Below, piece after piece: positions 1 to 64,000 of a DNA stretch of 64,000 nt. Origin of the DNA: Owenia fusiformis. Its lineage: Eukaryota; Annelida; Polychaeta; Sabellida; Oweniidae. Under the pieces are notes generated by a model. That model saw nothing but the letters and a program-made list of their open reading frames with translations. It did no database searches and was not told where the DNA came from. The position numbers and the translations under genes are program-made. The stretch is from NCBI GenBank assembly GCA_903813345.2, contig CAIIXF020000004.1, forward strand, positions 8,513,525 to 8,577,524. Direction: 5' to 3'. Every line of letters starts with the position of its first letter. The first letter of the stretch is position 1.

Positions 1-345
1 AAACAATGAGAATTTTTTTATCTGAAAACATTAGAAATTATATACCTAAAAAACATTGAAAAAAAATTGTATACCTCAAAATCAAAAACATTAGTATCAG
101 ATTTCAAAAAGTTTTGAAATTTTATGCTTTAGAAACATTCAAAATCATTTACCTCAAAAAAAATCAGAAATTGTTTACCTCATAAACATTGGAAATTATT
201 TACCAAAAAATGGAATTAATATACCTTACCTGAATATGGATTTTGTGTATCTCTTACTGATTTGATATACCTAAAAATGATGGAATAAGGGAAATGATGG
301 GAATTGTTTACCTCAAGGGATTTGAAATTGTATACCTCTACTCTA
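1..345. repeat. Degenerate short tandem repeats, AT-rich
   Basis: A loosely conserved unit of about 25-30 bp recurs across the start of the window. Its core reads roughly AACATTGGAAATTGTATACCTCAAA, with 'TTTACCTC' or 'TATACCTC' repeated many times. Copies differ by substitutions and small indels. No reading frame stays open. The array may begin outside the window. It looks like an old decayed minisatellite. Confidence 0.6.
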
Positions 346-745
346 AACTTAGACAGCAATGTCAAGGTCTAAGACCATAGAGAAAGTTAATCCTCTGCTC
401 AGAATAGGTCCAATGTATGAAATTCAATTGCTCATTTTTTTCACAATTTTGCTCTGTTTCCTCATCAGCATTCTTGGTTTTCTCACATTTTCAGAATTTA
501 CCTGATCAATTCCTTATTTAGTTATTTAAAAATAGTCACAAACTAAAACATGATTCGATATTTCATTTATTGAAGGGGTCTGTTATCTGTTATAGCACAC
601 TGTAAGTATAGAAGTTACATTGGGGGTCAATTGTTAAACCCTGTACAGAAAATGGCATTGTGGTCATGTTTTGAAATGTAAATTAGAGTGAAAAAGAGTG
701 GAATTAGCAAGGAATAAATTATGCAGAGTTGTAGTAGACACTCTG
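345..745. other. Intergenic sequence, nothing recognised
   Basis: AT-rich sequence with no open frame of note, no RNA-gene fold I can recognise and no obvious repeat structure. It separates the opening minisatellite from the left arm of the large inverted repeat. Confidence 0.5.
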
Positions 746-1510
746 AATTGTTAGTGTGTGCCAAAACCCCAGAAAATCACAAAAACCTATGTTGTGGTAG
801 CTTACTATGAAGTGACCCATTATCATTATAGATTGGTCCATCAACTATTCATTTTTACTTGTCTGCACTCAAAAAGGTGACACGAAAGGGCTAAACGGCT
901 TGCACCAAGGTGCAACCATCAAAAAGATGAGTTTGATAAAAAATTATTTTTTTCAAATAATAGCAATGGGTAACAATATAGGAGGCAAATTTGGTATTGA
1001 TAAGTATGATAGTCCATTTGCGTGTGGCCATTTTTATAAAAAACAATAATTGTGAAGAATTATATATTTCTGACCTGAAAATACCATATTTATTCAAAAG
1101 TCATGGTTGTTAATGATAATATTCCTATTTCACCTATTCAATGTTTTCAAAATATTTTAATTACCATTATATTCATTTTTGGCAAAGTAAATAAATATAG
1201 GGCTCACACAAGGATCAACTTTATTTTCAATATTTTCATATTTAGTGATGTTTTGAAAAAATATAAGGTTAAACACAATTTTATTTGTTAAATGTTTAAC
1301 AAAATAAACAGAGTGTGTTTATTTCATTGTTTTGACTGAAAAATCGCAATTCATTGCTCTTCCTCTTAGAACGGCAGGGGATATACAAGTACATAAACAG
1401 TCTTAAAAAACGTTGATCCTTGTGTAAGCCCTACACTTATTTACTTTGCCAGAAACTGATATAATGGTTATTCGGTGGTATGAAAATCATTTCAGAGGTA
1501 AAATAGGAAG
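745..1510. mobile_element. Left copy of a large inverted-repeat element
   Basis: This stretch is repeated in inverse orientation at 4065-4832. Shared blocks include GTGACACGAAAGGGCTAAAC followed by GGCTTGCACCAAGGTGCA (near 880-920), the block around 'TAGCTTACTATGAA' near 800, and the 'GGGCTCACACAAGGATCAAC' block. The copy is itself palindromic inside: ATAACCATTATA...AGGGCTCACACAAGG near 1160-1220 reappears inverted near 1410-1475. This is either one arm of a 4.1-kb long-TIR transposon or one of two separate foldback elements. No transposase frame is visible. Confidence 0.6.
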
Positions 1511-1828
1511 AATGTCTTTGAACTTGGAATAAAAAGCATTATATGGTTAGAAATACCCAATTTTTACCATAATTGTTTTTAATAATATAACCATACCCTC
1601 ATGGACTATCTTTACATTTCAATAACCAATGTGCATTATATTTTGCATGTTTTACTGCAATTATTTGTAAAAATATTTTTAAATCTTACATTTTTGACTG
1701 GAAAGTGAAGAGACAATACTCAAATATACTCATATTATTGGTCACATTTGGTAATTTCACCCAAACAGATTCGGGATTTTTTAGTCCAGGCATATGAAGA
1801 AACTAGTGTGAACTAAATGGTCGTATTA

Positions 1829-1876
1829 TACAATACAATACAATACAATACAATACAATACAATACAATACAATAC
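1829..1876. repeat. Pentanucleotide microsatellite (ACAAT)n
   Basis: About nine perfect tandem copies of a 5-bp unit. The short minus-strand open frame through it (a run of V-L-Y-C-I) is only a product of the repeat. Confidence 0.9.
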
Positions 1877-2329
1877 TGATCCAATTCAGAATTACTAGAG
1901 AAAGTAACTCTCGTGGCTGTTGATTACTGATTGCAGTCATTAAACTAATAACCTCATATTTGGATGTCCTCTCTCCTGATATGATTTTACAATTCACTTC
2001 AAATTGGCAAAGGACCAGGTATATATATGGCAAGTGATATCCGATCGTCATATATTTTACCATGATTACTTTCTCAATATAAATATGACATTTCTCAAAA
2101 ACACAATATGTTATCTTTCAAGAAAATTCAATGGAAAATAACATGGAACTTGTGGTTTTTATTTTCTTACAGACTGTTCTGGGTAGCAGAATAGATTTTG
2201 ATGTAGCCAATGACACCATTTATGAAATGTTCGTTATCGAATGTGCAAATACATTTTACAATATAAATATGTATTTCAAATAGGTACGCTTGAATTGTAA
2301 TGATAAAATGTATTTAGAGTCATTTAACT

Positions 2330-2460
2330 TGTAAATATGTAAATATTAATAACCCTTTACTCTTCTGTAATATATGTTTGTAATGTGATATGCATGTATA
2401 AATTGTTTTGCTCTCCAATAAAACGGAGGAAATAAAGAAACATAAACATAAACATTAACA
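2330..2460 (+). mobile_element. Possible 3' tail of a non-LTR retroelement
   Basis: AT-rich sequence ending in AATAAAACGGAGGAAATAAA and then an (AAACAT)-like simple tail near 2430-2460. A polyadenylation-like signal followed by a short A-rich repeat is typical of LINE or SINE 3' ends in animals. No reverse-transcriptase frame lies upstream, so this is at most a short truncated copy. Confidence 0.25.
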
Positions 2461-2849
2461 AAAAATACTTTAGAAAATAAACCTAATATTTTTCAAAAAG
2501 TGACAAGGTGGGGATCTTATCAATAATATTTCAGATACATTTTCAAATATTTATATTTTCAATTTCAATTTATTGATACATTCAAGCATTATGTTTACGA
2601 ATGTTATTAATAACAGGTGGCACCACATTTGATGCTTATACCCGTACATATAGTAGTAAAATCATGTAGTGTATCATTAAGTTGTCAAGGAATCAAACCA
2701 GAATGAAATCATAAAAAATAAGTTGAAAAATAAAGGTTGAGGGGGATTCATGATGTTTTTTCTTTTCAAGTGAAGAAGTTGGATGATATCATTTTTATCA
2801 CACGGACTTTACATAAGAAAAATCATATTGTTTTCACAAAAACACGTTC

Positions 2850-3540
2850 AGCCCCAAAACGCCAAATACTAATTAGATATTGGGCTATGACCTTGAAATG
2901 ATCTTGATCCATAAACATTGACTTATAGATCTCTGGTCATTTTATCATTGGTCATTAAATAGGACTGTAGCCCCACATTTGCCAACTACTTAGATATTGA
3001 CCTTGAAATGACCTTGACACCAGGTCACCTAATCATTGGTCGCCAAAGGTCACAATTGTTCTCAATTGCCTTTGAACTCCAAATTGCGAGATATTGACCT
3101 TGGAAGTCACCCTATCATGAGGGGGCCACAGCAGATACCAGGGCCTTAATACACCAAATACTTAGATACTGATATTTGACCTTGAAATAACCTTGACCTC
3201 AGGTCACACATTCATGATTCACAAAGGGTAACCTCAGCCCAAAAACGCCAAATATTTAGATATTGATGACCTTGAAATGATCTTGACCTATAGACCTTGA
3301 CCCTGACAACAGGTCACCTAATAATCGGTTGTCAAGGGTCAGAATTGTTCTCAACTGCCTTAAAACACCAAGTTGCTAGATATTGACCTTGAAATTACCT
3401 ACACCCATTCAGTTGATCTTTACCTCAGGTCACATAATCATCGGTTGTGAAGGGTCACACCATCGGCAAAATGTCTTAAAATGCCAACTATCCTAGGTAT
3501 TGACATTTTAAACTTGAAATTACCCTGACTTTTGACCTAT
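2850..3540. repeat. Diverged tandem repeats with GACCTTGAAATGACC core
   Basis: The phrase 'TATTGACCTTGAAATGACCTTGACC...CAGGTCAC.TAATCAT.GGT' recurs with irregular spacing of very roughly 100-130 bp. Each unit also carries 'CCAAAACGCCAAATACTTAGATATTG'-like sequence. The copies are well diverged. There is no open frame. The array lies between the two arms of the large inverted repeat (745-1510 and 4065-4832), so it may be the interior of that element. Confidence 0.6.
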
Positions 3541-4064
3541 GTTGAATACACATTTTATGAACAAAACATAGTACGAAGTTGAAAACTGATCTTTTTGAAA
3601 TGAAATTGCTGCTAATGTTTCAAAACTAAGGTATCTTTATTGCAAAAGTAATATTCAAATTGAATAAACCAAAAGAGATAGATTATCTAATCTTCCATCA
3701 GATTTAGTAAAATTATAACTCTTAAGTAAATGTTGCAATGAATGCTCACACATATCTTGTTGTATATCAATCTAGTGCAACTGCTACAGGTATCACTCTG
3801 ACACGTATCTGTGAACAAATCAAACTTCTTTGATGTTGATGTAATGCAAATTGGTATCTTTTAATATGACGTCCGTAAAATAAACCATCAATACTAGGAT
3901 TGTCAAAACTTGCATTAATAAAATCAATTCCCGTCTCATCACTGTCACACCCATTACTACAAGATGATGCCTCTTAGATCACTGTCTGCAAGCTATAAAC
4001 TAAGTGATGCACTATATGCTCGTAATACTTTTTTATTCAAAATCAAAAGTCAATGATACTTTTC

Positions 4065-4832
4065 CTATTTTGCCTATTAAATGATTTTTATATATTCGAA
4101 TAACCATTATATACGTTTTTGACAAAGTAAATAATTGTAGGGCTCACACAAGGATCAACTTTTTGATGACTTTTTCGTACTGGTGTAGACTCTCCTGCTT
4201 GCGAAGCAAGGGCGATGAATTGAGATTTTTCAGTCGAAACAAGAAAACAAACATATAATTGTTTTTTCTTCAACAAATAAAAAATAAAATTGAGTTTACC
4301 TTCGTATTTTTTCAAAACATCACTTTATATGAAAATGCTATGAACAAAGTTGATCCTTGTGTGAGCCCTATAATTATTTACTTTGTCAAAAACTAATAAA
4401 ATGGTTATTGGTATATTTAAAAAACACTGACTATATAAAATAGGAATAATATCCTTGACAACAGTAACTTTTTAATTGAAATCGCATTTTAAGGTCATAA
4501 ATATCCAATTTTTTACCATAATTGTTTTTCATAAAATTACCACACCCGAATGGACTATCATTACACATCAATATCAAATTTGCATCTTATTTTGTATACT
4601 TACAAGTATTATTTTAAAAAAATGTATATTTTTCAAACTCATCTTTTTGACGGTCGCACCTTGGTGCAAGCCGTTTAGCCCTTTCGTGTCACTATTTTGA
4701 CTGCAGACAAGTAAAAATGAATAGATAATAGATCAATCTAAAATGACTATGGGTCAATTCATAGTAAGCTACCACAACATAGGTTTAGCCTAACTAAGCC
4801 ACTTAGAAAGCAATTTGGCACACACTATGTAT
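4065..4832. mobile_element. Right copy of the large inverted-repeat element
   Basis: Inverse complement of 745-1510, diverged but continuous over most of the length. It has the same internal palindrome: the segment at 4097-4162 (ending GGGCTCACACAAGGATCAAC) is repeated inverted at 4337-4405. The short open frames on opposite strands of the two copies (ending near 891 and 4700) encode related peptides only because the DNA is repeated. I do not treat them as genes. Confidence 0.6.
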
Positions 4833-5035
4833 AGAAATGTTCAAAAACGAGACAGTTCATTCAATTTTTTTAGAGAAATGGCCATTGTTTGGTTTGAAAT
4901 GTGAGCAGACGGATTATGTTATGAGGTTTCACACAGGGTTTTATCTTGTTTCTTATGTGATCTGGCAATGCATTGTTTGAAATTTGTATTAGTCTTGAAT
5001 ATTTGACATTGTTTACTGTATTGATTACATTCTTG

Positions 5036-5236
5036 AAATTGTTCTAATTCCTCATTGTTTTAGAGGGACTTCTTTTTTAAGAACACAAAGTTGTTCTAAT
5101 TTCTCATTGTTTTAATAAAGGGACTTCTTTCTTAAGAACACAAAGCTATTGTTTTAAAGGATTTCTTTCTTAAGAACACAAAGTTATTCTAATTTCTCAT
5201 TGTTTTAAAGGACTTCCTTCTTAAGAACACAATGTT
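5036..5236. repeat. Tandem repeat, about four copies of ~50-60 bp
   Basis: The unit reads approximately TTCTAATTTCTCATTGTTTTA, then AAGGACTTCTTTCTTAAGAACACAAAGTTG. It is repeated head to tail about four times, one copy shortened. Copies are closely similar, so the array is fairly recent. Confidence 0.8.
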
Positions 5237-5479
5237 GTGACAAAAATGCAGGGGATAGAAAAAAGAAATAAGACAATAGATATTGAATCGAAGCATGTTA
5301 ACAAAAGGCTTCATGAAAGGATTTTGTGCTTTTATGTAACACTTCATAAAATCATAATGAAGCTTTTGTGTCGAAATGCTTCATAATGAAGTATCTACTA
5401 CATTAATCCAATAATTGAAGTTTATGCTAGGTTTTTGGGAAATATGTTCTTATAGTAACTCTTATGAAAACACAATATA

Positions 5480-5796
5480 CAGGCCTGTCAACTGTCCCGC
5501 AATTTGCGTATTTGTCACGCATTTGCTGAAGAATTTGAAGTCACGCAAGGTTTTTTTGTGTGACAGAAAATGTCATGCAAATACGCATTTTACCTGGTAA
5601 TTGTCAAGCAAAAATATTGCTGTACAAAATTTTTCAAAATATGTTTATGATACGTTAAAAATACGAGCGTCGGAATCCCGTATATGTCACGCATGTTAAT
5701 TGGAAATTTTCGTTTCCTAAAAGTGTTCAGATTTGGACTTAGGTGTTCAACATTTGTAAGTCACTCATATTAGGTGGTCCCAAGTTGACAGCCCTG
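5480..5796. mobile_element. hAT-like MITE, 317 bp
   Basis: Terminal inverted repeats CAGGCCTGTCAACT (left) and AGTTGACAGCCCTG (right) differ at one base. The flanks repeat AATATAC on both sides: left 5474-5480 overlapping the first base, right 5797-5803. This gives a probable 8-bp target duplication with one mismatch. CAGG-type termini and an 8-bp duplication are hAT hallmarks. The interior has 'GTCACGC' phrases and no transposase, so the element is non-autonomous. Confidence 0.7.
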
Positions 5797-6032
5797 AATA
5801 TACCTTATAATTATCACCAAGACGATCAGTTATTGAACTGGAGGTTGGCAGTTCCTCAGTAGTGGGAGTTAAAAATAACAATCAATTTTTATAAAAACAG
5901 CAATGATCACAAGCTGTTAATTGAAATTATCATTCATGAATCCCTTTCTATTATTTTAATAATTTCTTATTGGATTTGATCCATATGGTACTTAAGGAAG
6001 TCTAGCTACAAGTTAAAGCATTAAGTTATGTA

Positions 6033-6108
6033 TACCCTGCACGCAGAGTCTAGTTATAAACTACGAAGCTCTCTTTTAAGAAGTGAAGTTGAACGAATGC
6101 AAAGGGTA
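6033..6108 (+). mobile_element. Micro-MITE copy 1 (TACCCT ends, 9-bp duplication)
   Basis: A 76-bp element starting TACCCTGCACGC and ending GCAAAGGGTA. It is flanked by a perfect 9-bp direct repeat AGTTATGTA (6024-6032 and 6109-6117). Copies are at 30062-30135 (inverted) and 40572-40656. The shared interior includes CTCTCTTTTAAGAAGTGAAG. It is too short to encode anything. The 9-bp duplication suggests mobilisation by a Mutator-like transposase (inference). Confidence 0.85.
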
Positions 6109-6119
6109 AGTTATGTAAT

Positions 6120-7857
6120 ACCCTTTGTTCCAGAGGTTACCCAGTCAATCTGCAACACTGCTGTATGGTTCTGTTTTGGCTATGGTATTGTAAGATACCA
6201 TGAAAAATGAAACTATACAGTAGTATAGACTGAAACAGTGTCGTATGGTACCATGAACACATACTCTAACTCAAACGGTACCAACTCCTTAATGTACTGT
6301 ACGGTACCATGATTTAAGACTGAGGTTTAGTTTTCAATGATTAAAAATAGTTGATTGGATAAGATTATATCAAAGGTTCTATTTTATCCCCCCACTATAA
6401 CAACTGTGTGAGAAGGTACATAATCAAGTAGGGGGGGGGGGGGGTCACAGAGGCTAGACTACAATTCTAATTGGTTAACTGAATTTTGATGTTCTTAATC
6501 TGATTGGACTGAGACTAGATCGAAGGATTGCCTCTTACTCAAAAATTGTAGACAAATTTTGCAAAGAATTTGAGCCTTTGAAATGGAAATTGTGCTTTTG
6601 AAAGTGGTAGCGCTTTTGGCACATACTATTTACAAAACTCTAAGGGCTCTAAGAATAAAGTATTTGGTTATACATGATTATTTAATGTTAAGAAAACTTG
6701 CTATTTATAAAACTCTAAAAATAAAGTGTTTGATTAAATGTCATTAAATGTTTATATCAAAGTCTGTCAATAATACAAATCAGATTTTTAGTTACGCAGG
6801 CGGGTTTTTAGACTCCACCTTTAACCAATTCATGATTTTAGATGTAATTTAAGGTTGAACACCAGTTTAGGGTGTTTTCAATCGTGTGTTAACTATCAAA
6901 GCTCAATTCCTAAATTTCGGTTAAATAGAATTAGTCAGTGCATAAATGCCAGAATCGGTCCAAATACGCCTATTATGATTTTTCTCATTTTCAAGTGGGT
7001 GCAAATGGATTTTCTGGTGGGTGCAACGCTCTTTTCCAAATTTCAAGTGGGTGCTGCCTCCACTTGCTTTAATACCAGGGAGATCACTGTCATTAATAAA
7101 ACATATTTCATGGTTGTTTACGATGACAATTGCAGGCATTAGTCCATTTCATATGTTGTAATTACTCTGATCATTTCTATGACTTCCACCATAATTAACA
7201 AAACATGATGCATAAAGATGAGAGGGCCTGAAGGGATAGCTGAATCAACATAACATGTGCAATACTTTCATTCAAATCAACACATTACTGATCCATTAGC
7301 AGTTTTTTTCTCATTCTAATACTCATAAGAGACATCTCAGAGGCTGAGAAGAAATGAGATGTAATGGTTTATCATGATGGATTTTCTAGTTTAATTTTCT
7401 TATATCTTGGATTTATAAGCTCAAGTTACAATATATTTTTGTATTTTTTGTATTACCTTGGAACATTTTCAGATTTTAATGAGCAGTTATATTTCAAATT
7501 AATCACTTTTACTCCCTCCCCATATACATATAATTAAGAGTGAAATAGGGGGGGGGGGGGGATCAGGGTCATGTCCTCGGTTCAGAACTAGGATTGTTTG
7601 AGAAAATGATTGAATGAGTAAAGTAGATAATAGCCCATCAGGAAATTGCTTATCAGTGATCATAATGACATTGTTTATCAATTAGTCACTTGTATTAACA
7701 CATGTATTGCTATTTGCAGTCTAGATACACATGTTTCTGGTATGTAAAAGCTCTGGAATGTTGACTTTAATTGCAATCAGATGACTGGGAGGGGGGGGGG
7801 GTGTATTCAACAATGGAGTCTGAGGTTTGATTTATCAGGATCATCCTACACAGAGGA
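6120..7857. other. Intergenic sequence with G-runs, no gene seen
   Basis: No convincing gene. It has G homopolymers at 6431-6444, 7548-7561 and 7791-7801. A segment at 7319-7385 (ATCTCAGAGGCTGAGAAGAA then ATGAGATG...TTTATCATGATGG) is repeated near 36026-36095. The overlapping open frames at 6855-7142 and 6921-7139 lie on opposite strands of the same DNA and have no recognisable domain. Confidence 0.5.
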
Positions 7858-8392
7858 ATTTCATCTTTCTTCTTACAAACTCATCTTCCTTTTATCCTCA
7901 CTTTTTACCCCCCATCTTTTTCTTCTGCCATCTTTCACCCAATCTTCTATCTCTTCTTCCTAATTTATTTTTTCAACCTTATTTGACCTCCTCAATCCTC
8001 ATTCCCCTCTCCCCACAACTTTACCCTTTCACCATCCCCTTTTAGTCTTAATCTTCATCTCCCATCTTCATTCCCCTGCTCACTTTCTCAATCTGTCCCC
8101 CTTCAATCCCCATACCTCCACTTCATCTTCCCTCTTTTTCTTCCCCTTCCACCAATTTTCAATCCTCATTACCCCCTTCCCCTCCCTTTTCTCCTTCCTT
8201 AATCTCCCTTGCTCTTCAAACCAACTGTCCCCTTTTCATCCCCATCTTCCACCCTCATACTCCCTCCTCCCTTTCTCTCCTTCTACCACCATTCTCATCT
8301 CCATTTTCCTCCATATATATGTCCTCCTTCCTTCCTTTCCCATCTCACATCCCTATCCCTCACCCCCCCTTTCCATCTCTATTTGTTTTGGA
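7858..8392 (+). repeat. Pyrimidine-rich asymmetric tract, ~535 bp
   Basis: The plus strand is almost wholly C and T with few purines: runs of CTTCC, CCCTTT and TCCTCC with interspersed A. Short open frames rich in S, P, L and F are by-products of this composition. Such tracts can form triplex or other non-B structure (established for polypurine-polypyrimidine DNA in general). It begins just after a run of 11 Gs at 7791-7801. Confidence 0.8.
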
Positions 8393-8937
8393 TTAAACAA
8401 GACTCACTTGCATCAACTTACCCAAAATTATGCATTTCATTTACATAAAAAGACAGAGATTTAACCAAAAACAATTTGTCTTCCTCAAGTTTGATTAATC
8501 CACTGTCAGTGTTCATCAGAGTTCCAATTAATTGCGAGAACAAAATACTTTGATTGATGTGGGGATTGGTGTCTGTATCTATTTTGAGTTTTTCTCATTA
8601 TTTTGCCAGCATCTAAATCGCATCTATAAGGATTATTGAAATTTGTAAGGATGTTTAGATCACACAGAAATTTCCCTTTTTAAGGGAAAAAAAACTTTAT
8701 GTATATTTAGAGGGCTTTAGAGGGATTCATTTTGTCTAAATATTTATAAATTATTTGACGGCATTTGGATACTCCAATTAGGCATCTAATATTTCAGAAT
8801 TGAGACAAATAATCAATAGTAAGATGCAGGAAATTTAGATTTAATAGTAAAAGAGTTAACACTATTCCAGTCATTGTTACACTATCACACCTGTGCAAAG
8901 GTGTATATAAAAGTTGTTTTAACTAACTCAATTACTC

Positions 8938-9118
8938 AGATGCGAGTAGGTAGTTACCAGTTTCGCCACCAGGTGGCTGATTGGGTGAAATAACATGGCA
9001 AGGTATTACAAAATTCCCTTAAACTTGTATATTCATCAGTTCAAATATAACATCAGTTTGCCTGAATTGTATAATTAATTTTTCATGACGTAAATCAAGA
9101 TTATTTCTACTCGCATCT
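8938..9118. mobile_element. Small inverted-repeat element, ~180 bp
   Basis: Perfect 12-bp terminal inverted repeats AGATGCGAGTAG (8938-8949) and CTACTCGCATCT (9107-9118). No clear target duplication is visible, so the superfamily is open. The size and lack of coding sequence fit a MITE. Confidence 0.55.
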
Positions 9119-9789
9119 AGGATATTGATGTAAGATATTTTAAAATGTCAGCTGAACCTTATTTTGGTATGAAAATTAACAAATAGGTAAATATATTGAA
9201 TTAAAAAGAACCTGAAAATGCTTATTTTGAAACTTGAACCTTTCCTATTTTGGCCATCATGTCATCACATTAAATCAGGTTCAAAATTCTATAAATATAG
9301 ATGTTGCGGGTTGAGACAGGATATTTAATTAAAGTAACACCTTAATCTAATTAGTGACAAAGGTTTAAGTCAGTGCAGTGAGATAATTTGATCACGCCAC
9401 TACAAAATGTTCTATTTTGTTAAGTCTATTTCATGGTTTTTCTCTCTAAAACTTGAATAAAGTGTCTGATTTTCTTGTATTTCTATATAATTTTGAGTGT
9501 TAACTACATGCCTGTTTAATTTATTTTTTGCCAATTCCACTCTTTCTTGTTTAAATTTGCATTTTTAAACTTAATAGTTGTGAACATTTTCTTGTGTCAT
9601 CATTTATAATGTCATATGGTGTTATGTTAGATTAAAAATACATGTAATGATTTTAACTTTTGAACTTGGAAGATTAGAACTACTGACCTGGCTCATTTTT
9701 CATTATTTGTAAAATCTAATTTGAAAGATTTATGTCTCATTAAAGGGATAATATTGTGAACCTAAATCAACCTAGGCTATATGTTTGTT

Positions 9790-9925
9790 TTTATGTCACC
9801 ACCAGAAGTGGCGACATATTATTAGTCTCCAACTTTTTTGTGGATGGTGTAAAGTGTTTGTAACAATGACAGTCAGTGTATGTAACAAATGGCAGGTGGT
9901 GACATTTTGCATGGTTATGCCTTGT
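9790..9925. repeat. Dispersed repeat, related to 41875-42035
   Basis: A segment with 'TTATGTCACCACCAGAAGTGG...GACAT', 'GTAACAAATGGCAGGTGGTG' and 'ACATTTTGCATGGTTATGCC' resembles 41875-42035 (GCCAAAAGTGGTTATGTCAA, CTGTAACAAATAGCATGTTG, ATATTTTGCATGTTAG). A short related piece lies near 25448-25490. Copies are diverged. The repeat type is unknown. Confidence 0.45.
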
Positions 9926-10271
9926 TTATTTTTATTATGTTGTTTTAACTTATAATCATATGTGACTCTATAACCATTAACAGAGATTGGTCCAAAAACT
10001 TATTTTCTGAAAATATCTAGCTTTTATTGATTTCACATTTTTCAATATAAGGGCAATTTGATTCAACCACTAATTGTTTTAAACTTGATATATGGGAAAA
10101 AAGCTTTATATCAACACTCAGTTAGTCTGAAATGGGTTCAAAGTTATAAATTAAATATGTCAATTAAGACATGTTAAGTTTTTACAAGTGTATGGTAAGA
10201 GACTCATGATTGACAGTGACATCCCGTTTCTCCCCAGTCTCGAGATGACTTTTTAAGTGAAACAGAAAGAA

Positions 10272-11368
10272 GTGATGAGTGTCTGTGAATGGTAAAAAAT
10301 GTGTTTTAATGAAGTACACTATTGGAAATGGTAAACTTTCATCAGAGTTCCATCAGTACATACAAGTCATCTTAAGTTGACCAATTCTCGAAATCGCTGT
10401 TCCCTCTTCAAAAGAGGAGACGCGAAAATCTTTCCTTATAAGGTCAAAATATTTCCCATGATGCAGTTCGCGGAGGAACAAATTTATACTTCCTTGTTTT
10501 CCCTCATAGGTTTAACATGGGGATTTTCAGACCTATTTTTCAAACGATATATTCGTTCATATTCCCGTACGAGGGTACAGAAAAAATTATAAGAAACGAT
10601 TGATCTCTTATTAATCTTAATATAACAGCTATTTCTTTCATTGTATTGATTCATAGCGTGGTGGAAACGATGATTGAAAAGTGAGAAAATATTCCGGAAG
10701 AGAAGGTCACATGATATCAGTTGATTAGTCGCCATATTGGAAAAAACAATTCCATTCGACTTTCAATACTTTCATGCCAATCTTACCGCACTACAAACTG
10801 CAACATCGATGCAACAACTGAATAAAAGTATTCATCTTCAAATTACATCATAGAGTTACGTTGAAAACCTACAAATAACTGAGCAGTAGACCAAAGAAGA
10901 AGCGTCGCTATTATCTAGGTCACTCTGTTCAGTGGTCCGAAAGCAAAGCTATAGTACTCGTTTCCGAATTTTGTTGTTCATTCTACAATCTTTTATTGAT
11001 TAAACTCGGTATACTGACTATTAAAGCAATGACAAAGAAGAATAATTCCGATGTTATCATTGTTTTATTTAGCGTTCGGGTGTAAAAACAAAATTGAGTA
11101 ATTAGTTTGATTTAGAACTATCGGTCACGCAAATACTACGCGAAATGCATAGTGAGAAAATATTGACCAATCAAATTTTGTCCTTTTTGAGTGCTTTTTC
11201 AGTACATATTTGCGAACGTTCTGATTCAAAGAGCGAATCGCGAAAGGGAGAATTAAGATGTGATGAGAGTGGGAATGGTAAAAATGTGTTTTAATGAAGT
11301 ACACAATTGGAAATGGTCAACTTTCATCAGAGTTCCATCAGTACATTCAAGTCATCTTAAGTTGACCA
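10272..11368 (+). mobile_element. 1.1-kb unit bounded by ~110-bp direct repeats
   Basis: The segment 10272-10384 is repeated almost exactly at 11260-11368, both starting GTGATGAG and running through AATGAAGTACAC, TTTCATCAGAGTTCCATCAG and CATCTTAAGTTGACCA. If trimmed by a base, the repeats start TG and end CA as LTRs do. The total length suits a TRIM-type miniature LTR element. Against this, no 5-bp target duplication or primer-binding site is visible. The 875-bp interior is unrelated to the flanks and has no convincing frame. Confidence 0.5.
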
Positions 11369-13137
11369 TTGAACCAGCTTATCTGGTACATTGTGTACAT
11401 TCATGATATTAGAAATATCCACATAGCTGACCTTGTCAAGGTCTACTCTAGCCTTATCAAACCTAAGATAATATAAGCTTCTAATTTCCCTTTCTGAAGA
11501 TTTTAGAATTTATCGTTTCTTTGAACTTTGAAGTTTATAATTGTGATTTTGTCATGATAATTTAATCTTGTGTGATTGCTTAAACTTGGGTGATGTTTTT
11601 ATGATATCATGAAAACAATTAAATTGAGATTTAAACTTGAGAGTTGTTCGACTTGAACTTCAATTAAGAATAAAAATATTTACAGATCTATTTTAAACTG
11701 TTATCATCTCCTTCAGAACATAATAATCATTAACCCTCAATGCTTTGCTTGTCAGTTTTGGTGTCTGGTTGGGTAAATGTAAAGTATAGTTAATTTCATT
11801 GTGGGAACTGATGTCCTTCTTTTCTCTTTGAAGTCTTTTTTAAGATTCTACTTGAACTGTGTTTGTGGATTTGTAGACATCTCTCTATATTTTCATCTAT
11901 CATATTGATAGAGTATATATAGCACCCTTATCTGTTACTTATCAAGAGGTGATTTCCCAGCATTCCTAAATAATGAATCATGGGTAAACTAAGAATATCA
12001 AGAATGAAATCAATAATTCTTTTGATTTGTATTAGAGTTACTAAAAGGGTTCTCAAATATTGATTAATCAGCTAAGTGTAACCATATATTTATATTAAAT
12101 TCTATGAGATATCTCAAATTAGAATCCGTCTGCTTTTATGAAAATTGCATTATGGGATATATATGAAGCTAGAGATTTATCTCAAAGTCAAGAGGGTGAT
12201 AACATTGAATCATGAATATAAGTTATAAAATACACATTAGGCTACTGGCTACAAGGCACCTAGCTGAACAGTATATAGATTACAAGCTGTGCTAAGGTAG
12301 GCTGTCATGGTGATTTTCGGACCTGGGACAATTCTTGCATGTAAAAGCTTGAGGATAACTCATTCCATGTAGGCTGATTTAAAGAATTCAAATAAAAAGA
12401 CTAACTTAACTGGGTGCGGGAAAACCTCGATCATATTTATTAGGACAGTATGATACTATCCTAACAGGATATGTTTCAATTGGATGTAAGTTAGCAGTTT
12501 AAATTGCGTTTGATAATGTTTCTATTACATTTAAAATCGTCAGAAAGTAGAACAATGGAGTTGTTATAGCGAACATACATTTACGTTACATCAGCAGTGT
12601 CAAAAGCGATATATATGGTGGCACCTATTCTGAAAAAGTTTGTTTATTTTGCTTTTTTGCAAAATCATGAAAATATATTGTAGTTTGTTATATTAAATTT
12701 ACTAAACAGAAATCTATAATAGTGGTATGCTTTTAAAAAATTATTCAGTTTTGCCAAAATCCTTCTTTAAACAATTTCATTTTTCATTTTTGAAGTATAA
12801 CATATTAAATATGACCTTATGTATAGTTTAAAGGGATTTGACATGGTACTTTTTCATATATTTTTACCTTCATCAACATATTTCACAAAATAACCATGAT
12901 TAATTTAGAACCTGTTGTTTGATTTTTGCTAAGCCGCAATAAGTAACATTCTAGTACGCACTTATGTTTTAGCTTAGCATTAATTAAAGTAAATATAGAA
13001 TCCTTGTATTGTATGTAAACCATTGTGTTTAAGTAGTTAACACAAACAATAAGTTAACGTCTTGATTTGAATTTTTTAACCTTGTTTAAATTCACATTTC
13101 ACCTTTTCTGTTTTTCCTGACAAAATAAGCATATATA
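11369..13137. other. Intergenic sequence, one dispersed repeat
   Basis: No gene, RNA fold or transposon ends recognised. About 130 bp at 12110-12245 (TCTGCTTTTATGAAAATTGC, ATTATGGGATATATATGAAG, AAGAGGGTGATAAC) recurs at 23870-24005 on the same strand, outside the other edge of the large satellite and repeat block. Confidence 0.5.
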
Positions 13138-13320
13138 CTACAGTAAAACTTGTGTATAGTGAACATTTTTTGCCAAGAAAAAACTATCACTGTAGGTAGG
13201 TGTTCACTAGAGAGAGGGTAATTTATACAGAAGTCAATGGACAATGTGCGTAGGAAGGGTGTCCACTAGGCACAGGTGTTCACTAGAGAGAGGTGTTCAC
13301 TAAGACAGGTTTTACCTGTA
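13138..13320. mobile_element. MITE with ACAGTAAAACTTG-type ends, ~183 bp
   Basis: The left end CTACAGTAAAACTTGTGTAT and 'AGTGAACA' are mirrored at the right by TGTTCACTAAGACAGG and TTTTACCTGTA, an imperfect inverted repeat of about 25 bp. 'GTTCACTAGAGAGAGG' repeats inside. A single matching end (ACAGTAAAACCTGTCTAA) lies at 27139. No coding sequence. It abuts the left end of the 24-bp satellite. Confidence 0.6.
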
Positions 13321-13338
13321 GTTGATTAGAAAGAATTT

Positions 13339-13614
13339 GGTTGTTTATTATATTTATTATTTGGTTGTTTATTATATTTATTATTTGGTTGTTTATTATA
13401 TTTATTATTTGGTTGTTTATTATATTTATTATTTGGTTGTTTATTATATTTATTATTTGGTTGTTTATTATATTTATTATTTGGTTGTTTATTATATTTA
13501 TTATTTGGTTGTTTATTATATTTATTATTTGGTTGTTTATTATATTTATTATTTGGTTGTTTATTATATTTATTATTTGGTTGTTTATTATATTTATTAT
13601 TTGGTTGTTTATTA
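13339..13614. repeat. 24-bp satellite array, left part (11.5 copies)
   Basis: Perfect tandem copies of a 24-bp unit whose first half is GGTTGTTTATTA and second half TATTTATTATTT. As 24 is divisible by 3, long artefact open frames appear in several frames. The array stops after exactly half a unit at 13614. The same unit resumes at 23041, so I read the two arrays as one locus split by the 9.4-kb block. Confidence 0.95.
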
Positions 13615-13638
13615 GACTCCAGATGAAAATCTGGAGTC
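13615..13638 (+). repeat. Perfect hairpin at left edge of the block
   Basis: GACTCCAGAT, loop GAAA, ATCTGGAGTC: a perfect 10-bp stem at the exact junction where the satellite stops. The right arm sequence ATCTGGAGTC also occurs about 35-45 bp from the end of each unit, forming a subterminal inverted repeat with this left end. Confidence 0.85.
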
Positions 13639-15457
13639 TATTGCTTTTGCCAGTTTTCTTTATTATTATTATTATTCTTCTTCTTCCTCCTTCCCAGATT
13701 TCTCACCAACTAGAAGAGCTTACTTTAAGCTGCTTACATGATTAACTAGGGAATGTATCTGGCTTTCTGGGAAATTAGGTCAAATTTTTATCTAGGTCAT
13801 AGGTCAAGAACTAGGTCAAATCCAGTACTTTGTCACTTTTTCCCATTATCTCGGTCGTCCTTCAATATTTTTGATCCTGGTTTTTTTCATTGTGTTCCTC
13901 ATAAAAAAGTAGAAAACCTAGGGTCGATTTAGTTTTTTGGTATCTCAAACCGATTTCGAGATATCAGTGTCCGAAAACGAGGTCCAAAAAAAATTTCACC
14001 GAATCCAATGTCCAGGATATTAGTCTTATGGGAAATTTTCTCAGGATTCCGAATCTGAAAACCAAATTTCGATCTGACTTCCGGTTCAGAAGTTATGGCG
14101 TTTTGAAAATTCAAAAATCGCTAAATTTGGTGCCCCATGTTAATTCAATGGGAAAAAATATTTTTTTGAAGTGTAAAATACGAGATATAGACTAAGCACA
14201 GCTAAACATAATGGAAGCCCATAAAAGAAAGGGACCACAAGACCTTCTTTTCATAAAAATTTGGACACCAAAATGCCTAGGTCAAAATCTAGGTCAAATT
14301 CAAAGTTTTTCCTTATTTTTGCGATTCTGACACTACAGATTAATTATATTCTTCGAAAATTTGTGTACATGTAGCCAAGAGTGTGCTAATAGTGTTAGCC
14401 TTTTGCCGTCAGGAAGTATTTTGACCCACTTTTGAGATATGGTGTCCGAAAAGTAGGTCAAACTAAAAAGTTCTCCAAATTTAACGTATGAGTTATGAAT
14501 TAAGGGTAGAATTTTCTCAGGAATCCAAATCTGCAAACCAAATTTCAATCCGGCTTTTGGTTTGGAATTTATGTCGTTTTGATAGCTCAAAAATCACTAA
14601 ATTTGGTGCCCCATGTTATGGCAATGGGAAAAAAGATTTTTTTGAAGTGTAAAATACAAGATATAGACTGAGTACAGCTTAATTTAATGAAAGCCTATTA
14701 AAGGAGGGGACCTCGAAGGCTACTTAGCTCCAAAATTTGGACACCAAAATGCCTAGGTCAAAATCTAGGTCAAATTTATAGTTTTCCCTTATTTTTGCGA
14801 TTCTGACACTATATTTAAATGATTTGCTTTAAAATTTTGTATACAGGTAGCAAAGAGTATGCTAATAGTGTTAGCGTTTTGCCGTCAGAAAGTATTTTGA
14901 CCCAATTTTGAGATATGGTGTCCAAAAAGAAGGCCAAAGTAAAAAGTTTTCCAAAATTAACGTATGAGTTATGAATTAAGGGTAGAATTTTCTCAGAAAT
15001 CTAGATCTGCAAACCAAATTTCGATCCGACTACTTGTTCTGAAGTTATGGCGTTTTGAGATCTCAAAAATCGCTAAATTTGGTGCCCCATGTTAAATCAT
15101 TGGGACCGAATAATTTTTTGAAGTGTAAAAATACGAGATATAGAATGAGTACAGCTAAACATAATGAAAGCCCATAGAAGAAGGGGACCTCAAAAGCTAC
15201 TTTCCTTCAAAGTTTGGACACCAAAATACCTAGTTTAAAAAATCTAGGTCAAATTCATAGTTTTTTCTTATTTTGCGATTCTGACACTACACTTCAATGA
15301 TATTCTCCGAAATTTTGTATACTTGTAGCAAAAATTGCAATCCGACCCCAGGTTTAGATTCTACGCCATTTTGAAGTTTGAAATTCGCACTTGCCAGTAT
15401 TCACGATGCAGATTGATCAAATATACTTTCAAAAATTCCTGCATACCCTACTTTACC

Positions 15458-15680
15458 TCTCTACCTACTCAGCTACTTATTTGACTACTTACTCAATTAC
15501 TTAATTAGTTATTACTTACTTAGCAACTTACTCAGCTACTAACTCAGGTACTTACTCAGCTACTTACTCAGCTACCTACTCAGCTTTTTACTCAGTTACT
15601 TACTCAGCTACTTACTCAACTACTACTAAGGTACTTACTCAGCTAATTACTCAGTTACTTACTCAGCTCTTTACTGATCT
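15458..15680. repeat. CTACTCAG-type minisatellite (unit 1)
   Basis: Tandem steps of about 10-12 bp (CTACTTACTCAG, with variants). Equivalent stretches sit near the end of the other units at about 17125-17335, 19920-20150 and 22745-22978. The open frame at 17041-17274 crossing one of these is a repeat artefact (S-A-T-Y repeats). Confidence 0.85.
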
Positions 15681-18600
15681 ATCTAGGTAAAATAAATCTG
15701 GAGTCTTAAATTGAACTTGTTCAATTTCACAAATCTAGTTATTATTCTTTCTTCCTCTTCCTCCTTCCCAGATTTCTCGCCAACTAGAAGAGCTTACTTT
15801 AAGCTGCTTACATGATCAACTAGGGAATGTATCTGGGATGATGGGAAATTAGGTCAAATTTTTATCTAGGTCAAAGGTCAAGAACTAGGTCAAATCCAGT
15901 ACTTTGTCACGTTTTCCCATTATCTCGGTCGTCCTTCAATATTTTTGATCCTGGTTTTTTTCATTGTGTTCCTCATAAAAAAGTAGAAAACCTAGGGTCG
16001 ATTTAGTTTTTTGGTATCTCAAACCGATTTCGAGATATCAGTGTCCGAAAACGAGGTCCAAAAAAAATTTCACCGAATCCAATGTCCAGGATATCAGTCT
16101 TATAGGAAATTTTCTCAGGATTCCGAATCTGGAAACCAAATTTCGATCTGACTTCCGGTTCAGAAGTTATGGCGTTTTGAAAATTCAAAAATCGCTAAAT
16201 TTGGTGCCCCATGTTAATTCAATAGGAAAAAATATTTTTTTGAAGTGTAAAATACGAGATATAGACTAAGCACAGCTAAACATAATGAAAGCCCATAAAA
16301 GAAAGGGACCTCAAGACCTTCTTTTCATAAAATTTTGGACACCAAAATGCCTAGGTCAAAATCTAGGTCAAATTCAAAGTTTTTCCTTATTTTTGCGATT
16401 CTGACACTACAGATTAATTATATTCTTCGAAATTTTGTATACATATAGCCAAGAGTGTGCTTATAGTGGTAGCCTTTTGCCGTCAGAAAGTATTATGACC
16501 CACTTTTGAGATATGGTGTCCGAAAAGTAGGTCAAAATAAAAATTTCTCCAAACTCAACGTATGAGTTATGAATTAAGGAAAGAATTTTCTCAGGAATCC
16601 GAATCTGCAAACCAAATTTTGATCCGACTTCCCGTTCGGAAGTTATGGCGTTTTGAAATTTCGAGAAAAATCGATCTGATGGTATCCTGATAGAAAGTCA
16701 AGGAAAAAAGATATTTTTTTGAAGTGTAAAATACGAGATATAGACTGAGTACAGCTTAAGATAATGAATTCCTATAAAAGAAGGGGACATCAAAGGCTAC
16801 CTAGTTTCAATATTTGGACACCAAAATGCCTAGGTCAAAATCTAGGTCAAATTCATAGTTTTTCCTTATTTTTACGATTCTGGCACTACACTTTTAGGAT
16901 TTGCTTCAAAATTTTGTATACAGGTAGCAAAGAGTGTGCTAATAGTGTTAGCCTTTTGCCGTCAGAAAGTATTTTGACCCATTTTTGAGATATGGCGTCC
17001 TAAAAGTGGGTCAAAATAAAAAAATCTCCAAATTTAATGTATGAGTTATGAAATAAGGGTAGAATTTTCCCAGGAATCTGAATCTGCAAACCAAATTTCA
17101 ATCCGACTTTCGGTCAAAAATTCCTACTTACCTACCTATCTACATACCTACTCGGCTACCTACTTAGCTACCCACTTCTCGGCTACCTACTCAGCTACTT
17201 ACTCAGCTACCTACTCAGCTGCTTACTCAGCTTCCTTCTCAGCTACCTACTCAGCTACACACTCAAATACTTAATCATCTACTTACTCAGCTTGCTACTC
17301 AGTTACTTACTCAGCTACCTACTCAAGTAAATCAATCTGGAGTCTTAAATTGAACTTTGTTCAATTTACAAATCTAGTTATTATTATTCTTTCAGAATCT
17401 TCCTCCTTCCCAGATTTCTCACTAACTAAAAGAATTTACTTTAAGCTGCTTACATGATCAACTAGGGGCAGTTCCTGGGATGATGGGAAATTAGGTCAAA
17501 TTTTTATCTAGGTCAAGGGTCAAGAACTAGGTCAAATCAAGGTCAAATCAACATTCTGTCAATTATCTTCGTTGTTGTTTGTCGTAACTACTTCATCTTA
17601 GTTTCTACATGTAGCTTAGAAAAAAACAAATCGAGAGTGTGCCATCCGTTTTTTGATTACTCTTAGCGATTTTGAGATATGGCGTCCTGAAAGTAGGTCA
17701 AAACCAAAAAGTTCTCCAAATTTAACATATGAGCTATGAAATAAGGGTAGAATTTCCTCAGGAATCCGAATCTGCAAACCAAATTTTGATCCGACTTCCC
17801 GTTCGGAAGTTATGGCGTTTTGAAAGCTCGAAAATCGCTAAATTTGGTGCCCATGTTAAGTCAATGGGAAAAAAGATTTTTTTGAAGTGAAAAATACGAA
17901 ATATAGACTGAGTTCAGCTAAATATAATGAAAGCTTTTAAAAGAAGGGGACCTCATAAGCCATTTACCTTCAAAATTTGGACACCAAAATGCCTAGGTCA
18001 AAATCTAGGTCAAATTCAAAGTTTTTCCTTATTCTTGCGATTCTGACACAACAGATTAATTATATTCTTCGAAATTTTGTATACATGTAGCTAAGAGTCT
18101 GCTAACAGTGTTAGCCTTTGCCGTCAGAAAGTATTTTGCCCCATTTTTGAGATATGGTGTCCGAAAAGTAGGTCAAAATAAAAAATTCTCAAAATTTGAC
18201 GTTTGAGTTATGAATTAAGTATAGAATTTTCTCAGGAATCCGAATCTGCAAACCAAATGTCGATCCGACTTCCGGTTTGGAAGTTATGGCGTGTCCAAAA
18301 AGTAGGTCAAAATAAAAAGTTTCCAAATTTAACGTATGAGCTATGAATTAAGGATAGAATTTTCTCTGGAATCCAAATCTGCAAACCAAATTTCGATCCG
18401 ACTTCCGGTTCGGAAGTTATGGCGTTTTGAAAGCTCAAAAATCGCTAAATTTGGTGCCCCATGTTATGTCAATGGGAAAAAATATTTTTTTGAAGTGTAA
18501 AATACGAGATATAGACTACGTACAGCTAAACATAATGGAAGCCCATAAAAGAAGGGGACCTCAAAACCTTCTAATTTTGAAAATTTGGACAACAAAATGC

Positions 18601-21600
18601 CTAGGTCAAAATCTAGGTCAAATTCAAAGCTTTTCCTTATTTTTGCGATTCTGACACTACACTTTAATTATATTCTTCGAAATTGTGTATACATGTAGCC
18701 AAGAGTGTGCTAATAGTGTTAGCCTTTTGCCGTCAAAAAGTATTTTGACCCACTTTTGAGATATGGTGTCCCAAATGTAGGTCAAAATAAAAAAATCTTC
18801 AAATGTAACGTATGAGTTATGAATAAGGGGTAGAATTTTATCAGGAATCCGAATCTGCAAATCAAATTTTGATTCGACCTACTGTTCGGAAGTTATGGTG
18901 TTTTGAAAGCTCAAAAATCGCTAAATTTGCTGCCCCATGTTATGTCAATGGGAAAAAAGATTATTTTGAAGTGTAAAATACGAGATATAGACTGAGTACA
19001 GCTTAATATAATGAAAGCCTATTAAAGAAGGGGACCTCGAAGGCTACTTAGCTCCAAATTTTGGACACCAAAATGCCTAGGTCAAAATCTAGGTCAAATT
19101 TATAGTTTTCCCTTATTTTTGCGATTCTGACACTATATTTAAATGATTTGCTTTAAAATTTTGTATACAGGTAGCAAAGAGTATGCTAATAGTGTTAGCG
19201 TTTTGCCGTCAGAAAGTATTTTGACCCACTTTTGAGATATGGTGTCCGAAAAGTAGGCCAAAGTTAAAAGTTTTCCAAATTTAACGTATGAGTTATGAAT
19301 TAAGGGTAGAATTTTCTCAGAAATCTAGATCTGCAAACCAAATTTCGATCCGACTACTTGTTTTGAAGTTATGGCGTTTTGAAATCTCAAAAATCGCTAA
19401 ATTTGGTGCCCCATGTTAAATCAATGGGACCGAATAATTTTTTGAAGTATAAAAATACGAGATATAGAATGAGTACAGCTAAACATAATGAAAGCCCATA
19501 GAAGAAGGGGACCTCAAAAGCTACTTTCCTTCAAAGTTTGGACACCAAAATACCTAGTTCAAAATCTAGGTCAAATTCATAGTTTTTTTTATTTTGCGAT
19601 TCTGACAAAACTGAGTTATTTTGTAAACTTGTAGCAAAGAGTGTGCTAATAATGTTTACATTTTGCTGTCAATAAGTTTTTTGACCCACTTTTGAGATAT
19701 GGTGTCCGAAATGTAGGTCAAAATAAAAAGTTCTCCAATTTTAAAGAATGAGTTATGAATTAGGGGTAGAATTTCCTCAGGAATCTGGATCTGAAATTAA
19801 AATTGCAATCCGACCCCCGGTTTAGATTCTACGCCATTTTGAAGTTTGAAATTCGCACTTGCCAGTATTCACGATGCAGATTGATCAAATATACTTTCAA
19901 AAATTCCTGCATACCCTACTTTACCTCTCTACCTACTCAGCTACTTATTTGACTGCTTACTCAATTACTTAATTAGTTATTACTTCCTTAGCAAATTACT
20001 CAGCTACTAACTCAGGTACTTACTCAGCTACTTACTCAGCTACCTACTCAGCTTTTTACTCAGTTACTTACTCAGCTACTTACTCAACTACTACTAAAGT
20101 ACTTACTCAGCTAATTACTCAGTTACTTACTCAGCTCTTTACTGATCTATCTAGGTCAAATAAATCTGGAGTCTTAAATTGAACTTGTTCAATTTCACAA
20201 ATCTAGTTATTATTATTCTTTCAGAATCTTCCTCCTTCCCAGATTTCTCACCAACTAAAAGAATTTTCTTTAAGCTGCTTACATGATCAACTAGGGGCAG
20301 TTCCTGGGATGATGGGAAATTAGGTCAAATTTTTATCTAGGTCAAGGGTCAAGAACTAGGTCAAATAAAGGTCAAATCAACATTCTGTCAATTATCTTCG
20401 TTGTTGTTTGTCGTAACTACTTCATCTTAGTTTCTCCATGTAGCTTAGAAAAAAACAAATCGAGAGTGTGCCATCCGTTTTTTGATTACTCTTAGCGATT
20501 TTGAGATATGGCGTCCTGAAAGTAGGTCAAAACCAAAAAGTTCTCCAAATTTAACATATGAGCTATGAAATAAGTGTAGAATTTTCTCAGGAATCCGAAT
20601 CTGCAAACCAAATTTTGATCCGACTTCCCGTTCGGAAGTTATGGCGTTTTGAAAGCTCAAAAATCGCTAAATTTGGTGCCCATGTTAAGTCAATGAGAAA
20701 AAAGATTTTTTTGAAGTGAAAAATACGAAATATAGACTGAGTTCAGCTAAATATAATGAAAGCTTTTAAAAGAAGGGGACCTCATAAGCCATCTAGCTTC
20801 AAAATTTGGACACCAAAATGCCTAGGTCAAAATCTAGGTCAAATTCAAAGTTTTTCCTTATTTTTGTGATTCTGACACAACAGATTAATTATATTCTTCG
20901 AAATTTTGTATACATGTAGCTAAGAGTCTGCTAATAGTGTTAGCCTTTTGCCGTCAGAAAGTATTTTGCCCCATTTTTGAGATATGGTGTCCGAAAAGTA
21001 GGTCAAAATAAAAAATTCTCAAAATTTGACGTTTGAGTTATGAATTAAGTATAGAATTTTCTCAGAAATCCGAATCTGCAAACCAAATTTCGATCCGATT
21101 TCCGGTTTGGAAGTTATGGCGTGTCTGAAAAGTAGGTCAAAATAAAAAGTTTCCAAATTTAACGTATGAGCTATGAATTAAGAATAGAATTTTCTCTGGA
21201 ATCCAAATCTGCAAACCAAATTTCGATCCGACTTCCGATTCGGAAGTTATGGCGTTTTGAAAGCTCAAAAATCGCTAAATTTGGTGCCCCATGTTATGTC
21301 AATGGGAAAAAATATTTTTTTGAAGTGTAAAATACGAGATATAGACTAAGTACAGCTAAACATAATGGAAGCCCATAAAAGAAGGGGACCTCAAAACCTT
21401 CTAATTTTGAAAATTTGGACAACAAAATGCCTAGGTCAAAATCTAGGTCAAATTCAATGCTTTTCCTTATTTTTGCGATTCTGACACTACACTTTAATTA
21501 TATTCTTCGAAATTGTGTATACATGTAGCCAAGAGGGTGCTAATAGTGTTAGCCTTTTGCCGTCAAAAAGTATTTTGACCCACTTTTGAGATATGGTGTC

Positions 21601-22993
21601 CCAAAAGTAGGTCAAAATAAAAAAATCTTCAAATGTAACGTATGAGTTATGAATAAGGGGTAGAATTTTATCAGGAATCCGAATCTGCAAATCAAATTTT
21701 GATTCGACCTCCTGTTCGGAAGTTATGGTGTTGAAAGCTCAAAAATCGCTAAATTTGCTGCCCCATGTTATGTCAATGGGAAAAAAGATTTTTTGGAAGT
21801 GTAAAATACGAGATATAGACTGAGTACAGCTTAATATAATGAAAGCCTATTAAAGAAGGGGACCTCGAAGGCTACTTAGCTTCAAAATTTGGACACCAAA
21901 ATGCCTAGGTCAAAATCAAGGTCAAATTTATAGTTTTCCCTTATTTTTGCGATTCTGACACTATATTTAAATGATTTGCTTTAAAATTTTGTATACAGGT
22001 AGCAAAGAGTATGCTAATAGTGTTAGCGTTTTGCCGTCAGAAAGTATTTTGACCCACTTTTGAGATATGGTGTCCGAAAAGTTGGCCAAAGTTAAAAGTT
22101 TTCCAAATTTAACGTATGAGTTATGAATTAAGGGTAGAATTTTCTCAGAAATCTAGATCTGCAAACCAAATTTCGATCCGACTACTTGTTTTGAAGTTAT
22201 GGCGTTTTGAAATCTCAAAATTTGGTGCCCAATGTTAAATCAATGGGACCGAATAATTTTTTGAAGTATAAAAATACGAGATATAGAATGAGTACAGCTA
22301 AACATAATGAAAGCCCATAGAAGAAGGGGACCTCAAAAGCTACTTTCCTTCAAAGTTTGGACACCAAAATACCTAGTTCAAAATCTAGGTCAAATTCATA
22401 TTTTTTTTTATTTTGCGATTCTGACACTACACTTCAATGATATTCTCCGAAATTTTGTAAACTTGTAGCAAAGAGTGTGCTAATAATGTTGACATTTTGC
22501 CGTCAATAAGTTTTTTGACCCACTTTTGAGATATGGTGTCCGAAATGTAGGTCAAAATAAAAAGTTCTCCAATTTTAAAGTATGAGTTATGAATTAGGGG
22601 TAGAATTTCCTAAGGAATCTGGATCTGAAATTAAAATTGCAATCCGACCACCGGTTTAGATTCTACGCCATTTTGAAGTTTGAAATTCGCACTTGCCAGT
22701 ATTCACGATGCAGATTGATCAAATATACTTTCAAAAATTCCTGCATACCCTACTTTACCTCTCTACCTACTCAGCTACTTATTTGACTACTTACTCAATT
22801 ACTTAATTAGTTATTACTTCCTTAGCAACTTACTCAGCTACTAACTCAGGTACTTACTCAGGTACTTACTCAGCTACCTACTCAGCTTTTTACTCAGTTA
22901 CTTACTCAGCTGCTTACTCAACTACTACTAAGGTACTTACTCAGCTAATTACTCAGTAACTTACTCAGCTCTTTACTGATCTATCTAGGTCAA

Positions 22994-23040
22994 ATAAATC
23001 TGGAGTCTTAAATTGAACTTGTTCAATTTCACAAATCTAG
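22994..23040 (+). repeat. 3' end of the block: hairpin then CTAG
   Basis: The sequence reads AATCTGGAGTCTTAAATTGAAC, then TTGTTCAATTT, then CACAAATCTAG. AAATTGAAC / GTTCAATTT is a perfect 9-bp stem with a 2-bp loop, 11 bp upstream of the final CTAG. Helitron 3' ends typically have a hairpin about 10-12 bp before a terminal CTRR (established knowledge). The next base is T of the resumed satellite. Confidence 0.7.
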
Positions 23041-23453
23041 TTATATTTATTATTTGGTTGTTTATTATATTTATTATTTGGTTGTTTATTATATTTATTA
23101 TTTGGTTGTTTATTATATTTATTATTTGGTTGTTTATTATATTTATTATTTGGTTGTTTATTATATTTATTATTTGGTTGTTTATTATATTTATTATTTG
23201 GTTGTTTATTATATTTATTATTTGGTTGTTTATTATATTTATTATTTGGTTGTTTATTATATTTATTATTTGGTTGTTTATTATATTTATTATTTGGTTG
23301 TTTATTATATTTATTATTTGGTTGTTTATTATATTTATTATTTGGTTGTTTATTATATTTATTATTTGGTTGTTTATTATATTTATTATTTGGTTGTTTA
23401 TTATATTTATTATTTGGTTGTTTATTATATTTATTATTTGGTTGTTTATTATA
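23041..23453. repeat. 24-bp satellite array, right part (~17 copies)
   Basis: Same 24-bp unit as 13339-13614, perfectly tandem. It resumes with the half-unit TATTTATTATTT, after an extra TTA. The open frames of 159-173 residues on both strands (repeats of I-F-I-I-W-L-F or Q-P-N-N-K-Y-N-K) are artefacts of a period divisible by three. Confidence 0.95.
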
Positions 23454-24280
23454 CTCCCAGTATGCCAGAAAAACTTCTTTATATTGATATGTATCACATT
23501 TCATTGTTGCATCCATGCAAAGGATTTTGGGTAAGTTGGAAATAGCGGAGAATTTTGTTGCGTTTCAGCATATACTCATAGTACATGTAGTTGTTATGAA
23601 ACATATATACATGTAGTTAGACATATTTAATAAAAATGGTTAATATGATGCCAAATAATTGACAGTCAGTACTAGGATAATTTGTCATGATCATAATATA
23701 TAATATTAGAATGATAAGTGGAATTGATATGCTATTAAATCATGGTAGGGGGTTCTACTTTATCAAACCCTAAGTGCTTGTATAATGGCACTTCATAACA
23801 GTAACAATAGTTATCACTTTTTTGATAATAATACTATAGTTATCACTAATTATTCTTCATGTTTTTAAAAGGATCTGAACAATATGAAAGGAAATCCGGC
23901 TGCTTTTATGAACATTGTATTATGGGATAGATATTAAGCTCTGAGTTTTATCTCAATTTCAAGAGGGTGATAAAATTCAATCATGAATATGATTTAGAAT
24001 ATATTAGGAAGATGTTATTAGCGGATCAAATTTTGAAAGAACATGACAGTTTACTCGATTAGATTTGAATGTATACTTACCAAGGAAAAAGCAATGCAAT
24101 TATTAGTCTGTGGTACAACACCCGATAGTTCACATCAAATCACATATCTCTTGTGAAAAACGTGGTCCATCTCAATACAGGTACATTTTGAGCATCATCT
24201 GTCATTAAGTTGCAAATTGATATTAATTAGAGCCATGATGAAAATACAACGTGGTGTAAATGTGAGATTTAATGCTCCTC

Positions 24281-24583
24281 CAAGGAGGATTGGCTCCCAG
24301 AATCGAAGTCGATATTTTCCAACAATGAAAACGCCAAAATGCTGTTATTTTCTGAAATTATAGCAGTTCATAAATTCAAAATAAACAGTTCAAAAGATTT
24401 GAACCAATATCTCGATCATTTCTTGTGAGTTTTGGAATTTTTTGTTTGGAAATAAGACCAAATTCACGATTCATATGTTGAACTGAACAAAATGGCGGCA
24501 GTTAGAATTCAAATTTTGGAGCATGACATACCCATATATGGGACAGATTATCGATGTTGCACTCTGGGAGCCAATCCTCCTTG
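24281..24583. mobile_element. hAT-like MITE, ~303 bp
   Basis: Perfect 20-bp terminal inverted repeats: CAAGGAGGATTGGCTCCCAG at 24281-24300 and its complement at 24564-24583. ATGCTCCT occurs at 24272-24279 and again at 24584-24591, an 8-bp target duplication with one extra base on the left. Eight-base duplications are typical of hAT elements. No transposase frame inside. Confidence 0.8.
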
Positions 24584-24591
24584 ATGCTCCT

Positions 24592-26540
24592 TGATTCTTT
24601 TATCACACTTTTTCAAAATGCTGTATTGTTGTTGTCTAGTGCATTTTTACAGATGCAATAGCAGATTATCGCAAGATCTGATTAGGTTTTGGGCATGCTG
24701 GGTAATAACTTGATAGACATTTTGAATTTTTGGTAAAGAAGTGCGATATTTATCTCATTGTGTCTTGATCATTTGTTCACCTGTTTCAGTTGTTTTCTTT
24801 ATCATGTGTTTGTCTTATGTTTATTACTTCATCCTTTGTTTACCTTTTTTTCTGTGTCCCTTAACCTTGTTTCATGGTACATTCACATTTGTGTGATCAT
24901 TTTGATGATAGTATACCTTGATTGACTTGTATTACTTGTTGAAGGTCCTTGCCTGTAATTAGATTACTTTGATATGTCTAATGAGGTCTGTGGCTTCATT
25001 AGGTACACATTCGCTATCCACTTAGGCATGGATATCATTTACTTTTTTTATAATTGGTCATACTTTGTTCATATTTTTTATTTTCATATTTTTTTTATAT
25101 TTTGTATTTCAAAGATTTTTCCAAGTCAGGTTTATGAATTTGTGTGACCTTCAAAATTTGCTTTTTCGTACATTAAATTCAAATATCGGGGCATTTGTGA
25201 GCACATTTTTTCAACTCAAATTGACCAATTTTTTTTCGAAATCATCTACAAGTTCTCAAAAGTTCCAATCTGACTATAGATTTGACCTTTAATGACATTC
25301 TCAAGGCCAAAAAAGATTTGACCTTCAATGACCTTCTCAAGATCAAAAAGGTATTTTTTCAACTTTCAAATTGACCAATTTATTTTTCAAAATCATCTAC
25401 AAGTTCTCAGAAATTCAAATCTGAGTTAAGATTGAACTCATAATATTTTGAGCAACTAGATGGTGACATCTTGTCGTGTTAATGCCTTGTTAAAAAATTT
25501 AAGAGTGGTTCAATCATGATAATTTTGGCCCGAAATCACTAGAAAGTCTCTCAAAATGATAAAACCTGCATGATTTTGAAAGTATTTTTGGCCAGCACCT
25601 TTCCCTCCAGAACTAGCACATGTTTATCAATTGTTGATAAAAAACATCCCATTCAAATAACATGGTCGCTGGAAAAAATCAGCTCTAAGGTCATTAACAC
25701 CAGGAGAGTTATCTCTGTTCTTGACAAATTCAGAAAAACTCATTAACAACGTTGGGGTGATTGCCTCTTTATTTATTGCCCGATTAGTTGATTGCTGGAA
25801 AGTGAATTATATTTTAGATGAACAGTTTTTTTCTGATTGATTTTTGTGATCACATTTAATAACGTCAATGTAGGGATATTTCCAAGCAGTCATGTGAAAA
25901 GGAGTGATAAGGCAGGGAGTAAAAAGTAAGGAACTATTTACTTTTAATTCATTTATTAAAAATATGAACATCCAAAGCAAAGGTTTCATGATAATACATC
26001 GGAAAATTGGAATTGACTAATTGTCAATGTTTTTAAATTTTACACCTGTGGCTTGCTATATTAACCTAACTAAAATTTGTATGGCTTTTTGTTTTTTATT
26101 TTATTTTATATTAAAGTTATTAGATACAGTGTCTTATAGATTATCACCTATTATTTAAATGATGTCAAATGCTCAAACTATAACGTGGTTAACATGCGTG
26201 TATGCAAGGTCTTCCTTTTGAGAAAGTTCACGTTGGTCCGAGGTTTAAACTGCATAATAAACACTGAAAGAGTCAATGAGTAACGATAAAAATAAACAAG
26301 CATATAGATAACATACTTAATTGTATAGAAATGCTAGAAAATCATGCAGTTCAGTCAAATTTTAGAGAGAAAATTCATAAAATGCGTACAATATTGTGAT
26401 GCTTCTTTTAATTGTATATTACATCATTGAAGTTTTTTATGGTAACGGTTGATATTTTTCTCAATAATTTTTTAATTGTAACATCAATGAAGTTTTCTAT
26501 AGTAACGGTTGCTATTTGTCTCATTGTTATGTAATAATTA
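24592..26540. other. Intergenic sequence, dispersed repeats only
   Basis: No supported gene. About 90 bp near 24690-24780 (GCATGCTGGGTAATAACTTG, CATTTTGAATTTTTGGTAAA) resembles 63037-63135. Near 25260-25340 the phrase 'GACCTTTAATGACATTCTCAAG' is repeated with variants. Open frames at 25065-25292 and 25807-25989 have no recognisable domain and skewed composition. Confidence 0.45.
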
Positions 26541-26574
26541 ATTATTTCAGTTTGATTCAAATATAATTTTATTT

Positions 26575-26608
26575 CTGAAGAAGTAGGATGGACATCCTAC
26601 GAAACGTC
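26575..26608 (+). ncRNA. Hammerhead-like core motif (retroelement tail?)
   Basis: CTGAAGA at 26575-26581 matches the hammerhead CUGANGA box. It is followed by a stem-loop AGTAGGAT-GGAC-ATCCTAC (7-bp perfect stem) and then GAAAC. In hammerhead ribozymes this is box 1, stem II and box 2 (established). I cannot find a convincing partner strand with a cleavage site for stems I and III, so activity is unproven. Very similar hairpins occur as conserved fossils in animal retroelements, including Penelope-like ones. Confidence 0.35.
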
Positions 26609-27138
26609 AAAAAGAAAAATAAATATCTCTGAGAAAGAAAATCAACAACTTTGTTAATAGTAATATTGTGATGGTTTTCAAGAAACGATCAGGTGTGCCG
26701 CATATTCCTGACAGGCTGTCATTCTAAATATAACATGTCATTGGACGCAGTTTTAAAGGTTAGATGGTGTAAGCATGTGAAAAAGATCTCATGAAAATGA
26801 TCCCATCGTTTTTTTAAATATATATACATTAGGAGGTTAATATCCAGATTTTCTTAGCTCATGTGGTGAGTTTTTGTTATCGCCCACTTGTCTTGTTTGT
26901 TACTACATGAACATGTAGAATTATGGTCCTCCATGGATTATTTCTTCCATTTGTTCTGTTTACTTTGCCCATTTAATATAAAGGTATACGGAATGTAATT
27001 GCGAAAATATTTGTAATTAGGTCCCTGGAAAAGCAAATTGAGAGAGGGACATTAATCCCCAGAGGTCAAAATATTACACACTCACGTACAGGTTCTCTTA
27101 AAACCCCTAACCTTCAGTCCCTATAGTCTGTGACACTT

Positions 27139-27169
27139 ACAGTAAAACCTGTCTAAACCAAACACCTCT
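27139..27169 (+). mobile_element. Solo end of the ACAGTAAAAC element
   Basis: ACAGTAAAACCTGTCTAAAC matches the right terminus (inverted) of the element at 13138-13320. The sequence is cut off after 'CACCTCT' by the hAT-like element that starts at 27170, so this older copy seems interrupted. No matching far end was found nearby. Confidence 0.4.
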
Positions 27170-27438
27170 CAGGGTTCTCACCAGGAAATTTTTAGACCCA
27201 GGATTTTTAGCGGTATCGTGACTACTTTTTTCGCGGTATCGTGACTACTTCTCCCCCGTGTGAGATCAGAGATATCCTATTAGTATTCTTTTCAACATAC
27301 TTCTTAAGCTTACCTTGCTATTGTCTCCCAATATTTATTTCTAAAAGATTTCTGCATGACTTCCTATTCCTTGTTTGTATCCAGTTTTATGTATTTTCTC
27401 AAGAGTTTTACCACTCTCCAGGAATAGTGAGAACCCTG
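27170..27438. mobile_element. hAT-like MITE, ~269 bp
   Basis: Terminal inverted repeats CAGGGTTCTCAC at the left and GTGAGAACCCTG at the right (12 bp). CCTCT lies at both borders but no clean 8-bp duplication is visible. CAGGG ends are common in hAT elements. Non-coding. Confidence 0.55.
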
Positions 27439-28539
27439 CCTCTGTACCAGCCAAAAGCATTTTATTAGGGTCTGAGGGAGTTGTGTATAGTGGGGATCGG
27501 GTCACAAGGGCTTTATGGCAAGACAAGTTTGATTTCTGATGCTTCAGATGGAGAACATCGATCTTGTCTAATCCAATCAATTCAGTTTTTTTTCATTTAT
27601 TTATTTATTTATTAATCCTATGAAAGTATGCACAAAAATGCAGCATAATAAATACCGATACACCAAAAGGCATTTATTGGAAATTATGGTTGATCACCAC
27701 CAAACTAAAATTATGAATCCTAGTCAGAGTATAATAAGTTTAACTATGTCCTAGGCTTCAGGGTATGATTTCGTTAACAGCAGACAATGTTTAAAGGGAA
27801 TGCGAAGTTTTGTCCCTTAAACTTGATAATAAGTTAGAATAAAGATATATCTTTCAATCCAACTTAGTTTTATTGTTCTATCATTATCCTTTTAATTGTT
27901 ATCGAGCCCCGGGTTTTGCATATGAACTGGACCACGGAGCTGCCATTTCAACCGTAAAGTGGTTCTTTACGACATTGTTATGACGTCATTGATGCCAGAT
28001 TGATGCCTTGGCATTCTAAAAATTTTGTGGCGCCATTTTTGAAACAAAAAATGAATGCCGAGTTGTTGCCATTCCAACCAGAGAAATCATTTCAAAGGAA
28101 CTAAAAGAATACGTATATACCACCAATAATAAAGAACGATTTCAATAGAATATTAACGCCGGCATTTTCGGAATTGCTTTTTACCTATCTAGACATGGAA
28201 TGCAGGTTAGATTTATTCTTTATTTACACTTGAAACAATCTGGGATTCGTGACTTTTTAACTTTTATTAGGTCTAGCGCTAAATGCGAACAGAGAATGCT
28301 AATTCTATCAGGCGAATGCAAACTATTAGAATAAAACATAATAAAATTAATTCAACCAACCCATCTTGAATTTCCAAGAATGCAATAGTTTAATTTGCTA
28401 GTCTCATTACAAAAATACGTGTTCGTACTTTAATATTCATTGCATTTATGTTTATCTTTAACACAGGTATTCAAAGAAATTAAAATTTTAAAATTAGATT
28501 TTAAAACCGTATTCAATTACTATCATGGATTCTTAGCCT

Positions 28540-29010
28540 CACGTTACATTTTTACGGGGACCGTACGGTCTATCATTTCTGTGGTAAGTAGGATTTCTAC
28601 GGTTGCCTAAGTATTTCTGCAGTCAGATAATTTAGCAGTCACATTTGCTAAGATAGCCGTACGGTTTATCTTGATTATGAGGAAAAACTACGATTCCCGT
28701 ATGGCTGGTAAATGATGACGCACGATCAGCGTAGGGTGGCCCTACGACGTGCGTAGTTTTTCTTGAAGGCATCCACAAGGGGTTCAGTTCGGAAAGGTCA
28801 ATTGAATTCCAAGCGCAGCCGCAAGTCGACCGTGAACCCGACGTACGGCCGTCGTGAGACCTACGGTTTGGCTGCTGCTTGTTGGTATCTATGGTGACCA
28901 CAGGAAAGAAAAAGTTATAACTCCGACTCTACGCCTTGTAAAAACTGGATATGTCGTGTACGTAGACAGCAAGGTGACCTCAAGTCGACTGTAGTTTCCC
29001 TATGTTTGCC
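28540..29010. other. CpG-dense patch inside the TTAA element
   Basis: Local base composition changes: CG dinucleotides and the pentamer CTACG/CGTAG recur many times. There are short palindromes such as ACCGTACGGT and GTAGGGTGGCCCTAC, and a hairpin GAAAAACTACG...CGTAGTTTTTC (28680-28764). The minus-strand frame at 28632-28901 is G/C-driven and shows no domain. This could be the internal promoter of the former transposon or an unmethylated regulatory region, both guesses. Confidence 0.4.
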
Positions 29011-30061
29011 GCAGAAATTTACTGATTTCAGGGAAATACGATCGACGTGTGGTCGCATTGAACAAATGTGACTGAAGCTTTTAAAGTTCCACTTATTTTC
29101 CGATATAGAAAAACAAAAGGTTGTATGCCATTACATTGAAAATCATTATTTCGAAAATACTGTAGAACTGTACTTACCACGGATGTTATATAATTAAATT
29201 CGAGCTCGAAATCAGGAATTGTTTTTAACAAAAAATAAACATACAATAAACTATTGGCGTACTATCAATACGGAAATTGCCTTATCGTCGTTGAAATGAA
29301 ATATCATACTACAATCGACCCCATCGTCTCCCCGCATCACTGAATGTTATGAGCTTTCTCTTGTCATGATCTAATGTGAAATACCATTGAATTTTGAAAA
29401 GCTTTTTTTGTCATATCGAATGTCGCTACGGTGATATGATGATTGAAATTGGTCGTTTAACAACTGAGAAAAATTAAACATTACGTATTATTCTTTGAAA
29501 ATATGACAGTGGCATGTCCTTGTAAAGCTTTTGCCAATCTTAATATTTAGGAGATTGACATTTGCGTATCATTTAGACGACATCGATTTTCGTTTTTTTG
29601 TTTGCGTTTTTCATCAGAATTTAAATGGCTAAACACTTTAGGGAGTTACTGTTTCATTGGATTACTACTTTTTGTTTTGTTTCTTTCATTCTCCAATATG
29701 CCCCTATTCATGCACCTATACATATTTGAAAAGAATACTACAGATTGAAGAAATCTACCATTTATGATTAGGTAAGAAAGCAATTGCGGCAGCGTGCCTA
29801 TTTGCCGACGTATACCTTAAGGTTAATAATGATGTGCCGTAAATGCTCATCAGCGCATTAATGAACATTTAGCATAGATTTTGATATTTTAAATGGTATG
29901 TCGTGTATTTACATAAATATAGTAAATGCAATTATTTGTTGGATGCGTTCAGCCGATGATATAACTTACATTTACTTATTTTTACAACAAATACGCCAAC
30001 ACATTAGCCACATTAATCTTAGTTAAATAAATCCCAATTGATGCACAGTAATGCATTTATG

Positions 30062-30135
30062 TACCCTTTGCATTCGTTTGACTTCACTTCTTAAAAGAGA
30101 GCTTCGTCTTCAGTTTAGACTCTGCACGCAGGGTA
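30062..30135 (-). mobile_element. Micro-MITE copy 2 (inverted)
   Basis: A 74-bp element running TACCCTTTGC...TGCACGCAGGGTA, the inverse complement of the copies at 6033 and 40572. It is flanked by a perfect 9-bp direct repeat GCATTTATG (30053-30061 and 30136-30144). It is nested inside the 27795-31782 element, so it inserted later. Confidence 0.85.
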
Positions 30136-31786
30136 GCATTTATGTGTAAATGCCATTTTGTATATTTTAATGCATTTACCTCATTTATTGGTAAAATATA
30201 CAAGAGAGCATTTACAGGATTTGAACAGATTTATCCTTTTTGACCCAGTGTTATCATTATATAAAATAATTCTAGTGGATATTTTTCAAGTGGAATATAA
30301 TGCGATGACTTCCGAATCGCGCAGCCGATATCTCATAAGTTTAGTGATTTTTCTACCTAGCCTATACTATATCACATTGGAGAAAATAAATACAAACATT
30401 TGAAAAATTACAACAATTCAATTGCTATGAAGAATATATTGAAACAACTTTTCCAAATATATGATATGATATGGACATGAACATGCGGCAACAATGTTAA
30501 AGTGCCCGATGAACTATAAAATGCGCATGCGTCCAGGTGTTGATAAACTATAAATAGCGAAAATCCAGGGTTTGTCACCACAAGGTAAGCCAGGACGTGT
30601 TGAGAGAACAGCTAGTGTTGATATTGAATTTATATGTAGCCAGATAAGTTTCCTTATTGAAATTACATATGGTTATTAGCAATACTTTGTAGGTGCTAAA
30701 TAATAAAATATTTAGAGTATATATGAGAGAAATTGGTCATTTCGAACCTGTTGAAAAGTTTGTGGCTCTCGGCTACACCGGGGAATTTACTTCCATGAGT
30801 ACGCACATAAATGTGGGGTTCCCCAAGAGGTACGCGACAAGTTGACCTGGCATCAAATGTGCGACTAAATGCTTCTATCGAGAAGATAAAATAACGAATA
30901 CGACAATAAGTTATTGCATGTGACAATCCCGAGCCTTCATCTCACTGAAGTATTTTGAAGTGAAAATAGGATTTTTGTTTTGATACATGGATTCAGATGA
31001 ACGTAACTTTATTCTGACAACTAATCAAAACTGAACAAAATTGATTGTACGTAACAGACAATTTATTGTTTTACAATGTTTTGATTGGCTAAACGAATGA
31101 AACCAACAAATTATGACATGTAAAATGACAATTTTGAAATGTAAAATTTAAAAGTGACAAACACAACCTCCCTATCTACTCTTTGGGAGCCCTAGTAAAT
31201 TAGTAATATGTACATGCAGCAGTGTTAGTGTACAGCTTATTATCACACTACTGGGCTTTGTATTCTAAAGCCTGTTGTTTGTAATAACACTGTTCACTCA
31301 ACGTATGTTTTGTGTGTGGGCAGTCAACGATAATCATTGTTTTATCCCGGTTATATGACCTCGGCAATTATAACAAAACCGTACTAAACGAAAAAAACGC
31401 AAATAAGAGAAAGCTTTCACACACATATAAAAAATGAACTAGTCTAATCCGCCAGTATAAACTCTGTGCTATACGTAGCCGGGTCAGGCGCACACTTTAA
31501 GCGGACAGAAATAGTTATAAAATATCAGTAAAATGTGTTCTATTTCTGCGATCCAAGTATGACGTGATTATATAGCGACATTTCCCAGGCATCAATTTTA
31601 AGGCATCAATGACGTCATTGATACATAACAATGGCGGCATCCGCAGCGATCCAGATATGGGTACTTTGAACTTGAATTATATGTTAGTTCAAACACGATA
31701 TGTCCCATGAGTGAGCTGAAGTGATAGATGATGGTTATAAGTAGCCAGTGTGTAAATTAGAACATGAAACTTCGCATTCCCTTTAA

Positions 31787-32900
31787 GTTACATATATGCA
31801 GTCCCTAATCAATTCCATTGCAATTAACATGAATTGATCATATAGTCTCTTTATTATGTATCACTATGTCATCTCATAACTGGAGATACATTAACTGTCC
31901 TACCTTGCAAAATTTCTCAAATAGTTCATACAATTTCTTTGCTTTTGGGTGAATTTTCATGATCACTGTGTGTAGAGATTGAGTTGATACTTTAGTTATA
32001 TTGATAAGATCTATACAACCCTTTTGCGTAATTTTGGGCTAATTTATACTCTGGAAATATATAATTGATGATAGGTAACTTTTTTGTAAGGGTTCCATTA
32101 CCACAGGTGTGCTTACTACATCATCAGAATATATGTCAGCTGTGGCTTCATCAAGTTGCGTGTAATTCACTAAAAACATGGTAACAGTCATGATTTTAAT
32201 TGGAAAATACAATGAAAAATAGTGGTTTAAATGGGAAATAAGTTACCTAGACATGCAGTGAACACTCTCAATTGTATGAAAATGCAAACATCTTGTGAAT
32301 TTTATTCAAATTTTTAAGAGAAAATTAGAGATAACATGAATTTCAAGTTGGAGACATTTAGGATCATATTTTACGGAGAGCAGGTGAGGTTACATGTAAA
32401 ACCATATAAGAATATATATATATAATATATATTTTTTAAAATTAAAATCAATGTAACATATTTACAGGTTGTAGTGGCTATGACCCCCAAGAGGGAGTAT
32501 TAGGTGCCACATAATGGTATTTACAATGATTTGTGAAATATTATGAGAAGTGTTCTTGTAATTGTCGTAAAGTATGATATTGTACATAATATGCTTGCAT
32601 GTTATATAAGTAAAAGATAAGGTAAATCCATCCTGAGTTACCTCAGGTGTTTTAAGTGGAAGTAGATGATATTTTATCCTGTAAATAATACTGATCTTTC
32701 TGTACCTTTCTGTTCCTTATATAACTATAAGAAAGGCATGTATCATGACACTTGAGAATCGATAAAAGATATAGCTATATATATATGATAACAAAGCTAT
32801 ACTCTGGGGAAAAAAACAAGAAATATTTATTCTTATGATAGTAGTTTTTCTTTACTGTAGTACGATAGGTTTCCTTACCATTGTAGCCTTTCAGTATGCA
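31787..32900. other. Intergenic sequence, no gene seen
   Basis: AT-rich, with TA-rich stretches near 32408-32435 and 32770-32790. Around 32272-32335 lies one copy of a dispersed ~55-bp sequence (TTGTATRRAAATGC...TTCAAATTTTAGAGAGAAA) also seen at 4829-4885, 26318-26385 and 38140-38200. Nothing else recognised. Confidence 0.45.
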
Positions 32901-32919
32901 AGGGTACCATGTTTAAACA

Positions 32920-33985
32920 TAAACCATGATACCATGGTATGCCATGGTTTACCATGGTCTATCATGATTGGCCATGAAATTACCATCAACTCTGACCATG
33001 GTGGCAATGATGTTTTTTTTGGTCAATTTTTGACCATGGTATACCATGGTATATCATGTTATACCATGTTTCATGGTATTTCATGTTCAAAGTTAACCAT
33101 CAAATGCCATGGTATTATCATGGTATTTCATTGCCATGTTCCTGACCATCATTTGCCATGGTATTACCATGGTATATCATGGTTGATTGCATTTCATGGC
33201 ATTTCATTGTAAGGTATGACAATCAAATACCATGGTATTTCAATGCCATGTTCCTGACTATAATTTATCATGGTATATCATGGTTGATGGCATTTCATTA
33301 TAAGATGTGACAATCAAATACCATGGTCATACCATGGTATTTCATTGCCATGTTCCTGACCATCATTTACCATGGTATTACCATTGTATATCATGGTTGA
33401 TGGTATTTCATTGTACGATGTGACAATCAAATGCCATGGTCATACCATGGTATTTTATTGTTATGTACCTGACCATCATTTACCATGGTATTACCATGGT
33501 ATATCATGGTTGATGACATTTCATGGCATTTCATTGTACCGTGTGACAATCAATAACCATGGTCATACCATGTCATTTCATTGCCAAAATCATAACTCTC
33601 ATTTATCATGGTTTTATCATTGCATTTCATGGTTGGTGGTATTTCATGGCATTTTATTGTCAAACCTGACCATCAAATACTATGGTCATACCATGGTATT
33701 TCATTGCCAAAATCATAACTATCATTTATCATGGCATATCATTGCATTTCGTGGTTGATTGTATTTCATAGCATTTCATTGTCAAACCTGACCATCAAAT
33801 ACCATGGTATTTCATTGCTAAAAAGAACTCTAAGAGAGTGTCAAGTCTAAAATTGGTCAGAGTTGAAATGGATCATGAAATGCAATGAAATACCACGTTT
33901 AACCATGAAATGCAATGAAATACAATGATTGATCATGATATGCAATGAAATGCAATGGTCTTTCTTGCAATGCAGTGAAATACAA
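32920..33985. repeat. CATGG-rich self-complementary satellite
   Basis: Tandem units of about 92-123 bp carrying GACAATCAAATACCATGG, TCATACCATGGTATTTCATT, GCCATGTTCCTGACCATCAT and TTTACCATGGTATTACCATGG. Almost every word is or nearly is its own inverse complement (CCATGG, ACCATGGT, ATGATACCAT). Open frames of 125 and 128 residues (H, G, I, S, W, Y rich) are artefacts of the repeat. Confidence 0.85.
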
Positions 33986-34289
33986 TGAAAGACCATGCTC
34001 AAAAAGTATTTTTACATGAAATATCTTTATTAATAAATGTTAATTAGATAACCAAATTATTATAATTAGTGATTCTGATATTCATCAAAATCACAACCTT
34101 ATATACTTTTGTTCATTTATTTAATAAATTAATTTCTATGATGAACAATTAAGTTAATAACCCTAGAAACAAAATTTTTTTGGTAAATAAATATGCTCTA
34201 CTTTTATTTGACTTTTGTCGGTAAAATAGGAGATAAACTTAATATTTTGTAAGTCCAACCTCCAGTCTTTGATTAAACATCTTGACTGT

Positions 34290-34580
34290 ACTTCATTGCA
34301 TTTGATGGTTAGCAACCATCATTGTATTTGATGGTTTGCATCCATCATTGCATTTGATGGCCTGCAACCATGAAATACTGCAAAATAACAGTATTTTTAA
34401 ATGCAAAATTTTAAGTATAGTGACCATGGTATACCATGGTAGATCATGGTAATTAAATGGCTCCACTGCATATCATGGTTGAATGTCTAGACCATGATAT
34501 CACTGCATTTGATGGTATTTGACCATGTAATACTGTGAAACGGTGGTATTTTTTAGATACAAAATTACATGTTAATTGAC
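34290..34580. repeat. Partial units related to the CATGG palindrome
   Basis: Repeats of 'CATTGCATTTGATGGT' with 'CAACCATCATTG', 'GAAATACTGCAAAATAACAG' and 'GACCATGGTATACCATGG'. These look like incomplete or older copies of the arms at 34581-34930. Confidence 0.7.
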
Positions 34581-34930
34581 CATGGTATACCATGGTATAT
34601 CATGATCGTTAAATGGCACCATTGCATTTCATGGTCGGGAGCGCTTTTTTAACATGGAGTTTCCCATTGAAAAAATACTGCCGTTTCACAGTATTTCATG
34701 GTCAGAAACCATCAAATGCAATGATATCATGATCAAGTTCTCGACCATGATATCATTGCATTTGATGGTTTCTTGACCATGATATCATTGCATTTGATGG
34801 TTTCTGACCACGAAATACTGCGAAACGGCAGTATTTTTTCAATGGAAAACTCCATGTTAAAAACACGCTGTTAACCATGAAATGTAATGGTGCCATTTAA
34901 CGATCATGATCGGCCATGGTAATACCATGG
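34581..34930. repeat. Near-perfect palindrome, ~350 bp
   Basis: The left arm (34581 to about 34740) runs CCATGGTATACCATGG, ATCGTTAAATGGCACCATTG, AACATGGAGTTTCCCATTG, ACTGCCGTTTCACAGTATTT, CAGAAACCATCAAATGCAAT. The right arm (about 34780-34930) is its inverse complement with few mismatches. The centre has a short duplication of the arm sequence. In single-stranded form it would fold into a hairpin of about 150 bp. No coding sequence. Confidence 0.9.
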
Positions 34931-35009
34931 TATTTCATTGCATTTCATGGCCATATACCATGGCCATACCATGGTATACCATGGTATGGCCATGGTCCAT
35001 TTCAACATG

Positions 35010-36380
35010 GTAGGGTTTCCTTGCCATGAAGGTGGATCCAATCATTCTGATACTCAGACCATCTCTGGCAATGCACAAGGATTGATAGAAAGGAAACTCA
35101 GAGAAGGCTGTGATATCTCACGATGAGGTGGAAAAGGCTTTCCTGAATGCAGAATAGAAAGTAGCCTTTTATATTTGAAAGTTATATGTTTCTCCACCAT
35201 CATCATTTTCCAAAATCACAATATATCATAGCTACCATGTTATCATGCCTGTCGCTTCGATAGCTTTAACAAAGCAAGCAGAAATAAATAATCGCGTAAT
35301 TATGTGGTGTCCTGGCAATAAATTATTAAAAACATTAATCTTACAACAATAGGCTACATTTTTTTGTAAATCTGAAGTTTCTTGAAGGTTAAATCGACAT
35401 CTTGGATTCCTGAAGGGAGGTTTGTCATTCCCATGATTCTTTGCCAATGTTTGAGAGTAATTATTCTGATTTGTCAATAGATGCTCTATTGTCTTGTATT
35501 TTCTGGTAGAGAATGAAGGTTGAATATTCTACAGAATTATTTGACCAAATTATGATATAATAAGAATAAGAACGTAATCTTATTTTATTTCTTTTTCTTT
35601 GGAATATTTTTACAGTAATTTCTTTTGTTGGATGTTCGTTTGGCCCTTATAGGGTATTACTCATTCTGATACTCATAGCATTTTTCTGTTTCACCTGAAA
35701 CATGCTCTGATATAATGAGGCATATTCTGTGATCTGAGCACATCAGATGGGAAATGTTATATCTGTCAATAAGTGTGATAGTTATCATGTAATCATTTAT
35801 CTTAATGACAATACATTACATAATAGGCATTGCATTTAACAGCAGATATTAGAGCAGGCACAGTTACACAAGTTTTTTTGTTTTTTTTATTTATTTATTA
35901 TTATTCATTAAGTATTGCATTACATGATTATAGTTATATGCCCCAATTAGATGAAATATGAGTTGGGATGAAGATCTCAAAAATCCTCAATTTCTGGCTC
36001 TCCTGTATCGCCAAATCAAGCTCATTATATCATTGCATCTCAGGACTGAGAAGAAATGAGACGTTGGTGTTTATCATGATGGGTATTACTCATTAGTACA
36101 AATAAATCCTATTATATATAAGTACAGTGAATATATTCAGTCTATTTCATCAAGTGATATAGCATCTTCTCGAGGGTAGACCCTGCAGCCTCTAGTATGT
36201 GGAAAACACCAGATACTCTCAATTTGCATGTATTCATAATTCATATATCAACCATTCATAGTTTGCTGACAAAATATATAAATGTATTTGTTTTTTGGCC
36301 CACCTGTAAGTAATAATATAAATATGTGGTACGAGTAAATAGAATAAAATCAAAGTTAATTATTTGTTTTTATGTATTTT
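35010..36380. other. Upstream flank of FAM43, no coding exon seen
   Basis: AT-rich sequence with the repeat segment at 36026-36095 shared with 7319-7385. Near 35628-35660 'GGATGTTCGTTTGGCCCTTATAGGG' resembles 53536-53562 in the retroelement tail of the minus-strand gene. The first, non-coding exon of FAM43 must lie somewhere upstream of 36380, but I cannot place it. Confidence 0.45.
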
Positions 36381-36383
36381 CAG

Positions 36384-36435
36384 GTTGATAAGTAAAGCAA
36401 CACACATATAAAACAGACCCCTTCTACCAGTCAAC
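36384..36435 (+). other. FAM43: 5' UTR part of the FAM43 coding exon
   Basis: TTATGTATTTTCAG ending at 36383 is a strong polypyrimidine/AG acceptor. The exon would start GTTGATAAG and reach the ATG 52 bases later. ATG context is AACATGA (A at -3). The presence of an acceptor implies at least one upstream non-coding exon. Confidence 0.6.
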
Positions 36436-37731
36436 ATGAGTATTTTTCGACGCAAAAAGACGCTCAATATCACTGAAAAAGACCCCTCGTACAAAGTTGA
36501 GTATTTGGGCAATGTCCAAACAGCTCTTATGAAAGGAGATGGCTGTGTTGACAAGCCAGCGACTGTATTATGGAACAATTATATCAAAACGCCAAATCCT
36601 GGTCTCGACATGAAAATGACAGTTACCGCGAGTGGTCTAAAAGCTTACACTAAGGAACAGGGACTTACTGAATACCGGGCTCATAAAATAAGTTATTGTA
36701 TCGCTCACCCGACATACCCGCGTATGTTTGTATGGGTATACAGGCACGCTGGTAAGAAGATGAAGATCGAGTTAAGATGCCATGCAGTCCTATGCAAAAG
36801 TGAGTCAAAAGCAAAAGCTATGGCAGTTCAGCTTCATGATAAATTAGACCTAGCCCTAAAAGAATTCATGCGGGAAAAAACACGTCGACAAAATGCACGA
36901 CTGAGGATGGAGCGCACTAACAGTTTATCAAAGTCTACTGGACAAGATTTAGCGCTTCTCACAGCTAATGGTGAATACACACAAAATAACAATTTGGCCC
37001 ACCCTGGGCAACCCATACGCAAAAAACTTCTTAGCGCTGGGCAGAATTATAAGCCACCAATCGAGCGATCATTGAGCGCGCCCAAATTAGGAAGCATTAC
37101 TGAAGACATGGAAGAGGAGCTTAACGAACAGAGAATTTCTGCGATTTCATTGGATGATGACGTTCTGATTGAAGTTGATGAGGAACTTGAGGAATTGGAA
37201 TCCGTGTCGCGGAACGGGTCGGTAGAGTCACCAACACACGGCATAGAGTTCGAGATTGGAAATGATATAGAGGCTTTGAAAAAAGAAAAAGATGTTCAGT
37301 ATCATTTGAACAAAAGAAAGGATTCAGATGAGGACAGTTTAAGTTCAGAATCAGGTATTTCTGATCCGGAAAGTCAAAATGGCGGCTCGCCAAAATATCA
37401 TTCCAAATATGGAAATAATAATGACGAGAAAATTCTGAGTAGTAGTGCAACAACAATTTTGACTGCAAATAGTGAAAATGAGGACATCGCTATTATTATA
37501 AGCACCAATCCTAATATGGGCATGGAAGACTCTAGCCCCGGGGTCAGCCCTACCTCCCTTAGCCCCCTGAGTAGTGGACCCTCTACTCCAACCCACACAC
37601 TTGCTACTCCAGATTTAATCAACGGACATGCAAAAATGAATGGAAGTGTGAGCATTCCAAATGGTACCAATATTCCAAATGGTGCCAGTATTCCAAATGG
37701 TACCATAAATGGCACTGTAAAAGCCATGTAA
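36436..37731 (+). CDS. FAM43: FAM43 family protein (PTB/PID domain), 431 aa
   Basis: A single-exon reading frame of 431 residues. Vertebrate FAM43A and FAM43B also have one coding exon. Residues about 10-150 form a phosphotyrosine-binding (PTB/PID) fold: 'DPSYKVEYLGNVQTALMKGDG' near the start (YLGN is the usual PTB strand-1 signature), 'MKMTVTASGLKAY', 'HKISYCIAHPTYPRMFVWVYRH' and 'LRCHAVLCKSESKAKAMAVQL'. The family-specific motif RSLSAPKLGSITED follows at about residues 211-224 and secures the assignment. The rest is acidic and Ser-rich, then S/P/T-rich (about 365-395), ending in IPNGT/IPNGA repeats. PTB domains bind NPxY-type or lipid ligands; the molecular role of FAM43 is poorly known. 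No signal peptide or membrane segment is present, so it is intracellular. Codon use is normal and there are no breaks. Confidence 0.95.
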   Translation: MSIFRRKKTLNITEKDPSYKVEYLGNVQTALMKGDGCVDKPATVLWNNYIKTPNPGLDMKMTVTASGLKAYTKEQGLTEYRAHKISYCIAHPTYPRMFVWVYRHAGKKMKIELRCHAVLCKSESKAKAMAVQLHDKLDLALKEFMREKTRRQNARLRMERTNSLSKSTGQDLALLTANGEYTQNNNLAHPGQPIRKKLLSAGQNYKPPIERSLSAPKLGSITEDMEEELNEQRISAISLDDDVLIEVDEELEELESVSRNGSVESPTHGIEFEIGNDIEALKKEKDVQYHLNKRKDSDEDSLSSESGISDPESQNGGSPKYHSKYGNNNDEKILSSSATTILTANSENEDIAIIISTNPNMGMEDSSPGVSPTSLSPLSSGPSTPTHTLATPDLINGHAKMNGSVSIPNGTNIPNGASIPNGTINGTVKAM

Positions 37732-39705
37732 GGTGCACTTTGACTTGTAGCGGTCATGTTTGATTAAGTTGGTGCCTCAAAAATTCCTTGTCACAAAATA
37801 CAAATGATTATGATTTAAAAATAAATTGAATTTATTTAATTGTAGCAAAGCATTGCATCATGACAAAAAATTTTGTTTCGTAACTTAAACGGAATTGATT
37901 ATATCAGAGGCTCGGACTTAAAAACAATTATCAGCCGCTACAATAACATTACAATATAACATTGCAGTCTAGTTTCCCGATTATAAAAGACTTATGGGAG
38001 CTCTATATATCAGGGGTTTAAAGATGGATGGAATAAGCAGAAAAAATAATAGGGGCCACATTTTGAAATACAAAATGGGATGGTAGAAAGTGGAATCACT
38101 AAATAGTGAAATAGCAAAGCATGACGTTTGCATTCCGAATTGTATAGAAATGCAATAAAATATACTTGTTCATTCAAATTTGAGAGAGAAAGCGTGAAAT
38201 AAGCATGACCATATTAGGAAATGCCATGAAAAAGATGAGGACCAATTGGTCAGATATTGTCCTTGTTTAATATGTAAATTAATTGTCTCCTATGAGTGCT
38301 GTGGATACACTACACTAAAATGTGTTTTACACATGGGTTTATAGAATGTACTGTATATAGGCCAAGGTATTTTAATTAAATGGTTCATGCTATGATACAA
38401 TAATAGGGTGCTAATTTTGAAATATATGTATCACTTGAATAAACCATGGATTACATTTTATGACCTTATTTTGTTAAAAACATCCAAAATATAATGCGCT
38501 AGCTGGTTAAGTCATACTGTACTTCTACTTAATTTTGTGCTACTTATTTTGGTAGATTTTCTGTTTTGAACATTTGGCGACTACTTAATTGAGCGGACTT
38601 GCAATGTTGAAATGTATATAACATACTTTTTGATTGAAATATGAAATATTGAATTTGGTGGCTCCTTCATTTGGCGGACTTTAACAATGATCTGCCAAAT
38701 TAAACAGCCGCCAAATTAAGTAGAAGTATAGTAATTGAGGCATTGTATTTTATCATTCCATTTATTGGACAAGTTAATGTTATGCTAAAGCAGCCACAGT
38801 TGAGTTAAAAGAGGGGTTCAGTTACATGCATTTGGGAGAACTTGAATGTAAAAGTGAAACATGATGACCCCAGGAGTTCTCCCCCCCACTTTCAATTGGT
38901 CAAAGTGGGGACCTTATTACAACTATGTACATGTATTTTCCTCATACTCAATCGGCCAAATAAAGGCCAGTGAGGTGAAAATAGTACACACCTTGGGAAC
39001 TTAGTTTTACATATGTTTAATGTACACTTTCTTCAAAACAGTGCTAACTTAACCTCCCCAATGCCCCATTGAACACTTGTAGCTTGTTTTATTCCGTAGC
39101 ACCAACATGTGTACATAAATAAATAATTTGGATTATTCATTTTTACATTTAAAAAAAAGCTCAATTTGGACAAGGCCAAGGCAATATATTACGTTTCACA
39201 TATATGTACTGTAAAAATTCACCTTATAAACTAAGGATTTGTTTTTGTTAAGTATTGAGTTATATTTAAAGTTGTAAAAATGCAATATATTTTGTGATTC
39301 TGTCAAATATATGTTTATTTTAAATGTATGAATTTGTATATAATTATCTATTTTCACAAGTATATAAAGTATATGTACATATTTAAAAATGTTATTGTTT
39401 TTGGACCCACCTTGTACATTAATTGGTTAAAATATGACAATAAATTACACCCATGTTGTAAAATTTGATCAGTTCATTCAAGCAATTTGGATGAGTTCAT
39501 TTATGTGTCAGAAGATTATATAGGGGTGATAGGACAAGAAGTGCAGTCTATTGTTGAATGTTTCCTCATTTATTATCTATTGCTCTTTCATTCTAAATTA
39601 TTATCTATTGCTCTTTCATTCTAAATAACTTTTACTTTTTACTTTTTTGGATCAGAAATGGGCACAGTGCCCCTTTTGAATAAATAAAAATGTTAAATGT
39701 GTACT
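37732..39705 (+). other. FAM43: Probable FAM43 3' UTR region
   Basis: There is no further coding sequence downstream of the FAM43 stop. Candidate AATAAA signals occur near 37818, 39439 and 39680-39690; the last (GAATAAATAAAAATG) is followed by a T/GT-rich stretch at 39715-39730, so a long 3' UTR is possible. A MITE lies inside at 38515-38733. The true end cannot be fixed from sequence alone. Confidence 0.35.
38515..38733. mobile_element. MITE with TACTGTACTTCTACTTAATT ends
   Basis: Left end TACTGTACTTCTACTTAATT; right end AATTAAGTAGAAGTATAGTA, an inverted repeat with one mismatch. A second layer of similarity (TTGGTAGATT versus AATGATCTGCCAA) continues inward. 'GGCGGACTT' phrases occur inside. 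No coding sequence. It lies downstream of FAM43, possibly within its 3' UTR. Confidence 0.65.
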
Positions 39706-41190
39706 TAAAAAATGCTTTTTTGTTGTGTATCTATAGGAAAGAACCACAAAGGTACGGCCAACCAGTTTATAGCTATGGTAGTGCCATCTATTTCTTGTCA
39801 TCTATTTTTCATGATCTGTTGTCCATTTCTCCATAATGTCTTTTAAACAAATATTCATTTGAGATTTATTTAAAACTTCGATGATGTTTTCTCTTTTGGG
39901 ATCAAATGTTACCCTTTACCTTTTGATGAAATAACATAGAACTTTTATTTCATTGAACTTTGAAATTGAACTATTACTTCATAAAAGCACAGTAGATATC
40001 TCATTTGGGAGACAAATGGAAATACATTTTAACAATATATTTATTTTTTAAAAGTCCTGCATGTTATTTCAGTTACTTTGTTCAGTGTTAAATTAAAGGC
40101 AGAATCTGATCTATAGGGGGTGACAAAATGACAAGCAACATGTATAATTGACCTACCAATCTATTCCTTACAATATCAAATACAATATCTCCCAAAAGAT
40201 TCATGATATGTTATAAATTGGTGAAGTTATTAATGATTCAAAGTGCAGAAATGAGTGAAAAATGTTTAAATTCTCCCAAATAATAAGAATGGTAACCATT
40301 CTTATAGAAAAATAATACATTATTGTAAAAATCTTTAGTTTTCCTGGAATAAAGTATGCACTTTTGTGATTTTTAGAAAATAGACATGACAAGGAATGAC
40401 ATGAGCCAGAAATATTCTAAAATTGAAACAATTTTTTGTTTAGCCTGCTCGCTATATCTGATTCTCTCTTTAACATTCAAATTATTAACTGAGCACCTCA
40501 AATTGGAGAGTTAATTGTTATTTCCAACATAAGGAAAAAATAAAGTTATGATGTTAAATAAGAACACCTCATACCCTGCGTGCAGAGTCTAGTTAAACTA
40601 GAAGCTGAAGACGAAGCCCTCTTTTAAGAAGTGAAGTCAAACGAATGCAAAGGGTAAACACCTCAAAACACTCATCCATTGGATGAATTCTCAATAAATC
40701 ATTAAGACAGCAGAATGATCATTAAGGTCATTGTATGACATATGATTCAAAGTCAAATGTTAAATATAATCAGTTGGAATTGGAAGAAAAGAGATATGTT
40801 AAACACCTGAATGGAACGGATTGATCAGCTTACACCAATATAGAGACCCTCCTTTTGGACTTAAAAAAGTTGAACCCCCTTGGCAAAAGCTGTCTATGGG
40901 TCTGGCTCCATTCTTATTGTAATACATACTGAGAGTTACTCGCACATAATTAGGTTGTATACACCTTTAATTTTCCTCATCCCAGTTCCATCTCAGCTCA
41001 CTTGAAATAGCCTTCATAAAGTGCATCCCAACTGGAATTCATCCATGTTATATTCCTGAGATTCACACTGTTCAACAGCTCATATCATCTTCTAAATAGA
41101 AAGATCATTACCGCCATCTTTCTGTTAACATTAATGTTTTTAAACATTTCATCGTGCAGTAGCACATTTTTGTTAGATTCCGAAAGCAGT
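39706..41190. other. Intergenic sequence, no gene seen
   Basis: AT-rich sequence without a supported gene. The minus-strand frame at 40201-40392 shows no domain. It contains only the micro-MITE at 40572-40656. Confidence 0.45.
40572..40656 (+). mobile_element. Micro-MITE copy 3
   Basis: An 85-bp element TACCCTGCGTGCAGAGTC...GAATGCAAAGGGTA. It is flanked by a perfect 9-bp direct repeat AACACCTCA (40563-40571 and 40657-40665). It has about 10 bp (near GAAGCTGAAGAC) not present in copy 1, matching copy 2 more closely there. Confidence 0.85.
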
Positions 41191-41194
41191 AACT

Positions 41195-41828
41195 ACTACT
41201 CTACTTTACCTAACCCCTAGAAATACATAAGATATTCTGTTTGTCTAATTGTATTGCTTAGTATATTTTTGAAAGTACCTTATTAATATTTAACAGTCAT
41301 CCGATAAACCATTCATAAGGAACAGAAGAGACATAAAAACAAATTTAAACATGACCGTGCTCTATTCAAATTTCTCAACCAATCAGAATGCAGCATAGCC
41401 AATATAGAACGTTCTCTAATTCTCCATAGATGCACGACCATGCTCTATTCAATCTGCAATTTGCATTGTTTTGAGTGACGTCACATCTCAGCTGCACATC
41501 TGGGGCTCTGTCCGGGGATAGCTGTTCTTTCTCTTGCGTATTCTTCCTTCATGCCCGTTCCACAGACACGGCTTTTACTAATTTTTATGTTTGAATCGGA
41601 ATAAATAATGATAGGCCATTCAATATGGTGAAATTCAGCACTCGTTGGACAGAATGTTAGTACAAATGCACTCACCTTCGGTTCGTGCTTTGTACAACAT
41701 TCTGTCCAACTCGAGCTGAATTTCACCATATTGAATGGCCTATCATTATTTATTCCTTAATCACATAATCATTACTAAAAAGCCAAATGGGTTGCTCATG
41801 TACACCAAATGCAGGGTATAGTAGAGTG
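41195..41828. mobile_element. MITE of the CTACTATACC type, split by an insertion
   Basis: Its two halves (about 41195-41344 and 41758-41828) match the intact element at 60357-60574: left CTCTACTTTACCTAACCCCT, right AAATGCAGGGTATAGTAG. A segment of about 413 bp (41345-41757) sits where the intact copy is continuous (AAAACAAAT|..CATAATCATT). Confidence 0.75.
41345..41757. mobile_element. Nested insertion with a 60-bp-arm foldback
   Basis: This segment interrupts the MITE at 41195-41828. Its right part is a hairpin: 41598-41660 (GGAATAAATAATGATAGGCC, CATTCAATATGGTGAAATTC) is repeated inverted at 41695-41757, with a loop of about 35 bp. The left part has 'CATGCTCTATTCAA' twice and a TGACGTCA palindrome at 41476-41483. 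Not coding. Confidence 0.65.
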
Positions 41829-42929
41829 AAGGATTCAATGCCTTTGCCATTCCCTCTCCTTGGGTTGGTTGACCATTTTTATTTCATCGCCAAAAGTGGT
41901 TATGTCAACACCAAATGTGGTGACACGACATTGTTATCTTCAACTCTTGTGAATGGTGTTTGCATTTTGGCATTTAGAGTTCACGTCTGTAACAAATAGC
42001 ATGTTGCGATATTTTGCATGTTAGTTCGCTGTTATCAAGAAGATGTGACATTATTTGATAGCATTGCATCTTCCATCTGTAACAGCTGTTACACTTTGAT
42101 ACCATTTGCAGTTTTACCATTTTGTAACTAATTGTCAATGTTTTGCCTCTGATTGTAATTTATGTAGATAGTCGTTGAAGTTCAATAATTATATGAAAAG
42201 AGGCTTCCAGTTGCCAAACCTTTGGGGGAGTGTACAGGACCTTCTGTTACTGGCCAGGACATGCTTAGTACATAGAAGAACTACATTCTAATACAAGAGA
42301 GCATCAGTTATAATTAAAATTGACCACCTAAACCTGAATGCATTCAACCAATGTTTACATAGAGATACACACATACAAGTGTAAACAGATGAGCATGTTC
42401 AACTTTACTATAATCATGGATACAAAGAGGGGAAAAGATGATAAGTTTTAACTTAAAGTAACTGACCTCATTGTAACATTTTACGTTAAAAAATTGCATA
42501 CAAATGATAAAGTGTAATTACGATAACGGACCTCATTGACACTTTATGATCATTGCGCTTAATTTTGTTTCACCTAGTAAATCATGAACAATTAACAGTG
42601 AAAATAGTGATAATACTAAGAAATATTTTTTTATGAATTTACTCTGTCAAGAAAATATATGGTTTGATATGAAGATAAAATAAACATTCGATATATAAGG
42701 AAATTATGTTGTAGTTTTGGTCATTTTAAATTGTAATGCCGACATCAGCATGACATTCAATACACGCAATTATTGAAAATAATCGGGTGTTGATAATAAT
42801 TAAATACATTAAATCACTTAACAGTTTTTACTTTTTATACCTCTTAACTCGCAACTGTTGAACATCTTCATTGAGCTCTCTATAGATATTAAATATCAGT
42901 TATTTTATTTTGTAACAATTTTAATATTC
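41829..42929. other. Intergenic sequence with one dispersed repeat
   Basis: 41875-42035 is related to 9790-9925. The remainder is AT-rich and featureless. 'GACCTCATTG' recurs twice near 42465 and 42530. No gene supported. Confidence 0.45.
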
Positions 42930-43005
42930 ATATATCTCATTCTTACTTTATTTCCTTCGAAATTAACAAAAGACACATTTAAATCTTCAATCATGTTCTT
43001 CAAAA

Positions 43006-43011
43006 TTTATT
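43006..43011 (-). terminator. Polyadenylation signal AATAAA
   Basis: AATAAA on the minus strand 38 bases beyond the stop codon of the 1795-residue protein gene. A second AATAAA lies near 42946-42951. Either would end a short 3' UTR. Confidence 0.5.
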
Positions 43012-43049
43012 TATCTATACACGACCCTGTGTATTCACAAACAAGGCAA

Positions 43050-46000
43050 TTACAGGTTTAAAAGATCTTTCACTTTATCGACCAATATTCCGACCATGCT
43101 TTCTATGGAATACAACTTTATTTGGAAGGAAAATGTATCATCAGATCGTCCAAGGAACGACACGACAATAGTTCCACCAAATTCACCAGTATTTGCCACA
43201 GCAAGTTCAACATTAAAGCTGATTTCTTTAATATTGATGATACCTCCGAGAGTGAGGCGGGTAATGAAAGAGGCCGCCTTCAAACCGGCCTTCTGCGCCT
43301 CGTTGACGCCATCTAATGCTAGTTGGGCGCCCGTTACAGCGTTCCTGCAAAATCATAAAAATTGGATCAAAAGATAAGATTTCAGTTCTCATGCCTGATA
43401 TTTGTATCCCAAGGAATATATTACTTAAGATAGAAATACATTAGATGAGAAATAGTAAATTGTAGAGAAGTGTAAATTGGCAAAAAATGAAATTGGCAAC
43501 TGGGATGAAAAATGGTCTTGCTTTCAAGAAGTCCAATATTTTATAAAATACATACGTCGATTTTTCAACTAAGAAAGCTGCTGCGTCCATCAATCCCTTT
43601 GCAGCGTTCATTGACTCAGCCAGTCCTTCCATGACCTTTTCCAGTACGATCAGTGTTCCTTTTGCGGCATCGAATAATACGTTGTGTTCCTGGGCCACTT
43701 TGAGAGCGGAATCCGCGGCCCATTGTAAGCCAGAAAGACCCCCTTTCACACCCTCTAATGTAACCCTCATTGTCTAAACAGTTGAAGAATAATTATATTC
43801 CACTAGTTTATGATTAATTATGAAACTATTATGAAATATATTTGAATAACATTATGCCTGTGCATCACATTAACCATATAGCCAAAAAAACTTCTTACTT
43901 TAAATGGTAGCAGGCATGTAGCTCTTGCGGCTTCTTTCGCTGCACAGAAAGTCTCTTCCCTAGCTCGTTCAGCGAGTTCTCTCGCTGGTTCTAAAGGATT
44001 AAATTCGATTCCAAGGAAACGTTTGTCTCTCGCTTTCGCTCTGTTGGCTGAAGTAGAAGTTACATGGAAATCCATTACGATTGAAATGTTGTACACCAAA
44101 TACCTTTTTTTGTGTTTTAGTACCCTTTGCCCTTTCAAATATTAAATCTGTGTACTGTCCAACCGACGACCCTAGATTGCAACAGAGACATATATTGCAA
44201 CAATCATGAATCCCAGCAGAGACAAACAAACCCTTTCTGATCCCAGATGAAATGAATCATAAAATCCATCATAATATAGATGACAATTGTATCACAATAA
44301 AAATTAAAAGTAAAAAAGCTACTTTTTACAGTATTATCAAGATTAACCCTTATGTCTGCAAGGGTCGTGGGGGATATCACGTTACATTGATTTCAATGGG
44401 ATTTCGCGATACCTTCTATCTTTGAAAGTGTGTAACTTCAGTTTTATCATGAATCTAGTTTTATTTGAAAGATAACAGATTATTCCTTAGGGCAGCGAAG
44501 CATTTTTGGCACAAAAAATTATTGTGAAAGAAAAAAGACAAAATGTCAAAAATTTACACCCCCTAGGTCACGTTGACTTCGACTTGACCTATATTGACCT
44601 ACTTTTTTCAAAAAAGAGGTAATTGAATAAGGTTTACAACAATACCAACAATATTGAAATCAGACAAGTAATAAAAAATCGCAGAGGGGGGGGGGGGCAA
44701 ATGACCCTCTCCTTGCGACTTGTTATAAAAAATGTTGCAGACATTAGGTGATAAAGCTTGAAATTAAAAACCTAGATTTTTCCCTAATGCTCCTTCCAAC
44801 TCGAAAAGTTCTAGTTTTAAAAATTATGAAAAATATATAATTTTTTTTTATAAAATCAATTACGTCTTTTTCCTATATATCTTTTCTACTTTCTTTTTCC
44901 TACTTTTCTCTTAATATGCAATGTCAACATTTTCTGCTACAATTGCGTCAGACTTCAATGTCACAAAAATAATGATTTCAAATGAGAATCATTATACAAA
45001 ACAAACTAAACTTTACATTATTGAAAGATAACATTCAAATATTTATCAAAATTCAACACCACTTCAAACTGATGTTGGAAGATTCGGCAATTCACGTACA
45101 CGTTCTTTTTAAAACGTGTAGCTTAACCACCCTATTATCAGCAAAGTGAGTTTAAGCTGGTAATGTTTTTCACAACCAAAACGTGAACGGAAAATATTTA
45201 AGCGATGCATTTATATGGGCGATTGGTCATACGTATAGGTTGGTATTTCGATTTCGTATGCAAGCTTACTCCCTAATGTCAACATACTGTACATTTATTT
45301 ACCACTCACCTAGTGCTGCGTAAACTCGCTTTGTACGAGAATGGAGGAAACTTTTAGAAGATTTGTCATCGAGTCTCACACCTCGCAATAAATCTACAAA
45401 ATACATTTTTTATGGTTTTGAAACGTTATCGGTCCCTAATAATACATGATAAAATATAATTCTGGTAGTGTAGTATTTTCAGAAACTTTAATTTAATATA
45501 ACTTTAATATTATATTATATTACATTATATTAATTATATCATAATATCATATCATATTAATTATATTATATCATATCATATTAATTATATTATATCATAT
45601 TATATTAATTGTATTATATTTAAGGAATAAAGACCAAGATTTTATGATTCATGGCGTATATATGACCTCAAATTTTATTCTGTTCATTGGCAATGGCCAG
45701 AATAAAATTTGAGGTAATATATTTGACATTAATAATAAAATCGGAGTCTTTGTTACGATCTTAATATGATAAACAGACAAGAAACACTACTTTTTGCATT
45801 TTTGACTTTAAGCGGTCATACATACAATATAGACCAGTAAATCAATAGGTTTAGCTATTGTGACGCCATGTATCACATTAGAATATATTATATTACATTA
45901 CATTATATAAGTTATATTATATTATATAATTATAGAAAAGCGAAGCAAAAACAAGCTACAATTAAAAGGTTTTACCTGTATATGTTTTCCTGTTATATAC

Positions 46001-49000
46001 TATATGTATACCACGGCGCAGATTTCCTAAAGAATGTTTAAGATAAAATACATAATATTGTTATAAGGTACATGTGAATACTAAATAAAATAAACAATTT
46101 TTAACAACTTTAGACGACATTTGAAACGGTTAATATTTTTAGATAATCTGCCATAAATGTACATACTGTACTGAAGAAGAAGCTTACAAAATATGAAACA
46201 ATTTCCAAGTTCTATATTAAGCTGTACTGAAGAAGCAACCGCCAAAAATAAACAATTTCTCAGTTTTATTTTTTATTTTAGAAACATGTTTGTCTCACTC
46301 CTTCGACGACGTTTACATCCACCTGGACAAATACGTTCTCCACTTTCAATTCTATTCTGCAAGTCGGTGATCTCCCGCTTTGCAGCATTCAATTTCTCAA
46401 CTTTATCTCTAGCATCTTGCACCTTTTCTTTCCACTCTCTCTCTAAGTTGTCCACGTTACTCTGCTGGTTACCAATCTCTTGAGCTTTCGCATTTATTTT
46501 TGCTTGAATCTTATCAACCTAAAATAATGAGAAGACCTTTGGATATACTTTGTCAGTCACTTTCCCAGATCTGATTATCAATCTCATCCCAGGAAGTTTT
46601 TTAGACATTATGGGATAAAGTGAAGATTTTTATCCCGTACATAAAGCAAATTGCGGGATAGAATATATTCTAAAACAACCTAAAATAATAATAAGAATCA
46701 TTGTATAGACTGCTTTGGTAACTTTGGCCACATGTTAAATGGTGCAAACAATTAGACAGACTTGATCACGACCTTTCAAATTTTACTAAAACAAAGAATC
46801 CAGGATATACTGGTCAGATTCATGAAGTCAACATAATCATAAGACATTTCCATTCTGATGTTCATAATATCTGTCTCACTTTGCATCCCAAAATGTCCAG
46901 AAGGACAGGTAGTAAAGCAACTTCAGTGGTTACCCTGTATTATCGCCGAGTAAACAAAATTTCTTACATCAGCCTTCTTATTACGAAGATCATCAGCGGC
47001 GTCCCTCAACGTTTCCTTGGCCGAATTAAGTTCTCTTTCAGCTGCATCGAAGGCTGCAGTTGCTTTTTTACTAAGATCATTGATGGCACCCGTTACTTTG
47101 TTCTTCAAATTTTCCAGAAGTGTTTGCTTAAAGGAACCAGCCACTGAAAACTTTGCAGTGGCCAAGGAGGCATAATTAGCAGTAATGTTAAGTTGGGCCT
47201 CAAAGAGATTCAAGAAACTACCCCCAATCTCAAAGTGAATCCCCCGTTTATCAATCGTTATATTCACAGAGGCACATATTTTAAGCACACATACTTTTCC
47301 CTGAATATCAATTGTGGCTCTAGGAGGGTTCCATCCAACGTCTACTAACAATTCCGGGCCAGATTTACCGTCACCGTCAATACTGATGAGATTATTCCCA
47401 ATGTCAAACCTGTCGACCATTACCAATATGTAAATACCATTGATGTCCAAGCGCATAGTACTATGGACTTTAAAGCCAAGGATTTGTAATGTACCATTGA
47501 ACCTCACCCCACTGGGAATTGTTACACCATTCGGCAACACCTTTCCAAATTGTGAATACGATACATCAAGAGCGTCAGGGAAACCGATTTCATTCAAAGC
47601 TTGGGGAAGAGTTGGGAAATAGGCAAATGCAGCTAATACAGCTGGGATGGTTAAACTAGAAATTTTTCCCGAGAAATAACTTTCTGATGGGACTATTTTG
47701 TTAAGACCGATATATAAAGATGCGTTAAACAGTTTAGCATCAGGGTCGTCTATCTTACCAATCTGAGCACGGCCCCCTAGATGTAACTCTGAAATGAGAG
47801 TAGGTTCTGGTGTTATGCCTATCTTGATGTTAAGATCACATATCCTTAAGATTGGGATTGTAAAGGGTTTAGTCCAACACCCGACCATTGCCATGCCTAA
47901 AGTTGCGCCTCCAGTTGTAGAAAAACCTATAGCACCACTGAAACTTAATTTTGGTTCATCTATTTTTAAACTGGCTATAAGTGCAACCTCGACCATCGGT
48001 GGTCTTACAATGACCCTGAACCCAATCCCTGATAGATTGAATCCTTGGACAATTTCTATATCCCTTGGTATTGTAACCTCAAGTAGAAGATCATTTATTG
48101 CAAGGCGCCCTTTGATAATTAGTGTGAAATCCAAACCAAACTTTTTAAAAACTCCACAGACGATATCACCCGAACAATCCTCTGGGAGTTTTATCTCTGC
48201 CACTAAGCTTACCCCATCAAGTATGTTAGTATCACCTAACATAGGAAGTTTGAACCTTAAATCACTCCTACCAATGCTAGGTATTTCATGGGTGGATGTA
48301 ACGAATCCTATACTACTTTCGTCAAATATTCTACTTCCTGGAATAGAGGATATATCAACCTTACCCTTGGTGAGTTTATCTATCACACTACTAAGCTTTG
48401 TCCTTTCAAGTACCACACCAAGAGTCATAAGCATGGCGCCATTCACTTTACCTCCTAGCACCTCTACTTTAGATGCATCAAAATTCCCTATCACTGCTGT
48501 GCCACTCACCCTTGCCCCAAAGTTTTTCCCTATCAACACTTCAAAACATGGATTTTCAATGGAAAAGGTTTGGAAGGCATCTGCAACGAAATCGGGAAGA
48601 AACGACGCAGCAAACTTCGCCATGACCTTTCCCACTTCAAGTGGTCTTTCCGAACAGGCAGAAGCAAGAAATTCTGAAGCACCGGACGGTTTACTAATAG
48701 TCAACTCAATGGGATAATCCCTGATAAGCCACGTGCCACTTGCTTGGAAGCTTAATGTCCTGGGCTTACTTAATCCTATGACGAACTCAACCTGAGGTTC
48801 CTCGATCTCAAACACATGTTCTACTATAGTTATGTCATCTTCAAGTATTACTGGTATAGTAAGCTCATTCAGGTCACCATTGTAGTTCATATTTGAGAGA
48901 CCCCTATTGAGAAAAGATGCTAAAGGAAAGCCAGGAGGAAGTTCAAGGTTAATCGAGTCTAGGAGTTTGTTAATGATACTCTCAATGTCAAGTTGAGGCC

Positions 49001-52000
49001 CTGGTAAGACTTTGAAACCAATTGACTTCGGAGGAGTGAATGTTACCATAAAATTCATTGGGTCTGAGTTTGCATCAAATCTTGCACTAAACAATAAAGT
49101 GATTCCCTTGGACACTGAAGGTAATAGTGCAATGACATTAGAATCACTATTATAGTCGACAATAAGAAGGGGGATCTCTTTAGTAGCTCCAATAACAGCC
49201 ACTTCTGGAAATGCTAGGGTACCTATCAGAGGAACACTAGAAATATCATAGTTTGCAAGATGTTGAATAATTGAGGCAAATGTAAGGTCTTTCAATAGAG
49301 CAGCCAATGAAAATCCATTATTGAATTCACTGCCTTCCCTTAATCTATTGAAATTTAGCATGATATTTGTGCTACCTAGTCCGGATACTGTTGATGTGAA
49401 AGAAAATTGTACACCCATGCCGAAATCTGTGAATTTTGCTACAAGGCTCATATCACTGATTGATATATCATTAAACTTAAGTTGATTGAAAAGAGAGGAT
49501 GCACTGGTGGAATCCCCGGGTATCACTGCATTTGAGACGGTTCCCAACAACGTAGCAAGAGACACATCAGATGAAACAGGACGTGCAACAACGTCATATT
49601 CGCCATTATCATAACCTGCTTGTATAACAAAAGAAACCCCACCTAAATCCCATGTAGCACTGAACGAAACTCTTAAGGATTTAGTTGGTAGTATAATTGA
49701 CAAGTCGATCTCTATATTTGTAACACTTAGTACAGAGGGGATAATTGTTATTTCCCTATCAGCAAATAAGGATACAGATAACGACCCAGTTTCGTCACAG
49801 ACATTAATATCAAAATATTTTACAATCAAAGCAGACATATCAATGGGATTTTCCCCAACAGAGCCAATTTGAAGAGCTTCTGCAATACCATTTATAGTAT
49901 TCAAAACTTTTTCAATTATGACGTCAACAGTGAGACAAGTGTCAGGGTTAGGGGTGATGGAAATGACACAGCCATCGGACGCCAACGTAACGCTACAGCC
50001 ATCCTTCACTTTTAGTGCTTTGGTGAACTCAAATGATTTAAACTTAAAAAGTCCATCAAGCGAGGGCAAAGTGTCTGCAAAGAGAAAGAGAAAAAACTGC
50101 TATGTAGTGAATACATAGTTGCAACATTTATAAAACATACAGGGTGGCCCAAAAAATGGGACACTCGTATTTCAAAGATTAATATTGATTTTCTTGACGG
50201 AAACATATTTTCATCAAGAAAATCAATATTCGTTTTTGAAATTCGAGTGTCACATTTTTTTGGACCACCCTGTACATTGATATTCTAGTATCAAGGCCTA
50301 CTTATACCGGGGAGCTATTGATTTGAGAAAATGAATCTGTCATACCATGATACCTCGATGTCGGACCCAAGCTACGTCAATGGTACAGTTTATATTAAAG
50401 CCAGAATAAGAAAAACTCTTTCAACATTTTAAGTACAATAATCTTCTTTACCTCGCTACATGTATCTATGTCTTTATCATACCTACCTGGAAGAGCAATT
50501 TCTGTTGTAGGTTGAGGCGTTGTATCTCCATCTGGATTTGGCGTTGTATCACCATCTGGATTGGGTGTTGTATCGCCATCTGGATTTGGCGTGGTATCAC
50601 CATTTGGATTTGGGTTTGTACTGTCATCTGGATTTTGCGTGGTGTTGCCATCTGGATTTTGCGTTGTATCGCCATCTTGATTTGGTGTGGTATCGCTATT
50701 TGGATTTGGCGTGGTTTCGCTATCTTGATTTGGTGTGGTATCGCCATCTTGATTTGGTGTGGTATCGCTATTTGGATTTGGGGTTGTACTGTCATCTGGA
50801 TTTGGCGTTGTATCACCATTTTGATTTGGCGTTGAATCACCACTGATTGGTGGATTTGGTGTTGAGGATGCTATAATATGACGATATATAGTATATGGTC
50901 CTTTTGAAGGTGTGCTTAATTATGTTATTGAAGGCGTATTAATATCGTTCATTAAGTTTTATGAAGTGGTAGTCTATTTTATTTTTAGTCCATCAAATTT
51001 CTGAATATTTGATAACCTGAATTGAATGATAAACCTTTTGATTCATATGCCATGGTTAAGTTCGAAGGGAGTGTTCCTTGCATGTTTATATATTTATAAA
51101 TCTTTTCAAAAATTTACCAACAGACACAAAATTAACATATCATATAATTTTGTACCTCCACTTTTCTCATTGAAAATGGTTAACTTCTCGATTTTCCTCT
51201 CTAATTTTGCCATCGCTTGTTTACGTTGTTTTTTGTTTGGACTCAAAAGTTTAGAAACTGTATCTTTTGCTTCCTTAGCTAAATCTCCCATTGCTCTCAG
51301 GTCTTTTTTAACTTCAGGTGAAGCACTCTTCTTTTTGGCTTCCTCTTTTGTTGCAAGCTTCAACAAAAACGTTTAACTTGTATATAGCAAAGATTTAGTT
51401 ATATTTTGACAATACTTTCATTCTCTCAATTTGCTTTTTCAAAGAGTTTAAAAATGGATTATTAATGATTAAGACAACAATTAACTTCAAATACAAACAA
51501 CTGAGGTAAACATCTTTAAATATAGCATCTAATTTCCTGGTGAAAATAAAATAATTTAATATATACTTTATGGTTATGTGTTTACTATTTATACTTATTA
51601 CAGACAGATACTTGTACCAAATGAATAGGACGGGTCTCTTGAACTCTAGAACTTAAAATTGGGATGTGAGTTTTTAAATTTATAATGCTATAAACTAAAT
51701 GTTGATGTTTGAATAGAAAAATAGTGATTTTGGATATTATTTTCATAATATAGATACGTTAAGTATGTTATGGTGATTTTACAAACCTTTAAGTAATAGC
51801 CGAGAAGGGATGCTACGGGTTCCCATAATTCAACTTTTGCTAAATTATTTTCCTTGTTATATTTCTTTATTCGTTCTAAGTCCGGCATCAGCGATTTCGA
51901 AGTGATTTCTGCCAATCTTTCTAAATTCACATCAGGGCGGTTCAGCAACCACTCTCCTAAAGTATTTTAAAGATAATGTGTAGTAATGTTTGCACTGAGG

Positions 52001-54559
52001 AACACTAACGTTAAAAAAGTGTCGTACTTATTAGAATGCAATCATGATAAGATGACACCTGACAGAACATTTTGAAATAATTCCTCAAGTTTGACATTGA
52101 ACAACGTTTATTCTTCGTTTCTATACATTACCTTTATTGGACAATTTGTCTAAATAGACACCTAGTAGAATGCTGTCTTAGATATTTTTCAGTAAATATA
52201 TATCATAGTATAATTTAATTTCTTACTTTCTAAGGCATCAGCAAAATACGGTAGTTCACTCAAAGTATTCCAGCCGTCCTGAATATCTCTGATTACAGAG
52301 TCAGCGTCTTCCGATTTGACATCTTCAGTCGCTTTCAAACGTTCCAAGTTGGTAACAATGTCCGTTGAAAGATCATAAACCTCAGCCAATGCACCTTCCT
52401 CCAAGTTGTCTTGCATGAAGGCATTTGCTTTATCCTTTTGTGAATATATTGTTTATGCATATAATACAAATAAATTAATTGATGTACTTGCACGTTTATC
52501 TTTCGCAATTTATATTCATTAATCTTATTTTTGTAAAATGATATAGTTTTTATCTGTGGCAGTGGTAAGTAAGTCATTAGCCCTATTTACACTACACGCG
52601 ACATTCCAAGACGTCTTGGCTTAAACGTTTTAGAAAAATTATGTTGAGTTTACACCACCATTTTCAAGACGTCTTTCGAAATATGATTAAGTTTACACCT
52701 TTTTTCTAAAACGTCTTAGAGATATGTACTAGGTATACATGTAAAATAAAAAAGCAGTTCATTACTGGTTGAAGGACGGTTCCGTCAATAGAGCTATTCC
52801 CTTCCCGCTTCTATACTTTGTGCTAAAGAATGCATTGCTTTCACAAAAGTATGTCCTAAAGAGAGCATTGTCAAAAGCATGAAAGAGAGCAAGAAGATTT
52901 TGTGCATATATTAGGATTATGAAAGATCGTCAGGCAAATTAGTTCTTCTCGATATTTTTGGGATAATATTGGGAACAAGGGATAAGACAAAAGAAAGGAA
53001 TATGCGACACATGTAAACAGAAAATCTTTCGTTCTGCGCAACGCAAAAACCGGGCTAAGAGCTCTTAGCTAAAAGCGATGGGTTTTACATTCGCTTGTAA
53101 AACGTTTTGACGCTAAGCCGTCTTGGCTATGACTTTAACACTAAAACGTTTTACCCAAAACGTCTTAGGGCTCTAGTGTAAATCCAACAAATGTACTGCG
53201 AGCGCAGTTCTTAATTATATCTTAAATCATCATCATCAGGACTCTGTAATAGAAGATGAAACACACTTTTTATTCAAATGTAAACAATTGGAGTATGTCA
53301 GAAACTCCCATGTTGAAAAACTTGAAAACCTGTGTAGTAATTTTAAAAACATGAATGACCATCAAACTACTATTGACGAGTGAGGGGATCATATTAAAAG
53401 AATCTGCTGACATGATAAATTATCTAATGATTGGTAGAGACAGGATTCTTATATCAAAGTAACATTTTATATGTCATTTGAAAATGTATAAATCCTATTT
53501 TCTTTACTTTATTGCTATATATTGAAAATTGTATATCGGATGTACGTTTGGCCCTAAAAGGGCACCAGTACTAATAAATCATACAATATGGTCACTTACC
53601 TTAATATATCGGATAAGAGGTCTCGTAATATCATTTTGAAGAATGAATTCCTTTTTTATTTTATGCAGTTTCCGTCTAGGAGTTTCAGATATTTTGTGAT
53701 AGAATATATACTCCAGTTGATCGAACTCCGCCTGTAGTTGCGCTACCACTGGTTTTAACTCTGCCAACGCATTTTCTAGAATAGCGAAATTAAATAAGAC
53801 TGAAATAATATGAAATAAGCTTGATCAGTATACAAGTAAGAATAAATGCTTTTAAGTCATTGACTAATTTATTTACTTCTACAAATTTCGATTTGGGTAC
53901 AGTGGAGACATCTATCTGGAACTACTTTCTTTCCAAGTAGGGCCCGGGAAGTAGGGCAACGTTAGTTGAACTATGTTTAAAGCCCCACTCACATATGAAC
54001 CATATGATCCACCAAACGCATTCTTGCAAAGTCAATTCTGGCGATTGGGAACGTAAACTTGCGAACTGAAGCGCATCTTTGTGTATGCTTCCGAAGCTTT
54101 CCGAAGGGGTACTTACATATACAAACACCCCGACGATGTACAACGTACACGTACTAATTGGAACGAATTTTACGCAATTTCTATTCGCAAGACTGCGCTT
54201 AGTGGTTTCGTTCATAAGTGAGAGGGCCTTTATGGATCTGAATAATAATTGTAAATGCACTTTGGCGTTTGTGCTATCCTAAATATTTGAATATTGTTCA
54301 TATCTATGTAATACATTTGAGAACTTTTTGTTCTCTGTAATTCAAAAGGTGTTTTCTTTTGTTTTTGCCTAGATAATAATGTGTAAAGCAAATAAAACAC
54401 AACCAACTTACCAATGTTTGCATGCACGAGACGATGTTGTCCGGCTAACCACGTGATCAGAGTAACGAGAGCAATGAAGCAGCCTATTAAAGGAAAATCC
54501 AGGAATCTCACGGTATCAAATGCTAAGTTTATCATCCTATTTGACTGCTCAATGCGCAT
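43050..54559 (-). CDS. 1795-aa single-pass membrane protein, 13 exons
   Basis: Coding exons (minus strand, in order): 54412-54559, 53600-53775, 52227-52434, 51787-51956, 51156-51357, 50487-50870, 46968-50074, 46323-46518, 45976-46026, 45310-45393, 43899-44047, 43556-43773, 43050-43344. All junctions are GT-AG, the phases agree, and the total of 5388 nt is an exact multiple of three ending in a stop. Residues 1-19 are polar; 20-39 are a hydrophobic anchor (FPLIGCFIALVTLITWLA), suggesting type II topology. Then come a charged helical stalk (about 50-300), an acidic Pro/Asn/Thr repeat linker (302-429), a beta-rich block (430-1465), a helical segment, basic short exons, and a final helical plus beta end. 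RTKR (1567-1570) and RDKR (1582-1585) fit furin sites. I do not recognise the family. The weakest junctions are exon 8's donor (G|GTGGAT) and exon 12's (AC|GTATGT). Confidence 0.8.
45475..45615. repeat. TA-rich tandem repeats in an intron
   Basis: Irregular repeats of ATATCATATCATATTAATTAT. A second, shorter patch lies at about 45882-45930. Both are in introns of the minus-strand gene, on either side of a foldback element. Confidence 0.8.
45623..45755. mobile_element. Palindromic MITE in intron 9
   Basis: Inner arms CCTCAAATTTTATTCTG / CAGAATAAAATTTGAGG around a short loop, and outer arms AAAGACCAAGATTTTAT / ATAAAATCGGAGTCTTT, giving a foldback of about 130 bp. It lies between the exons at 45310 and 45976. 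Confidence 0.7.
46968..50074 (-). CDS. Giant exon: 1035-residue beta-rich block
   Basis: Exon 7 of the membrane-protein gene, 3107 bp, flanked by a TTTGCAG acceptor and a GAT|GTAAGA donor. The translation alternates hydrophobic and polar residues over long stretches. Phrases such as 'SLRVSFSATWDLGGVSFVIQAG', 'LSFQASGTWLIRDYPIELTIS' and 'VRFNGTLQILGFKVHSTMRLD' look like repeated beta modules of roughly 150 residues (impression, not computed). Cysteines are few. The C-terminal ~70 residues switch to a Lys/Ala/Glu-rich helix ('AAFDAAERELNSAKETL') that continues into exon 8 as a coiled coil. The long plus-strand frame at 47794-48717 is its shadow. Confidence 0.85.
50140..50272. mobile_element. 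mariner-type palindromic MITE in intron 6
   Basis: CAGGGTGGCCCAAAAAATGG at the left and its near inverse complement at the right (TTTTTTTGGACCACCCTG), with TA on both sides (50138-50139, 50273-50274). The arms continue inward (GACACTCGTATTTCAAA, AATATTGATTTTCTTGA) almost to the centre, so the whole 133 bp folds back. TA duplication and CAGGGTG ends fit Tc1/mariner. It lies between exons 6 and 7 of the minus-strand gene. Confidence 0.8.
50487..50870 (-). CDS. Exon encoding PNPDGDTT octapeptide repeats
   Basis: Exon 6 of the membrane-protein gene. On the minus strand a 24-bp unit encodes TPNPDGDT with variants (PNQDGDTT, PNPNSDTT, QNPDDSTT), about 14 times. It makes an extended acidic, probably O-glycosylated spacer between the helical stalk and the beta-rich block. 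It is entered from TATAG|CATCC and left at CCAG|GTAGGT. The open frames on other strands or frames here (W-I-W-R, H-L-D-L, Q-I-Q-M repeats) are shadows of the 24-bp repeat. Confidence 0.85.
51358..51786 (-). other. Intron 4 of the membrane-protein gene
   Basis: Intron between the exons at 51787 and 51357, starting GTTTGT and ending TTGAAG. AT-rich and otherwise featureless. Most other introns of the gene are a few hundred bases. The longest non-repeat one is 44048-45309, which holds a run of 12 Gs at 44686-44697 and 'TTGACCTA' repeats near 44580-44600. Confidence 0.5.
52577..53195. mobile_element. Imperfect foldback insertion in intron 2
   Basis: The left end AGCCCTATTTACACTACACG and the right end CTAGTGTAAAT preceded by GTCTTAGGGCT are inverted copies. 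Repeated words AAACGTTTTAG, AAGACGTCTTGG and CTAAAACGTCTTAG occur on both sides in inverse orientation. About 330 bp between the arms is non-repetitive. No coding sequence. Confidence 0.6.
53246..53580 (+). mobile_element. Truncated LINE 3' end in intron 2
   Basis: A 45-codon frame, 53246-53383, reads 'EDETHFLFKC' and 'LEYVRNSHVEKLENL' before a stop. This resembles the C-terminal zinc-knuckle-like end (E-x-H-x-L-x-x-C) of non-LTR retrotransposon ORF2 proteins. About 200 bp of 3' UTR follows with 'GGATGTACGTTTGGCCCTAA' and AATAAA. It lies antisense in intron 2 of the membrane-protein gene and is a dead 5'-truncated copy. Confidence 0.6.
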
Positions 54560-54585
54560 AATGTTACAAACATAAACATATTTTG

Positions 54586-54720
54586 TCTAAAAAGATAATA
54601 AATTACTCAACGCCAGATTTGACAAAGTCTACAATATATTCACAAGGGAACTTTTCTTTAAAAAGCAAGCAATTAAATTATAAATACTAACCTGTCATTT
54701 CGCAGCATCACCGGGACGAA
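54586..54720 (-). promoter_or_regulatory. Probable 5' UTR splice of the membrane-protein gene
   Basis: Upstream of the start codon, CTTTTTAG ends at 54587 (acceptor), and GACAG|GTTAGT at 54692/54691 is a good donor. This implies a non-coding first exon above 54692. Joined, the leader has a short upstream ATG frame of about 14 codons before ATGCGC at 54559. No TATA box stands out. Confidence 0.4.
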
Positions 54721-56700
54721 TGGGATAATCAACAAAATACCACAATTTATTATAAAGATGAACAATACGTGCACGTGATTTCACAGAAATGAATACAAAT
54801 TCATAGATAAGTAATTAAAATAAAGGTGGTCACATTGAAGCGTGCCATTTGTGCTAAATTTTATCGCCTTTTTATCATCAACGCTATTTTTGCCACAAAC
54901 TATTTGATCAGCCTGTTGTCATTTAGAATAAAACATTAAATTGCAGTAAACGTATGTATTTATTCTATTTGTACAACACTGTATCTGAACAAAATTGTTT
55001 GAAAAGCAAAAATAACAATTCCAGAAAACCGTGGATCACATTGAACCAATATTCACATTCGTAATGCCTGGGTCACATTTGCCCCGATTCATCGGCCGGC
55101 GCCCGGCCGATTGAGTATTTTGTTCAAATCTGAATACAATTTAAAACAAAATACTCAATCGGCAGGGGGCCGCCCGATGAATCGGACCAAATGTGACCCA
55201 GGCATTAGCTATAATGCCTGGGTCACATTTGCTCTGATTTTCACTACGACAGCCGGCAGTCGTTAGAAAACGGAACCACAGCATCCTTAACAATTATCAT
55301 GATAAATCGTATGATATTCCGTCGACACAGATTTCTTTACAAAATTCCATTTCAAATACCCCCAATATTACCCCCAAACTACAACATGCCTTTGTCATGT
55401 AAACGTACATACATTTTGGGTTATCCGTTGACCTTATAAGGGACAACTCCAAATAGTATAGTTTCTAAATAGCTAAATAAAGCTCAATAAAGCTGACATA
55501 ATAGATGTCACTTTTGTTCATCTTGGGCCAACCTTCCATTGAGTTCTATGCTAAAAGCTTGCAATAGTCACTTAATTTCATGATTTATCAAAGAGTGTTA
55601 GTTAAATCTGTCTGAAATTTACATGGCGTACTATTAAATGACCCTGTCAATGAACATATTGTGATTAAACATGAAAATGTTGGTTGGCATACGATTAAAC
55701 CATGGTTTTAAAGAATTTTAGCATAACATCAATGGAGATTTGGCCCAAGTTTTTTTAAAATGTCATGGAGAATGATTTAAATGACATAAATGCGTAAATT
55801 AAAGCTATTATTGTAGAAAACATATCACTGAATTCAAATATGCTATCAAAAAGAAAGAAAAGTAAGTCATTGGAAGTAAAATGTGCAAATCTCTTAACAT
55901 CTCATGAAAAAACGAGAATTAGCGAGATTTCAAAATCATTTAGAAACTCCTCTATTGGAGAGCTCTACCCGGAGAAATGACAATTGTGGATTCCATGTGG
56001 ATTTAGGGACATGGATTAGATTAAATTGAAACTGCGATACACACTAGGCAGGTACAGTAGGTAGATTTAGTATGTTTGGTAAACAATGCTACATGTATGT
56101 ATGATACAAATGCAGGCAAGAACAAAGACCAGTATGTGATATCTTTCCATTTAACAAGGATCGTTAAATAATTGTGGTGACATTTAAACTGGTTCAACCG
56201 GATTTATTGTTGAATTTTGTACCAAACACCTGTATTAATGTAATTAAAGTAAGGTCGAGAGAATGCAGAATTTTTTTACTAATACTTTGATCACTTTTCT
56301 AAGAATTTAAGCAAATGGATGAAAGAGCAATGTTTGTTGGACAAGAGGAATATGTTTCCCATGAGGCAATGATCAGTCAACCAATCAAAATGAATCATCA
56401 TCTCGCTGGTTTAATTTATCTTGGGATTAATAAATTAATTTAGAATAAAATTCACATAAACACCCTTGAAAAAAATGTTGATATATTAATAATTTAAAAT
56501 ATTTAAATTTACGAATTATTTTGATTTATTTAATTTTGCTGTGTATATTCAAACTGATAGCATGTTACTAAATATGTTATTTTATGGTTTCTAATTATGC
56601 ATTTATAAACAGAATAGGTGTTATTTTGTAGTATAAAATTTCACTCTTGTTTTCTAAGGTTTTATGTATTGCAATGTGCATTGTGTTGTTCATTGCCATT
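54720..56700. other. Region between two divergent genes
   Basis: Holds the inverted-repeat element at 55062-55207 and a solo end at 55212. Otherwise AT-rich with no supported gene. It should contain the promoters of both divergent genes. Confidence 0.45.
55062..55207. mobile_element. Palindromic MITE, ATGCCTGGGTCACATTTG ends
   Basis: TAATGCCTGGGTCACATTTG at the left and its inverse complement at the right, with arms of about 65 bp that stay matched through GATTCATCGG and GCCGATTGAGTATTTTGTT. Its GC-rich core (CCGGCGCCCGGCCG) stands out in AT-rich surroundings. A second identical left end starts at 55212 without a partner nearby, so two insertions are stacked. Confidence 0.8.
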
Positions 56701-56701
56701 G

Positions 56702-56763
56702 TATATATAGTTCGCCGGAGTTCATTTTACTCTCGTGTCATTTCGAATGAGCATTAATATTCA
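56702..56763 (+). promoter_or_regulatory. TATA box and non-coding first exon (proposed)
   Basis: TATATATA at 56702-56709 is followed about 30 bases later by possible start sites, and ATTCA|GTGAGT at 56763/56764 is a good donor. It could splice to the acceptor CTTTATAG at 57556, 23 bases before the ATG of the nuclease gene. This would give a short leader exon. The mariner-type MITE at 57104-57264 would then lie in the first intron. Inference from motif spacing only. Confidence 0.4.
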
Positions 56764-57103
56764 GTGAGTACGAACTATTTTTAATTTTAACATCAAATTT
56801 CTTATATATTTTATGCTTGGTGTAATGACATTTTATTTTTCATTAATTTCTTTCTGTTTCTGTTCGTAATTGGCACTTTTGTATTCGATGACATTTTGGA
56901 CTTCAAAACGTCGTTTTCAAGTACTCTACGAATATTATTTTCACAGTAAAGTTATCAGATTAGCATATTAAACATTTTTTTATTTAAATTCCAAAGCAAA
57001 AAATAAAGAGGAGACAGGGATAATTCCTTGAAAATAATCAATTATAATTTTACATTTTTATCTTTACATTTTTATCTCAAACATATTTTTCTACAAGTAC
57101 AAT

Positions 57104-57264
57104 ACAGGGTGGGTCAACAATTGGAAATTTTTTATATTTATTCGATTGTCTTTATTTTTGCAGTTTAATCCACAAACATTCAGATAATGGTAGAATGATT
57201 ATTTGTGAAAATGTTAAAGAAAATTGAATAAATAAATGTTCCAATTTTTATTGGCCCACCCTGT
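57104..57264. mobile_element. mariner-type MITE upstream of the nuclease gene
   Basis: ACAGGGTGGGTCAACAATTGG at the left; CCAATTTTTATTGGCCCACCCTGT at the right, with imperfect arms continuing inward (AATAAATAAATG / TTTATTCG). TA precedes the left end; the right flank is TTA. It resembles the element at 50140 in its CAGGGTGG end but the interior differs. Confidence 0.65.
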
Positions 57265-57579
57265 TATGTATATTTAAAAAAATGCTGATTGGGAACGTAT
57301 AATTTTGAGAGAAAACCAAAAGAAAACAGTTTACTTAGAAATACCAAGTATTCCGCACAGTTTATTTTCAACTTGTAAGCTATTAGATAGATACCAGATC
57401 TGATAAAATGTATCACCCCACCCATACGATGGGTGAAATGATCATTCTTGTCAGGGATTTCGTGCAGTGTCATTTTTAATATCGCATTGCATCAATAATG
57501 GTGTCCAACACAATTACCACAGAACCATTTAGTTTGTTCACCATATTGCTTTATAGCTAATTCGTGAAAGTGTATAAAA

Positions 57580-58303
57580 ATGGCTATTTGGGAAGTACTT
57601 CTTGGTTCCTTTATATTTGCGACATACTTGGCCGATACTGTTGCAGTTCCAACAGTTTTGCCCGTCAATTCTTATCGAGATAGTCGTGATACAGCACCAG
57701 TTAATTGCTACGGAACTCTCTTGGCCGAAACAGCCCTTCTAGTACCTGCATCCTGCGTATACGACCGTAAAAACAGAAAGCCACATCGTACTATCAAAGT
57801 CAACAATGTGGCCATCGGCAATACGAAGTCAGTTGTACATGTCTCTTCAACGTGGTTGAAAAAGGGGCATCCTTCCTACAACATCGCCCTGGTTATTATC
57901 CCCACCCAGCAGTCAACTCCTACTACAAAGCTCACATGGAGCCCATATTCCATTGAACAAATCGAGGTGAAGCTGAAATCGTCAACGAAAGCATACGCGG
58001 GCTGTGCAAGTTTAAAGAAGCTAGGACCTGCCTTGGATGAAATGGGAGATCGTATGATTCCTTTTAAATGTACCAATCTGGCCACACCAGAAAAACAAGG
58101 AGCCCCGGTATTCCAGACAAATAATGGGATCGATGAGGTTTTTGGGCTGTATAACGGAGCATGCACCATAGGCTGGGGTCTTAAGAGTAAAAAGGGACAC
58201 TGCGGCGTAAGACTTACGAAGACAACATTTGATGAAATTTGCGCTGTGGCCATAGCTAAAAGTCTAACCGTCAAAGGCTGTAAAGATATGTTATTAACAA
58301 AAG
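57580..58303 (+). CDS. Exon 1: signal peptide and inactive trypsin fold
   Basis: Residue correspondences to chymotrypsin-type proteases: C43-Y-G-T-L-L ... L-V-P-A-S58-C59-V aligns with CGGTLI...LTAAHC, so the catalytic His is Ser58. Y-N101-I-A-L-V aligns with the D-I-A-L-V segment, so Asp is Asn101. E-K-Q173-G-A-P aligns with GDSGGP, so Ser is Gln173. All three catalytic residues are lost while the frame is intact, meaning a maintained pseudoprotease rather than a pseudogene. No intron interrupts it, unlike most animal trypsin genes. Confidence 0.75.
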
Positions 58304-61300
58304 GTATGTAGAATATCATTTAAAAAAAACTTTAAAATGCTATTATGACTTGATGTAGCTTTAGCAGTTGGAATTCTTTTAACATTACAACAAAATTACT
58401 TTGCATCATTTCGGTGCTTGATGACAAGACCGACGACTTCGACATGTTTTGTGAATAATGAAAATTGATGCCATTCATCAAAATCATTTAGTGCTCTATT
58501 GGCACCTGTCCAGAAATTCAGTACCTTTTGTTAGCCTATAAATTGAAAATACAGTATCATGCCATATTAAATAGGAAACTTGAAGATTTCAACTCTTGCT
58601 ACATGTATACATAATCTTCAGGTACGGGGGATCCAGAACCAACAGTTATTAGGACATATCAGGGATACACTGCAGTCGTCAGTATACCAATAGCAAGCCG
58701 AGGCCTGTTTCTGAAGTTCTGTCCAGCAGATGGTAATGCTATATACTACTATAAATTATTGTTTAAAAATGATCAGGATATTTAACTTCAAATATATAAT
58801 GGTTATTAACTGAAAAATCTATTTATGAAGCATTTTTGGTCACCTTGTGTCATTTAGTTTTTGGAAAGCACTCGATCATTCGTAAACCTGGTCAGCCATA
58901 CACTTGCATAGGTGTCTTTCTACAAAGAATGGGTATCGATATGGCGAACTTTTTGAACACACGTTTCTCTTAAACCAGTCATAAAAAAATTCTGAACATT
59001 TTAAACATTGTCAATGTAATGGTCACCTTTTGAATGGTAACAATATAATTTGAAATAGATATGTATACTTTTCTCTATATTGTTTTAGAAACACATCGGA
59101 CACTACTTTTGTTCTTGGTATCATATGTTCGGAATGAAATGAAACATCTATCCGAACCTCATTGAAACAAAATGACACAACGTGTTTATGTCTCTCAATA
59201 TTGCAATTATACAAAGGATAGTTTGGTTGATTTAAAAAAAGTATCTTGTAAATGAAATTAAAGGTTTATCTTAGTTTTTATCTATTTTGGGTTTTTTTGT
59301 TTTAATTTTTTGTATACTTTTTGTTTAATCAACCAAAATTTCCTTTGTACAAATATAATATTGGGAAGACTAAGAAAATGTTGTATATGCTATTTTGTTC
59401 GAACAAGATTCGGAAAGATATTTTATTTCATTCTCAAGAAATGGTAAAAAGAAACAAAAAACAATTAAAATTGCAGCAAAAAACAAAAAATGTGAACAAA
59501 AAACAGTAATATAAAATAAATATGAATTATTTTCGCATTGAATTGTTGTCAATCAGTCAACATTACATAAAGGACCGTGTTTTTTACAGAATGTTTTCAA
59601 TGATTGGTTTAAGAGAAAAACATTGTTGAATTCAGTTCTCCATATCAATACCAATCTTTTTTGTAAAATTCACTGATTGAAAACCGACATTTTTTATGTC
59701 GATCGCACCCCCTGACTGAAAGCTGGCTACGCCCCTGCATAGTCATAGTAAATCGCAAACATATTTCGCAAGCCATGTAATAAGTATGAATTTGTCTTAC
59801 TTAAGGTTGTTGTGGGGCAAAGTCTACTCTATTTGGTCAGATGCAGACAATACCAAGTCTCATCAATGAAACAGTGGTGCGCCAGATTAATATGGTGAAC
59901 TTTTCGTTGAATGTGGATGCTACCCCGGCAATGTTGTATCGTCCACAAGGGAAGGACTTTTACTTAGAATACAAAGGAAGGCTTACTGACTTTATGAAGT
60001 GGAAGGCTGAGTAAGTTGTTGCGAATATACTAATAGTGGAGTGTTAGTCTTCTGTCTTCTGTCAGTCTTATGTTTGTCTTCTTTGTCGTACTATTTAAAA
60101 CCCTCGGATAATTACTACATATAATTTTCTCAAAGGTGCTTTCATTAATATGATTCCGTTATTTTATATTTCACGTTTTGCATATATAAAATAAACATTT
60201 TAAAATAATATAGAATATTTTATTATTACAGAACCACTAAAGATATTAATGCAGGTAAGCTAAGCTAGAATACCTGTGTCAAATATGTAATATATATGAT
60301 TAAACAGACCATACCTGATTGTTTACAAAGTAACGTACTTTATAATGTAGTTACATCACTCTACTATACCTAACCCCTAGAAATGCATAAGATACTCTGT
60401 TTGCATTTGTCTAATTGCATTGTTTAGTATATTTTTGAAAGTACCTTATTAACATCTAACTTCCAACCAATAAACCATTAATAAGGAAAAGCCAAATAAA
60501 AACAAATAACATAATCATTACTAATAAGCCAAATGGGTTGCTCATGAACACCAAATGCAAGGTATAGTAGAATGTACATCGAATCATATTGCAGGTAGAA
60601 TTCGTCGTGGATCTGATGTTGAACGTCCTGGAAAAAGAAGAAAAGTACCAACATTAACAGATACTAGAAATGCTGAAACTTGTCCAATCGCAGGTGTGTA
60701 CGACTAATTTAGAGATGCTACTGCGAATGAAAATAATATCCACTTATTCGAGTTAACATTTCAAATTTACTTTGCATGTTGTTCGTTTTCACCTTGTATA
60801 ATGAATTGTTATATTGTAATCGTAGACTTATTCACGCAACATCAAATCACGAGTACTTCTTTTTACTTTAGTGAACAGGTTTAGCAATGTTCCATCATAT
60901 TGTTTGTATGGATTCCACAAAGATTCATACACACGTTCCGACCTTAGTATAAAAGATTTGGAGAACGAGTGCAAGGAAAAATGCACCAAAGACGATGTTG
61001 ACACGGTAATGTATTCCATACGAGTACTGCTCAAAACCATCATACGACCAGATATGCTGGTTTCAGCCTCGGCCCTGTCATTTGTAGATAATTTTGTAAA
61101 GTAAAATAAAGAAACCATAAAAACTAAAATCATACGACCATCTCCTTGATGTGCTCCAAGCATGATCAATGGAATTACATATTTTCTTTTCATTTAGACA
61201 ATAGTTTTAAAAATACAAAACAATATACATTATATATTACCATAAGCTAATTCGAAATAAATCTAGAGAATTAATTCCAACACTTTTCTTTATTCAAAGT

Positions 61301-64000
61301 GCATGATGTGCTATTACCTTTAGGGACGATGTCTCGTGACAGTTACAGATGGTGCATTTGAAGAAGATGAACCTAAGGCTGAGTCGATCGACCAACAAGC
61401 AGACGAGTGTTCCGAATATATGAAAGAATATAACATTTGTAATGTATGTGTTCCTTTGTTATGTTTTATTATAGTCCTCCATAATATACTCACAGAACAA
61501 GTGATTATTGAAATACATATTTTTCCCAGAAGAATTTTCCCCTTAGATTGTGATAATGGTTCATCTTGAATGGTAGGGGAGGGGGCCATGGCTCAGTTAC
61601 AAACAAACAGTGTTGCCAGAACTTCTTTTCTTCTAATTTGGTGCACTTATTAAACAATCATACATTGAGGAGTGACATAAATTTCAGGAACATAGCATTA
61701 ATATAGCCAAAGGACCTATTATGATTTGGTGAACACAATTCAACATTTTTTTCTCTTAAACCAGTTATCGAATCGAAAAATCTCAGTGTTGAAAATAGCT
61801 TAATGTATAAGAAGAAATTAACGGAAAATCACCCATGCCTTACATCTCCCTCGACAAGAAAAATCTAGTTGCCCAATCAGTCATCATTAGAACACAACTC
61901 CCACATTTCCGAAACCACAATCCACAATGAATCATCGTTTAATATCCCTACCATTCAAGATCCAATATCACAATCAAATATCAGAACACCAAAGGATATT
62001 TCATTCATTCTGAAACCTTTGTACGTGTGGAAAGACGATCTACTAAAGATATAAAATTATATTAGTCGAAAATATTTGGAGATACAATTTACATGTGCAT
62101 ACGATATAGAACATTAAGTCTCCAATAAAGTGATTATGATATCATCCAGTCTCAAAGAATCTCAATAAGTAAAAGTAAAACATTTAATGTGACATTTTTA
62201 ATCTCTGAAAAACTTTTATTTCAGTCCAAGGATATTTCTGACTGCGAAATTGTAGGTGTCAAGCGTGAGCGATCTAAGAGGCTCATAGAAACTCCTTCGT
62301 AAGTTAATAAACAAAAAGTCACTTTAAAAGAGGTAAAATGCCATAGCTAATAGTTGAACTTCCTTGCCTGCATAGCTTTTGTTTTGTAATTAAAAAATCT
62401 CATTTCTGTATATATATATATATTTCATATTGTTGCTTAATTACTCATTTATTGTTTATTGTGGAATCTTTAAAAATTGTATTACCCATATTGTTCCTCG
62501 AAGACGTAATCAATAATGTGATGATATAACGTCAATCATTATACGAAACATAAGAAGTTCATCTTTGCATGCAGATAGAATAGCGGTAATGGAAGATTTA
62601 GGTTTATGGGAGATACACCATGGCCTCTCATATCGCAGATACCAAATTGTAACGTCATGTGATCGCAGTAATAGGCCTACTTTTTTCGTTTTTATTGTAG
62701 ATGGAACAACTGTAAGCAATTCTTCCTCGGTGAGAAGCCTCCAAATTTTCCGACTGGTTCGTCCAGCAACCACAAGAAGATATGTCAGGTTAGTAAAATC
62801 ATACTTTAAATGAGTAAGAAATGTGAATGCTGTGTCATATGATTCAAGGTCACATTCATATATGATGACTTTATTCTGACCATTATTACAACATGCTTCA
62901 TTTCAAGAGTCATTTCAAGTCATCAGGATAGCTTAGTAAAATTATGAATCCATTCTTTGAAAACCTTAAGGACCGTATATCATTAATTTTTTCTCAATAT
63001 CTTACTTTTCTAAAAATGACCTCTCTTTTCTAGTTTTTCTCGTATGCTGGGTAGACTACTTGACGGCCATTTTGAATTTTTTGGTAAAGGGTGAGATATT
63101 TATCATCGTGTGTCTTGGGCGATATTTTGAAAAAAAAGTTAATGTAGAGTCCCAATCCATTGTTTGAGAGACCTACATTAATACTTGGAAGAAACAATTT
63201 AAAATACAATCTCCGATTCTGTACATCACGTCATTTTTACGGTTTTAAAGATATCGACTTTTAAAAATGTTATGCGATGAAAGCACCTCTTTAAATCCCC
63301 TTTGTTTTCATTTTATGAAAACGAGGCTGTATTCGCGGATGCAACTATCGGCTACCGGGTTGGCTGCAATTTACATTGCTTATTTTCTTATATCTACAAT
63401 TTTCCATCCGTGCCGCAAGTGAAGACTTTGAAAGCTGGCATTAACATTTCAGCCCATCATATGTTACGCCTTGTCGTCGTATTCATTCTAATGAGAAATG
63501 CTGTTATATTGGAAGGCAAGGACCAAAAAGGAAATATATGTGACCTATATGCAATACTTACTGATGTAAACTATTTGAGACTCAAAACCAAATTAAACCA
63601 TATTAGATTGTCACTTCAAAATTACATGAAATATTTTAGGACTTGAATGAAAAAAATCCAACCAAATTCTACTACGCGACATTGTATGATACTAGTCGCA
63701 AGATACCTCATTGGTCCGCCTATAAAGTGACAAAAGTTTGTCCGCCGGGATATTCACCACGACCTTCCTATTGGAGAAAGGATAATGGTAAAAACTCTAT
63801 CAATGATTTATTATTTTTTAAAGCATGAAACTTATATCATTTTTTAATGTTGAGCAAGAGCAATGCATACAGTTGTTAGATTTTACATTCGCTTAATTTA
63901 AACTGAGTATTTGACAAATTGTTTTAAAAGGTTTGGGTTGTTCAGATCAGGCGAATGATGCTCATTATACCAATAAAAATAAAGGCAAAAACGATAAGCA
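57580..64000 (+). CDS. Secreted pseudoprotease-endonuclease fusion (5' part)
   Basis: Coding exons: 57580-58303, 58622-58732, 59806-60010, 60232-60254, 60595-60693, 60872-61005, 61324-61443, 62225-62298, 62701-62788, 63640-63787, and 63931 onward past the window. All borders are GT-AG with consistent phases, about 598 residues so far. Domains: signal peptide 1-22; trypsin-like fold about 25-235; a small beta-rich segment about 243-346; a basic, Cys-rich linker about 347-496; and the N-terminal part of an ENDOD1-type DNA/RNA non-specific endonuclease from about 500 ('CKQFF....PP', 'KKICQ', 'YYATLYDTSRKIPHWSAYKV'). The trypsin triad is replaced. RIRR (356-359) and RSKR (488-491) fit furin cleavage. 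The nuclease active site (usually an (D/E)RGH-like motif) would lie beyond the window, so activity cannot be judged. Probably a secreted DNA- or RNA-degrading protein. The start has AAAAATGG context. Confidence 0.8.
58952..59640. mobile_element. ~0.7-kb foldback element in intron 2
   Basis: A long imperfect palindrome. TTCTCTTAAACCAGT near 58965 is matched by TTGGTTTAAGAGAAAAACA near 59605. Toward the centre TACAAAGGATAGTTTGGTTG and ATTTAAA (59210-59235) are matched by TTTAATCAACCAAAATTTCC (59324 on). The two opposite-strand frames at 59023-59214 and 59321-59509 give related peptides only because of this palindrome. A third end of the same type (TTCTCTTAAACCAGTTATCG) is at about 61750 in intron 7. 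Confidence 0.7.
60357..60574. mobile_element. Intact 218-bp MITE in intron 4
   Basis: Terminal inverted repeats CACTCTACTATACCT (left) and AGGTATAGTAGAATG (right), with one mismatch. TACAT occurs on both sides (60352-60356, 60575-60579). It ends 20 bp before the exon 5 acceptor. The split copy at 41195-41828 belongs to the same family. Confidence 0.75.
61444..62224 (+). other. Intron 7 of the nuclease gene
   Basis: Starts GTATGT, ends TTATTTCAG. It contains one end of the foldback family seen at 58952-59640 (near 61728-61766). The open frame at 61869-62054 lies in this intron, with no recognisable domain and no splice-compatible role that I could find. Confidence 0.5.
62701..64000 (+). CDS. 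Exons 9-11: start of ENDOD1-type nuclease domain
   Basis: Exon 9 (62701-62788) has 'WNNCKQFFLGEKPPNF' and 'KKICQ'. Exon 10 (63640-63787) has 'FYYATLYDTSRKIPHWSAYK'. Exon 11 (63931 on) has 'LGCSDQANDAHYTNKNKGK'. This order C-x-x-F-F...P-P...K-I-C-Q, then A-T-L-Y-D-T-x-x-x-I-P-x-x-S-A-Y, then a Q-A-x-x-x-D/H-Y segment, is that of endonuclease domain-containing 1 (ENDOD1)-like proteins. In these the catalytic His motif follows a few residues later, outside this window. Confidence 0.8.
62789..63639 (+). other. Intron 9 of the nuclease gene
   Basis: Starts GTTAGT, ends ATATTTTAG. It holds a ~90-bp repeat (63037-63135) related to 24690-24780. The 114-residue open frame at 63302-63646 is intronic, has no recognisable domain and runs over the exon 10 acceptor, so I leave it out as a gene. 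Confidence 0.5.

What the first reader, a model, noticed from the sequence alone, without database searches (positions are those of the whole stretch)
57580..64000. Pseudoprotease fused to an ENDOD1-type nuclease
One spliced gene links a signal peptide, a trypsin fold with the catalytic His, Asp and Ser positions changed to Ser58, Asn101 and Gln173, a Cys-rich basic linker, and an ENDOD1-like nuclease domain. Proteases and such nucleases are common separately; I do not know this fusion as a described architecture. The dead protease may act as a targeting, inhibitory or partner-binding module for a secreted nuclease. That role is inference.
Basis: partly seen in the sequence, partly recalled or inferred. 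Interest (0 to 1): 0.75.

Follow-up and report, generated by a model that had tools for sequence, protein, structure and literature searches.

The report
Dead protease fused to secreted nuclease
One animal gene, present in three related copies in this genome, joins a protease-like domain that can no longer cut proteins to a DNA/RNA-cutting enzyme, with likely furin cut sites between them, suggesting that the dead protease is a removable escort or muzzle for the nuclease.

Summary
A 15-exon model (window 57580 to 66354 if numbering is continued) has GT-AG introns, matching phases and a stop, giving 766 aa: signal peptide, degenerate trypsin-like domain, an unnamed module, a Cys-rich linker and an Endonuclease_NS nuclease (Pfam 1.3e-32) with its catalytic DRGH, Asn and Glu. 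Two older paralogs (about 37 kb away on C4, and on C8) keep the same order of domains and most exon boundaries and phases. Exon 1 is conserved as strongly as the nuclease (dN/dS about 0.16 for both, dS above 1). So the fusion is a real, selected architecture. Only the N-terminal half of exon 1 is demonstrably trypsin-related; Gln173 = Ser195 rests on reading by eye, and both structure predictions failed. All three copies lack the catalytic His and any GDSGG motif. New here: furin-type sites flank the linker (RIRR359, RSKR491), the first kept (one copy KIRR) in all three copies, the second in the two where that exon was found. I infer a secreted pro-nuclease whose pseudoprotease part is cleaved off. 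Trypsin-Endonuclease_NS fusion is described in bacteria; I found no animal case in the papers searched, and animal proteomes could not be searched.

The parts
57580..58303 (+). Exon 1: signal peptide (about aa 1-22, by eye) and degenerate trypsin-like domain (aa about 25-241)
   Evidence: 62 and 64% identical to the two paralog exons; dN/dS 0.16 against the C4 paralog
57748..57756 (+). A57-S58-C59, the counterpart of the trypsin AAHC motif (catalytic His replaced by Ser)
   Evidence: aligned with 13 trypsins of the same genome; Ser/Thr/Ser in the three copies
57880..57882 (+). Asn101, counterpart of catalytic Asp102 (Asp in the C4 paralog, Asn in the C8 paralog)
58096..58098 (+). Gln173, tentative counterpart of catalytic Ser195
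   Evidence: by eye only; the C-terminal half is not significant against a trypsin profile, but no GDSGG motif exists
58622..58732 (+). Exon 2, first part of an unnamed module found only in the three fused genes
59806..60010 (+). Exon 3, rest of the unnamed module
60232..60254 (+). Exon 4, 23-nt micro-exon; counterpart of the same length in the C8 paralog (ISKEIAA) and a likely one in the C4 paralog (IDTEIAA)
60595..60693 (+). Exon 5, begins the Cys-rich linker
60597..60608 (+). RIRR (aa 356-359), furin-type site; RLRR and KIRR in the paralogs
60872..61005 (+). Exon 6, linker
61324..61443 (+). Exon 7, linker
62225..62298 (+). Exon 8, end of the linker; holds the second furin-type site
   Evidence: C8 counterpart GKPDCKTRKRPRDKRFVDDH with GTAAGT donor
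62270..62281 (+). RSKR (aa 488-491), furin-type site just before the nuclease; RDKR at the same place in the C8 paralog
62701..62788 (+). Exon 9, start of the nuclease region
63640..63787 (+). Exon 10, Endonuclease_NS domain
63931..64000 (+). Exon 11, part inside the window; it continues to 64094 (locus L004) with DRGH (aa 601-604). Exons 12-15 follow at continued positions 64293-64395, 64580-64634, 65843-65948, 66208-66354

Best explanation
One gene encodes a secreted pre-pro-nuclease. Shown by sequence: signal peptide (by eye), a catalytically dead trypsin-like domain, an unnamed conserved module, a Cys-rich linker between two furin-type sites, and an Endonuclease_NS nuclease with its catalytic residues. 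Inferred: the precursor folds in the secretory pathway with the dead protease domain and module acting as a pro-region that helps the disulfide-rich nuclease fold and keeps it in check or steers it. A furin-type convertase then cuts at RIRR359 and RSKR491, releasing a mature nuclease of about 275 residues that degrades extracellular or phagosomal nucleic acid, probably in defence or digestion.
For: 15-exon model with consistent phases and a stop. Full nuclease domain with counterparts of the NucA/Serratia catalytic residues R602/H604, N626, E644. Three copies with the same order. Exon 1 and nuclease both under purifying selection, dN/dS about 0.16 with dS above 1. Eight Cys of exon 1 are kept in all three copies. 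RIRR/RLRR/KIRR in the three copies inside a poorly conserved linker, and RSKR/RDKR in the two copies where exon 8 was found; two or more R-x-[K/R]-R motifs occur in 1.9% of shuffles.
Against: No transcript or protein data. Cleavage is predicted from motif only, KIRR of the C8 copy is not the full consensus, and exon 8 was not identified in the C4 paralog. Nothing shows inhibition or chaperoning by the dead domain. The copies may share the sites by descent rather than by selection.
Confidence: 0.45

Rival explanations
1. The dead protease domain is a lasting binding or targeting arm, as in serine protease homologues, that stays attached (directly or by disulfides) and brings the nuclease to microbes, DNA nets or a partner.
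For: The domain is conserved as strongly as the nuclease, as expected for a binding surface. Loss of catalysis with keeping of the Cys pattern is typical of serine protease homologues (own knowledge). The linker is Cys-rich, so cut pieces could stay linked.
Against: Two furin-type sites between the modules suggest separation. No surface patch or ligand could be tested because structure prediction failed.
Confidence: 0.33
2. The whole protein is a pseudo-enzyme or decoy in which the nuclease is also inactive or being lost.
For: C8 paralog has HKGH in place of DRGH, and neither its exon 13 nor its last exon was found in the sequence searched.
Against: The window gene has intact DRGH, Asn and Glu; the C4 paralog keeps GRGH; nuclease exons have dN/dS about 0.17 between these two.
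Confidence: 0.1
3. Exon 1 is not a full trypsin fold: only its N-terminal 65-80 residues resemble trypsin and the rest is something else.
For: C-terminal half no better than shuffled controls; AlphaFold mean pLDDT 32 and 40; Foldseek best E 0.16, on a model built with trypsin rows.
Against: Trypsin-like N-terminal barrel is significant; total length fits a two-barrel domain; weak collinear match of GAPVFQTNNGIDEVFGLYN to GGPL...EVFGI of chymotrypsin C in two searches.
Confidence: 0.12
4. Two neighbouring genes (a secreted pseudoprotease and a nuclease) were joined by mistake.
For: No transcript evidence is on hand; a read-through of exon 1 meets a stop within a few codons of its donor site, so a short separate protein is conceivable.
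Against: Same order, boundaries and phases in two old paralogs with different intron lengths; exons 2-7 are also constrained; no copy of exon 1 or of exons 2-3 stands alone in the genome at E 10.
Confidence: 0.04

Closest known systems
Endonuclease_NS secreted nucleases: Anabaena NucA, Serratia nuclease (PDB 2o3b, 1zm8, 1g8t) and the two stand-alone nucleases of this genome at C4:4324368 and C4:6885067
   Same: Nuclease domain, DRGH-type motif, Asn and Glu positions; 39% identity to the stand-alone animal copies
   Different: Those have no protease-like domain, module or linker; the stand-alone genomic copies are encoded in a single open frame
ENDOD1 (human endonuclease domain-containing 1)
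   Same: Signal peptide and a single endonuclease domain (PMC9126970)
   Different: [quoted passage not shown] here the nuclease is C-terminal after about 490 residues and no C-terminal hydrophobic stretch is seen
Bacterial Trypsin-Endonuclease_NS protein of Fusobacterium nucleatum (NP_604177.1, in PMC2605481)
   Same: Protease-family domain and Endonuclease_NS in one protein
   Different: Bacterial, annotated as trypsin; not compared residue by residue here; the passages read mention no linker with furin-type sites
Serine protease homologues (SPHs) of invertebrates
   Same: S1-like domain with lost catalytic residues in a secreted multi-domain protein (own knowledge)
   Different: SPHs are typically joined to clip or other recognition domains; a nuclease partner was not found in the papers searched

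Membership tests
Endonuclease_NS (PF01223) nuclease | Significant full-domain profile match | tested here: met
   E 1.3e-32, 113.7 bits against a cut-off of 23, aa 534-730
Endonuclease_NS (PF01223) nuclease | Catalytic Arg/His of DRGH, Asn and Glu | tested here: met
   R602/H604, N626, E644 aligned with NucA
ENDOD1 family | Closer to ENDOD1 than to other Endonuclease_NS proteins in a tree | not tested
   No animal ENDOD1 sequences were available in the collections
ENDOD1 family | C-terminal transmembrane segments (as in human ENDOD1) | tested here: not met
   No C-terminal window among the most hydrophobic ones; comparison from PMC9126970
S1A serine peptidase (PF00089) | Homology over the whole domain | tested here: inconclusive
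   N-terminal half significant via paralog and profiles; C-terminal half not
S1A serine peptidase (PF00089) | His57, Asp102, Ser195 and GDSGG motif | tested here: not met
   His replaced in all three copies, no GDSGG or IVGG
S1-type pseudoprotease (serine protease homologue) | S1 ancestry with loss of the catalytic triad, conserved by selection | tested here: met
   ancestry shown for the N-terminal half only
Furin-processed proprotein | R-x-[K/R]-R motif in a secreted precursor, kept in relatives | tested here: inconclusive
   RIRR/RLRR, but KIRR in the C8 copy; RSKR/RDKR in two copies, exon 8 of the C4 copy not found
Furin-processed proprotein | Actual cleavage | not testable with these tools
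   Needs protein data

The most novel reading that the evidence does not exclude
An animal lineage turned a trypsin-like protease into a removable pro-domain (intramolecular inhibitor or chaperone) of a secreted nuclease, making a furin-activated nuclease zymogen, an arrangement not described for Endonuclease_NS enzymes in the papers searched.
Probability: 0.3. Interest if true: 0.65.

Novelty: new variant of a known kind. Interest (0 to 1): 0.5.

Why it matters
Secreted nucleases must be made without harming the cell that makes them. A conserved dead protease fused ahead of a nuclease, with likely cut sites between them, is a testable candidate for a built-in restraint and for how pseudoproteases gain new jobs. 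If the furin reading is wrong, it remains a new animal domain combination (as far as could be searched) of moderate interest.

Tried and rejected
Pfam and PDB sequence searches of exon 1 alone gave no trypsin match; the paralog and profiles were needed. AlphaFold with 3 and with 16 sequences failed (pLDDT 32 and 40), and Foldseek on the second model had no significant match; not used as evidence. The unnamed module and linker had no Pfam or PDB match. Trypsin-profile test of the C-terminal half failed. Exon 8 of the C4 paralog and exons 13 and 15 of the C8 paralog were not found. A first frame for exon 11 of the C4 paralog had stops; it was an artefact of asking for a GT donor: the exon has an in-frame AG acceptor and a GC donor. 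A two-gene artefact was considered and rejected on conserved phases.

Full report
CHECK OF THE OBSERVATION. The window is C4:8513525-8577524 of a 498-Mb assembly. Reading on past its end (L004) gave a complete model: 15 exons from window 57580 to 66354 in continued numbering (C4:8571104-8579878), every intron GT-AG, every phase matching, 766 aa and a stop. Exons 1-10 and part of 11 lie in the window. Pfam finds Endonuclease_NS at aa 534-730 with E 1.3e-32.

ONE GENE. A search of the genome with exon 1 found two more copies, 66% identical on C8 and 65% on C4 on the opposite strand. Both are followed by the same series of exons, with the same phases at most boundaries. A 23-nt micro-exon has a counterpart in the C8 copy with a GTAAGT donor, and a likely one in the C4 copy. 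The C4 copy has one GC-AG intron and, most likely, an extra intron after a separate signal-peptide exon. Neither exon 1 nor the exon 2-3 module was found elsewhere in the genome. Separate genes joined by mistake would not give this pattern three times. Transcripts could not be checked.

THE PROTEASE-LIKE DOMAIN. The window exon has no Pfam trypsin match, but the C4 paralog does (PF00089, 1.8e-8), and a profile of 13 trypsins of this genome matches all three copies in the N-terminal half. AAHC has become ASC, ATC and ASC; the Asp102 position is Asn, Asn and Asp. The C-terminal half is not detectable by profile and scores no better than shuffled sequence, so Gln173 as the Ser195 position is tentative. 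No copy has GDSGG, SGG or IVGG. Eight cysteines are kept in all three. Two structure predictions failed and the fold search was not significant. Dead protease is therefore well supported; full trypsin fold is likely but not shown.

SELECTION. Between the window gene and the C4 copy, dN/dS is 0.16 for exon 1, 0.17 for the nuclease exons and 0.18 for the middle, with dS of 1.2 to 2.8 (NG86). dS is near saturation, so the ratios are rough, but the dead protease is kept about as strictly as the nuclease. Amino-acid identity in the linker is far lower (30-41% to the window gene in exons 5-7).

THE LINKER AND CUT SITES. The segment between the two sites (aa 360-491) is Cys-rich and has net charge -6, so it is not basic overall. 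At its start is RIRR359 (RLRR and KIRR in the copies) and at its end, just before the nuclease, RSKR491 (RDKR in the C8 copy). Two or more such motifs occur in 1.9% of shuffled versions of the protein. KIRR is a weaker furin site than R-x-[K/R]-R (own knowledge). Exon 8 of the C4 copy was not found. These sites suggest a precursor cut into a pseudoprotease-plus-module part, the linker and a mature nuclease.

MECHANISM. I favour a secreted pro-nuclease whose N-terminal part aids folding, restrains or steers the nuclease until cleavage. The signal peptide and cut sites are read from sequence; cleavage, restraint and a role in defence or digestion are inference. The chief rival is a lasting binding arm as in serine protease homologues.

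RELATION TO KNOWN FAMILIES. The nuclease is a member of Endonuclease_NS. Two stand-alone copies in this genome are 39% identical; others in the genome look like ENDOG/EXOG (by eye). The ENDOD1 label was not tested by a tree, and human ENDOD1 differs in having C-terminal membrane segments (PMC9126970). Trypsin-Endonuclease_NS in one protein is reported for Fusobacterium nucleatum (PMC2605481). Searches of open papers found no animal case, but animal proteomes were not searchable here, so absence elsewhere is not shown. An Endonuclease domain-containing 1 protein is among the top gill transcripts of a mussel (PMC4581086), which would fit a role at exposed surfaces but concerns another protein.

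VERDICT. A real, conserved domain fusion with an added clue of furin processing. Interesting and testable, with bacterial precedent for the pairing.

Noticed in passing
L007/L052 (C8:8344500-8361000): The C8 paralog has HKGH instead of DRGH, a weak exon 10 donor, and its exon 13 and last exon were not found; its nuclease may be decaying while its protease-like exon is intact.
   Followed up: partly
L003/L005/L021 (C4, 8603071-8616366 and upstream): The C4 paralog lies tail to tail with the window gene about 37 kb away (start of exon 1 to end of the window gene), most likely has an extra phase-0 intron between signal peptide and protease-like domain, and a GC-AG intron after exon 11.
   Followed up: yes
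L008 (C4:4324467) and L009 (C4:6885157): Two stand-alone Endonuclease_NS genes with apparent signal peptides, each in a single open frame, on the same chromosome, 39% identical to the fused nuclease.
   Followed up: partly
window 57085-57283: Inverted repeat (36 nt, 78%, 127 nt apart) with CAGGGTGGGTCAA / TTGGCCCACCCTG ends just upstream of the gene, like a small non-autonomous DNA transposon.
   Followed up: no
window 58964-59618: Intron 2 holds nested inverted repeats (arms 58964-58988/59594-59618, 59107-59173/59392-59458, 59193-59240/59319-59366), probably a foldback or mobile element.
   Followed up: no
L004:1204-2169: Intron 13 holds an element of about 0.95 kb with inverted ends TTGGGTGTCCCAAAAA / TTTTTGGGACACCC, like a mariner-type transposon remnant.
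   Followed up: no
L004:3626-4654: Arrays of CTCAACCCCAAGTCAA-type repeats form inverted arms of 140 nt, 96% complementary, downstream of the gene.
   Followed up: no
L025-L041 (C1, C2, C3, C5, C7, C11, C12): Many trypsin-like genes have the whole protease domain in one uninterrupted frame of about 360-400 aa; the ones aligned keep the catalytic His, Asp and Ser.
   Followed up: no
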